From Anagrus nilaparvatae (lineage: Eukaryota; Arthropoda; Insecta; Hymenoptera; Mymaridae), in NCBI GenBank assembly GCA_022575985.1, contig JAKSXM010000007.1, positions 57,566,501 to 57,630,500 of the forward strand: 64,000 bases of DNA, read 5' to 3'. Shown here piece after piece: positions 1 through 64,000 of the stretch. Each line of letters starts with the position of its first letter. Positions within the stretch are counted from its first letter, which is position 1. The translations under genes were made by a program, and so were the position numbers. The notes under the pieces are model-generated. The model made no database searches and was not told the DNA's origin. It saw only the letters and a list, made by a program, of their open reading frames with translations.

Positions 1-76
1 CCTAAATTTTCAAGATAATAGGTTCAATCTATCAAAAGTTACAATACTTTTTCGTAAATTATAAAAGTTTAGGACT

Positions 77-124
77 AATCCTATCCTATCCTATCCAATC
101 CTATCCTATCCTATCCTATCCTAT
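77..124. repeat. (TATCC)n microsatellite
   Basis: About nine copies of a CCTAT/TATCC pentamer, one with a C-to-A change, running into a TA run. It directly abuts the CTAG end of the next repeat. It is not the insect telomere repeat TTAGG. Confidence 0.9.
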
Positions 125-133
125 ATATATATA

Positions 134-178
134 CTAGCAAAAGTTGGAGGGGGGGGCTCCGCCCCCCCCTGTGTCACA
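134..178 (-). mobile_element. Helitron-like 3' terminus (CTAG plus GC hairpin)
   Basis: Read on the minus strand, a GC-rich hairpin (C-rich arm, GGAG loop region, G-rich arm at about 149-170) is followed about 11 bases later by CTAG and then a host T. That is the layout of a canonical Helitron 3' end (hairpin, CTRR, T). The body would extend to higher coordinates; no 5' TC end or Rep/helicase coding was found. Assignment is structural inference only. Confidence 0.45.
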
Positions 179-619
179 TTTCCTTCTGTTTGTTTTGGTT
201 CGAAACATCATTTTTCATTGCAAATTTATAATTATGTAAACACATTCAGATTTTTCGAATGAGACTCACAATAGTTTTCTGTCGCTTAAAAAAATCATGT
301 TTCTCTACAAATTTATAATTATGCAAACACATTCAAACTATTCAGAGCAGCGTAGGTGAAACATTAATGAAAAATTATAGGTTCTGATTGATTCTCTAGT
401 TATAATAGAGAAAATAAAAAAATTTAACTTAGTAAGTATAAATTAGTGCCAAATTAAGTAATGCCAATTGTGACAGTAAAATTTAATTATATTTTTTAGG
501 TATTTTACTTTTTAAGCAAATTTACAAAAAATTTTATATATCCTAAAAATAGTAAAAATTGAATATCTCCAAAAGTAAGAAAGCTGAGTCAGAAAACTAT
601 AGCCTATGTTATCCGAATA

Positions 620-1941
620 CTTTTATTTTTTATTATGACACTGGTTTCATATCAAGTGGTTCGGCGGTTCTTGAGTCATTAGGGTACAGACAAACAGACA
701 AACAAACAAATATATAATATAGAATAATATAATAAAAACAAACGAATAATATAATATACTATACCCTAAAATTTGAGTTGAATATATATAATATATAGAA
801 AAAAATGTTAAAAATATATTATAAAATTTTAATGATACCTCCTTTTTGAATAAAAATTTCAGAGAATACGTAAAAATTAGTGCTGAGTTGAATACTATGA
901 AGTGCGATACCAAAATTTTTCGATACTATCGAGATATTTCAATTTTTGATAAAATACTAAAAATTAAATAACTCAAAAACTACGATAGCTAATCAGAAAA
1001 TATAGGGCCTATGTCACCCGCATTTTTTTTTCTTCATTTTGACGCCGGTTTCATGCCAATCGGTTCGGTGGCTCTTGCGTCATTAGGGTACAAACAGACA
1101 AACAGACAAACAAACAAATAAATTTTCAAATATATATAGTATTAAGATTAAGATTAAGATATAGTAAAAAATTTTAAAAATATTTTATAAAATTTTAAAG
1201 ATATCTCCGTTTTGAATAAAAATTTCAGAGAATACGTAAAAATTAGTGCCGAATCGAATACTATGAAGTGCGATAGGAAAATTTTTCGATACTATCGAGA
1301 TATTTCAATTTTAGATAAAAATTTTAAAAAATGTTATCAAGTTCAAAAATACTAAAAATTAAATATCTCAAAAACTACGATAGCTGAGCAGAAAATCTAT
1401 GGCCTATGTCACCCGCAGACTTTTTTTCTTTATTTTGACACCGGTTTGATGCCAATCGGTTTGGAGGTTCTTGCGTGATTAGGGTACAAACAGACAAACA
1501 AACAGACAAACAAAAAAATAAATTTTGAAATATATATAGTATTAAGATATAGTAAAAAATTTTTTAAAAATTTTATAAAATTTTAAAGATACCTCCATTT
1601 TGAATAAAAATTTCAGAGAATACGTAAAAATTAGTGCTGAATTGAATACTATGAAGTGCGATACCAAAATTTTTCGATAGTATCGAGATATTTCAATTTT
1701 TGATAAAATTTTTAAAAAATGTTATCAAGTTCAAAAATACTAAAAATTTAATATCTCAAAAACTACGATAGCTAATCAGAAAATATAGGGCCTATGTCAC
1801 CCGCATTTTTATTTTCTTCATTTTGACGCCGGTTTCATGCCAATCGGTTTGGAGGTTCTTGCGTCATTAGGGTACAAACAGACAAACAAACAGACAAACA
1901 AACAAATAAATTTTCAAATATATATAGTATTAAGATATATA
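620..1941. repeat. Tandem ~400-bp monomers with GACA/AAAC tails
   Basis: Four monomers can be anchored on a 'CATTAGGGTACA'-type motif at about 677, 1081, 1477 and 1865, giving periods of 404, 396 and 388 bp. Each contains a stretch on the theme 'AATTTCAGAGAATACG', then 'GCCAATCGGTT', an ACAGACAAAC microsatellite, and 'ATATATAGTATTAAGATA'. A further monomer occurs at about 4425-4990. No coding potential; probably the body of non-autonomous elements or a dispersed satellite. Confidence 0.8.
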
Positions 1942-2316
1942 CTAGCATAGGTGAGAGGGGGGGTTCCGCCCCCCCTGATCTATTCCCGGTGTTGTTGTTA
2001 TTGATTTTTTATTATTATCATGTTGTTATTGTCCAAAATATATATCAATGCCAAAAAAAATTAACGCCTTGAAATAAGCTAAATTTTTTTTCTTAATGTG
2101 GACCTTTTACCAGTTCAAATGTGACCAATAAGATAAAATTTGTAGTAAATTCAAAGGAATGGCGTAATTCTGAAAATAGGCTAAATCAGGCTATTTTTGG
2201 ACCTTTAAACAGACATATTTCGGGCCCATGAGGTGCTAGAGGACTAAAACTTTGGCTGAGGAACTTTCTTATCACCCCAAACTATACCCTAAAATTTGAG
2301 TTGAATATATATAATA
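1942..2316 (-). mobile_element. Helitron-like CTAG-ended unit, copy 1
   Basis: Begins with CTAG, then GC hairpin (GGGGGG-TTCC-CCCCCC type), then a body with GTTGTTGTTATT and 'CTTGAAATAAGCT'. It ends where an identical unit starts at 2317, so two units lie head to tail. Copy 1 carries the uninterrupted version of the site (about 2080-2096) that is occupied in copy 2. Confidence 0.5.
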
Positions 2317-2575
2317 CTAGCATAGGTGAGAGGGGGGGTTCCGCCCCCCTGATCTATTCCCGGTGTTGTTGTTATTGATTTTTTATTATTATCATGTTGT
2401 TATTGTCCAAAATATATATCAATGTCAAAAAAAATTAACGCCTTGAAATAAGCTCAAATTTTGGTTCCTCATAGAGGAACCTTTGTGATAGATGAAATTT
2501 TGATTTTTGATTTTTTGGCATATAAGCACGTTTTGGGACCTCAGGAAGCTAAAAAACCGGTTTTTAAAAAAAGTC

Positions 2576-2629
<54 letters not shown>

Positions 2630-4430
2630 ACCGGTGAAATTTCACAACCATTATGAAATTAAGACCTAATTTTTTTTTCAAAAATTTTTTTATCAAAAAA
2701 TCTCAAACTACTTTTTTTTTTTTTTAATTTGGATGTAATACCTCATTTATTTCCACGAAAGTACCTATATTTGAAAGTACGATTTTTACTCGATATCTCG
2801 AATCTGATAACTAATTTTTTGAAAATTTTTTTCTCAAAATTTTTTTCACAAAAAAATACAAAAAACACTAATTTTTTTTTTCTTTTTGGACGTAGTACCT
2901 AATTTATTTCTTTGAGATTACTAGTTTTAGAACTATGGTTTATAGCATTTTTTTGGACCTGATACCTAATTTTTTCAAAATTTTTTTCTCAAAATTTTTG
3001 TTGCCAAAAAATACAAAAAATGCCAAAATTTTTTTTATTTTAGGACGTAATACTTAGTTTTTTTCTATGAAAGTACTAATATTTGAAAATTTTGCAATCG
3101 GTGGTATTTAACAACCATTATGGAATTAAGATCTAATTTTTTTTTCAAAAATTTTTTTATCAAAAAATCTCAAACTACTTTTTTTTTTTTTTAATTTGGA
3201 TGTAATACCTCATTTATTTCCACGAAAGTACCTATATTTGAAAGTACGATTTTTACTCGATATCTCGAATCTGATAACTAATTTTTTGAAAATTTTTTTC
3301 CCATAATTTTTTTCACCAAAAAATACAAAAAAAACTTAATTTTTTTTTATTTTTGGATGTAGTACCTAATTGATTTCTATGAGAGTGCTAATTTTAGAAA
3401 TATCGTTTATAGTAATTTTTTGGACCTGAAAATTAATTTTTTCAAAATTTTTTTCTCAAAATTAAAAAAACAAAAAAATTAAAAAATCTGTAATATTTTT
3501 TTTTTTTTTTAGTGTAATACTTCCTTTAATTCCATGAAAGTACTAATATTTGAAAATGTTGCAATCGGTGGTATTTAACCACCATTATGGAATTAAGATC
3601 TAATTTTTTTTCAAAAATTTTTTCATCAAAAAATCTCAAACTACTTTTTTTTTTTTTAATTTGGATGTAATACCTCATTTATTTCCATGAAAGTACTTAT
3701 ATTTGAAAGTACGATTTTTACTCGATATCTCAAATCTGATAATTAATTTTTTGAAAATTTTTTTCCCAAAATTTTTTTCACAAAAAAATACAAAGAATAC
3801 CAAATTTTTTTTTGTTCGGACGTAGTACCTAATTAATTTCTATGAGAGTACTAGTTTTAGAAAGCTTATTTATAGTAATTTTTTGGATCTGATACCGAAT
3901 TTTTTCAAAATTTTTTTCTCAATATTAATAAAACAAAAAAATTAAAAAATCTGTAATATTGTTTTTTTTTTAAGTGTAATACCTAGTTTATTGAAATTTT
4001 TTTCTAAAAATTTGTTAAATAAAAAACATTAAATCACAGAAACATTTTTTTTCTTTTAAAATACGGTATTTAACTTTTTTTTATGAAATACTGATATCTC
4101 AAATTATCATTTTTATTAGATAAAATAGACCATTATAAATATTTTGCTATTGTTAATGAGGAACCATAGTGCCAATCACTTGGCAGCGTTTTTTTCTTAA
4201 TGTATACCTTTTACCAGTTCAAATGTTACCAATAAGATAAAATTTGTAGTAAATTCAAAGGAATGGTGTAATTTTGAAAATGGGACAGATCAGGCTATTT
4301 TTGGACCTTTGAACAGACATATTTCGGGCCCATGAGGTGCTAGAGGACTTAAACTTTGGCTGAGGGACTTTTTTTATCACCCCAAACTATACCCTAAAAT
4401 TTGAGTTGAATATATATAATATATAGTAAA
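2317..4430 (-). mobile_element. Helitron-like CTAG-ended unit, copy 2, interrupted
   Basis: Same CTAG plus GC-hairpin start and same body as the unit at 1942. It is split by the Helentron-like element at 2463-4188; the body resumes at 4189 with 'TTCTTAATGT' and the 'TTTACCAGTTCAAATG' stretch also seen at 2108 onward. No protein coding seen. Confidence 0.5.
2463..4188 (+). mobile_element. Helentron/HINE-like non-autonomous element, copy A
   Basis: Starts with the perfect palindrome GGTTCCTCATAGAGGAACC. After about 115 bp comes a (TG)n run (2580-2619), then tandem repeats of about 467 bp rich in poly-T. It ends with ATGAGGAACC (inverted copy of the first ten bases) followed by a terminal hairpin TGCCAA-TCAC-TTGGCA and GCG. 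Flanks are T on both sides and there is no target duplication. A terminal 5' repeat with a sub-terminal 3' partner, a 3' hairpin and T|T insertion match the Helentron (Helitron2) pattern. Short ORFs in the 5' end are fortuitous. No Rep/helicase gene is present. Confidence 0.7.
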
Positions 4431-4926
4431 AAATTTTATTTTTTTTTTTTTTTTAATTTTAAAGCAACGTACGTTTTTAATAAAAATTTAACTAAGTACG
4501 CATAAATTACATTTTAATATAGAATATAAATTACATTATAATATACACAGACCCACAAATAAATGATTAGAAATACCATAAAAATAAAAAAATGAAAAAA
4601 ATTTTTTTACCAGCTTTAAAAATATTTTATAAAATTTTAAAGATACCTCCGTTTTGAATAAAAATTTCAGAGAATACGTAAAAATTAGTGCTGAATCGAA
4701 TACTATGAAGTGCGATATCTAAATTTTTCGATAGTCTCGAGATATTTCAATTTTTGTTAAAATTTTTAAAAAATGTTATCAAGTTCAAAAATACTAAAAA
4801 TTAAATATCTCAAAAACTACGACAGCTAATCAGAAAATATAGGGCCTATGTCACCCGCAGACTTTTTATCTTTATTTTGACACCGGTTTCATGCCAATTG
4901 GTTCGGCGGTTCTTGCGTGATGAGTG

Positions 4927-4962
<36 letters not shown>

Positions 4963-5040
4963 AATAAATTTTCAAATATATATAGTATTAAGATAGATAT
5001 AGATATAGATATAGATATAGATAGGATAGGATTAAGATAA
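4425..5040. repeat. ~400-bp monomer with GACA and GATATA microsatellites
   Basis: Contains one more copy of the 620-1941 monomer, followed by (GACA)n at about 4925-4968, the shared 'ATATATAGTATTAAGATA' tail, and then (AGATAT)n/(GATAGG)n at about 4988-5030. The tail microsatellite differs from copy to copy. Confidence 0.8.
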
Positions 5041-5058
5041 GATATAAATCTTTAATTT

Positions 5059-5088
5059 TGTATGTTTGTTTGTTTGTTTGTTTGTCTG
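5059..5088. repeat. (GTTT)n microsatellite
   Basis: Six GTTT units with flanking TGTATG and GTCTG. The surrounding 5090-5690 holds no recognisable gene; a GC-richer patch at about 5480-5530 resembles, in inverted orientation, a patch at 17284-17345, suggesting an old shared dispersed repeat. Confidence 0.8.
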
Positions 5089-5691
5089 AAATGGATAAAA
5101 TAGAACGTGATAAAAGTTAGAGACACGGAGTTTATGACAAAAGATGACAAAAATTACGGATCAAGAAGTAGGCTGGGTTTCGTTACGATTGATAACGATA
5201 AAAAATTTTTTATGTTGAAAAAACTGGATTTCCAAGGATAAAATTTTTATCTAATTTTTAAAAAAAACCTAAAAAACTGAAAACCGAGGAATAAATTTTT
5301 TATCAAAAAGAATTTCATTCAATTTGGGTATATTTTTTACATATCCATCTAAATTTTCAAGCCGATCGAAAATTATAAAAGTTTAGGACTAATATTATAC
5401 ATATTTCTAATCATTATCAACCACTGATGTAGTAATTGAATGCAGTAACTAAAAGAAACTTGAACAGCTATTATCGTGCCGAACCCGGGTAGTCGAGGGA
5501 AATAACGGCTGGTTGTGGATCCTTTGGAAGGGTAGCGAAGCTTTGTATTGCTGATCACTAATTATCTGTCTGGCTTCATATGCCCGTAATTTTTCTGAAT
5601 TAGTAAATTTTAGATAATACTTCGGGTAAAAAAATGTTATTTTACAAAATATTGAGTAACCTAAAGCAACATATTTTAGGAAAAATTAAAA

Positions 5692-5752
5692 CGCCCCGGC
5701 GCAGCCCCCCTGGTGGCTGCCGGGGCGAGCAAAGCGAGCCGGAGGCAGCTAG
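5692..5752 (+). mobile_element. GC-rich hairpin followed by CTAG (Helitron-like 3' end)
   Basis: GCCCCGGC and GCCGGGGC form an 8-bp stem around a C-rich loop, followed by a purine-rich spacer and CAGCTAG then T. This is the same layout as the ends at 134, 1942 and 2317 but on the opposite strand. Base composition is sharply higher in GC than the surroundings. No 5' partner identified. Confidence 0.4.
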
Positions 5753-5869
5753 TAGGTTTAATATAATTTTAAATCAATCAATAACCAATGTAATCAGGTA
5801 AATATTTTAAGATTTAAAATTTTGATTTTTGTCAGATTTGTTAGAATATAGAAATTATAATTATTGTAT

Positions 5870-6330
5870 ATATTATTAAAGTATGGTTTATGTGTACATG
5901 TATTTATGTGTTATGTATGTGTATGCATAAACAGAGTAAAAAGATGTGTGTGGCACCATCTGTGGTGTCACATATGTACTGTGTAAAGTAGGTTGTGCAA
6001 TCAATGCGACCATTTTATATTTTTAGTTCATTGCTAGCTCGCGTCATGAGCGCACCTAATTCAAATACTCTTTATTGTATTTTATATTATATTTCTTTTA
6101 TAATAAATTAACTAATTACTTTTCTTAAACCTAATCAGCTTCTTTATTTATTTAATAAATAAATCCTAATAAGATTAAATGTCTCAGGTGTTCTAAGCAC
6201 AAGTAAATTGCATTCAATAAAAATAAATATTAATTGAAATCCTGCCTTGATCTTTAATTAATCCTGCCTGTATCTTATTTGATATGGGTTCCACATAAGT
6301 CTATAAAAATATTTTGCGTTGGAGCACTAG
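5870..6330. other. Non-coding stretch, possible old LTR-like fragment
   Basis: Contains a 'CACCATCTGTGGTGTCACA' palindromic stretch, a 'CGCGTCATGAGCGCACC' patch, AATAAA-type signals and 'GATATGGGTTCCACA', a mix that could be a degenerate retrotransposon LTR. There are no paired LTRs, PBS or polyprotein, so the identity is uncertain. Confidence 0.15.
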
Positions 6331-6398
6331 TATAAGTAGCCCGTTTTGGTGCTTTTAGAAGTTGTCTTTAAACTTTTTGTCTCCCTTTGCGCGATACC

Positions 6399-6935
6399 TT
6401 AAAATTGCTCGGAAATTTCCATCGTTTGCAGTTTCATCCATTTCAATTCCCCCTTATCTGAACGTCCTCTAAGAGGTATGTTATTTCGACCATGAAGAAT
6501 AACTGCATCCAAAATGGTTTTAAGGTATGAACGATTATCTTCAATTACATCAGCACCATGCTCATGTAATCGATTTATAACAGAAGTCTCGGGTGTTTTC
6601 AAATTATTCAAAAAATCTTTTGCAGTTTTGATCGCATCCTTATTATAATTACTCTGATCATGTTTTGTAAGACTACCTGTTTCTCCAAAAATCTTAGTTA
6701 ATGGAGCTCTTACATGCTTATTTAATGAAACATTTTTCTGATAACTGCCAAGGTGATTATTAATAAATAGGGGGCAATATTTGCGAAAGTATCCTTCTTT
6801 TTCTTGAGAGTAAACAAGCCATTCATATGCGTCCAGATGCTTATTGCTAGCAAATCGTTTCTCAATTTTGCCATTTTTTTGATGACTTGAATATGGAAAC
6901 ACGAAATTTTTGTCTGGTTTAAGATTAAATTTTGT
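6399..6935 (-). pseudogene. hAT-type transposase fragment (ZMYM1-like N-terminal part)
   Basis: A reading frame of about 178 codons resembles the TTF-type/ZMYM1-like region of domesticated or live hAT transposases. It has an FPYSS...KRF start, W-L-x-YS followed by an aromatic/Cys pattern (EGYFRKYCPLF), a middle segment, and then N-R-x-x-L-K-x-I-x-x-x-I-x-x-x-GR-x-N-I-P-LRG-x-x-D, a signature of that family's start of catalytic region. The frame is blocked by a stop just upstream of about 6936 and ends at TGA/TAA near 6399 far short of the catalytic domain and dimerisation domain. It is therefore a broken relic. It lies about 1.7 kb downstream of AADAT copy 1 in the same orientation but is unrelated to it. 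Confidence 0.65.
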
Positions 6936-8608
6936 TTTGCATAATCATCTATACATTTATTGTCTATATAACTTCCAATGTCATATTTTAATGTAGGAGT
7001 TTTATTTTCTTCCTCATTTTAATCATTTTTTAATGGTTCTAATAAATGATTGTTTTCCTTAGTATTTTAATTAATTATTGTTGGAGAAGTTTTAATAATT
7101 TCATGATCAATTTCTTGTATAGGTAGGTTAATTTTGTTGATTCGATTCAGGAAAATAGTCTTGGATAGTTTTTGGTTTCTCATGGATGGGAGAAGTGATA
7201 TCTAAATTTTCCTGCAATTTTCCCATATAAAATTTGAAATTCGACATATTGCGATAATGTTTGATAATATATGGTTTTAAAACCATTCATAAAGATAGAA
7301 ATTCAATAGTTTCAAATCGTAATTTTTCATTTGGAATTTACAATTGAAAACGATACAGAAAAAACAAAAAAATATTACAGCGATTGTTTTAAATAGTAAA
7401 TAAAGATAATAATTATATAATATTGGCTATATTATTCAATCGTTACCAATGGAAACAAAAAATTTTTTTAAATTACGACTAAGATTCAATGGTTTTCAAT
7501 CGTGAAGATAAAAATATACAAAATAATTTATTATAATTGATCCCAAATAGGTATTTTTTAAATCAAAAAATATGTTTTTTAATCTTGGGATGAAAGATCT
7601 AAATGTTCAATTTAAATATTTTGTCTAAAATAATTTTTAGACTTAATAAAAACATATATAATAAAAATTATTATTTATTCTTAACATTGTCTCATGATTA
7701 GATATTTTACATTTAAAATTGGTTCAACGTAAAAAAACTTATGGCTAGTTTTATTTTTTTGGTGTAAAAGTAACTTTTTAAGGAGATCTCTTTTTAAGCA
7801 CCGTAAACCGCAATTGTATAATAATAATTTATAGTTATTGTAAATAAATTAAAGGCCCATTTTTAGTCCAAAATGACCAATTTTTAAATTATTGCTAAAA
7901 TTGTAATTATTCATGAAAATTGGTTTTATAGGTCTCAAAAATTTTCTATAAGCTTAAATTTTTTTAAAAATTTTTACTCGTCTCTTTTCATTGAATAGTT
8001 TCCGAGATATCGATTTTCTAAAATAATGATAAAAATGACTTTTTTTAAAAATTCTTAAATTGGGGCTCTGACTTTAAATTATACTATTTGGAAAACAAAT
8101 CAATCAAAAGAGACGAGTAAAGAATCATTGGAAGCGCGAGGCTTGTAAAAAATTTTTGATACCTATAGAAGTTATTTTTATGAAAAAATAAAATTTTGGT
8201 AGCAATTTAAAAGTCATTAATTTAAAATAAAAAAAAAAACTTAAAATACGCATTATAGGTCCCATGAAAGTTTGGCAGATGAGCTGATCGGATTTTCTAG
8301 TAGGAAGGAATCGACTGAAAAAAATATATTTTAAAAATCTACACAAGCCGATTTTAGCGACATTTTTTTTAACTTTCGGGCACGTTCAGGCTTGGTGTGT
8401 TACAGGCCTACAGCGCATAGAGTCAAGGAACTGTAATCGTATTTTGTATTATTTATTCTAAGCCTTTCTTACATAAAGTTATGAATATTTAATTGGAAGT
8501 CGTTCATTATTTTGATACTGGTAAAAGATAAAAAAATATTTATACTCAAATTGATCGAAAAAAAAAAATTACAATTAAAATTTATTTCAGTTTTATATTA
8601 ATTACTCC
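6936..8608. other. Gene-free stretch with an inverted repeat
   Basis: AT-rich, no gene. About 7915-8345 is a loose fold-back (for example CGTCTCTTTT at 7979 pairing with AAAAGAGACG at 8106, and matching outer segments). A similar arrangement occurs at about 34370-34720, so this is probably a small dispersed fold-back family. Confidence 0.45.
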
Positions 8609-11600
8609 TTATTTCTTCTGTTTTTTATTAATATTTTCTTTAATAATTTTTGCAATTTCACAAATGGCCTAAAATAAATTAAATAATTTTATTATGCTTG
8701 AATAAATGTTAAAAAATGAAGAAATAAATGATAAAAAACCTTGTCCATATTTTCTGGGGATGCTTCGCTATAACATAATCGAATATATTGACATGGTTTT
8801 GAGGGGTCTGCTTGGAATGCATGTCCTGGTAAAACAAAATATCCTTTTGGAACACATTCATTCATAACAAGGTCAGAAACGTCATCAACATTTTTTATTT
8901 TTATCCAAAAAAACATTCCTCCTTTAGGTACATTCCATTCAGCTATATCTAAAAAATAACAAAGATTAAAAAAATTCGTTGATAGCAGTGTATAAATTTT
9001 TTGAAAATAAAGTTGCTCATATATTAAACAAGCGTAAAGGTTAAAATAATAAAATGAATGAAATTTTTAGAATCACCAAAGTTAATCCTGAAATGAGAAG
9101 TTTTTATTTTTTAGGATAAAAGTTAAGCCAGAATAAGGTTATATGTCAGGAGAAACCACCTTGTATTTTAGATATAACTTCTCTCTACACTGAAAAAAAA
9201 TCCTCGCTAACTCAAAACAGAAAATACACTTGCGGTAAACAGAATTCCACTTGCTGCAAGCGGATTTTTTTTCAGTGTATATAATTTAAAAATTGTAATG
9301 TTTAAAAATTAGAAGTTTCGAAATCTATCCAATATGTTCGTGCAAAACCTACTGAAATCTTTTACATAAGCATACAAAATTTTGCCAAAGCATATTTCAC
9401 AACTAGAGAAACTTTCAGACAGTAAAGGTAAGAACTTTTTATTCGATGTATAGTAGATCTTTTTAGGTATTTTAATTTTTGACTCTAAAGCTGCGCCGCA
9501 ATAGGGACTAAGAAAACCATTGAAATATTTTGTATATTTATAAAAGTTATGTTAGAATCTATATTATAGTTTTTTTATTTTTAATTTTGTATATAAATTA
9601 ACCAGCCCAGTGTTCCATTTTCAAAAACATGAAAAAATTTTTTAATTTTTTATTTTTGATCGCTGCCTTAGATTTTTCTTATTTTTACTTCAGAATTAAC
9701 TTAGCTTACTCTAAAAATCTTTAGGGTTATAGTTAAGGTTACCTACATTCATTTTATTATTTTAAGAATTTACTTTAACTAGTTTATATTAATTGTGTCC
9801 ACATCACATGCATAATTTTTATCGTACTAAATTACCTGCAAAATATTTGTTGAGACTCTGAAGCATGAGGTCTCTTTTATGTTTATAAAAGTTTCGGATC
9901 TTAGCAAAATGATCCATTAATTGTTCATATGTCCAAGAATCCAAGAGTTTTTGAAAAATCACCTAATATAAAATATAATTAATTTGGTTTATCGATTGAA
10001 ATTAATTTAGTTTTATTACCTGAGTCAAAGCTGAAGCATGAAGACAAGATGAAGCTGTGTGCAACATTAATTTTTGTGTGATTGGACTAGGTGCAGTTAT
10101 GACTCCAAGTCTCATTCCTCCACTCATAACTTTGCTAAACGAATCTGCTCTGATTACTCTACCATCGACATCTATCGATAAAAATGATTTTGGTTGTTCA
10201 TCTAAAAAATGAATATAAAAATATGCGTCGTCTTCAAGGATCAAAAAATCATATTTTTGAGCAAGTTTATAAACTTCCAATTTTCTTTTATTTGAATATA
10301 CTGTTCCAGTTGGATTCGCTCCCACAGGATTCACATAGAGAAGCTTTATTTTGCATAAAAAATAATTGTCAAAAAATGTTGTAACAGGTAAATTTACGTT
10401 ATCAAGTTACCCTAGGAAGTTGCTTCTTTTCTTTAATTCTGTTTTCAAAAATATTCTCTATTTCCTGTGGTAAAACGCCATCTTCGTCCATATTAACAGA
10501 AATTAATTCAGGTGCCATTGGATTAATCTAAAAATAAATTTTCAAATATTATTTTTAGACACACTGTAAAAAGTAACTTTCTTAGATTCACAAAAAAAAT
10601 AGAATATTTTCGAAAAATTAGTAAATTTTCAAAAATAATCGTAAATTTACTAAATTTAGTATATTAACAACAAATTCGAGAATTCTCGATTTTTTCTTGT
10701 GAATTTACGAAAAAATTGGTAAAATAGCAAATATTTTTTGTAAATTTTCGAAAAAAAATTTCACGAGAAAAATTGATAATTTACAATTTTTGTTCGAAAA
10801 TTTACAAAAAAAAACCGGAAATACTCAAATTTTTAGTTAATATACTAAATTTAGTAAATTTACAATTTTTTTCGAAAAATTACTAAGTTTTTGAAAATAT
10901 TCTATTTTGTGAATCTAAGAAAGTTACTTTTTACAGTGCACTTATAAGGCCCATTGAATAAACATCGGCTATTAGGAAGATAAATCTGAAAACGGTTGCA
11001 ATAAAAAATGAAGTGCTAAAAATGAAACGAATCTGAAAACTTTGATATTTTACCACTTGAATTTTTTATTTTTTAATCATGCTGGCTATTTAATTTAATT
11101 TATTGAAAATTTTTATTTTTCATGTACAATATAAATAAAAAAATAATTACCGCATTTAATAATCCAGCATACATAGGACTTTGAAACATAACAGGTTGTC
11201 CTTCTTCTATTAATAATTCAAAAACTTTATTACATCCATCTTGTGACCCAGTTGTAAATTGAACATCCCAATTAGAATATTTTGGAGAATGCCATTTTTC
11301 TTGTAATTCTTTCCATTTTTTAATTAACGGTAAGTACCTTTTTTTATCAAATTTTATTATGAAAATATTTAATATACATTATTAAAAGATAAAAAGAAAT
11401 TTTAAACAGAGTTATTAGCATACAAAATTCGCAAATATTTGCATCAAGATAGCGTTAGTATCGTTTTTAATATAAATTTTATAAATACCCGCTTGATGGC
11501 CCATATTGTAATGCAGCTGATAAATCTTTGCCAACAAGACGACATAAAGTATCATCATTAAATGTAACAGATATTTCTTTAAATGGAAACATATTAACAT

Positions 11601-11797
11601 TTGGCATACCACTTGCTAAAAATATCGCATTTGGATTTTTAACATATTCTTCGGCTAAAAAATTAATTTAATTAAAATTTTGTTAATATATAATTATAAT
11701 AATTAATTTCAAACTTGCTTAATTTTCTGATTGGATTAACTTTTCTTCTTAGACTTATTTTTGTAAAATATTTTGTATAGTCTTTGATAACACTCAT
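8609..11797 (-). CDS. AADAT: Kynurenine/alpha-aminoadipate aminotransferase, copy 1 (complete)
   Basis: PLP-dependent fold-type I aminotransferase of the AADAT family, transaminating kynurenine and 2-aminoadipate with 2-oxoglutarate (tryptophan and lysine catabolism). Eight exons join in frame: 11797-11719, 11654-11489, 11337-11151, 10527-10411, 10343-10020, 9962-9836, 8948-8740, 8668-8609, giving 422 residues, close to the usual ~425. Visible landmarks are PIR near the N-terminus, LASGMPN, FTTGSQDG, the NPTG motif, LEDDAYF, and the PLP lysine in ADSFSK, followed by GGMRLG. The short C-terminal exon encodes the final helix. The first intron uses a GC donor (GCAAGT): only this keeps the frame and the family alignment; the adjacent GT would shift it. 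The N-terminus is basic but a mitochondrial signal is not certain. Introns hold two MITEs. Confidence 0.95.
9186..9279. mobile_element. 94-bp MITE in AADAT copy 1 intron
   Basis: TA-flanked element with terminal inverted repeats CACTGAAAAAAAATCC / GGATTTTTTTTCAGTG. The core contains CTTGCGG and GGAATTCC-like segments also seen at about 34310-34360 and 44280-44345, so the core is a repeated family. Sits in the intron between exons 6 and 7. Confidence 0.75.
10562..10938. mobile_element. Fold-back MITE (CACTGTAAAAAG family), intronic
   Basis: Nearly the whole 377-bp unit is an inverted repeat: it opens with CACTGTAAAAAGTAACTTTC and closes with its complement ending CAGTG; internal halves also pair. 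A second copy is at 58657-59079. Located in the intron between exons 3 and 4 of AADAT copy 1. No coding. Confidence 0.85.
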
Positions 11798-12189
11798 TGT
11801 TTTTTATTGATTTCAATATTAAAAAGAAAAATAACCAATTATTAATAAGAAATAAAATTTATAAATCATGCAGTTATTGATATACTTTATACAAGCGTAT
11901 TTTTACTGTTAATATGTATACATGTATATTTATTTTGTTCTTCTTTGCTTTACAATCTAGATGCTATATTAAAAAAGGAGTTCAGTAAGATAAGCATAAG
12001 AAAAATGATAAGTTCAAATATACAAACAAATCTAATTCTTAGTTTTTCTGAATTAAAAATTAAGAATAATTCAAGGATTCTACTTGTTTTTTTAATATTT
12101 AATTAAAGGCTTAATGAACCAATATTAGTTTTATAATAAATAATATTTTTAATAATATGTGAGGGATTCCAACACAGACACAAGTTGGT

Positions 12190-13240
12190 ATGAAGAGGCA
12201 CGAAATCGGTTTAAAATAGCCTTGCCAAAAGTGCATCTAAAAGTAAATCTTCCCACCAATTTTAAATTTTCTAAGTCCAATTCTTGATTTATGGCAACCA
12301 TTTTTGTGTTATTGGGGCGAAATCGGCGATGGGTGCTAAAAGGAGTTTCTTTTATGTCAAAACGCGTTTTTCATTTCTGAGCTACCCAAAATTATCGTAA
12401 CAACTATTTTTTTATATAAAATTTTATAAAATATATGAAAAATTGGGATTGCCAAGGAAAAAATACTTCTGAAGAAAATAAAACTTTTCATTTTACAATA
12501 AAAATTAGCCACGTTATTGTCAAATTAAAATTTTGCTGATATTCGTTTTAAAAAAATTGAAAGTAATATATATTAATAAAAGAGGGCTTTTGAACTTAAA
12601 AAACCATAACTCATTTGAATTTCAAGATAAAATAATAATTTTGTTTTTTGAATCAGTTACTATTTCCCCGACTATTCATTTTTTCAACAAAAAAAAATCA
12701 TTTTTATTTTCAAAATTTCATTTTTCACCTGAAAAACCTGTACAAACTTTAAGTAGAAAAATTTATTTCAGACAATTTTTGACCGAAAAATTTAATTTTG
12801 GTAAATAAAAATGATTTTTTTGTTGAAAAAATTAATAATCGGGGAAATATTAACTTATTTAAAAAAATTATTATTTTACGTTAAAATTCGAACAAGTATT
12901 GCATTTTTTTAGTTCAGAAACGCTAGAATATCAATTTTTTTAATGGATTTTGGACAAATTTTAATTTGACGATAACTTGACTAATTTTAATCGTAAAATG
13001 AAATATTTTTTTTCTTCTTGAAAATTTTTTCCCTGGCAATTCGAATTTTCCATCTATTTTTTAAAATTTTATTTTTAAAAAAAGTTGTTTTGAAAATTTT
13101 TGATAGCTCAGAAATAAAAAAGGAAATCTTAGACATAAAAGTAGGAAAATCTTATTGGCATCCATCGCCGATTTCTCGTTCTCGATTTTTTTTTGGTTTA
13201 CTGAAGGTTTAAACTAACTAAAAATAAGGGTCATATCTAG
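12190..13240. repeat. ~1-kb fold-back (long inverted repeat) element
   Basis: The left arm (about 12230-12560) pairs with the right arm (about 12890-13210). For example 'TTTCTGAGCTACC' at 12375 pairs with the 'GATAGCTCAGAAA' stretch at 13103, and 'GATTGCCAAGG' at 12448 with 'CCCTGGCAATTC' at 13031. A single right-arm relative lies at about 18040-18200. The small ORFs within are chance products of the arms. Confidence 0.75.
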
Positions 13241-13284
13241 GGGTGTGCGGTTTGAAGCTTCGGGTCGGTCCTGGATTTTTTCGG

Positions 13285-13465
13285 GTCAAAAAACAACCGA
13301 GATTTTTTACCGGTTATTTTGAAAATGGAACAAACAAAAAAACAACTGAGATTTTTTATCTGTTGTTTTGAAAATGGAACTAAAAAAAAAACAACCGAGA
13401 TTTTTTATCGGTTGTTTTGAAAATGGAACAAAAAAAAAAACAACCGAGATTTTATATCAATACCT
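13285..13465. repeat. ~57-bp minisatellite with a hairpin per unit
   Basis: Three to four units of about 57 bp. Each contains AACAACCGA followed after about nine bases by TCGGTTGTT, so each unit can fold into a 9-10-bp stem, followed by GAAAATGGAAC and an A-run. Unit 1 has ACCGG in place of ATCGG. Confidence 0.8.
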
Positions 13466-15480
13466 ATGAGTAATTATTTATTTTTTCATGTAAATTAAAC
13501 AAGGAAATAAATTATTTGCCTTCTTTTTAACATTTATACTTAGTATACTTACTGTTTTAAATTTGTCTTTTTCTTAAAAAATAGTAATTGATCCCAAGTT
13601 ATATTTTTACAAAAATAATAATAAAAAACTAATTAATTTGTATTTAAGATACTATTTTTCTAAGTACTGATACTTGACTTAACTTAAAAAATAATTATAC
13701 CAAAGGTGTGTCAAAATTTTTTCTCGCTTTCTTCGACAAAATATAACTATAATTCTGGACAATATATTATTGGTGTACAGAGTTTTGGCCCCCCAGGATT
13801 TTGGCTAGGAAAAAGGAAAACAAAAAAGAATGCTAAACTTGATGCTAAATTAAAGCTGTTAATCGAAAATTATGAAAGAAAGAAAGTATTAAAATATTTA
13901 AAAGGGTTAGCAAGTATAATATAAAATAAAATATTCAAATAAAAATAAAAATCAGTAAATCCCTTACGGGGGTGATGCACCTAATGGTGTACTCGTATAC
14001 CAACCTAAAATTTCGGGTGGCCCCAAAATGCTATACCAGGGGCCATGATTAGGTGAATCATATTATTTTTCTGATTGGTAATACTTATAGTTGAAACATA
14101 AAATGATAAAATCTTTTTTTATTTTTCATTTGAAATTTTAAATTTGTGGGTAGTTTTTATTTTAAATTTGTTGAAACAATTTTTAGTTAAATATAAACAA
14201 TATTAGTGTACTTAACAATTTAATTTTATGATTAAAGTTAGAAACAAGTTAGAAACTCCAGATCGATTGAGATATTTATCAAAGTAATTTAAATAACCTT
14301 GATGGACAATAACTAAAAAATTTTTAAATGTATAATTTTGGATTTAGCTAAATGACAATTTTTCGTTATCAAAATTTTTTTTTCACTTAAATAGGTATTG
14401 TTAGATTTGATGATTTTCAAAAAAAAGAACAATTTTTTAATGTTTTGATGTTTACATTTACGTATCATTTGATGTTTACAAATTTTTTAAAGAACAGAAA
14501 TAAGATTTTTTGTATCGTGAGCATAAACGGTCATTCTTCGTATTAGATTAGTTTAGAAAAAACACTTAGAATTAATTTTTTTATCAACATAATAATTGTT
14601 CAAAGTCACAAACTGGATATGTTGGTTTGGATATTTTGTCCCCCAACCCTACTAGAGGCCGTCAAAATAAAAAAGAAAGTTTTTAAAAAAATTGCTTGTT
14701 TTAAGGGTAGAAAAGGGTTAAAATAAGGGCGCTAAACCTCGTAAATATAAATTTTGATCTCAGATTCTGATTCACCAACCCAAAATACCTACTAGGGATT
14801 ATCAAAATTAAAAAAAAAGATTAACTTAAATTTTAAGGGTTAAGAGGATTAAAATAAGGGAAGTTTTCACCCCATTTTCAAAACACCAAGAAGTTCGTAT
14901 GTAGACTTTGTTTTTGAGTGGTTTCTGAAGGGATCCCTATAGATTTAATCTTAATTTAATCGGTGTCGTGTATTTTATTTTTAAATAACAGAATTGCCCC
15001 GAATAAATGACTTATTTATTTGAAAACCAAATTATTTTTTAAGTATTATAAATTAAATGTTGTTAAAAAAAAAAAAATTATTGGAGCAGTAAAATTTATT
15101 TTTATTTGATTTTAATTATCATATTGAAAAATAACTGAAACAAAAAAAAATTGATATTTTAAAATCAGCTTACCTAAGAATGTTGGTTTTATTATAATTT
15201 TATAAGCAGACGTGATAGCTTCGAGTAAACTGATTTTAACATGTACAAAATATATTTTGAAGTACAATATTTAATATTTTTGTGAGAAATAGCTTAGAAA
15301 GTCATTTAATTAATATATTATGTATTTATAAAATTTTCAAAGAGCATAATTATAGAAATAACTTTCTAAGTATTTAGTAAACATTTTATTTTATAAAAAT
15401 AATATTAAAATTAACAATTGATTTTGTAATCAAATTAGTACAAAAAAAAAATTTTACAAAATTTTAGAAAAAACTTGATT
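13466..15480. other. Gene-free interval with degenerate 130-bp-scale repeats
   Basis: A 72-codon open frame at 13706-13924 has a lysine-rich tail but no recognisable domain or splice context, so it is not called. About 14630-14900 carries two imperfect copies of a unit containing 'CCTACTAG', 'TAAAATAAGGG' and 'GGGTTAA' elements. Otherwise nothing is evident. Confidence 0.4.
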
Positions 15481-15683
15481 TATTAATTTGAGCAATCAAA
15501 TGAAACAGTAAAATTTTCATCTTTCAAAAAGGTTGGTTTTTCATCGAATACGTCTACGTTTTCATTTTCAATGACACCATCTTCAATCACAGCTTGATTT
15601 TTTTTTATTTTAATCTTACTTTTTATTGCAAGATTTGAGCAATTACTTAGATCGCAAAACTTTTCTAAATGTTTTTCACAAAA

Positions 15684-16880
15684 CTATTCACTCCCAAAAG
15701 CATCGGGATAATCAATCAGATTTTCATTTTTCAAAAAGGTCAAATCTGGTTTTTCATCAATTATATCTATGTCTTTATTTCCTATTGCAACATCTTCAAT
15801 TTCCGCTAGACTTTTTTCTATTTTAATCTTATTTTCCATCGTGGGAATCAAGCAATCACTTCCATTGCAAAACTTATCATTATGTTTTAGACTAAACTGA
15901 TCTCCTCCAAAAGCATTCGAATAGTCAATCAAATTTATTTCTTTCAAGAAGCTGATGTCTGGTTTTTCGTCAACTAATTCAATATCATACTCATTTACTA
16001 CGATTTCTGCAGCGTCATCTGTTTTTTCTACCTGAATATCACATAGAATCAGTGAAACAATACATTCTTTTAATCCAAAATAATTACCATGTTTCTTCTG
16101 GATCCCTATTAAATTACATTTTAACTTTAATTTTTCATGAATTCGAAGATGTCTTTTTAGATTAATTTTCTGAGTAAATCTTTTTCCGCAATCATTGCAC
16201 TGAAATTTTTTTAAACCTAGGTGAATTTTCTCATGTACTTGAAGACTGCTTGTTTGCGTAAAAGTTTTATTACATTCTAAACACTTGTAAGGTCTTTCAC
16301 CAGTATGAACTTGAAGATGTCTTTTTAAAGCATCTTTTCTAATAAATCTTTTACCGCAATTTTCGCACTCAAATTGTTTTAAGGCGGAGTGAATTTTTTC
16401 ATGTTTATGAAGATGACCTATTTGGGTAAAAGTTTTCTTACACTGTAAACACTTATAAGGTCTTTCACCAGTATGAATTCGAAAATGTTGATTTACTTCA
16501 GATTTTGTAATAAATCTTTTGCCGCAATCATTGCACTCAAATGTTTTTAAGCCTAGGTGAATTTTTTCATGTACTCGAAGACTACTTAATCGTGTAAATG
16601 TTTTATTGCAATGCAAACATTTGTAAGGTCTTTCACCAGTATGAATTCGAAGATGTCTTTTTAGATTAAATTTTTTAATAAATCTTTTGCCGCAATCTTT
16701 GCATTTAAATTGTTTTAAGCCTGAGTGAATTTTTTCATGTACTCGAAGATAACCTTTTTGGGTAAAAGTTTTCTTACACTGCTGACATTTATGAAGATTT
16801 TTATTGCTTGTTCTCGAAGGTGTTATTTTTGGGGATTTTTTTAAGAATTCTTTTGATCCAATATCTTTTATCTGATTCAT
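15684..16880 (-). CDS. C2H2 zinc-finger protein (eight fingers, acidic tail)
   Basis: A 398-residue protein with eight contiguous classical C2H2 fingers at about residues 29-253 (C-x2-C-x12-H-x3-H), then an acidic tail. Fingers alternate between a KTFT...HEKIH type and a CGKRF...HLRIH type. TGERPY linkers follow the even fingers, and S/L-G/A-LK-x-F linkers follow the odd ones. Fingers 1-4 and 5-8 also match as blocks, pointing to successive duplications. The tail repeats a ~70-residue unit marked by DEKPD-x-x-FLK and NLIDY. After the TAG at 15684-15686 the same frame stays open for 59 more codons to a TAA at 15483-15485 and encodes a further tail repeat, so the annotated end may be a recent nonsense change. 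A probable nuclear DNA-binding protein; target unknown. The Met is just after a TTTCAG acceptor. Confidence 0.85.
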   Translation of the reverse strand: MNQIKDIGSKEFLKKSPKITPSRTSNKNLHKCQQCKKTFTQKGYLRVHEKIHSGLKQFKCKDCGKRFIKKFNLKRHLRIHTGERPYKCLHCNKTFTRLSSLRVHEKIHLGLKTFECNDCGKRFITKSEVNQHFRIHTGERPYKCLQCKKTFTQIGHLHKHEKIHSALKQFECENCGKRFIRKDALKRHLQVHTGERPYKCLECNKTFTQTSSLQVHEKIHLGLKKFQCNDCGKRFTQKINLKRHLRIHEKLKLKCNLIGIQKKHGNYFGLKECIVSLILCDIQVEKTDDAAEIVVNEYDIELVDEKPDISFLKEINLIDYSNAFGGDQFSLKHNDKFCNGSDCLIPTMENKIKIEKSLAEIEDVAIGNKDIDIIDEKPDLTFLKNENLIDYPDAFGSE

Positions 16881-17146
16881 TATGACTGAAATTTTAATTA
16901 AACTTATAATTTTAAAAGTTTCACAATAAAATCTTTATTAGATGAAAGCAATTTTCATGATAATTGAATAATAAATTTACATAATATTTATTAATTATTT
17001 AAATCAATCAAAATTTATATTTTTTATTTTACATCAATTTATTATTAGGTTAATTTTTTATTAAATTAATTTCTGAACAAAATAATTAAAAGTCATAATA
17101 AAAAGAAATCTAATAAAAAAATATTAATAATTAATAGTTTTTTACC

Positions 17147-17215
17147 TTTTCAAAAGTATAAATTTATTTTACTATTTAGTCCACACTCGAAGGGCACTGA
17201 GAGCAAACTAACAAT
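17147..17215 (-). other. Candidate 5' UTR exon of the zinc-finger gene
   Basis: On the minus strand, a good donor (AAAAG then GTAAAAAAC, boundary at about 17147/17146) precedes a roughly 260-bp stretch ending in TTTCAG about six bases before the zinc-finger ATG. This suggests a non-coding first exon. The exact transcription start is not visible. Inference from splice signals only. Confidence 0.35.
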
Positions 17216-18237
17216 AAGTTGGAATTTATGAATTTGTTGTGTTTACGTTTTTGTTCAAGTACACATGTAAAAGCAGTATATATGTTACGCCCGAAACGAG
17301 GTAACGGCCGGTTCCACGGAATCGGACAGTCATCAGCCGGTTTAATAAAATATGAATAAAATTTGATATGTCAAACCAATTTTTTATCTTATAATTAATC
17401 AGTATCATTCAAAAATGTATTTTAAATTTAAAAAAAAATTTTTTTTTTAAATTTTTTCTTTGAAAATTTTCTTATTTTTAATGTATTAATTTATTTAACT
17501 TGATGCCCCGTTCTGCGGGACCAATTTTTGAATTTTTCAGCCGGTTTTCAATTTCAATTTTTGACAAATAAACGTGTAAAAATGAAAAATATTTGGGCTA
17601 TATAATCATTAATGGAGTTTTATTTGCTTGGAAAAATATATTTTATGAGATAAAAAAAATAGACAAATTATTTAACATAGAAAAGTATAATTACTTCATT
17701 TTAACTAAAATAAAAAAATTGGGACTCTAGGGGTTCTAACATTGTAGCGCATTAAAATAATTATTTTCGGGCATCTTAATGATATGTAACAATCAGTTTG
17801 GACTAAAAATCGTCAACATTTACCATTATAACTCGTACATAGATTAAAAACAGCCTAAGATGCAAGAAAAAGTAATATAACAAAATTTGATGAAAAAAAG
17901 GAAAAAAATAAAAACAGGTTTTCTAGCATATAAATTTCAAAATATTATTAAAAACCGATGCTATATCCTTGTTTGTATTAGTTTTGAACTTGTTTTAACT
18001 TGTCAAAAAAGAAAATCCCGAAAAATACAGTGAAAAACCCCTAAAATAAAAATTTTCGAAAATTGGGTAGCTCAGTTACGAAAAAAGGCAGTTTTTGACA
18101 TAAAAGTGGAAAAATTTTTTTGGCACCTATCATCGATTTCTTTTTCACGATTTTTTTTTGGTTTTCTGAAGGTTCCAACTACCTGAAAACACGGGTCCTA
18201 TCAATCCGCCTTCAAGTTAAGTAGTAAAAAAAAAAAA
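17216..18237. other. Gene-free stretch with dispersed repeat fragments
   Basis: A GC-richer patch at 17284-17345 ('CGAAACGAGGTAACGGCC' theme) resembles the inverse of the patch near 5480-5530. The 18040-18200 segment is a single arm of the fold-back family at 12190-13240. No gene seen. Confidence 0.45.
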
Positions 18238-18476
18238 ACGCTGCCAATTAATTGGCACTATGGTTCTTCATTAGCAATAACAAAATGTTGTCAATGTTCT
18301 ATTTTACCTAATAAAAAATTAAAATATTAGAATAATTGTGCTAAATATTCTAAATTTAATAAAGAAAATGGATAAACTTTCCCCTGATACCCAAAAAAAT
18401 TTCAAAACTCATAAATCCAGGTATTAATACTTTCAGAGAAATAAAATCGGCACTACATCAATAAAAAGATAATTTT
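18238..18476 (-). mobile_element. Helentron-like element, 3'-end fragment
   Basis: Begins with CGCTGCCAA-TTAA-TTGGCA, then ACTATGGTTCTTCATT: the 3' hairpin and sub-terminal repeat of the family at 2463-4188 in reverse orientation, with substitutions. Similarity fades after about 100 bp. Confidence 0.6.
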
Positions 18477-18589
18477 GGTTCCTCATAGAGGAACCTTTGT
18501 TATAGATGAAATTTTGATTTTTGATTTTTTGGCATATAAGCACGTTTTGGGACCCCTGGAAGCTAAAAAACCGGTTTTTAAAAAAAGTC

Positions 18590-18639
<50 letters not shown>

Positions 18640-20200
18640 ACCGGTAAAATTTCACAACCATTATGGAATTAAGACCTAATTTTTTTTTCAAAAATTTTTT
18701 TATCAAAAAATCTCAAACTACTTTTTTTTTTTTTTAATTTGGATGTAATACCTCATTTATTTCCACGAAAGTACCTATATTTGAAAGTACGATTTTTACT
18801 CGATATCTCGAATCTGATAACCAATTTTTTGAAAATTTTTTTCTCAAAATTTTTTTCACAAAAAAATACAAAAAACACTAATTTTTTTTTTCTTTTTGGA
18901 CGTATTACCTAATTTATTTCTTTGAGAGTACTAGTTTTAGAACTATGGTTTATAGCATTTTTTTGGACCTGATACCTAATTTTTTCCAAATTTTTTTCTC
19001 AAAATTTTTGTTGCCAAAAAATAAAAAAAATGCCAAAATTTTTTTTATTTTAGGACGTAATACTTAGTTTTTTTCTATGAAAGTACTAATATTTGAAAAT
19101 TTTGCAATCGGTGGTATTTAACAACCATTATGGAATTAAGATCTAATTTTTTTTTCAAAAATTTTTTCATCAAAAAATCTCAAACTACTTTTTTTTTTTT
19201 TTAATTTGGATGTAATACCTCATTTATTTCCATGAAAGTACTTATATTTGAAAGTACGATTTTTACTCGATATCTCGAATCTGATAACTAATTTTTTAAA
19301 AATTTTTTTCCCAAAATTTTTTTCACCAAAAAATACAAAAAAAACTTAATTTTTTTTTATTTTTGGATTTAGTACCTAATTGATTTCTATGAGAGTGCTA
19401 GTTTTAGAAATATCGTTTATAGTAATTTTTTGGACCTGAAACTTAATTTTTTCAAAATTTTTTTCTCAAAATTAAAAAAACAAAAAAATTAAAAAATCTG
19501 TAATATTTTTTTTTTTTTAGTGTAATACTTCCTTTAATTCCATGAAAGTACTAATATTTGAAAATGTTGCAATCGGTGGTATTTAACCACCATTATGGAA
19601 TTAAGATCTAATTTTTTTTTCAAAACTTTTTTCATCAAAAAATCTCAAACTACTTTTTTTTTTTTTTTAATTTGGATGTAATACCTCATTTATTTCCATG
19701 AAAGTACTTATATTTGAAAGTACGATTTTTACTCGATATCTCAAATCTGATAATTAATTTTTTGAAAATTTTTTTCCCAAAATTTTTTTCACAAAAAAAT
19801 ACAAAGAATACCAAAATTTTTTTTTGTTCGGACGTAGTACCTAATTAATTTCTATGAGAGTACTAGTTTTAGAAAGCTTATTCATAGTAATTTTTTGGAT
19901 CTGATACCGAATTTTTTCAAAATTTTTTTCTCAATATTAATAAAACAAAAAAATTAAAAAATCTGTAATATTGTTTTTTTTTTAAGTGTAATACCTAGTT
20001 TATTGAAATTTTTTTCTAAAAATTTGTTAAATAAAAAACATTAAATCACAGCAACATTTTTTTTCTTTTAAAATACGGTATTTAACTTTTTTTTATGAAA
20101 TACTGATATCTCAAATTATAATTTTTATTAGATAAAATAGACCATTATAAATATTTTGCTATTGTTAATGAGGAACCATAGTGCCAATCACTTGGCAGCG
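18477..20200 (+). mobile_element. Helentron/HINE-like element, copy B (full length)
   Basis: Full-length and very similar to copy A: 5' palindrome, TG microsatellite at 18596-18630, the ~467-bp internal repeats, sub-terminal ATGAGGAACC, terminal TGCCAA/TTGGCA hairpin ending GCG at 20200. The flanks are T on both sides. Confidence 0.7.
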
Positions 20201-21374
20201 TTTTTTTTAAAGTTTTTAATGTAAAAAATTTTGAAAAAAAAAATTTCGAAAAATTACGTATCAGATGGAGAGATCCTTTAAAAACGATAATTCTAGATAT
20301 TCGTACTTTCATGGGAAAAAATTAAGTATTACGTCCTAAAATAAAAAAAATTTTGGCGTTTTTTGTATTTTTTGGCGACAAAAATTTTTACAAAAAAATT
20401 AAAAAAAAATTAAGTATCAGGTCCAAAAAAATGCTATAAACGATATTTCTAAAACTAGTACTTCCATGGAAATAAATTAGGTACTACGTCCAAAAAGAAA
20501 AAAAAAATTGGTATTTTTTGTATTTTTTTGTGAAAAAAATTTTCAGAAAATTAAGTATCCGATTTGAGATATCATGTGGAAACCATACTTTCAAATACAA
20601 GTACTTTCATGGAAATAAATGAGGTATTACATCCAAATTAAAAAAAAAAAAAAGGAGTTTGAGATTTTTTGATAAAAAAATGTTTGGAAAAAAAAATTAG
20701 GTCTTGATTCGATAATGGTTTTGAAATATCACTAGTTAAAATATTTTCAGATATTAGTACTTTCATAGAATTAAATGAGGTATTACACCAAAAAAAAAAA
20801 AAACATTGCAGTTTTTTTTATTTTTCTTTTTTTTTAATTTTGACAAAAAAAAATTTGAAAAAATTAAGTATCAGATCCAAAAAATTACAATAAACAAGGT
20901 TCTTAAAACTAGTACTTCCATGGAAATAAATTAGGTACTACGTCCAAATAGAAAAAAAAAATGGTATTTTTTGTATTTTTTTGTGAAAAAAATTTTAGAA
21001 AAAAAATTTTTAGAAAATTAAGTATCCGATTCGAGATATCGAGTAAAAACCATACTTTCAAATATAAGTACTTTCATAGAAATAAATGAGGTATTACATC
21101 CAAATTAAAAAAAAAAAAAGTACCTCGAGCTTTTTTGGTTAAAAAAATTTTGAAAAAAAAATTAGGTCTTAATGTCGTGTTGGCTGTGAAATATCACCGG
21201 TTACAGTGCGACATACATACATACATACATACATACATACACACACACAAACACACACACAGACTTTTTTTAAAAACCGGTTTTTTAGCTTCCTGAGGTC
21301 TCAAAACGTGCTTATATGCCAAAATATCGAAAATCAAAATTTCATCTATCACAAAGGTTCCTCTATGAGGAACC
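20201..21374 (-). mobile_element. Helentron-like element, copy C (3'-truncated, inverted)
   Basis: Opposite orientation to copy B and abutting its 3' end. It has the 5' palindrome at 21356-21374 and CA/CATA microsatellite at about 21210-21260 plus one to two internal repeats, but no 3' hairpin before copy B begins. Sequence is more diverged than copies A, B, D and F. Confidence 0.6.
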
Positions 21375-22047
21375 AATAATGACTCTTTTAAAGTTTAAAA
21401 TTAATAAAAATGATATCTTTGAATTTACGAAATGGTATTAATGATAAATTTAAAATGAATATTAACTGAATTATCTTATGAAATCAGCCATAATATGCTT
21501 ATTTTGCGGTGAAAAATATTTTACATTCGAATGCTTATATGAAATTTCCCGCAGGATTCGATTCCGAGGTTCAAAATTTGATTAAGACTGTGCATGCGCA
21601 AGAAATTACGTTTTTCATCATTACGCCTTTCAGCTAAAATAAAAAAAATGTCCTGGTTTGATTTTCTTCTACTTAAGCAAAAATTTCTTGTTCTATAACC
21701 TATTTTCATTCTCTAAAAAAAAGAATACTGGAAATATACTAATCTGAAAGCTCCAGATCAAAAACTGGTAATTTGAAATCACTCTTAGCTACGCAGATTT
21801 TCATTAAACGGAAAAAATAAGTTATAATTAAATTTAAACCGAGAAGTATGTTTATTTGCAAAAAGCATCATCTTAAATAAAAATGTAATGATGACAATTT
21901 ATTTTAAGAATTTTTTTTTAAATATTAAAATAGTTATATTAAATTTATTTCATAATAGTTATTTTAAAAGAAAAGTTCCTGAAAATTTTTTCTTCTAGTC
22001 AGATCACAAACGGATTTCACTTGCAGCAAACAATTTTCATTTTATTT

Positions 22048-23271
22048 CGTTCCCGCCCAATCCCCCGAATGGACATTTCCCCGAAAGCCTTTTCCCCGAT
22101 GACCATTTCCCCGAATTCACAAAATGGAAATTTCCCCGAATGTACTTTTTCCCGAAGTCTATTTCCCCGAAAGGAGTTTTACCCGAAATCAAATTACCCG
22201 AACGGTCTTTTTCCCGAAAATCCTTAAAAAAATAAAAAATTTTTTAATAACACATTCTATTATTATTAAGAGTTTATTTATTAAAATTTCATATTAAGGC
22301 TATTTACATAGTAACGTTGGTTGTTGGATGTAATCTTACAATGTAATATTATTTACATGTAAACATTACATCCAAGTGCATTTAAGTAATCTTTGTAACG
22401 CGCTACACCGTAATTTTGATATGATTCGACAATTTTCTTCACCCTTCTTTGAGTTTCCAGCCATTTTTTTTTTGGTTGATTTCTAACTTTCCTTCCGAGT
22501 GACAGCTCCAGTACTTGAATTCCGCTAATTTATCTAAATAATAACAAAAAATTTTTTACATACGTATGTGTGTATGCGTGAACATATATGTATACATATT
22601 ATATATATGTTTATATATATAATATAAGAAAAAAGCAAAACGCTTTTATTATAACCTTGCAAAATTGCAGCTGGAGGTAGATTTGCATCTTCTGCTGTAC
22701 GTTTAATGGAGTGCTTGATTTCTTCAGCAAGCACTTCTTCTCGATCTGGTGCATGAGACTCATGGTCTTCTATTTTACCGCCTTTTTTTAAAGTTAGAGT
22801 GCCATTAATCGTTTATTGCAATCCTCCTATCGCTTATAATTTTAATTTCGCTGGCCATACTTAAATATGATACAAAGATTTAAAAAATTGATTAATTATT
22901 TTAAAAAATTTTAATTAAAATTTTATACATACATTTTTATACGTATACAACACGACAAATTTTAATAGGCTAATGAAATAAATTAAGTGAAGTAGGTTAC
23001 AAAAAATTTTTAAATTTAAATTGTTTGTTTTGAATTTACAGTAACGTATTTCTTTTATTTTTTACTTTTTGGGAATGCGTTATTCGGGTAAATAAATTTC
23101 GGGAAAATAGACATTCGGGGTAATGGGTTTCGGGAAAATAGACATTCGGGGAAATGGGTTTCGGGAAAAAAGGCATTCGGGAGATTGGCTTCGGGGAAAA
23201 AGTTTTCGGGTAAACGGTTTTCGGGGAAATGTCCATTCGGGGAATAGTATTCGGGGAAATGTACGGGAATC
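22048..23271. mobile_element. Fold-back element with TTTCCCCGAA-repeat arms (MULE-like?)
   Basis: The left arm (about 22050-22225) is a run of short units on the theme 'ATTTCCCCGAA' spaced 15-20 bp; the right arm (about 23085-23269) is its reverse complement ('TTCGGGGAAATG'). TTTTATTT flanks both ends (22040-22047 and 23272-23279), compatible with the 8-10-bp target duplication of Mutator-like elements. The interior carries a minus-strand FLYWCH/MULE-associated coding relic. No DDE transposase remains. Confidence 0.65.
22650..22812 (-). pseudogene. FLYWCH/MULE-associated coding remnant
   Basis: Read from about 22812 downward, the frame gives L-T-L-KKGGK-IEDHESHAPDREEV followed by an EIKHSIKRTAEDANLPPAAIL-type segment. 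An H-x-H end of a zinc knuckle, D/E-rich spacer, then IK-x-x-A-x-x-x-x-x-x-PP-x-x-I is typical of the region following FLYWCH zinc fingers in insect MULE-type and FLYWCH proteins. A stop lies just upstream and the frame dies in low-complexity sequence, so it is a relic. Confidence 0.45.
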
Positions 23272-23527
23272 TTTTATTTATATAGTACATATATTTTCCT
23301 TCACAAATTAATTAATTTATGGATTCCTACGAAAATTCTTAACTAAAAAAATCTGTCCAGCACACAGTATATCAATTTTCAGATGGTGAAAGAAATCTTC
23401 AATTTAATTCGCAATTTCAAACAGCTCTGTAACAAATTATTTTTAAAATCTCTGCTAATAAATCAAAAATTTTTAATCCTTAATTCTTGTACTTTTTATT
23501 GTATACATTTTGATAATATTCAAAATT

Positions 23528-23812
23528 TCACAATTCAAAACTCTGAGTTGAACTTCTGGAATTCAAGTTGTGGTAGCCGAAATTTTTTGTTTTCGTTTAA
23601 ACGATAGCAAAAAGCTGTATTAAAACGTAAAGAAAATTAAAAACAATGATTTTTACTCATTTAAAATGCAAGCTCCGTGGCATGATGGTAATAAAAAATT
23701 TTCTTTTTGATCTTTTCTTTGAATTCTGTCATTTGCAAGCATTTAAAAGACAAAAAAAATCCGGCTGTCACAACCGGAATTCCGGTAATTAAATTTTTCA
23801 CAATACCAAACT
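23528..23812. repeat. Degenerate inverted repeat (MITE-like)
   Basis: A ~60-bp segment at 23548-23610 ('CTGGAATTCAAGTTGTGG' theme, then GCCGAAATTTTTTG) is mirrored by 23735-23795 read in reverse ('CCGGAATTCCGGTTGTGAC' theme). It resembles the core of the small MITEs at 9186 and 44280. It lies immediately downstream of the last recognised exon of AADAT copy 2, where exon 7 would be expected. Confidence 0.5.
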
Positions 23813-24582
23813 GTACCTGTAAAATATTTTTCGAGACTTTGAAGCATCAAGTCTCTTCTATATTTATAGAAGGTTCTAATTTTTGCAAAATGATCCATCA
23901 ATTTTTCGTATGACCAAGAATCGAAAAGTTTTTGAAAAATCACCTGGTACCAAATTTAAGTGATAATGTTTAATGATTATATTTATCCTTCACATAAAAT
24001 GACTGTTAGTTTTACCTGTGTCAATGTTGAAGCGTGGAGACTTGACGAAGAAACGTGCAACTTTAATTTTTGAATAACTGGAATAGGCGTGGTTATAACT
24101 CCAAGTCTCATTCCTCCACTCATGACTTTGCTAAACGAATCTGCCCTGATTACTCTACCATCAACGTCAATCGATAAAAATGATTTTGGTTGTTCATCTA
24201 AAAAATGAATAAAAAAATATGCGTCATCTTCAAGGATCAAGAAATCATATTTTTGTGCCAATTTATAAATTTCCAACTTTCTTTTATTCGAAAACACGGT
24301 TCCAGTTGGATTTGCTCCCACGGGATTTACGTAAAGAAGCTATATTTTATAAGAAAAACTTATTAAAAATTTTAAAAATCAAAAATTTCCATAGATTAAT
24401 TAACTTAATTAAATTACCCTAGGAAGTTGCTTCTTTTGTTTAATTCTATTTTCAAAAATATTCTCGATTTCATTTGTTAATAAACCATCTTTATCCATAT
24501 TTACAGGAATCAATTCAGGAACCATTGGATTTATCTAAAAATTTGTTAATTTGAGGGGCATCAACGATGAAAATAAAATACG

Positions 24583-24949
24583 CTGCCAACTAGCTGGCAC
24601 TAAGGTTCCTCATTTCCTCAAACAATGAGCTTAATACATCAATATGCCGCTGATATCACCGATTACAGCCATGCAATCATACATACATTACTCTCTTAAT
24701 TCCATAATAGTTGTGAAATATCACCGGTTACAATATTTTCAGATATTAGTACTTTCACGGAGTTAAATGAGGTATTACACCCAACAAAAAAAAAGATTGC
24801 AGTTTTTTTAATTTTTTTGTTTTTTTAATTTTGAGAAAAAAATTTTGAAAAAATTCGGTATCAGATCCAAAAAATTACTATAAACGAACTTTCTAAAACT
24901 AGTACTCTCATAGAAATAAATTAGGTACTATACGTCCAAAAAGAAAAAA
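24583..24949 (-). mobile_element. Helentron-like element fragment (old)
   Basis: Begins CGCTGCCAACTAGCTGGCAC then AGGTTCCTCATT: a diverged 3' end of the GGTTCCTC family, followed by mixed internal-repeat sequence up to the insertion of copy D at 24950. In the AADAT copy 2 intron between exons 3 and 4. Confidence 0.55.
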
Positions 24950-26513
24950 CGCTGCCAAGTGATTGGCACTATGGTTCCTCATTAACAATAGCAAAATATT
25001 TATAATGGTCTATTTTATCTAATAAAAATTATAATTTGAGATATTAGTATTTCATAAAAAAAAGTTAAATACCGTATTTTATAAGAAAAAAAATGTTGCT
25101 GTGATTTAATGTTTTTTATTTAACAAATTTTTAGAAAAAAATTTTCAATAAACTAGGTATTACACTTAAAAAAAAAACAATATTACAGATTTTTTAATTT
25201 TTTTGTTTTATTAATATTGAGAAAAAGAATTTTGAAAAAATTCGGTATCAGATCCAAAAAATTACTATGAATAAGCTTTCTAAAACTAGTACTCTCATAG
25301 AAATTAATTAGGTACTACGTCCGAACAAAAAAAAAATTTGGTATTCTTTGTATTTTTTTGTGAAAAAAAATTTGGGAAAAAAATTTTCAAAAAATTAATT
25401 ATCAGATTTGAGATATCGAGTAAAAACCATACTTTCAAATATAAGTACTTTTATTGAAATAAATGAGGTATTACACCTAAATTTAAAAAAAAAAAAAGTA
25501 TTTTGAAATCTCTTGATGAAAAAATTTTTGAAAAAAAAATTAGGTCTTAATTTCATAATGGTTGTTAAATACCACCGATTGCAAAATTTTCAAATATTAG
25601 TACTTTCATGGAATTAAAGGAAGTATTACACTAAAAAAAAAAAAAATATTACAGATTTTTTAATTTTTTTGATTTTTTAATTTTCAGAAAAAAATTTTGA
25701 AAAAATTAAGTTTCAGGTCCAAAAAATTACTATAAACGATATTTCTAAAACTAGTATTCTCATAGAAATCAATTAGGTACTACATCCAAAAATAAAAATA
25801 AATTAAGTTTTTTTTGTATTTTTTGGTGAAAAAAATTTTGAGAAAAAAATTTTCAAAAAATTAGTTATCAGATTCGAGATATCGAGTAAAAATCGTACTT
25901 TCAAATATAAGTACTTTCATGGAAATAAATGAGGTATTACATCCAAATTAAAAAAAAAAAAAAAATAGTTTGAGATTTTTTGATGAAAAAATTTTGGAAA
26001 AAAAAATTAGGTCTTAATTCCATAATGGTTGTGAAATATCACCGGTTACAATATTTTCAGATATTCGTACTTTCATAGAAAAAAATTAAGTATTACGTCT
26101 TAAAATAAAAAAAATTTTGGCATTTTTTGTATTTTTTGGCAACAAAAATTTTGAGAAAAAAATTTTGAAAAAATTAAGTATCAGGTCCAAAAAAATGCTA
26201 TAAACGATATTTCTAAAACTAGTACTTCCACAGAAATAAATTAAGTACTGCGTCCGTAAAGAAAAAAAAAATTGGTATTTTTTGTATTTTTTGGTGAAAA
26301 AAATTTTGAGAAAAAAATTTTCAAAAAATTAGTTATCAGATTCGAGATATCGAGTAAAAATCGTACTTTCAAATATAAGTACTTTCGTGGAAATAAATGA
26401 GGTATTACATCCAAATTAAAAAAAAAAAAAAGTAGTTTGAGATTTTTTGATGAAAAAATTTTTGAAAAAAAAATTAGGTCTTAATTCCATAATGGTTGTG
26501 AAATTTCACCGGT

Positions 26514-26557
<44 letters not shown>

Positions 26558-26670
26558 GACTTTTTTTTAAAACCGGTTTTTTAGCTTCCTGAGGTCCCAA
26601 AACGTGCTTATATGCCAAAAAATCAAAAATCAAAATTTCATCTATCACAAAGGTTCCTCTATGAGGAACC
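24950..26670 (-). mobile_element. Helentron/HINE-like element, copy D (full length)
   Basis: 3' hairpin at 24950-24970, sub-terminal repeat, ~467-bp internal repeats, CA microsatellite at about 26520-26553, 5' palindrome at 26652-26670. Both flanks on the element strand are T. It lies within a diverged relative of the same repeat and in the AADAT copy 2 intron. Confidence 0.7.
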
Positions 26671-26817
26671 AAAAAAATGTGGTGTTGATTGTATTTTTTT
26701 GTGACGAAGATTTTAGAGAAAAAAATTTTTTTTAAATTATTTATCAGATTCGAGATATCAAGTAAAAATCATACTTTCATGGAAATAAATGAAGTATTAC
26801 ATCCAAAATTAAAAAAA

Positions 26818-28384
26818 CGCTGCCAAGTGATTGGCACTATGGTTCCTCATTAAAAATAGCAAAATATTTATAATGGTCTATTTTATCTAATAAAAATTAT
26901 AATTTGAGATATCAATATCTCATAAAAAAAAGTTAAATACCGTATTTTAAAAGAAAAAAAATGTTGCTGTGATTTAATGTTTTTCATTTAACAAATTTTT
27001 AGAAAAAAATTTTCAATAAACTAGGTATTACACTTAAAAAAAAAACAATATATATTACAGATTTTTTAATTTTTTTGTTTTATTAATATTGAGAAAAAAA
27101 TTTTGAAAAAATTCGGTATCAGATCCAAAAAATTACTATGAATAAGCTTTTTAAAACTAGTACTCTCATAGAAATTAATTAGGTACTACGTCCGAACAAA
27201 AAAAAAATGGTATTCTTTGTATTTTTTTGTGAAAAAAATTTTGGGAAAAAAATTTTTAAAAAATTAATTATCAGATTCGAGATATCGAGTAAAAACCATA
27301 CTTTCAAATATAAGTACTTTTATGAAAATAAATGAGGTATTAAACCTAAATTAAAAAAAAAAAAAAGTATTTTGAAATCTCTTGATGAAAAAATTTTTGA
27401 AAAAAAAAATTAGATCTTAATTCCATAATGGTTGTTAAATACCACCGATTGCAAAATTTTTAAATATTAGTACTTTCATGGAATTAAAGGAAGTATTACA
27501 CTAAAAAAAAAAAAAAAATATTACAGATTTTTTAATTTTTTTGTTTTTTTAATTTTGAGAAAAAAATTTTGAAATAATTAAGTTTCAGGTCCAAAAAATT
27601 ACTATAAACGATATTTCTAAAACTAGTACTCTCATAGAAATCAATTAGGTACTACATCCAAAAATAAAAAAAAATAAAGTTTTTTTTGTATTTTTTGGTG
27701 AAAAAAATTTTGAGAAAAAAATTTTCAAAAAATTAGTTATCAGATTCGAGATATCGAGTAAAAATCGTACTTTCAAATATAAGTACTTTCATGGAAATAA
27801 ATGAGGTACTACATCCAAATTAAAAAAAAAAAAAAGTAGTTTGAGATTTTTTGATGAAAAAATTTTTGAAAAAAAAATTAGGTCTTAATTCCATAATGGT
27901 TGTGAAATATCACGGGTTACAATATTTTCAGATATTCGTACTTTCATAGAAAAAATTTAAGTATTACGTCCTAAAATAAAAAAAATTTTGGCATTCTTTG
28001 TAGTTTTTGGCAACAAAAATTTTGAGAAAAAAATTTTGAAAAAATTAGGTATCAGGTCCAAAAAAATGCTGTAAACCATATTTCTAAAACTAGTACTTCC
28101 ACAGAAATAAATTAAGTACTGCGTCCATAAAGAAAAAAAAAATTGGTATTTTTTGTATTTTTTGGTGAAAAAAATTTTCAGAAAAAAATTTTCAAAAAAT
28201 TAATTATCAGATTCGAGATATCGAGTAAAAATCGTACTTTCAAATATAAGTACTTTCGTGGAAATAAATGAGGTATTACATCCAAATTAAAAAAAAAAAA
28301 AAGTAGTTTGAGATTTTTTGATGAAAAAATTTTTGAAAAAAAAATTAGGTCTTAATTCCTTAATGGTTGTGAAATTTCACCGGT

Positions 28385-28416
<32 letters not shown>

Positions 28417-28535
28417 CATACAGACTTTTTTTAAAAACCGGTTTTTTAGCTTCCTGAGGTCCCAAAACGTGCTTATATGCCAAAAAATCAAAAATCAAAA
28501 TTTCATCTATCACAAAGGTTCCTCTATGAGGAACC
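26818..28535 (-). mobile_element. Helentron/HINE-like element, copy F (full length)
   Basis: Same architecture as copy D, including CGCTGCC hairpin at the 3' end and GGTTCCTC palindrome at 28517-28535. It separates fragments of a more diverged family member (26671-26817 and 28540-28740), indicating nested insertion. Very similar to D, suggesting recent amplification or local duplication. Confidence 0.7.
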
Positions 28536-28539
28536 AAAA

Positions 28540-28740
28540 CAAAAAGCACCTCGAGGTTTTTTGATAAAAAAATTTTTGAAAAAAAAGTTAGGTCAAAATG
28601 TTTGTGAAATATCACCGGTTACATGCATACACACACACACACAAAGAGACTTTTTTTAAAAACTAAAAACCGGTTTTTTAGCTTCCTGAGATCTCAAAAC
28701 GTGCTTATATGCCAAAAAATCAAAAACCAAAATTTGAACC
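28540..28740 (-). mobile_element. Helentron-like element, diverged 5'-end fragment
   Basis: Retains the CACACA microsatellite, ACCGGTTTTTTAGC and CTCAAAACGTGC stretches of the family's 5' region but the terminal palindrome has decayed. Confidence 0.55.
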
Positions 28741-28836
28741 ATCACAATGAATCACAATGACCCATCACAAAAAAAAATGAAAAGGGCGGGTGTAAAATAG
28801 GATTACTGCAGTTTTGACCAACTACTCTTCCAAAGA

Positions 28837-28926
28837 TACACTGTATAAAAACTGCCCTCATTTTTGTTATCACGATAGAATAATTAATACATACAAAAAA
28901 AATAGGGCAGTTTATTATACAGTGTA
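28837..28926. mobile_element. 90-bp MITE
   Basis: Ends TACACTGTATAAAAACTGCC and its near complement GGCAGTTTATTATACAGTGTA-type end form 20-bp terminal inverted repeats with TA at both borders. It lies just downstream of exon 3 of AADAT copy 2, within the intron. Confidence 0.75.
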
Positions 28927-29954
28927 GTTTATTTAAATTCTTATAAAAATATTTATCTTTACTGCGTTTATTAATCCAGCATACATAGGACTTTGAAACA
29001 TTGCTGGCTGTCCTTCTTCTAATAACAATTCAAAAATTTTAGTACAACCATCTTGTGATCCATTTGTAAATTGAACATCCCAATTAGAATATTTTGGAGA
29101 ATGCCATTTTTCTTGTAATTCTTTCCATTTTTTAATTAACGGTAAGTACCTTTTTTTTATCAAATTTTATCATGAAAATATTGAATACATTATTAAAAGA
29201 TATTAAGTGATTTTAAAAATAGAGATACTAACATACAAAATTCAGAATACGTTTTGTATTAAATATCATTGACTTATTAATTAATAATTAATAATTTAAA
29301 TATTATTAATTTAGCAATTGTTAGCGAATCTGGCATAAAGGGTGGAAAAAAGTCTGGTATTTAAAAAAAAAAACCTATTTTACTGGATTTAGAATGTTAA
29401 AATATAATAACATTCCGTAAATTAAGATCCCATAGATTCAATGATTTTGAAATAGCAGCTATTTTTCGTTTTTTAAATATTTGCAAAAACGTGAGCTAAC
29501 TTTTCAAATTATACTTTTCTACGCTTTAAATGAAGCTAAAAAATATTTTCTTAACAAAAGAGGCAAGTAAAATTTTCCTTTAAATTTTAAATAAAAATTT
29601 CGGGAAAACCCCAAGGATAGACGCATTGTCTGAAAAACGAACAGAAAAATGCCCTTTTTAAATGTGAATTGCTCAAAAAGTATCATTTTTTTTTTCTTTT
29701 AATTGACCTACAATTTTTACCTTTTCTAAGTACTTTTTTCAGTAATTTAGATAACCTTGAAGTTTTTTCGAAAAAATGATTACAAATTCATTTTACTAAC
29801 ATTTTAAATTCAAAAAATATTTTGCAGCTTTATTTATAAAGCAGAAAAGTTGAAAAATGGCACGATTTTATTTGTATTTAAACATACCCACCCATTAGAT
29901 CATTTTCAGTAAAAATTGCTAAATTAATTCAGACATTTATATTATTTACTCCAG

Positions 29955-32700
29955 TCAAAATGCGGGGTAGGGGATAAGATTTGATCTAGTAAATATGTTT
30001 TTTGGGTCCCTGAATCCGAATCTGGGGTTAATAACACCTAGAATTATAGGTAACAATAGGGTTTTTTTTGCAATATTGTATATAGCAAAAATTATCAAAG
30101 AACCAACAAATAACTGACATTTTTTCATGAGTAATTAACAAAATATTAAACATATTTTTTTATGTTTGAATCTTTGTATGCCTATTTTTTAATGGTATTT
30201 TGAAGATTTTTACCACTGGGTAATTCCACAGGTAAATCCCAGGTTGGGCGGGACCAAGTCTTGAAAATTATTTTTTTATCTGTCACTCGAAAATATGTCC
30301 CAAAATTAGAAGTCAGCTCAAATTTCAGCTATTTTCAATGATTTTTAAAGATTTTTCCTGAGTGGGGCATTTTAAATGTAAATTATAGTACTCAGCCATC
30401 TTTTTTTAAAAGTATCGTAAATTTCACAAAAAATCTCTTATGTGATGAATTCTCCCAGATGTGTTTTTCCAAATTTTAATTTAAATTGTATTTCTTTCAA
30501 ATTCATAAATTTTGAAAATACGTAAATTTGATAACACAGGCACACAAAAAAAAATTCATGTAACAATGGGTAGACTGCCTGGTAGGGGGGTTTTGGGTGG
30601 TGCTAAAATCGAATATGGCCATATAAATGCAATAAAACTACCCAAACCCCCCCCCAGCGCCCCCATATGCCCCCTAAAGCTGAGAAACATTTTTTCTTTT
30701 CGAAAAATGAAAATTGAACTATATACACATGTTTTTTGGGATGCTGATACCAAAGATGGATATAAAAAATGTTTTCAACCAACGTTTGGCCCTTTAGATA
30801 GCCCCAGTGCCCCCATTCATATCCCCCCAAACGGGTTAAAAATATTTTTCTTAGGAAAATTAAAAGTCAAAGTGTATTCTTATATTTTTTGGGACGGTGA
30901 AACCAATGATTAATATAAAAAATGTTTTTAACTAAGACCACCCAAGTGACCCTATTCATCCCCTCACCCATCATTAGGGTTTTTTAGAGGGCCAAGCTTT
31001 AGTTAAAAACATTTTTATATTCATCTTTGGCTTTAGCGTCTCAAAAAACATTAGAATACACATTGAATTTTAATTTTTCTAAAAAAATATTTTTAACCCG
31101 TTTGGGGAGGGTAAGTGGAGGGTAAGTGGGGCACTGGGGTGGTCTAGAGGGCCAAGCATTAGATAAAAACATTTTTTATATTCATGTTTGTTTTTAGCGT
31201 CTCAAAAAACATAAGAATACACATTGAGTTTTAATTTTTCTAATAAAAATATTTTCAACCCATTTGTGGAGTTGAATGGGGGCACTGGGGTGGTCTAGAG
31301 GGCCAAGCATTGGTTAAACTCATTTTTTATATTCATTTTTGATTTCACCGTCCCAAAAAATATAAGAATTCACTTTGACTTTTAATTTTCCTGAGAAAAA
31401 TATTTTTAACCAGTTTGGAAAAAATTTTTCACACCTTTGGGGGGATATGAATGGGGGCACTGGGGCTATCTAAAGGGTCAAACGTTGGTTGAAATCATTT
31501 TTTATATCCATCTTTGGTATCAGCATCCCAAAAAACATGAGTATATAGTTCAATTTTCATTTTTCGAAAAGAAAAAATGTTTCTCACCTTTAGGGGACAT
31601 ATGGGGGCGCTGGGGGCGGGGTAATTTTATTGCATTTCTATGGCCATATTAGACTTTAGCACCACCAAAAAACCCCCCTACCAGGTAGTCTATCCTCTGT
31701 TACATGACTTTTTTTTTGTGTGCCTGTGTTATCTTTACGTATTTTCAAAATTTATGAAATTGAAAGAAGTACAATTTAAATTAAAATTTGGAAAAACACA
31801 TCTGGGAGAATTCACCACATAAAAGTGCTCATTTTTTTTACACTTAAAAAAAAAATTTTTTTTATCTCATTATGAGCTGAGAAATCGCTGTTGAATAAAA
31901 AAACGAATTCGAATTTTGCCGCGAATCGACACAGAATGGATAAAATTCGACTCCAAATTCGGATTCCCCGAAAAATTTTCGATCGAAAACATACTTTTTT
32001 TTTTTAGAGTTTTTTTGTGAAATTTACGATACTTTTAAAAAAAGATGGCTGAGTACTATAATTTACATTTAAAATGCCCCACTCAGGAAAAATCTTTAAA
32101 AATCATTGAAAATACCTGAAATTTGAGCTGACTTATAATTTTGGGACATATTTTCGAGTGAGAGATAAAAAAATAATTTTCAAGACTTGGTCCCGCCCAA
32201 CCTGGGATTTAGCTGTAGAATTACCCCACTGTAAAATTTATTCATCTTACTCTCAGAGGGTTAAAACTATCCCCAAAATAATAAAAAATATAAAAATACT
32301 CTATAAAAATTTTTTTGAACCCTTTATTCTTGGGGTAGTTTTCACCCCCCAAGAAGGGTTAATGAAATTAATAGCGGTCAAAATGATTAAAATACCATTA
32401 AATAGTAGTTTCAAGATCGGTTCCAAGAATAAAATGTAAAAATAAAAACTTTTATGTTGGTTTTTTCTATTTTGCTTATTTTGGGGATAGTTTTCATCCT
32501 CTGTATATCCTAATTTCAGTTTATTAAAAAGAAACCTCAATATTTTGTTAATTATTCATAAAAAAATGGCAATAATTTGACATCCCTATTCCATAATATT
32601 GCAAAAAAAATTTTTTACCCACAATTTCAGGTCTTTTAAACCCTGAATATGGATTCAGTGATCCAAAAAATATATTTTAGAGCAAATCTCATCGTGGTTG
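29955..32700. repeat. ~2.7-kb fold-back element with poly-G/C core repeats
   Basis: Arms pair over more than 1 kb. For example 'GTTGGGCGGGACCAAGTC' at 30244 pairs with the complement at 32186-32203, 'GATAACACAGGCACACA' at 30529 with 31714-31732, and an outer segment around 30000-30150 with 32550-32680. The core (30575-31680) includes several units with 'GGGGCACTGGGG' or complement. Overlapping ORFs at 30.5-31.7 kb are mirror images of each other and are not genes. It sits in the intron between exons 2 and 3 of AADAT copy 2. Confidence 0.8.
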
Positions 32701-33083
32701 GCTCCGGCATACCGTTTACCGCGTTTGGGCTGGCATCTTTCTGTCAAGGTTATTTATTTTTTATATTACCCACTTGATGATCCATACTGTAAAGCTGCAG
32801 ATAAATCATTACCAATAATTTGACATAATGTATCATCAGAAAATTTAACAGATATTTCTTTAAATGGAAACATACTAGCGTTTGGCATGCCACTTGCTAA
32901 AGATATTGCTTTTGGATTTTTAATATATTCTTCGACTAAAAAATAAAAATATTATTTTTGCAATTGATTTTTCGTTTAAAGATTAATTTATACTTTTTAG
33001 TTTTATTTAATTAATTAAATTTTATTTCATTTAATTAATTAAATCAGCAACATCCACCGAATTTTGACATTTTTGGTGCTAGT

Positions 33084-33156
33084 GTACGTTATATTGCCAA
33101 TATGGCTGCTACAAAGTGTAAATATAAACTTTCTAGCAGCCATATTTGCACGTTTA
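33084..33156. other. Long hairpin, pre-miRNA-sized
   Basis: GCCAATATGGCTGCTACAAA at 33096 and the facing arm TTTCTAGCAGCCATATTTGC pair with two mismatches around a 12-base loop; outer ACGT/ACGT bases extend the stem after a six-base bulge. No coding frame. It could be a small RNA precursor or a mini fold-back element; expression cannot be judged. Confidence 0.35.
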
Positions 33157-35192
33157 AGTATAGGGGATATTAACTCTTACTTTAACCACTCGTGGCGTCT
33201 AAAGTGTTGCTTTTCTCTATACACGTGCTACTACTTAAAAACGTATTTATTAGTTTGAGTTTACTCAGACTTTCCTTGCCACTCGATGACACTTCGCATG
33301 ACGCGCTAGCCTTCTTCAGACCGTTTCGGGACTGATATTCTCAAATCTCATCTTTGTCAAAAAATCAAAATAAAAAACAAATTTTAAACAAAAAAATTTC
33401 AAAAATTTTATCTTTAATCTACTTTTATTTAGATATTTCTGATTTTTAAATTTGGACCTCCCACCGCTCAGCGCTTCTAATGGGCACTTTATATGTAAAG
33501 AGTTGAAAAGTCCATTCAGATTATTAAACTAAACCCTTTTCCCGTTAATTTGAGAGAATCAAAATCCTTTTATGTTGCCTCCATTTTTGGAAACTTGAAA
33601 AAGAATCACCCATATATATTATTTTTATAATAAAAAATAAATTTATTACGACAAATTCATTGTCTATTCTATTAAAGCTTTACACATAAAATGCTTACCT
33701 ACAATATAACCGTATGAACTTTTAAAACATTTCTTATGTTTTTATAGTATATAAAATTACGTTTCTTATACGTTTTTCTTTTTTGTATAAATATAGCACT
33801 TTATACACATAATTACAAACTTTCTGAAAAGTAGTTTTGATTAAAGTAAGAGGAGGTATATATTATGCATATACATATATTATATATTTTTAGTAAATAT
33901 ACAAAATTTAAGAAATTTAATAAGATCTATATTTAGAGACTTCAGTATTTGCAAATATTATTTTATGTCAATTATAACATAAACATAATAAAAATTTATC
34001 AATAATAAATTATACGTTTCCAAAAAATTGTAACCTTGACAAAAAATAAAATTTTTATATTTTAACATAAAATTTAAATCACGTGATCTAAATAATAACA
34101 CATACACGGTTATGGTTTATACTTTTTTGAATATAGTGCTGAGTAAATTTTTTTCATTTTTGTTCTTCAGCATGTCTCTGAAAAGGTGTAGTTGAAGAAA
34201 TGAAGTCCCAAGAGGCAATATTGGCCCTTAAAGGGCAAAAGGAGATTATTAAAAAACTTATAATTATACACAGAAACTAGTATATCCGAGAGTACATCAA
34301 AAAAAGAATCCACTTGCCACAAGCTAAAATATTCCGCTTGCGGTTAGCGAAATTTTTAAATTTTCAGATTTTCTATGCGAACCAATTTTTAAATTGCTGC
34401 CAAATTTTTAGCTTTGACAAAAATATATTTTATAGATTTCAAAATTTTTACTACAAGCTTAAAGTTTCTAAATATTCTTTATCTTTCTTTCCTTGAGTCA
34501 TTTTTGAGAAATGGCTCTTCAAAGTTAAGAATAAAAATAACCTTTTTTAATAATCATGGAATTGGGACTTTGACTTTAAATTACCATATCTGGTTAAAAA
34601 ATAATTGAAAAATGACGAATAAAGAATAGCTTTTATAAAATTATTGAGATCCATACAGAACCTATTTTCATCGAAAATTGAAATTTTGGCAGCAATTTAA
34701 AAATAAAATGACACATGTACTGTCTAAATCCTAATTTTTTAAACGATCGAAAAATTACCAAATCAAGAAATTTAAAAGTAGTTAGATATTTCTAACATAG
34801 TATTATAATTTGGTAAAATTACTTAAATTTTTGAAATGACAAATTAATAAAATTTTAAAAAACTATATATTTGCAGTATACTTTTTTAAAAAATTAAAAA
34901 ACAACCTCATATATATATATAAAATATAATAAAGCTTTTTTAAAACTAAATCTAGCGATCTAAGTATAGCTCTAAAAATATAAATTTTCTCTCTCTCAAA
35001 CAAACTATAATGCACACCTAGTACAAGAAAATATATTTAGTATTACTATTAAGTTTTACACTTTTGCTCTAAATTTTTTAGTACAATAAAAATATTTTTA
35101 AAAATCAAAATTTTAAATGTATAAAATATTAAATAACATAAAAATTTTATAATTCAAGTTTTAATTTTACTTTAAAAGCTTAAAATTAAACA
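33157..35192. other. Gene-free upstream region of the glutamate receptor
   Basis: AT-rich. Contains a partial copy of the CTTGCGG-core MITE (about 34305-34360) and a loose fold-back at 34370-34720 similar to 7915-8345. AADAT exon 1 was searched for here and not found. No TATA/initiator site can be placed with confidence. Confidence 0.4.
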
Positions 35193-37922
35193 ATGAATTA
35201 CATACAATTAATTATTATTTTAACATATACAACAATAATAAAAGCCGGTTTTCGTTTAAAAGTTGGTGCAATATTTCATAAAGGTGATGAAGAATATATT
35301 GGTATATTTGAGCAAGCAATAAATGACTGGAATTCAGAACATGGTGGTACAGTAACAATAGATGTTATTAAAAGAATAGATGTTGAAGTTGATAGTTATA
35401 AAACAGTTAAAACAATGTGTTCAATAATGGATGAAGGTATTGTTGCTATGTTTGGACCAAGAGAGTATATACAAAGGCAAATAGTTGCTAATATTGCTGC
35501 AAGATATAACATTCCACACATAACATATAGTTTTCAAAAAGAAGGTTCACGTAATATTCATACACATTCCAGTATCAATACTTACCCTGGTAGTTTAACA
35601 TTAAGCAATGCTATATCATCAACTGTACAATTAATGAATTGGCATTCTTATTCTATTGTTTTTCAAACAAATGATGCTATATCTAGAATACATCAAACAT
35701 TACAAGATCAAAATGATGATAAATATTTAGGTTCGTTAAGAGAATTAAAACCATTAAGTAAAATAAAAGAATTGAAATCTGAAAAAGAACGTACTAAAGT
35801 ATATGAAACATTGATTAAACAAATTAAAAGATCAGCGCAATATAGTTTATTGTTAGATATTGAAACTGAAAATTTAAATAAATTTTTAACTATAATGAAA
35901 AAAATGGGTTTGATGGGTGATTATTTTATGTGTTTGTTAACTAATTTAGATGCTACTAAAACTGATATTAAAACATTTAATTCTGATGATTCAGTTGGTA
36001 ATATAACGTTATTTAAATTTATAAAAGATGATTCGGAATTTTTAACAACTGAAGCTGCAGTACTTTATGACGCTGTTATTGCGTATGGACAAGCGGTTAA
36101 AAATTATATACGTGAATTAACACCACAACAATCTACAAGATTTAAAAATTATCCACCATTAATTTGTCATACTAATGATAAATATGAATTTGGTGACGGT
36201 ATTAAAACAATGTATAAAAAAAAGACAAAACATGGTAAAAATACTGGTCTTTTTACATTTGATGAAAATGGTGAAAGAAATTTTGAACTTGAAATAATAA
36301 ATACACAAGCTGGTAATCAAAATACTGTTGGTTTTTGGAAAAATAATCGTATTATAATGTCAAAAAATGAAAATGAATTTGATAAAAAATTAAAAGAGGC
36401 TGCTAAACATAAAATTTTTAAAATATCAACTAAAGTTGGACCACCATATGTTATACCATTAGAAGATGGTGCAACAACTGGACGTTTGATTGGTGAAAAA
36501 AGATTCGATGGTTATTGTATTGATTTAATAACAAAAATTGAAGAATTTCTTGGAATAAAATGTGAATTTGAACTTGTACCAGATGGTCAGCATGGATCAT
36601 ATAATCCAAAAACTAAACAATGGAATGGTTTAATTAGAGAATTGATAGACTTAAAAGCAGATTTTGCGATATGCGATTTTACGATAACGTCAGAAAGGCA
36701 AAGTGCAGTTGACTTTACCGCACCATTTATGAATTTAGGTATTGCAATTTTATTTAGTAAATCTGAAAGAGAAAAACCTGAATTATTTGCATTCATGTCT
36801 CCTTTATCAACCGAAGTTTGGATGTATATGGCAACAGCATATTTGTGTGTATCATTGATGTTATTTTTTGCAGCACGTATAGCTCCTGGAGAATGGCAAA
36901 ATCCTCATCCATGTAAAGAAGCAACTGAATTAGAAAATAATTTTAACATTATGAACTCAATGTGGTTAACTATTGGTTCTCTTATGCAACAAGGATCTGA
37001 TATTTTACCAGTAACAACATCCGTTCGTATGATAACAGCTATGTGGTGGTTTTTTGTGCTTATTATGGTTTCAAGTTATACTGCTAATCTAGCTGCTTTT
37101 TTAACAGCAGTTAAAATGGAAGATTCAATAAATGACGTTCAAGATCTTGCTAAACAAACTAAAATATCTTATGGTGCGTTAAAAGATGGTTCTACGTACT
37201 CATTTTTTAAAAATTCTAATACATCGTTGTATCAACGTCTTTTTAATACAATGAGTGATGCTAAACCTTCTGTTTTTACAAAATCAAATGACGAAGGCGT
37301 AGATCGTGTAATTAAAGGAAAAAGAAAATACGCTTTTTTCATGGAATCTACGTCTATTGAATACCAAATAGAAAGGCATTGCGAATTAACGATGGTTGGA
37401 GGTCTTTTAGATAATAAGGGATATGGAATAGCAATGCCACCTAATTCACCATACAGAACAATGATCAGTACAGCAATATTACATTTACAAGAAAAAGGTG
37501 AACTTCAAGAATTAAAAAACAAATGGTGGAAAGAAATGGGAGGCGGAAAATGTGACTCAGAAAGCGATGAACCAGCCAATTCGAATGAACTTGGTATGGC
37601 TCACGTTGGTGGTGTTTTTTTAGTATTAATGTTTGGTTGCTTATTTTCGGCTTTAATTGCTTCGATTGAATTTCTTTGGAATATAAGAAAAGTTGCGATT
37701 GAAAAGAAAATTGCACCATGGCAAGCTCTTATCGAAGAGGTTCAATTTGTGATTGATATTAAGCAAACTCAAAAACCAGTACCTAATGCATCATCTTCTA
37801 GAAGATCAACCCCTTCACAAAATGTAGATACGGATGATTCGAAAAGCGTGTCAAAAAAATCAATTCAACTTCAAAGAGTTGATATTGTTAATGAAACTGC
37901 TTCTGCTATCGAAGAAGTTTAA
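35193..37922 (+). CDS. Kainate-type ionotropic glutamate receptor subunit, single exon
   Basis: Predicted ligand-gated cation channel of the plasma membrane, 909 residues, normal length for a full iGluR. Domains in order: hydrophobic signal (1-19), amino-terminal domain (~22-390), ligand-binding S1 (~405-525) with FTITSER holding the glutamate-carboxylate arginine (~502), M1 (~541-562), pore loop with SLMQQG (unedited Q at the Q/R site), M3 with SYTANLAAFLTA (~616-640), S2 with the ligand glutamate in MEST (~717) and cysteines, M4 (~805-830), and a Ser-rich cytoplasmic tail. The kainate-type LVPDG-like segment and TTEAA...YDAV in the ATD favour the kainate/GluRII group over NMDA. The insect-style ICDFTIT replaces vertebrate APLTIT. 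Unlike its multi-exon neighbours it has no intron, suggesting retroposition or wholesale intron loss. No frameshift or stop, so it appears functional. Subtype not resolved. Confidence 0.93.
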   Translation: MNYIQLIIILTYTTIIKAGFRLKVGAIFHKGDEEYIGIFEQAINDWNSEHGGTVTIDVIKRIDVEVDSYKTVKTMCSIMDEGIVAMFGPREYIQRQIVANIAARYNIPHITYSFQKEGSRNIHTHSSINTYPGSLTLSNAISSTVQLMNWHSYSIVFQTNDAISRIHQTLQDQNDDKYLGSLRELKPLSKIKELKSEKERTKVYETLIKQIKRSAQYSLLLDIETENLNKFLTIMKKMGLMGDYFMCLLTNLDATKTDIKTFNSDDSVGNITLFKFIKDDSEFLTTEAAVLYDAVIAYGQAVKNYIRELTPQQSTRFKNYPPLICHTNDKYEFGDGIKTMYKKKTKHGKNTGLFTFDENGERNFELEIINTQAGNQNTVGFWKNNRIIMSKNENEFDKKLKEAAKHKIFKISTKVGPPYVIPLEDGATTGRLIGEKRFDGYCIDLITKIEEFLGIKCEFELVPDGQHGSYNPKTKQWNGLIRELIDLKADFAICDFTITSERQSAVDFTAPFMNLGIAILFSKSEREKPELFAFMSPLSTEVWMYMATAYLCVSLMLFFAARIAPGEWQNPHPCKEATELENNFNIMNSMWLTIGSLMQQGSDILPVTTSVRMITAMWWFFVLIMVSSYTANLAAFLTAVKMEDSINDVQDLAKQTKISYGALKDGSTYSFFKNSNTSLYQRLFNTMSDAKPSVFTKSNDEGVDRVIKGKRKYAFFMESTSIEYQIERHCELTMVGGLLDNKGYGIAMPPNSPYRTMISTAILHLQEKGELQELKNKWWKEMGGGKCDSESDEPANSNELGMAHVGGVFLVLMFGCLFSALIASIEFLWNIRKVAIEKKIAPWQALIEEVQFVIDIKQTQKPVPNASSSRRSTPSQNVDTDDSKSVSKKSIQLQRVDIVNETASAIEEV

Positions 37923-40900
37923 AATTTTAACTATTGGACAGTTAAAATTTAGTTAATTATTGAATACATAATTTTAATTATTTTAGTAAAATTATTATTA
38001 AATTTTGCATACATTGAAAAAAAAAACTTAATGTTGTAGAAGTTTTAAAAAAGCAAATAAAATAGCTATTTTCTAACGTATTTATTTTTGCAGAATGCGA
38101 AAGTTTAAGGCCCGTAGAGTAGCCTCAAGTGTCACTAATTGTATTCGGTTTAGTAAACTTTTTATATCAAGTTTAGAACAATGATTTATACGAAAGGGGC
38201 AAAAAATACGGGACGCACAGGTAAGAAAGTAGTCTTTTTCTGCCCAAGTTTTGAAAACCCCAAGTGAGTGAACAAGTTTTATAAAATTATTTTTAAGTTT
38301 AAACCTTTTGCAATCGTTTAAATGGAAACAAATCTACATGTAAGCAGAGTGTCCAAAGACTTTTATTTTTTGTAATAATAGCAAAAGTCGAATTTTGCAT
38401 TATTATATATTTTCGCCCCTACTAGGTCAAATAACTTCATTTTGTAGTAGCGTACTGAAATTCTGCCAATAAAAGTCTCTCGCAGAGTCTTTTAAACAGC
38501 TTAAATACAAACAGGTATCAGAGCCATTTTTACCAGCACGTCAAGTATGCCAGAGTGGCAGTGGGATGAAGTAAAAACGGACCTGACAGCTATAACATAA
38601 TATATATAATATATGATGTATATTATAACAGGCTAAAATTCCTCAATTTTTTCTCCTGAGCTAAAAATAAGAAAAATTGTTTTTTTTTTTAGAAAATTAG
38701 ACAATTGTCCAGTGTAAATATAAGAAATTTTTGGCATGGAACTCTCATATTGAATAATTAAAAATTTTGTTATTATTACTATTATTTATTATTAGATCGT
38801 TCTTATGTAGGTATAGTGAAAAATTAGATTTTAAAATAGCTTTTAAAATTTATTTAATGTATTTATCGACAAATTATTTTTAGAAAGTAAAATTATAACA
38901 AAATCTTAACATATCAACAAAAATAAACTAATTATTTATTAAAGCATTTAATTTTTAAGAATGATTTTAAAAATGGATTTCACAAGCATTTTTTCTTTGA
39001 TTTGTTAAATTTGTTAATTTTTTGTAGAATTTAAAAATGTATTTGTAATCATAAAACGTCTACGATTGTACAGAATCTAGAAATGTATGGAAAATATTTA
39101 TTATTATTGGTATTAAATATATTTTGTAAAGAAAAATTCACTAAGATTTAAAAAGCTTTTTTACAAATTTGAATACTTTTTGTATAATATTGTTCTAATG
39201 AAAATTTGTAAACTCTTACGATTTTCAGAAATTTTTTTTACATTTTCTATGTTGAATTTTATCCCATTCTATTAATTTTAAATGCTCCTATAAGTATATT
39301 ATTAAATAGTGCATTTTAAAACAAGTTTTTAAACATACTGTTTTTAATGCAGGATGGAGAAGTATAAATATAGGTAACCTAAGTCCCTAAATTGAAATTA
39401 TTCTAAGTCCATTCGACCCCTCTCAAAATATGGCACATTTGAACCCCCCCCCCCCCCCCAAATGACTTGAAATATCTCCCTGCCTATAAACATGTTCCAT
39501 GTTAAAAGGGGGGATATTTTTTCACCAAATCTTCTGCTACAAATAAAATCGAAATTAGCTGAATACCAAAAAAAAGCTGCCATATACATACATACACACA
39601 CACACACACATACATGCACCCATATGCATACTTTTTTTTAAAACCAATTTTTCAGCTTCCAGAGATGCTTATAATATGTAAAAAATAAAATATCAAAGAT
39701 TATATACCTATCACAATGGTTCCTATTGTATGAAAAGGAACCAAAATTGTTAAAATGATTAAAATTTTTTTCCAATCATTTACTTGGATTTGAACATTAT
39801 TATATACATAATTAATTTATTTAAATTTTAAAGCCACTTTTATAATTATAAGCTATATCATGTTGTTAAAGAATTATAAATTAAATCATATTTAATTCAA
39901 AGAAAAATGATCTAGATCGCATTTAAATAATTATATTGATTTGTTAGATGCTATTTTGTACAAAAACAATTATTTTAATAGATGTTAGATTATTTGAATC
40001 AATAATTTTGCAAATCTTAAAAAATTGTGTAAATAAAGTTTCTTAAAAAAATTATATTTTGTGTAATATTTATTTTAAAAACCATAGAAGTATCTACTTC
40101 TATGTTAAAAACCCAAAATATTTTAAAATTCCTAATATATATTGTAAGTTCTTATAATTCTGGACATTGAATCAATTAGCTCTTTATATAATGTTATTTT
40201 AAAATCGAATCTAAAAAATCGAAAAATTTTATAAAATAATATAATAACTTTATAAAGTCACTGATTTCATGATTTCACTGTGACATATATATTATGTAAT
40301 ATAATATATAGGTGCTTTTCACAGAAAAGATATACATACTGCCCTATTTAAAGGGGTATATATAATTTATATACTTATAATATGTCCAAATCAACTTCAC
40401 GTATATTTACAAAAAATTTTCTTGAACATGTACGTTGAAAATGTCAAATGTCAAAACCGTTCGCTGACATTATTTAAATTTTTCTGAAAGGTGCATCACA
40501 ACGTATTTAGGTCCCAAAAATACATTTTTTTCAACGAAATAAAATTTTATGCAGTTCTCTTACCGTATAGTCATATTCAAGTCTGTACTACGGTTTTAGC
40601 TATTTTTAAGCTTCCCGTGTTTTTCTTATGCACTTGAAAGCTCTGCGGCACCTTTTTTCTGCTAAACTATTCATACATAAGCTGTAAAAAATTAAAATTT
40701 TAATAATAAAAGCTTTATCAACGAAAATTTTAAATGTTTAATTATTATAATGCTTATACAGAATAAAAATGTTAAAACTGTCCAGGTAGTTTTTTCAAAA
40801 TGTATGCAATATTTTAATTAATGCATCTTGTTCAGTAACGTGTTTTGATGAAAAAATAAGGTACCTAAAGTATGAGAAAATTTTTTGGATTCAATTAAGA

Positions 40901-41605
40901 GCTATATTTAAATATTAGACTCCAAACATCAGAACCGTCCACATAAATAAAAAATCCCAGAAGAATAACAAGTAGAATAAATTGTAAGTGTTTTGCCGTA
41001 AGTAAATAGTAAAATATATACAGTTTCTGTGAAAAGGACCCATATATACCTTTTCTTCAATTTCTTTTGAAACTGCTTATTGAATCATTTCTTGGGATAC
41101 AGGTGGTTTTTCATTCCTTTTAAATATCAATTTACTCTGACTGCTGCATGTTAGGAAAATCGAGGTTGTGGATTATTAAATAAATATTCCTTTTATATTA
41201 ATTATAACAAATCAAAATTATATTTATTTATCTTAAAATACATCTTAACTCTTTTACAATTCTATATCAAATGACTCATTTAAATTCTTATTTTTCTCTA
41301 CACAACATTACTCTTATACACACATCCCTTTTTAATCTTTTCTAAAATAAAAACATAGTATCGGTATGAACTACAATACATATATGAATGTTCTGATAAC
41401 GAAAACTGAATTTGGGAAAAACCCTTACCAAAATCAGCAAAAACTACTTCTTTTTAAGGGTGTTTACAGTATTTTAACATGGAACATATTTATAGGGAGA
41501 GGGTACTTCAGAACTTGAAAATTAAGGGGGGGTAAAATTTGTCCTTTTTAAGGGGTGGGGGGGGGGTGAAATAAGACTTATTATAATAATTGGGTATAAG
41601 CATAT
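37923..41605. other. Gene-free interval
   Basis: A candidate AATAAA lies at 38056 for the receptor. A poly-C tract is at about 39446-39462. 39575-39745 is a worn 5'-end fragment of the GGTTCCTC family (CACACA run, AAAACC...TTTTCAGCTTCC, then GGTTCCTATTGTATGAAAAGGAACC). The remainder is AT-rich with no recognisable gene. Confidence 0.5.
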
Positions 41606-43376
41606 TACTCCAGGCAAATCAATGGGGGGGGTCGATTTTTTCCCCACTAATTAGGTTTGTTCCCCTTTAAGATTTTTGGGTCGCTGAACACGAATTTCGG
41701 GGTCCCGGAGACCGTCTAAGGGTAAATTTGCAAATTTACCCTTTTAAGGGGTATTTTAACAATATTTTTAACAGGAGTTATAAATAACAATTTAAGCAGA
41801 TTATAATAGGTTTTTTGGCTCACTAATCACGAATTTGAGGGTCCCAAGTGTGTAAAGTTGATTAAACACCCTTAAATTTGCAAATCAACCCTTATTTTTG
41901 CAAACTTTATATCCAAGCCTTTTCAATCGGCAGGATCATGATTTTATAGGTTTTTGGGGTCGTTAATTACGAATTTGTGGGTTTTAACTTAATAAAGTTG
42001 GTCAAACACCCTTAAATTTGCAAATCAACCCTTATTTTTGCAAACTTTATATCCAAGCCTTTTCAATCGGCAGGATCATGATTTTATAGGTTTTTGGGGT
42101 CGTTAATTACGAATTTGTGGGTTTTAACTTAATAAAGTTGGTTAAACACCCTTAAATTTGCAAATCAACCCTTATTTTTGCAAAATTCATACCCAGGCCC
42201 TTTCAAACGGCAGGGTCATGATTTATTAGGTTTTTGGGGTTGCTAATTACGAATTTAGAGGTTTAAACTTCATAAAATTGATTAAACACCCTTAAATTTG
42301 CAAATCAACCCTTATTTTGCAAAATTCATATCCAAGCCCTTTCAAACGGCTGGATCATGATTTAATAGGTTTTTGGGGTTTCTAATTATGAATTTAGAGG
42401 TTTAAACTTTAAACTTAAGAGAATTTATTTTTAATGCTTTGCTTCTAAGATCATAAATTAATTATATAAACTGAACGCAATTGTTACTAAAATCAATAAA
42501 GAAAATTTTTAAATTTAACAAAGGAATTTTTTTAATTAAACCTTTCACTAATTTTTTTTAGTTTGATAACCCAAATTCATAGTTTTCAACATAAAAAGAC
42601 TGTTAAAGAAAGTTTGTTTTTCATTTTAAAAGGCTTGTATACTAAATTTTGCAAATTAAGGGTCAATTAGCAAATTTAAGGATGTTTAATAAATTTTATG
42701 AAGTTTAAACCTCTAAATTCATAATTAGCAACTCCAAAAACCTATTAAATCATGACCCAGCCGTTTAAAAGGGCTTGGATATGAATTTTGCAAAAATAAG
42801 GGTTGATTTGCAAATTCAAGGGTGTTTAATCAATTTTATGAAGTCAAAAACCCTAAATTCATAATTACCAACCTCAAAAACCTAATAAATCATGATCCTG
42901 CCGATTGAAAAGGCTTGGGTATAAAGTTTGCAAAAATAAGGGTTGATTTGCAAATTTAAGGGTGTTTAATCAATTTTATTAAGTTAAAACCCACAAATTC
43001 GTAATTAACGACCCCAAAAACCTATAAAATCATGATCCTGCCGATTGAAAAGGCTTGGATATAAAATTTGCAAAAATAAGGGTTGATTTGCAAATTTAAG
43101 GGTGTTTAATCAACTTTACACACTTGGGACCCTCAAATTCGTGATTAATGAGCCAAAAAACCTATTATAATCTGCTTAAATTGTTATTTATAACTCCTGT
43201 TTAAAATATTGTTAAAATACCCCTTAAAAGGGTGAATTTGCAAATTTAAGGGTGTTCCACCCTTAGACGGTCTCCGGGACCCCGAAATTCGTAATCAGCG
43301 ACCCAAAAAACATAAAGGGGAACAAACCTCATTAGTGGGGAAAAAATCACCCTAAATCCCGTGATTTGCCTGGAGT
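41606..43376. repeat. 1.77-kb fold-back of 140-bp tandem units
   Basis: Ends TACTCCAGGCAAATCA and TGATTTGCCTGGAGTA are exact inverse complements. Inside, the left arm has 140-bp units: the motif CTTAAATTTGCAAATCAACC recurs with starts at 41871, 42011, 42151 and 42291. The right arm (about 42660-43270) has the same units inverted, and the outermost segments (GTCCCGGAGACCGTCTAAGG at 41702 versus its complement at 43262) also pair. No coding. Confidence 0.85.
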
Positions 43377-44564
43377 ATATATAAATAAATAAAATACTTT
43401 TAAAAGACTTTGAAAAATCTGGGCTTAAGGACTTAGAATAATACAGGTTTATGGACTTAGAATAATATCTTGAAATAATTCAGGCAGGGATTTGGAATAA
43501 TTTAGGTTTAGGGAATCAAAATAGTTTGGGTTTAGAATCTTAACAGCAAGTGAGGTGATAATTACAAATTATAAAAATAGAAAATTGTATTATGTTGAGT
43601 AACATTTGTATTATATCAAATTATATCTAGTCCTCATCTGGAAGTAAACATGTTCCATGCATTTAGGTTGTGTTTACACAAACCGGTTATAAGTTTTTTT
43701 TAAAGTAAAGCTAAAATTCTCTGATAAATTCTATTATTTAAAAATTAGATAAAAAGTACCCTCGAACTTTTTTATTATAGACCAAAAATGGGATGCAAAA
43801 GGCTTATCATAGAGGGCGTAAAATTACCCCCAATAAATACAATTTTTTCCGAAACTATAATTAAAAAAATACTGTGGCTATTTAATTATTTTCCAACAAC
43901 TTTTTGCTTATAAAACATTATTCGTTATCTCATCAGTTGGGTATACCTCTAAATTAAAAAGAAACTAAAAAAAACTTATATCGAAAACGACGATCTCGTT
44001 CCAGAAAAGTCTTGACCAAAAAATTTTTTTAAATCTTAAAAATGTTCCCACAAAAATTTTCGATTTGGCTGCAATTCAAAAATTTAGCTTTTTACATAAA
44101 TTGAAACTATTTATTTTAAAACTATTTAAACTACTTTACAAACTATTTTTTTTAAATAAAAGCCATTAGCTTCGTCATCTACAAATTTAAATAGTCAAAA
44201 AAATTTTGTTAATTATTTATTACAACAATATAAAGAATTTAAATAATTTATAACAATATTTATTACATCGAAAAAAAAACCGCTTGCGACCGTCGGAATT
44301 CTGTTTGCCACTAGCAGAACTCCGATTGCGGCTGGAGGAATTTTTTTTTTCTTACTCAAGTAAATGACTTGAAACTTCACTTAAAACGTAAAGAAAATTT
44401 AAAAAAAAAATTGTTTTTCTTTCTTTTTAAAAAATTTAGCCCTTTCTACACCAGAAGAAAAGTGGAGATTAAATCTAGTCTAGCATTGTTATAGTTAAAT
44501 ATATAGTGTAGTTGCGGATTTTTGACGATTAATCGTGAATAACTCTCAACTACACTATAAAACT

Positions 44565-44815
44565 TTTATAAAAAAAATTTTCTTCCTAGCGGGTCGAAAA
44601 CACTTTTTTCGGCCCGCAACGAGATCGAAAAAAATGCGTTTTCTCCCCACTGAGAAAGAAAATTTTCGTTTTGTCCATGGGAACAAAAAAAGAATAACCT
44701 AGATCGCAGTTTACCATCCTCGGCTTCGCCTCGGATGCTAATTAACGTGCAATCTGAGCCATTCTTTTTTTTTGCTCCCTTGGATAAAAATGTACTATTT
44801 TTAAAAAATTTTTTT
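44565..44815 (-). repeat. ~240-bp GC-rich dispersed repeat, copy 1
   Basis: Inverse of the segment at 59088-59325 with high identity. It contains an internal hairpin (AGATCGCA ... TGCGATCT type arms around a CCTCGGCTTCGCCTCGG palindrome). Both copies give an open frame encoding the same ~75-residue string, but this follows from sequence identity; there is no start context, intron or known domain. Sharply richer in GC than its surroundings. Confidence 0.6.
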
Positions 44816-45194
44816 TGCACTTTAGGACATTTGCAATCGTTTGAGCAAGAAAAAAAATCCCTTTAGCTTTTCTTCTTAGTGCATATATAGAATCTATTTT
44901 TAAGAATATTACTTTTCATTTTCAGCATTCTTAATTTAAAATATGAACTCACGATCATTATTACGATAACTTCTCAATAGAGGGAAGTATGTCGCAGTGT
45001 CAAACTCGAGATCCATAAAAAATATTTTATAATAATATGGCAAGGGGGGCAGAGAGGAGAAGAGTATGATGTAGGCAAAAAAATTTATAAAGATAATGAA
45101 GGTTTAATAAATTGTCTTCTTTATATAATAATTTTATTAAAATTTACTTAAAATTTTATAAATATAAATATTTTTTTCTTAATTATTTACTAAA

Positions 45195-46417
<1,223 letters not shown>

Positions 46418-46875
46418 AAAAAATTATTTTATTAAATAAAATAGTCTATATATATTTTTCTATGCTCAGAAAAAAATCTTTTTATTCTGCTTTGTAAATA
46501 AATATAATGATATATATTTAAATTAGATAAATTTGATGTTATTAAATTTTGTTAAATAATTGTGGTGCGTTTGTTTCAGACAATAAAAAACAACTTTTTC
46601 ATAGTTTTTTTTTTAAACAAATTTTTTATTTTCATTGTAAACCAATATAATAAATAAATCGATTCTATTTAATTTAAAAATTGTAAAAAAGTTGCAATAT
46701 AACTTTGGTTTTTATACATTTCATTGAAAAAAAATGATGCTACAAAAAAAAATTTAATTGAGCTTATAAAAAACATAACAAACTTTAATACTTCAAATAT
46801 TCAATATTTCACCGTATAAAAAAGAAAACTATAAATTTTATAATTGTAATTTTTAGACAGCCGTTTTTGAAAAAT

Positions 46876-49800
46876 TTAAGATGGAACCATTCCTTGATTA
46901 CGTTTCCATTGTGATCCAGTTCGACGATTATGATTAGCTTTTGAAGCTTTATTTTTATTCTTAAAATTTCTATTTACTACAACTTCTTTTGATTGTCCTT
47001 GGCCTTTTGGTTCTCCTGTGATAAGTATTTTATTTAATATACCTAGTTATTTTTTATAAATTTTTATAATTTTATTTTAATACTAACCAACAACATCTTT
47101 ACTTTTTGAATTAAACCTTGAATTACTATAAATTTTTGTTCCTCTTCTTTCCTCAGCTCTAGCACGTATTAATTCAGGGTTTTCACAAAAATCATTTTTA
47201 TTTGCTCCTGATTGTATCTCTTCTTCTTCTTCTTCTTGATAATCAGTTTCATTCATCCTTTGATGCTTTTGCAAAACCTTTAAATTAAAAATTATAAGCT
47301 TTGTTAAGAATTTGTTAATCAAACAAACAAAATTTACCCGTGGTACTATAAAAGGCCTTGCATCCATTTCAATAGCATCATCTTGATTACTTGGTCCAAT
47401 ATCTTGATCATCGTAAGTATCATCATATTCATCATCATATTCCGAAGTTATAATACTATATTTATTATAAATATCTCTTGTTTCTTCTCTGTATGATTTA
47501 TCATTAAGCAAATCATTTAAATTTCTATGTTTATCTTTTCTAAAAATAAAAGCACTTTTAAGTTAATGCTGCTACGTTAATTTGTTAACTTTTAAGTAAT
47601 CAATTTAAAAATTTTACCTCTTTCCTTTATGAACTCGAGTTGTATCTATAACATCTTTAGTCATAACATCAAATTCGTCATTGTCAAAAACATTCAGTCT
47701 TTGCATGCCAATTGCGGCATCTGCTACAGCTGAAGGCTCCTATACAATTATAAATTATCAGAAATTTCTAATATTCATTTAAAATCTTAAACTAGCTAAA
47801 TTATTCTTACATCTGTATCTGGAGGTATATAAGGCAACGTTTTATCTAATTTTTTAAGTTCCAGAGGTAGAGAATCTTCTAGAATGGCGTTCAATACAAG
47901 TTCTCTATTATAATTATAATGTTTAAGACACTTCTGCAATATTTATTTTTTTTACTTTAAATTATTTTAATATTTTAAAAAACCTATAAATTATTAAACC
48001 TCAATGAATCCATCGCCAAGATCATCAAAAATGTCTTTAACTTCCGAAATTAATTCAATTAAATCAGTTTCAGATTTTGGTATATTACTTGAAGCTTCTG
48101 AAACATTCATATTATTTTCTGATGTATTTCTTTGTTGACTATTGCTAGGACCTGCACTACATTCCTGTAAAACAAGTAAAATGATTAATTAATATAAATA
48201 AAAATTTTTCGTAAAATTATTTATTTATACTAACTGGTAATTTTTGATAAATCAAAGGAGCAACAGCATTTGGTACTTCCGATATAGTATTATAAATAGA
48301 GTTTAAAATATACTGAAATTTTATTGTATCACTAAAATAAGAAGATTAAGAAAAATATTAAGTGATTTTAAATTTTTTTTAAATTTTTTAAAAGGATACA
48401 CTTGTGGATATATTTTCATTAAAGTTTCTGTATCATTCATAAATGGATAAAGCTTATTATAGTCAATAACAAAACTAGTTTCCGATAAAGTATTACTTAT
48501 AAAGTTTAAAAATTCTTCAGACATTTCTAATAATTCAGCTGCAGAATATTCATCTCTAATGTAGATAAAAAAAATTATTAATTTTTTATTAATACTTTTA
48601 AAATTTTTCAATTTAATTTCACTTACTTTGATTCACAAGCTAACTCTATTTTCATGTAAGTAATACTTCGAAATAAATGTAAAATTTCTATCCTTATAAC
48701 ATCTAGACGATGTTTTAATTTTACGTAAATGTGTACAGTTTCATCTTTAAGAGCTAAAGAATCTAATTTTTTATACATTTCCGGTATTGTATTAGCATAA
48801 ATAGATACAATTCTAAAAAAATGTTGATAATTATTAAAAATTTAAATAATGATTAAGAATATTTTCAAATACCTATTAATAAATATTTCTATCATAAATT
48901 TACTTTTGACTACAGGATAAATACTAATGAAAATACTAATTGTTGTTACTATGTCTAGCAAAAATATTATCTGATCTTCTAAATCGTCTAGACTAATATT
49001 CATTCTTGCACCACCTCTTTCAGAAAGAGGTATAGCTTTTCCAGCCAGATCAACTGGACAATCTTCAAATTTTTGTTCAATGTTACGTAATGACTATAAC
49101 AAAATAAAATTATTGTTGCAAAATTTTTTATTATTCATTTTTTTATTATTTATCTATTATTTACCTGAGAAGCTATAAAGTAAATAACTTTATCCATATC
49201 TTCATTCATGTAACTTGATTGTAACGTAAATGCACTGTGAATAATTTTTTCAACAATTTTTTTATTTTCACGTCCATACTGCTGACATAAATCCATTGCC
49301 AAAGGTACAGTAAATATATACTTATCGTAAATTAAATTACCATGAAATTTATTATTCATGTATTCTGTTGAGCTTTCTTTAGATGTTACTATTCTGGCAT
49401 AAAAAATAAGTATTTTATGCCGGACCATATTGAAAATATTTTTAACATCTGGATCATTGGGAAAATCTTCGTAACTATAAAATGTTGGTGCATCTACTAA
49501 AAATGAAAGGACTGAATCAATGATATCAATATTATACACTATGTTTGACCAAAATCTGTTTTAAAGAAAAATATTTTAGAAATAGAATGTAAAATATAAA
49601 AGAATTTTAGTAAATATTTTTACTTAAAAAATGGTAATCGTAATAGCCAATTCAAATCCTCAAGAATATAATACATAAGTTCCATCCAACTTTCCTTTGC
49701 TCCGATAATTGATTTACCTGATGAATCAAAAAATTTTGGTGCTTCGTAATATAAGAATGATTTTTTTTCAACCCATCTTTCATCCTAAATAAAATTGTGT

Positions 49801-50077
49801 TTATTTAAATATTAAATAAGTTTTTAAAAAATTTATAACTTACTAAAGCTGGTATATTTTCTTTGATTCCATCAGTTTGTATTTCTAAATTTAATTCTTC
49901 TAAAGGTTTATTCTCTGGATTCTTTAAAAAAAAAATTAAATCAAAATATTAAATGTAATAATAATAAAAAAATTAGAAATTTTAACCTCAATATTCTAAA
50001 AATTAACAAATTAATAAAATGAATGGACTCCTAATTACCTTGAAAACTACATTTGGGCAACTGTCATGTAGATTCAT
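46876..50077 (-). CDS. ASCC2: Activating signal cointegrator 1 complex subunit 2
   Basis: Subunit of the ASC-1 complex (with ASCC1/ASCC3), acting in alkylation-damage signalling and in ribosome quality control, where its CUE domain binds K63-linked ubiquitin. About thirteen exons with short introns join in frame to roughly 757 residues, the family length. First exon 50077-50039; the stop is at 46876-46878. The N-terminal half is the helical region that contacts the ASCC3 helicase (DERWVEKKSF, WMELMYYILEDLNWLL). The CUE domain (~475-520) starts LIELISEVKDIFDDLGDGFI and has the conserved LVLNAILEDSLP end. An acidic Asp/Tyr and Glu-run linker follows. The basic C-terminus has the family hallmark KANHNRR and ends MVPS. 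Divergent from the gene at 50624 with a 546-bp shared upstream region. Confidence 0.95.
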
Positions 50078-50623
50078 TATTTTAATTAATTAATATTTAA
50101 TATCAATCACACTTAAAATAATAATTTACCCGGACGAAACAAATTCAATTCCGGTTTATCTTTATCCAACACAATTTATATTATATAGTTATGTGCAAAA
50201 CGAGTTGCAAAACTTATAAAATATATAAACATAATAAAAGGATATGTATAGGGAAATAAAAAATTATCTGAAACCAATAAGTTTCAATATTCAAGAAAAA
50301 ACGATGTTTAATTTTTTAATTTATTTCACTGTTTTTATTTTATTTTAATAAAAATCTTAAATGTTTTTTTTTCTAAATTTCATGTGCAGTCGAACACCAA
50401 ACGCGATGCCATCATATGTTCATAAAAATAAAACGTGACCAATGGGATCGAGTTCATTTGTAAACAATGGTTAATTTTTAAAAAGTTCGTTTTTTTTTGC
50501 CGGTTATAAAATTATTAACAAAAATAAATAAAAGTACTAAGTTTGCTTTTTAAATTATGTTACATGTTGTTTAAATTTTTGAAAATATAATTATATGATT
50601 ATAAAAAGAATTTCAACAAAGAA
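50078..50623. promoter_or_regulatory. Shared divergent upstream region
   Basis: 546 bp between the start codons of ASCC2 (-) and the gene at 50624 (+). No repeat insertion, in contrast to most intergenic DNA here, so it probably contains both promoters. No specific factor site can be named. Confidence 0.4.
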
Positions 50624-52253
50624 ATGGATCGACCAAAAGTTCGATTTGCTGATAGATTGGAAACTAATGATTATGAAAAAAAAGATACATTATCAAATTG
50701 TGATAAAACGATAAATAATAATAATAAATCAAAAATAAAAATAAAAAATGATGATCGTGTTAATTTGCAAGTTGAGTATTTAGAGGATTTACAAAAATTT
50801 GTTATTAAAAGGCCAGTAGTACAATCAAAACTACAAACTGCTTGTTTTGAAAATGTAAACACTAACAAGAGAGAATTAATTAATTCTAAAATAAATAAAA
50901 AGTCATCATCGACTCCCTTAATAAATGGTTTTTCACATCATTCTAATGAAGATGATATAAGTGAAGTTGTAAATAATGTAGCAAAATTGTCAATTAGTGA
51001 TACCTTACAAAAACAAGAAAAAATTCGAAACCAAAATCTTTTAGATAATGATCCATCATCAAATAAACGTCTTTCAAATGGTTTTATACAAGAATCAGAA
51101 AGAATTTCAAATCAACATCATTTAAATGTTCCATCATCAAATAAAAGTCTTTCAAATGGTTTGATACAAGAATCAGAAAGAATTTCAAATCAAAATTTTT
51201 TTAATAGTGTCCCATCATCAAATAAAAGTCTTCCAAATGGTTTGAATGAGATTGATGATACACTCATTATAAGCGATTCAAATTCAAGTCAAAATACACA
51301 CATTACCACAAGAAAAAATTTAATTGAAGATCGCCCAAAAGAATTGATATGCTTAGAAGACAGCGACTCAGATAGTGATTTGGAAATAATAAAAGTTTTA
51401 CCTAAATCTAATTTAAATAAAACTGCACCTGAAGTTATTGAAAAAGCTAATAAATATTTTTCATCATCAAGAATCAATAAAACTGAATTATTAAAAAAAA
51501 ATAAATCTGATACACATAAAACTAAAATTTATTTTAAAGATAATGTACCTGAAAGAAAGAAACAAAATGTTATGCCATGTGCAAAATATAATTTTTCAAA
51601 AAATTTAAATGATAAATATATGGCCAAGTCAACTGCTGTTAAAAAAAGTGCAGTTTTTAATGCATGCAAAAAACCATCAAAAGTTTGTGTTGTACCAGCT
51701 TCTTCACATGATAAATTACCAAATGTTTCTGAAACAATACAAGAAAATTCAAAAAAAACAGATCCGGAAAATATACTTGCACGTCCAGAATATAACTCAT
51801 CTTTGCATATAATGAAAAAACAAAAAGAAATGGAAAATGAAAAAATTATTAAAGATGTATCTAAATTACCTCCAAAATATAAAAGTTTTTTAAATAGAGA
51901 GGTATGTTTAATATATTTTATTTAAAAAAAATTATTTAATGTTGTTAAATAACTCTTTACAGGTATCAACAGCTTTAAATTTTCCATTAAACGAACCAGT
52001 ATACAAAGATTTAGTTAATTTATCTGTTGATAAAAGGAAACTTCCGACTCCATTAATGAGAACTAAAGATCCCATTCCTCGTAACAAGGACATCGTACCT
52101 GAACTTTCAAATTTTTTTAAAGCTAAGTGTTACGAACCATTTTTTGCTAATGTTTCACAGTATTATCCCGCAACTACTAAATTGAATAATAGACATTCAT
52201 CTAAAGTAGCTAAAAAAATTTTTACCTGGAAATCAGTTCATAATTCTGTATAA
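50624..52253 (+). CDS. Unrecognised low-complexity protein with internal repeats
   Basis: Two exons, 50624-51901 and 51963-52253, join in phase 0 to 522 residues; GTATGT donor and TTTACAG acceptor are clear. No catalytic domain recognised. Visible: a basic/Asn-rich N-terminus (MDRPKVRFADR, reminiscent of but not proof of an RVxF phosphatase-1 motif); three tandem ~28-residue repeats (~135-215) around PSSNK-x-LSNG and QESERISNQ; an acidic hydrophobic patch LICLEDSDSDSDLEII (~241-256) that looks like a SUMO-interacting motif; and a more ordered C-terminus (PPKYKSFLNRE ... LPTPLMRTKDPIPRN ... KIFTWKS) that is probably the conserved part. Intron position and strict coding indicate a real gene. 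Role unknown; a nuclear scaffold is a guess. Convergent with VPS11. Confidence 0.85.
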
Positions 52254-52525
52254 AAACTAAAAGTGCCTTATTTTTGTACAGCATATTTAATATAAAATAT
52301 TTATTAGCTTTATTATTATATTTATACAATTAAGTATTTATTATATTATTAATTTTTCACACAAACTATGTACAAAATTTATGTAAATTTTTTTAATAAA
52401 AATAACTAAAATTTATAAAATATGACTATGAAATTCTTAATTATAAATTTTTTCAATATAATTTTTAATAGTATAAAAAGATTATTAAAATAAAAAAAGT
52501 AACGTTCTATAACAAAATCATAAAA

Positions 52526-55500
52526 TTAGAATAAAATATTTTTATTATAATTATCATCATCGCAATCATCTTTAAAAGGATTTGTTGCATCGTCATCTTC
52601 ATCATCATCATTAGCAAAAGGATTTTTTGATTCATCGTAATCATTTTTTTTACTAAATGTAGAAAATGCTTTTGCAGGTGACGAACTTGGTGTAGTTTTA
52701 TTTACAATTCTACTTTGAATTGGAAGTGGTGATCCTCTTTTATAATTTATCCCAGAGTTAAAATTATTACTATCATCAATTATGTTAGCTTCGAGTGATG
52801 AAGAGTATAAATCAAGCATTGTGTAAGGTGAGGTACTTGTTTTTGAAGATCCTTGAACAGACTCTTTAACTTGTTCTGGCTTAGCTGAAAATAATAGTCA
52901 CTTATTAAAAATATTTAGATATAAATTTGAAAATTTTCTTAAGCTTACCATTTATATTTATATTTTTAATACTGGATTCAAGATCTAAGGTTTTTGGCTT
53001 TTGAAGTTGAGACCATTCAGTTATAACCATTAATTTTTTAAAAACACCTTTACCAAAGTAATCAGCTACTAATGAAAAAGGATCTTCAGCTTTGTATAAT
53101 AAAGTATGAAAAGCTTGATGATGATCTCGTGATTGCTCTTGATTTCGAATAATATCCAACCATTTTTTATTATTCGGCAAACATGCTGGACACTCATTTT
53201 CATTTTCTGAGAAACTTTGAAAACAGCTAACAGAACAAAAAGAATTCATTTAGTTTTTTTTTTAAAGAAAATTTGCTTACTGTTCAATTTGCTTACTGTT
53301 GATGATAAGAATGTTGGCACATAAAATGAACTGATGGTAATTCTAATTGATGATGACAAGCGCTACATCTGGATCCTTGAAATATTATTGTACTATTTTT
53401 AATATTTTCAATTTGATTACGTAATTTTAAAGTATCCGTTTGATATTTTTCAGTTAATTCTGTATCAGATTTAACATGTTCATGATCTTGCTTTAATACG
53501 CTATTTAAATAATTACGAACATCGCCTAATGTACAAGTTGAAGATGTAGATAAAGCATCAATTACCATTAATGGAGACATAAGTTTTTCTTCAGCTGTAT
53601 TAAGTATATTTTTAGTAATTTTTCATGCTATTAAATAATTAATGTAAAATTTACCTATATTTGAAAGAATTTCTGATAATAGTTTCGGAGAAGTATTTTT
53701 ATTTTTAGCAATACTCCATAAAGACTGAATCCAAAGATTTGGATCTTGACGTCCAAATTTATTGCACGTTGCTAAAACTTGATTAAAGTTTCCTTCTCTT
53801 AAATGATATTGTAAAATTTCTTGATATCTGCAGAATATAAATTTTTTTGAAATTCAATTTTAATAAACAAAATTTTTTTTAAAAATAAATATTAAATTAC
53901 AATTTCCTTTCTTCGTAGAGATATAAAACTCCTTGTCTAAAGTTATGTTGTTGACAAAGTATGAGTATTTGATCCTTATCATAAGAAGCATTTGAATTTT
54001 GTAAAAGCCTTATAATTTTTTGTTCATATTGAATTTTCGATATATCATCTTTTAAAGTTGACCAAATTCTTAAATAATGTTCTACTAACGTATTATAAAT
54101 TGACGTACTGCATCTATATGATAAAAAATTATTTATTGTGATGATTAAAAATTTTAAATTTTTAGTGAATATTTTTTAGCTAACTTGCTATCAGTCTTAA
54201 TTATATGCTCGAGAAATTCAACAAGCCTTTCAGAATTTTTTAAAAATAAATGAATAAATTCTTCAGGATTCACATTATCACTACTATCTCGTATGTCTGG
54301 TAAATTCTAAAAGTCATATATTTTTTTTAATATTAAATAAAGCAAATAATTAAATTTTATAATAAAAAAACCTTATTTGCTGGTTTATAATTAGTACAAA
54401 GATTTTTAAGGAATTGAGTTGCTTCATTAGGAACATTTTCAATAAGAATACTTCCGTATTTTTTCATATTTATTTCAGCTTGTTCAATATCTAAAGTTGC
54501 TATATATTCTAATGCTTTTTTATATTCTGCATTATCTTCAATTTGAATTCTTAAATACCACTCATGTTTACCATGTTTTTTTGCTAAAGCTAAAGCATCT
54601 TCTGGCGATGCTTGTCTACAAACTTTAATAGCTATTTCCACATCAAAATCTACTTCTCTATCCTTTGTCTAATAAGAAAATATTTAATTTATTTAAACAA
54701 ATAGAGTTTAATTATAAATAAGTAAATAAATTACCATTATAAATTCTTTTAATTTTTCTGTATGATTTAATTTAGTATAGCAATTCAGTAATAAAGTTGT
54801 GTGTTCCTCTGTAGCTTGACCTTGTTTGTGTAATGCTTGAAGGTACGTTGTTAAATAATCTATATGCTGGGAGTCTAAAAATTTTCTTATAACATAAGAA
54901 GGTTCGAGAATTCCTATTGTTTTAATGTACTGTTCTATAGCACCATTATGATCTCCTTTAGAGTAAAGGTGGTCCCCATATTGCCTAAATATATCAACCA
55001 ATCCTTCTGAGTCGTAATGGTGACTTTTAGCTATCCTAAATAATTTAATTTTAATTTTATAATTTTTAGTAAACTAAAAATAGCTCATAAAATCTAACAC
55101 TAAAATATTGCTTATACCTAATTGAAACATCATACAAATTTTTTTTAAAAAGCAATGATAGTTTTGATTGTAAATCTTTTTCATCAAGATGATATAGTTT
55201 ACAATCACCATTCAGTACAAAGAAACCACCCCATTCTGACAGAACTGCTTGAACTGATAACATTGCTGCAGAAAATACAATAAATTTATTTTGAATATCG
55301 AGTATTGTTATTAAATGTTTTTCAGCACCAGGAGGAATTGGTTCAACGGAACTAAAATTATCAAATAAAAATTTTTTTAAAATGAAAATTGAATTTTATA
55401 CTACAATATAAATTCTTAATTACTTTTGTTTAGCAACTATAGTTGATGTGGTCCTGGGTCCTGTTCCTGTATCTTTAGTAACTATAACTAAATAACTTCT

Positions 55501-56577
55501 AAACCATTCAAGCATAATTTTTTGGCCTTCTACCGCATAACAAGGTCCTCTGCCATCAGAAGTATAACAATAAATAGCCTTAAAAAATTTATTTGTTTTA
55601 TTATTATTTTTTTTATAAATAATATAAAAAGCTTACTTACATCATCTCGTCCAATCATAAAATGACCATCATTTTTTGATTCAGCAAAAATGCTGCATTT
55701 CTTTATACACCCCCTATTGTCTAAAGTAGATTTAAACTCTTTATCTTTCACAGAAATATTGTATAAGTAAACACTGTTTGCAGTTGAAGCAAATAAATAG
55801 GATTGTCGACCAGATGATTTAATTGCCAATCCAGTTATTACTGCATTACTGTCTTTTAAAACTTTTATTTTATTTTTTCTTTCCCTCGTTAAATCACCTC
55901 TATATAACATAATCGATCCATCTTCAAAACCAACAGCCATTAAAGTTAAACTAGAATGAACACATAAAGAACTAACAGGTACTGCTCGATAACTAGGAAT
56001 GGCTCTACTTATTCGCATGCATAATGGAAAACCTTGTTTATCTTTTTTAGATAAATTCCATACTTTTATCGTTGGATTACAACCAGGTTCATCTTCCTAG
56101 ATAAATAGTGAATACCGATTAAGCAAATCTTAAATAAAAATTCAAGAATAGAGTTAAAAAAGAAAATTACTCCAATAGTAAATAAAAATGTTGAATGTTG
56201 CACCTGTTGTGCTAAAGTTAGACTAGTTTCATAAGCTCTAAAAGTTGTTACTTCATAAAGCCTATTTACTAAATGAATATTACCAAAATTATCTCCAAAA
56301 ACTAAGTTTCCATTCCCACTAGTTGCTGCTGTAACTTTGGCTTCCTAAACCAATTAATGAATTAGAAATATTTTGAATTAACGAAATAAGGTGAATTAAA
56401 ATTTACCCCTAGAGCCTCAGCAACTTTTCCTCCATCTACATCTTTTTTTAAATCAAAAAAATTAAATCTTCTCCACTAAAAAATTAATTTATTATTTTAG
56501 TATTAAAAATCAATAAGTTAAAAATTATAAAATTAATTAAAATTAAATATTTAAAAATTTACCTCTAAAAAAGCCAT
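52526..56577 (-). CDS. VPS11: Vacuolar protein sorting-associated protein 11
   Basis: Core subunit of the HOPS and CORVET tethering complexes, needed for endosome, lysosome and autophagosome fusion. About fourteen exons starting 56577-56563 (MAFLE), 56475-56407, 56344-56171, 56096-55641 join in frame to roughly 900 residues. The N-terminal WRRFNFFD and beta-propeller (SLCVHSSLTLMAVGFEDGS) are followed by an alpha-solenoid with clathrin-heavy-chain-type repeats (FRQYGDHLYSKGDHNGAIEQ, EPSYVIRKFLDSQ, LLLNCYTKL). The C-terminal RING-H2 finger has C-x2-C (CSAC), C-x-H-x2-H (CQHSYH) and C-x2-C (CPAC), then ADYFGKGVFKKL. After this comes a tail of about 120 residues with two NPF tripeptides, each followed by acidic residues (NPFANDDD, NPFKDD), not typical of the vertebrate protein. 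Ends convergently with the 50624 gene, 273 bp away. Confidence 0.96.
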
Positions 56578-58656
56578 TGTTTATATTAATTAATTTAATA
56601 CTTTTAACTGTACATTTGTGTTTAGGTAATATTCTAACTAATTTAATTCCTCTAAAAAGTTAACACCCCATTTTCATTATCATTTAAACAGCTGATCGCA
56701 TTGTTTGATTTGTATACACATATTTTTATGTTTTTGAGTACTCGAGTACTATATAAATCCACTACCCGGTGCATATCATGGGTGCATATAGTAAACTGTG
56801 ATTATATGTGATAAATCAGAAAAATATTTATCTTTCTCATTCAACAATGATAGATCAATTAGGAATTTAATATTATCAATGAATAAAACATTTTCTGCAT
56901 TATCTTCAATGATCATTGACAGTCATTGATCACAACTTAAGTTGATTTCACAAATTGTCAAGATTTCATTTGCTGATTTCGCCGGTAGATGGAGGATGCA
57001 CAACATTTTTCTGATTAAAAAAATTTTTTAATTTAAAACAATTCAATTTTTGTATTTATCTTATATAAATTAATAAAAAATATATACTCATTTGGATTTT
57101 TACTTGTTGCAATTATTTTAAACAATATTTGTTAATAAATTTTGTAATTTTGTATTTAATTCTTCCTTTAATAATTCAATCCCACAATTAAAAATTAATA
57201 ACTTTTAAGTAGTCTAGATTAATTAGCTAATTAAAAAAAAAATAATTTATGTTAATATACCTTTTAATATAATTTTTTAAAAATTTAACGAATTTCCTCA
57301 ATAAAAAATAAGAAAATTATAATAAAACAAGTCAATTAAAAAAGTTTTAATAACTATAACTATATATCTTATATTTGCAAAAATGCAAAGAATTAATATA
57401 CTGCAGGTAATATTTATATCGATGATTACACAAATACATAAGTTACATAATTAAAAACTATATATAAAAATGTGTATAAAAATTTTTAATGTGCAAATAT
57501 GAATTCTTGATGCGTGACGATAAAACGACTTTTATTTTGTTATAGATTTTTAATTTACTTATAATTATTAAGAAGAATTAATATTAACTTTTTTAAATTT
57601 TACAGGTAATACTTACCTTCGTATATCATTTTTAAAGAAGTAAGATAATTATTTGCTGCAGGTAAAAAAAAAGTTAGGTAGCTTTAAGAGTACAAATTTT
57701 CTCCTATTTTTACATACTGATTAAATTTTTGATTACTTTATTAAACAAGTATGCTAATTTAATGGATTCAGGTTCAAGTACAAATTTGCTAATCGATATT
57801 GATTGCAAAAATAAAAATTTATGAAATAAATATTTTTTCTATTATTTAAGGTAAATGTATCAGTATTTGAAACGATAATAAAAAATTTGACTGATTTTTA
57901 ACTTAAATCCAAAAACATGAAGAAAAAGTTAATAAAAATTTCAAATGCTTTCTCGATTCTTACAGAAGGTTGGTAAATTTACCTTATAATTCGAGTTATC
58001 TTGGAAATAATGAATTCAAAAGTAGTTATAGTCAATATCGAATTTATTGGTAATCAATTTTTTGAATATTGAAGCATTTTATTGTTGCGCTTACCTTTCA
58101 TTCACTTGCTGGATAAAACTCTGCTCTGCACTGGCCCAAAAATTTTATTATTCTGCCAATTTGGAAATCAAAAAATTCCATTTTAAAAATTATAAATAAA
58201 AATACACAAAAATCATTTTTCAATAAATAAAAAATTTTTTTTTTATTTTTAAACTAAATACAGAAAGATGCTTATAATTATAAATAATGCTCTTAATTTT
58301 TGAGCAAGTTTTGAGCTTATATAATGATTGAAAACTTTGCAAGTTTTATATATTTTACTTTAAAATTGTGCTATATTTATTGGCATTGATCACAATTCTC
58401 TTATAATTATTATGATTATAAATTCACTTCTTAAAAATTATTACATTATAATTAATAAAATTGGTTTTTTTTTTCGTCTATATTTGTATGTGTATGTGTT
58501 TATGAGCGTAGATAGTCGATACATACTATAATAGTACAATTATTTATTACTATATCGAAATTATATTTTGCATATACATACTTAATATTGAAATATTTTT
58601 AAGCATTGAAAAAATTTTATAAAATTAACGATTTTACCCATACATTTATATAGTCA
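56578..58656. other. VPS11 upstream region and gene-free DNA
   Basis: 56680-56830 is relatively complex sequence with CAGCTG, a GAGTACTCGAGTAC palindrome and a TATAAATCC stretch, likely part of the VPS11 promoter. The rest is AT-rich with no gene, tRNA or clear repeat recognised. Confidence 0.35.
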
Positions 58657-59079
58657 CATTGTAAAAAGTAACTTTCTTAGATTAACAAAAAAAATAGAAC
58701 GTTTTCGAAAAATTAGTGGATTTTTAAAATATTTTGTAAATATTCGATAAAAATCGTAAATTTACTAAATTTAGTATATTATCGAAAAATTCGAGAATTC
58801 TCGATTTTTTTTTGTGATTTTACGAAAAAAGTTGCAAATTCACAATTATTTTTCGTACATTTACAACTATTTATTGTAAATTTTTGAAAAAAATTGTAAA
58901 TCATCAATTTTTATCGCGAATTCACAAAAAACAATCGAGAATACTCGAATTTTTCGTTAATATATACTAAATTTAGTAAATTTACGATTTTTTTCGAATA
59001 TTTGCAAATTTTTTCGAAAATTTACTATTTTTTTAAAAATATTCTAATTTTTTTGTTTATCAAGTTACTTTTTACAGTG
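58657..59079. mobile_element. Fold-back MITE (CACTGTAAAAAG family), second copy
   Basis: Starts with CATTGTAAAAAGTAACTTTC and ends with the inverse complement finishing CAGTG; the interior consists of mirrored AAATTTAC/GTAAATTT words. Same family as 10562-10938, diverged by point changes and small indels, longer by ~45 bp. Confidence 0.8.
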
Positions 59080-59087
59080 CACCATAT

Positions 59088-59325
59088 ATGATAAAGAATA
59101 GTACATTTTTAACCAAGGGAGCAAAAAAAAAGAATGGCCCAGATCGCACGTTAATTAGCATCCGAGGCGAAGCCGAGGATGGTAAACTGCGATCTGGGGT
59201 ATTTTTTTTTTGTTCCCATGGACAAAACAAAATTTTTCTTTCTCAGTGGGGTGAAAACGCGTTTTTTTCGATCTCGTTGCGGGGCAAAAAACGTGTTTTC
59301 AGCCCGCTAGGAAGAAAATTTTATT
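59088..59325 (+). repeat. ~240-bp GC-rich dispersed repeat, copy 2
   Basis: Inverted partner of 44565-44815. Shares ends 'ATTTTTAACCAAGGGAGC' and 'GCTAGGAAGAAAATTTT'. The hairpin is clear: CCAGATCGCA at 59138 pairs with TGCGATCTGG at 59188, enclosing an AGGCGAAGCC palindrome. It begins eight bases after the MITE end, so the two may have moved or been captured together. Confidence 0.6.
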
Positions 59326-60660
59326 ATTATTTTCTGATTTTAATTTTTACAGTTTTTTACTTTAGTATATTTCTTAAAAAGTAATTTGGTAATTTTTTGT
59401 TTATAATATTTTGCAAGTTTAATAGATTTTATAATATGTACTAAAGGATGGGTAATATTCGCTCTGAAGCTCAATTTTGGAATTAAATTTGAAAAAATGA
59501 TAAATATCTTTTTAACTACAATGTTAAATGAATAAAAAAATAGCTTACTTGCAAAAAATTAGTAAATTTTCGATAAAAATTATTATATACTATAATTTAG
59601 TAATTTTAGTATTTTAAACTTAAATCGAAAATTCTCAAATTATTGTCGTGAATTCGCGAAATGAATTGTAAATTTACCAAAAATAGTTGTCAATTTATAA
59701 CTTTTTTCGCAAATTTACAAAAGTTAAAAAAATGAACAATTTTTATCAAAAGTATACAAATTTCGTCTAAAATCTATAATTAATTTTTCGTATAAATAGA
59801 CTATTTTTTTGGTGTAAATTTACAGGAATTACATGCACAGTAACAGTCTCGTATACCTATTTAAATCTTTTAAAAGAAATGAATTAAATTGAAAGTAAAA
59901 AAATCAAATGCAAAAAATTTTTAACGATAAAATTAATAAAAATTAGGCCAGTAAAGTAAGCCGCCAGAAGTAGATAGTTTACTAAAAAAACATTTTTTGC
60001 AAAATCTTTAATGCTAAGAGTAAACTTATTATTAATTGGGTTTTTTTTTGATAAAATAAAAGTACACATTCGGTTAAAAAGAAAAAAAAATTTGTTTGGC
60101 GTGGAGCCTATAACAAAGTGATTGTTTCTTTAATTTTCTTTATAACTTTTCTCGCCTATAATAATTTGAATGTGCAAAATAACCGCATTCAATAGAAATA
60201 TTTTACTTTCAAAAATCGAAAAAATTTTACTTTTTGTATAAGCGGTTATTAAAATTGAGCTGTGGAACCAATTTTTCCATTTTTCTGAAAATTTTGGGCC
60301 CCCGAAAGACTTCACAAACTATAGGTAAAAATGTAACTCACAAAATAAATAATTAAAAAATTCATACAAAAATTTAATGCATTCTTATAAGATTTTTAAT
60401 TCTATTTAATTTCCTATAACATCAAACAATTTTTCATTTTTTGCTTACTAAACATAAAAGCTTATTTAATTTAAGGTATAAGTATTTACATTATTATTTA
60501 AAAAATTTTTTTCAGATAATTAAATTGCGCCATTTATATGTCATATATACAACATTCAAGGACGAATAGTACTTATATATTTGTAAAAGTCTAAATTTTT
60601 TAGCAGTAAAATAGTTCGTATTATAATCTACCTATACTATAAATATGTAATCGCCGCTGT
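59326..60660. other. Gene-free AT-rich interval
   Basis: Contains further mirrored AAATTTAC-type words at about 59540-59840 that resemble the interior of the neighbouring MITE, otherwise nothing recognisable. Confidence 0.4.
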
Positions 60661-60671
60661 AGGCAGGTTAC

Positions 60672-60732
60672 CACGTGGTTATCACGTGATCGCCACGTGA
60701 TTATCATGTGATCACCAGGGCTATATCACGTG
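60672..60732. repeat. 11-bp tandem array carrying CACGTG boxes
   Basis: CACGTG occurs at 60672, 60683, 60694 and 60727, with CATGTG at 60705 and a degenerate CAGGGC at 60716. All lie on one exact 11-bp register with TGATC/GTTAT spacers. This is six units of an 11-bp repeat, directly preceding the 25-bp minisatellite. Confidence 0.85.
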
Positions 60733-60741
60733 ATCGCGAAA

Positions 60742-61567
60742 GATCTTTAGGGACTTCTGCACCATAGGTCTTTAGGTACTTCTGCACCATAGGTCTTTAG
60801 GTATTTCTGCACCCAAGGTCTGTAAGTACTTCTGCACCATAGGACTTTAGGCACTTCTGCACCAAAGGTGTTTAGGTACTTCTGCACCATAGGTCTTTAG
60901 GTACCTCTACACCATAGGTCTTTAGGGACTTCTGCACCATAGGTCTTTATGTATTTCTGCACCAAAGGTATTTAGGTACTTCTGCACCATAGGTCTTCAG
61001 GTACTTCTGCACCATAGCTCTTTAGGTATTTCTGCACCAAAGGTCTGTAAGTACTTCTGCACCATAGGACTTTAGGTACTTCTGCACCATAGGTCTTTAG
61101 GTATTTCTACACCAAAGGTCTGTAAGTACTTCTGCACCATAGGTTTTTAGGTACTTCTGCACCAAAGGTCTTTAGGTACTTCTGCACCATAGGTCTTTAG
61201 GTACTTCTGCACCATAGGTCTTTAGGTATTTCTGCACCCAAGGTCTGTAAGTACTTCTGCACCATAGGACTTTAGGTACTTCTGCACCAAAGGTGTTCAG
61301 GTATTTCTGCACCAAAGGTCTGTAAGTACTTCTGCACAATAGGACTTTAGGTACTTCTGCACCAAAGGTGTTCAGGTACTTCTGCACCATAGGTCTTTAG
61401 GTACTTCTACACCATAGGTCTTTAGGGACTTCTGCACCATAGGTTTTTAGGTACTTCTGCACCAAAGGTCTTTAGGTACTTCTGCACCATAGGTCTTTAG
61501 GGACTTCTGCACCATAGGTTTTTAGGTACTTCTGCACCAAAGGTCTTTAGGTACTTCTGCACCAAAG
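60742..61567. repeat. 25-bp minisatellite, 33 units without indels
   Basis: Unit consensus TTAGGTACTTCTGCACCATAGGTCT. CTTCTGC (or TTTCTGC) recurs from 60754 to 61554 on an exact 25-bp register, 33 occurrences with no length change. Variants (CCATAGGTCTTTA, CCAAAGGTCTGTA, CCAAAGGTGTTTA, CCATAGGACTTTA) recur in blocks, indicating higher-order duplication. The open frame inside follows from the repeat and is not a gene. Confidence 0.95.
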
Positions 61568-61660
61568 ATTCCTAAATCGAAAATATTCTTAGTCCATAAA
61601 TTTAACAATTTTATTTTTTAATTGTTTTTAATGAGATGTGCGGAACAGTGAAGGCGTACT

Positions 61661-61683
61661 CCTCACGCGCGGAGCGCGTGAGG
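61661..61683. other. Perfect GC hairpin
   Basis: CCTCACGCGC-GGA-GCGCGTGAGG: 10-bp perfect stem with a three-base loop in AT-rich surroundings. It resembles other GC hairpins near CTAG ends in this window, but here is followed by ATAGT, not CTAGT. Confidence 0.6.
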
Positions 61684-64000
61684 ATAGTCTTTATATATAA
61701 AATAGTAAATACCTACTACTTACTAGCAGCACCGACATTACATTTAAAATCTGCGACATTATTTTTTGGAAATATTTTAAGTCGTCATTTTTTTCAACGT
61801 CTTTCTATTTTAAAATATTTAATATTTTCATTAATTATGAATGATTAAAAATAATCGATTGATGCAATATTAAATAATTATTAAAATTTTAAACTAAAAA
61901 TTCGTTGCAATGAATCTGGATATGGAATTTTTATTTTTTTCAACTAACAAAAAATTAATCTATCAGGGCAATTTGCACTTTTAATTTTTTCTTTTTTAAT
62001 TCGACTGAAAAACGTATTAATAACATGATAAAATGTTTTTTGTGTAATTATCTTTATCATCTTTGTATAGTAGTACACGTATTACATTTTGAATAATATA
62101 TAGATTTTAAATTTCTCTAAAATATCACAGTTCTTTAATTTTTTATCGCTTTTTTATTTTTTTTTGTACGGCGCGTAACGTGTACTTAATTTTTTTGCAA
62201 AAAAACTTTTTTCAGAAAAAAACATGCTTTTCTATTTTTAATTTTCAATTATTTACACAGTTATTAAATTTTCGTATTTTTACAATAATTTAAAAGTTGC
62301 TTTTATTTTTGTTCGCTAAGCAAAATTAAGTTTCATTTATTGCCGAAAAAAGACCGTAAAATTTGAAATCAATAAGAAAAGTTTCAGGAAAATCGCTGGG
62401 GCAAAAATTAGCAAAATTTAATATACTTAGAGCTCTGGATAAAAGATTTGTCAAAAAACCGGGTAAAAATGTAAACTATAAAATTTACACCAATTATAGA
62501 GATAGATATATACTACATTAAAGTTGCCAGCGACGGCACTGGAAACTCCGGCGAAAACTGCAAGTACCTATCTTTTACGAGACCGAAAATTTGCTTTGCA
62601 TAATTGATATATTATACCTATATCAAGATAAATATTTAATCTTATTTTTTGGTAATATCGCCTACTTTTGTTTTTATAAAGCAGCTTTTTTTAAGTAAAA
62701 TCCTAAACTATAGTATCTATAAGCAAAGGAAAAATTAATAAAATTATATATAAGTATTTAATATTAATTATCAGTCTTTTTTTTCTGTATTTTAATAGCA
62801 TTTAATCAAAAAAAAAATTACAAGCAATGCAATTTTTTCTCGAAAAAGTAAAAAAAATCTAATTAAATTAAATGAAATAAAAATCAAATTTACATAACTT
62901 TTTTATGAAATTGATATACTTGGAATTAATATTTAAATCGTTTAATTAATTAAATGAAAATTGCAACAAAAAAAAGTTTATAAATTATAGACATATGCAA
63001 AAAAAAAAAATTATCATTAGAGGGTTTCTGTAAAATAAGTAATAAAAAGTAAATAAAAACAAATATTTTTAAGATATAGGAATCAATTTAATTATTATTA
63101 AATTTTTTGTTTATTTATACATGTATAGTTCGCTCCTTTTTTTTCACTATAATATAATAATATTTTTTTTTTAAATTAATATTTAATAAAACAATTTTTT
63201 TATTTTTATTCTTAAAACTTAAAGAAAAAAAAAAATTTTTTTTTAATTACACATCTAAATATTATATATAAAATTGTTTTTTCTTTACATTATACATAAT
63301 AAAAAATACATATACATATTTTTTTATCTAAAATTTTTTTTAATATTATAGTCACATACTTATTTTATTTTTAAAAAAAAATTTTTATAAATATAAGTAA
63401 CAGATTGCATCTGCAAAAAAAAAAAACTTAATTTTAAGATCAACTGGATTTTTTTTTTATTTATTTAAAAAATGGCTATAAAAATTTATGTAAGCCTAAT
63501 TAAAATATTTATTTGTTGAGCTTCATTTATGGCTCTTGATTAATTAAAATAAAAATCATTTCCTTTAAAAAATAGTAGTAGTTGTAGTTGTACATTTAGA
63601 GTGTATAAAAAAAAAATTTAATTTAATACAAAACAATTAATCAGAATTTTTTTTCTTTAATTTATACACAAACTTAAAGTTTGACTTAATTAATTTTAAA
63701 AAATTTACATATACACTTTATTTTTTCATTTTTAAATAGATATATATACTACAAATTATTATAATAACTAAACAGTCGCTCGCTCAGCGATATAAAAAAG
63801 TTTATTTTTTCTTATTTAAAAAATCACTTTTTATTTATTATTATAAAAACAAACAAAAAAATATCACTTATTTATAAATAACTAATTAATTAATAATAAT
63901 AGAACCATTCAGAATTTTCTTTTCGCATTAAAAAAAAAATTGACAGTTTATATTATTCGCTGTGATAAAAATATAAATTCCAAGTAGTAATTATATTACA
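61684..64000. other. Gene-free, extremely AT-rich interval
   Basis: Apart from a small GC-richer patch at about 62523-62580 no gene, RNA or structured repeat was recognised; 63000-64000 is almost entirely A/T homopolymer-rich. Confidence 0.4.

Follow-up and report, generated by a model that had tools for sequence, protein, structure and literature searches.

A high-copy, probably Helentron-like non-autonomous family in Anagrus nilaparvatae with a strongly restricted 5' flank

Elements of the HINE/DINE-1 type have been described as carrying a palindromic sub-terminal repeat, a microsatellite and central repeats, and as inserting into a T-rich target (excerpts of PMC4067079 and PMC7492417). In HINE-Mo from Metaseiulus occidentalis, the 3' repeat lies 38-60 bp and the 3' palindrome 8-35 bp from the end (PMC4067079, in excerpt). 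The targets given for the related groups are a site between TNAT and T for the FoHeli elements of Fusarium, between TTTT and T or C for Helitron2, and the TT dinucleotide for Helentrons (PMC5148889, in excerpt). Here we describe a family found in a stretch of 64,000 nucleotides of Anagrus nilaparvatae DNA (hereafter, the window), which is very probably a high-copy non-autonomous Helentron-like (HINE-type) rolling-circle family carrying a short satellite-like array. It is thus a known kind of element, and we found no name for the family in the literature searched.

The structure is best followed in copy A (2463-4192, + strand), which runs from GG to GCG and four T, host and element T being indistinguishable at this terminus. 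The copy is preceded by the tetranucleotide TTTT (2459-2462, +) and opens with a 19-nt palindrome, GGTTCCTC-ATA-GAGGAACC (2463-2481, +), an exact match with an 8-bp stem and a DNA fold of -7.3 kcal/mol, composed of the sub-terminal repeat and then its own complement. A TG microsatellite (2576-2628, +) is followed by a central tandem array of 2.9 units of 467 bp (2632-3990, +), each made of about three monomers of ~155 bp; TRF reported a period of 467 with 2.9 copies and, more weakly, a period of 155 with 8.5 copies and 66% matches. Near the 3' end, ATGAGGAACC (4156-4165, +) is an inverted copy of the first 10 nt, and beyond it lie the hairpin TGCCAA-TCAC-TTGGCA (4170-4185, +; DNA fold -5.3 kcal/mol) and the terminus GCG-TTTT (4186-4192, +), which in the other subfamily is GGG-TATT. 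The layout originally predicted, that is, a 5' palindrome, an inverted sub-terminal ATGAGGAACC, a 3' hairpin, a TG run and repeats of ~467 bp, was confirmed in copies A and B and in the two minus-strand copies with 5' ends at 28535 and 26670. In all four, the TG run comprises 12-20 units, and three unit markers stand ~467 bp apart.

This arrangement agrees with the HINE/DINE-1 description: sub-terminal inverted repeats are present, of which only the 5' one is palindromic, a hairpin lies 3-7 nt from the 3' end, and at least two T stand on each side of the insertion in 24 of the 25 complete copies whose two ends we could pair, the remaining one having TTTC on its 5' side. HINE-Mo shares the sub-terminal inverted repeats, the 5' and 3' palindromes, the optional microsatellite or tandem repeats, the T-rich target, the lack of a target-site change and the unequal numbers of T at the two ends; however, its sub-terminal repeats are palindromic, whereas here this holds for the 5' copy only, and our 3' repeat (23-27 nt from the end) and hairpin lie nearer to the end (PMC4067079, in excerpt). 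Cg_HINE from Crassostrea gigas likewise has a repeat with its immediate complement, a microsatellite in the left module, a short satellite-like array, a 3' sub-terminal repeat with a palindrome, a TT target and an autonomous partner that was not found; its microsatellite has mostly 4-nt units, whereas ours is TG and our 467-bp unit is built of three ~155-bp monomers, and the two are likened by layout (PMC7492417, in excerpt). Drosophila DINE-1 is similar in its sub-terminal repeat, nearby inverted repeat, microsatellite, 3' stem-loop and preference for TT, but has a conserved core, and its inverted repeat is ~3-22 bp away (PMC4067079, in excerpt). The FoHeli/Helitron2 elements of Fusarium resemble the family in their asymmetric inverted repeat and extended target and, for FoHeli1 and 2, in hairpins at both ends, but FoHeli1-5 are fungal, have other end sequences and include known autonomous members (PMC5148889, in excerpt). 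A canonical Helitron (Helitron1), with 5' TC, 3' CTRR and insertion between A and T, was rejected, the ends here being GG... and ...GCG-TTTT/TATT or ...GGG-TATT. The family is another example of a Helentron-like element with a satellite-like array.

A genome-wide search for the 5' end bore out the prediction of a family and revealed it as abundant: the exact palindrome occurs at 1,879 places (922+957) in the 488.7-Mb genome, versus 0 for the reversed control. Among IMG/VR viral contigs, a set from which records near the window's own genome may be left out, the exact palindrome had 0 matches. In the window, it lies at 2463-2481 and 18477-18495 on the + strand and at 21356-21374, 26652-26670 and 28517-28535 on the - strand, with a chance expectation of 0.00. 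In the window and the fetched loci together (272,849 bases), the 5' end was recognized 49 times and the 3' end 30 times, which gave the 25 paired complete copies, with 1.0-3.6 kb between ends; the longest end-to-end copy (L057) spans 3.6 kb. The strongest self-match shift was 463-470 in 19 of these copies, and 154, 158, 295, 308, 456 and 460 in the rest; copy length probably varies with unit number.

Several copies are nested. Copy B (18477-20204, +), 98.15% identical to copy A over 1,730 columns, sits inside copy C (18235-21374, -), a member of a different subfamily that is split by copy B and owes its length to this insertion; the unit markers of copy C number two, and its TG run is short and broken. 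The copies with 5' ends at 28535 (26814-28535, -) and at 26670 (24946-26670, -) both have flanks like the internal repeats, and the 3' end of a further copy (24581-24611, -) differs from the end of copy A by 5 mismatches. Indeed, the 5' flanks of these two minus-strand copies and of L004, L037, L041 and L046 found 39 to 238 matches in the window and the fetched DNA, many of them in stretches of internal repeat. Since 5' flanks match internal repeats and copy B lies within copy C, we conclude that the T-rich arrays act as targets. At another locus (L050, 2824-6328), two copies of different subfamilies follow one another head to tail, T6 alone separating the GCG end of one from the GG of the next. 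Three 5' ends at L040 (2600-8000) have near-identical upstream host DNA; a concatemer was therefore rejected for this locus in favor of a segmental tandem duplication.

The size of the family and the 98% identity of copies A and B provide a clean record of the junctions. The original prediction had copy A inserted at T|T (2462/4189) without a duplication, taking a neighboring host repeat as the empty site. This unfilled paralogous site reads AAA T8 CTTAATG (2081-2098, +), and T7 is found in a second paralog (L030). The filled site, by contrast, has T4 + T7 = T11; the predicted boundaries thus leave an excess of 3-4 T, which vanishes once the insertion is taken to include about four more nucleotides (GCG-TTTT, to 4192). 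Those boundaries are ~4 nt short and need correction, and because the T counts differ (11 versus 8 and 7), the empty site in the window is not by itself proof that duplication is lacking. We searched the joined flanks of the 25 copies against the window and the fetched DNA for unfilled sites. Comparable sites were obtained for 8 copies; 13 had no spanning match, and 4 more (L045, L050 twice and L058) matched only themselves, neighboring copies or poor stretches. The surplus over the unit GG...GCG/GGG was 4 nt at 6 of the 8 sites (copies A and B, the copies ending at 28535 and 26670, L043 and L055), 3 nt at L041 (at three distinct places, 97-98% identical) and 5 or 6 nt at L056. For the 26670 copy, the junction surplus is 4 in two of three paralog rows and ~3 in the third; the comparisons for L043 and the 28535 copy are only ~78% identical and carry lower weight. 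Most unfilled sites lie within T runs, where slippage can imitate a gain. The inserted length is mostly the GG...GCG/GGG unit plus 4 nt.

The two flanks of the paired copies behave differently. On the 3' side, the tetranucleotide is TTTT in 18 of 19 GCG copies and TATT in all 6 GGG copies (Fisher p = 4e-5 for subfamily versus tetranucleotide). On the 5' side, the same 25 copies have TTTT (17), TATT (4), AATT (3) or TTTC (1). The two tetranucleotides are the same in 12 copies and discordant in 13. The 3' tetranucleotide tracks the subfamily and, in 13 of 25 copies, is not matched by the 5' flank; it is therefore no duplication. A tetranucleotide duplication is absent, in agreement with the lack of target duplication described for HINE/DINE-1; one shared TT is not assignable to host or element, and a plain TT duplication is compatible with the junctions. 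An exact GG...GCG element with a TT duplication was dropped, given the surplus of mostly 4 nt and the dependence of the 3' tetranucleotide on subfamily.

The 5' flank is strongly restricted. At 47 distinct local 5' ends (one mismatch allowed, two duplicates dropped), it reads TTTT in 29, TATT in 13, AATT in 4 and TTTC in 1. The T run before GG has length 2 (17 ends), 4 (16), 5 (7), 6 (4), 7 (1), 12 (1) or 0 (the TTTC end), and never 3. At all ends but the TTTC one (46 of 47), T is on the same strand of the element. The genome counts rule out a small-sample effect as the cause of the missing class: exactly three T precede GG at 14 of the 1,879 palindromes (11 after A, 3 after C). Exactly two T are found at 520, with A as the preceding base in each of the 100 listed of these 520; TATT accounts for 325 of the 1,879 flanks, which leaves 195 two-T ends that depart from TATT at -4 or -3. 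By subtraction, runs of four or more T number at most 1,345 of 1,879, and the frequency of AATT rests on 4 of the 17 local two-T ends. Among background NNTT sites (291,849 bases of window and fetched DNA, both strands, family copies included), 23.4% have three T and 17.6% have two T after C or G. Binomial p-values for the flank bias are extreme, but they assume independent copies, and segmental duplications, for example at L040, break this assumption. Among ends with at least two T, two-T flanks occur in 2 of 15 ATTGT-type versus 15 of 31 TTTGT-type ends (Fisher p = 0.03). Since both flank classes occur within one 5' subfamily, the bases at -4 and -3 are most likely supplied by the host.

The prokaryotic HUH elements IS91 and IS608 have fixed tetranucleotides beside one end. 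We tentatively raise the possibility, on which we would not insist, that the host tetranucleotide (TTTT, TATT or AATT; hardly ever ATTT, CTTT or GTTT; no C or G at -3 in the flanks inspected) is read as a unit that matches the TTTT/TATT at the 3' end of the element, as a eukaryotic counterpart of the IS91/IS608 flank motifs rather than a plain TT. The excerpts of published Helentron descriptions at hand (PMC4067079, PMC7492417, PMC5148889, PMC5876387), from a literature search not aimed specifically at this point, contain no such tetranucleotide rule. With these counts, the loosely defined "TT-rich target" of Helentrons becomes a four-base rule that is open to test, and the resemblance of the 3' tetranucleotide to it suggests how an HUH-type Rep could recognize both the target and the element ends. 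In the scheme we envisage, a Rep/helicase supplied in trans would nick the 5' palindrome on the plus strand; the displaced strand would be copied by a rolling-circle route, with the 3' hairpin ending the copying, and the GCG-TTTT or GGG-TATT end, whose terminal tetranucleotide resembles the target, would join a TWTT-type host site. Such sites are numerous in the T-rich internal array, which would explain the nested copies.

Other origins have to be weighed against this reading. The first 10 nt recur in inverted orientation near the 3' end, and filled sites exceed the GG...GCG/GGG unit by 3-6 nt, as a 4-bp duplication would also produce; both could suggest a cut-and-paste (DDE) origin, the family being a MITE with inverted repeats of 10 bp that duplicates a short target, TT or TTTT. 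We regard this as very unlikely, since the inverted copy at the 3' side is not terminal but lies 23-27 nt inside the element, the tetranucleotides are discordant in 13 of 25 copies with the 3' one tracking subfamily, and symmetric ends should insert both ways, whereas T is on the same strand at 46 of 47 5' ends. Still more improbable, to the point of being negligible, is a retroposed SINE-like family read in reverse with the T runs as tails: T runs do follow the 3' end, but both flanks being T-rich is matched by unfilled sites that already have T runs, and the discordant tetranucleotides, the two fixed ends and the internal tandem array also speak against it.

A closer competitor, possible though in our judgment not the favored option, is that the source was a Helitron2-type element (Rep/helicase without endonuclease) and not a Helentron proper. 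Helitron2 has asymmetric inverted repeats, hairpins at both ends and insertion between TTTT and T or C (PMC5148889, in excerpt); on the other side, the microsatellite and central repeats are listed features of HINEs. The genome has at least 152 matches to Helitron_like_N (Pfam; 150 of 552 candidates scored). One Rep locus (L060, 2686-7101, -) contains an 810-aa frame with the Rep motif GSPH (EWQFRGSPHIH), DUF6570 and, in a separate frame, a piece of PIF1 helicase. The S of GSPH is given as the mark of Helentron-type Rep proteins (PMC4067079, in excerpt), and the L060 Rep is accordingly predicted to be of this type. In the three frames scanned at L060, we found no endonuclease domain, as expected for Helitron2, but this is a weak point because the locus is split over several frames and matches the helicase only in part. 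A second locus (L059, 500-6263) has a 1,724-aa Rep/PIF1 frame with the motif GLPH, which is Helitron-type; a 207-aa frame with no Pfam match precedes it.

The original prediction called for a search for an autonomous element sharing the family's ends, and this search, among listed Rep matches and at two Rep loci, yielded no partner. On contig C1, 13 Rep matches are listed below 23.66 Mb; when they are compared with the first 100 listed palindromes, the closest pair is 11.8 kb apart and thus no pair falls within 10 kb. Neither family end is present in the two Rep loci read (L059, 9 kb; L060, 10 kb). Because this search gave no partner, class membership rests on structure and not on transposase linkage. 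The Helentron-like or Helitron2-like reading proposed at the outset is upheld by the layout, the T-rich target, the discordant flanks and the constant element strand of the T; its boundaries and its empty-site argument have to be amended.

The window also contains frames that match VPS11, ETF-alpha and a ligand-gated glutamate receptor, and a frame at 6399-6944 (-) with a weak match to the A-macroglobulin TED domain (E 2.4e-05). A large inverted repeat at 41723-43248 has arms of 604 nt that are 94% complementary and built of ~140-bp direct repeats. Finally, a tandem array with a 25-bp period occupies 60589-61700, where 33 overlapping 300-nt copies are listed in 25-bp steps.
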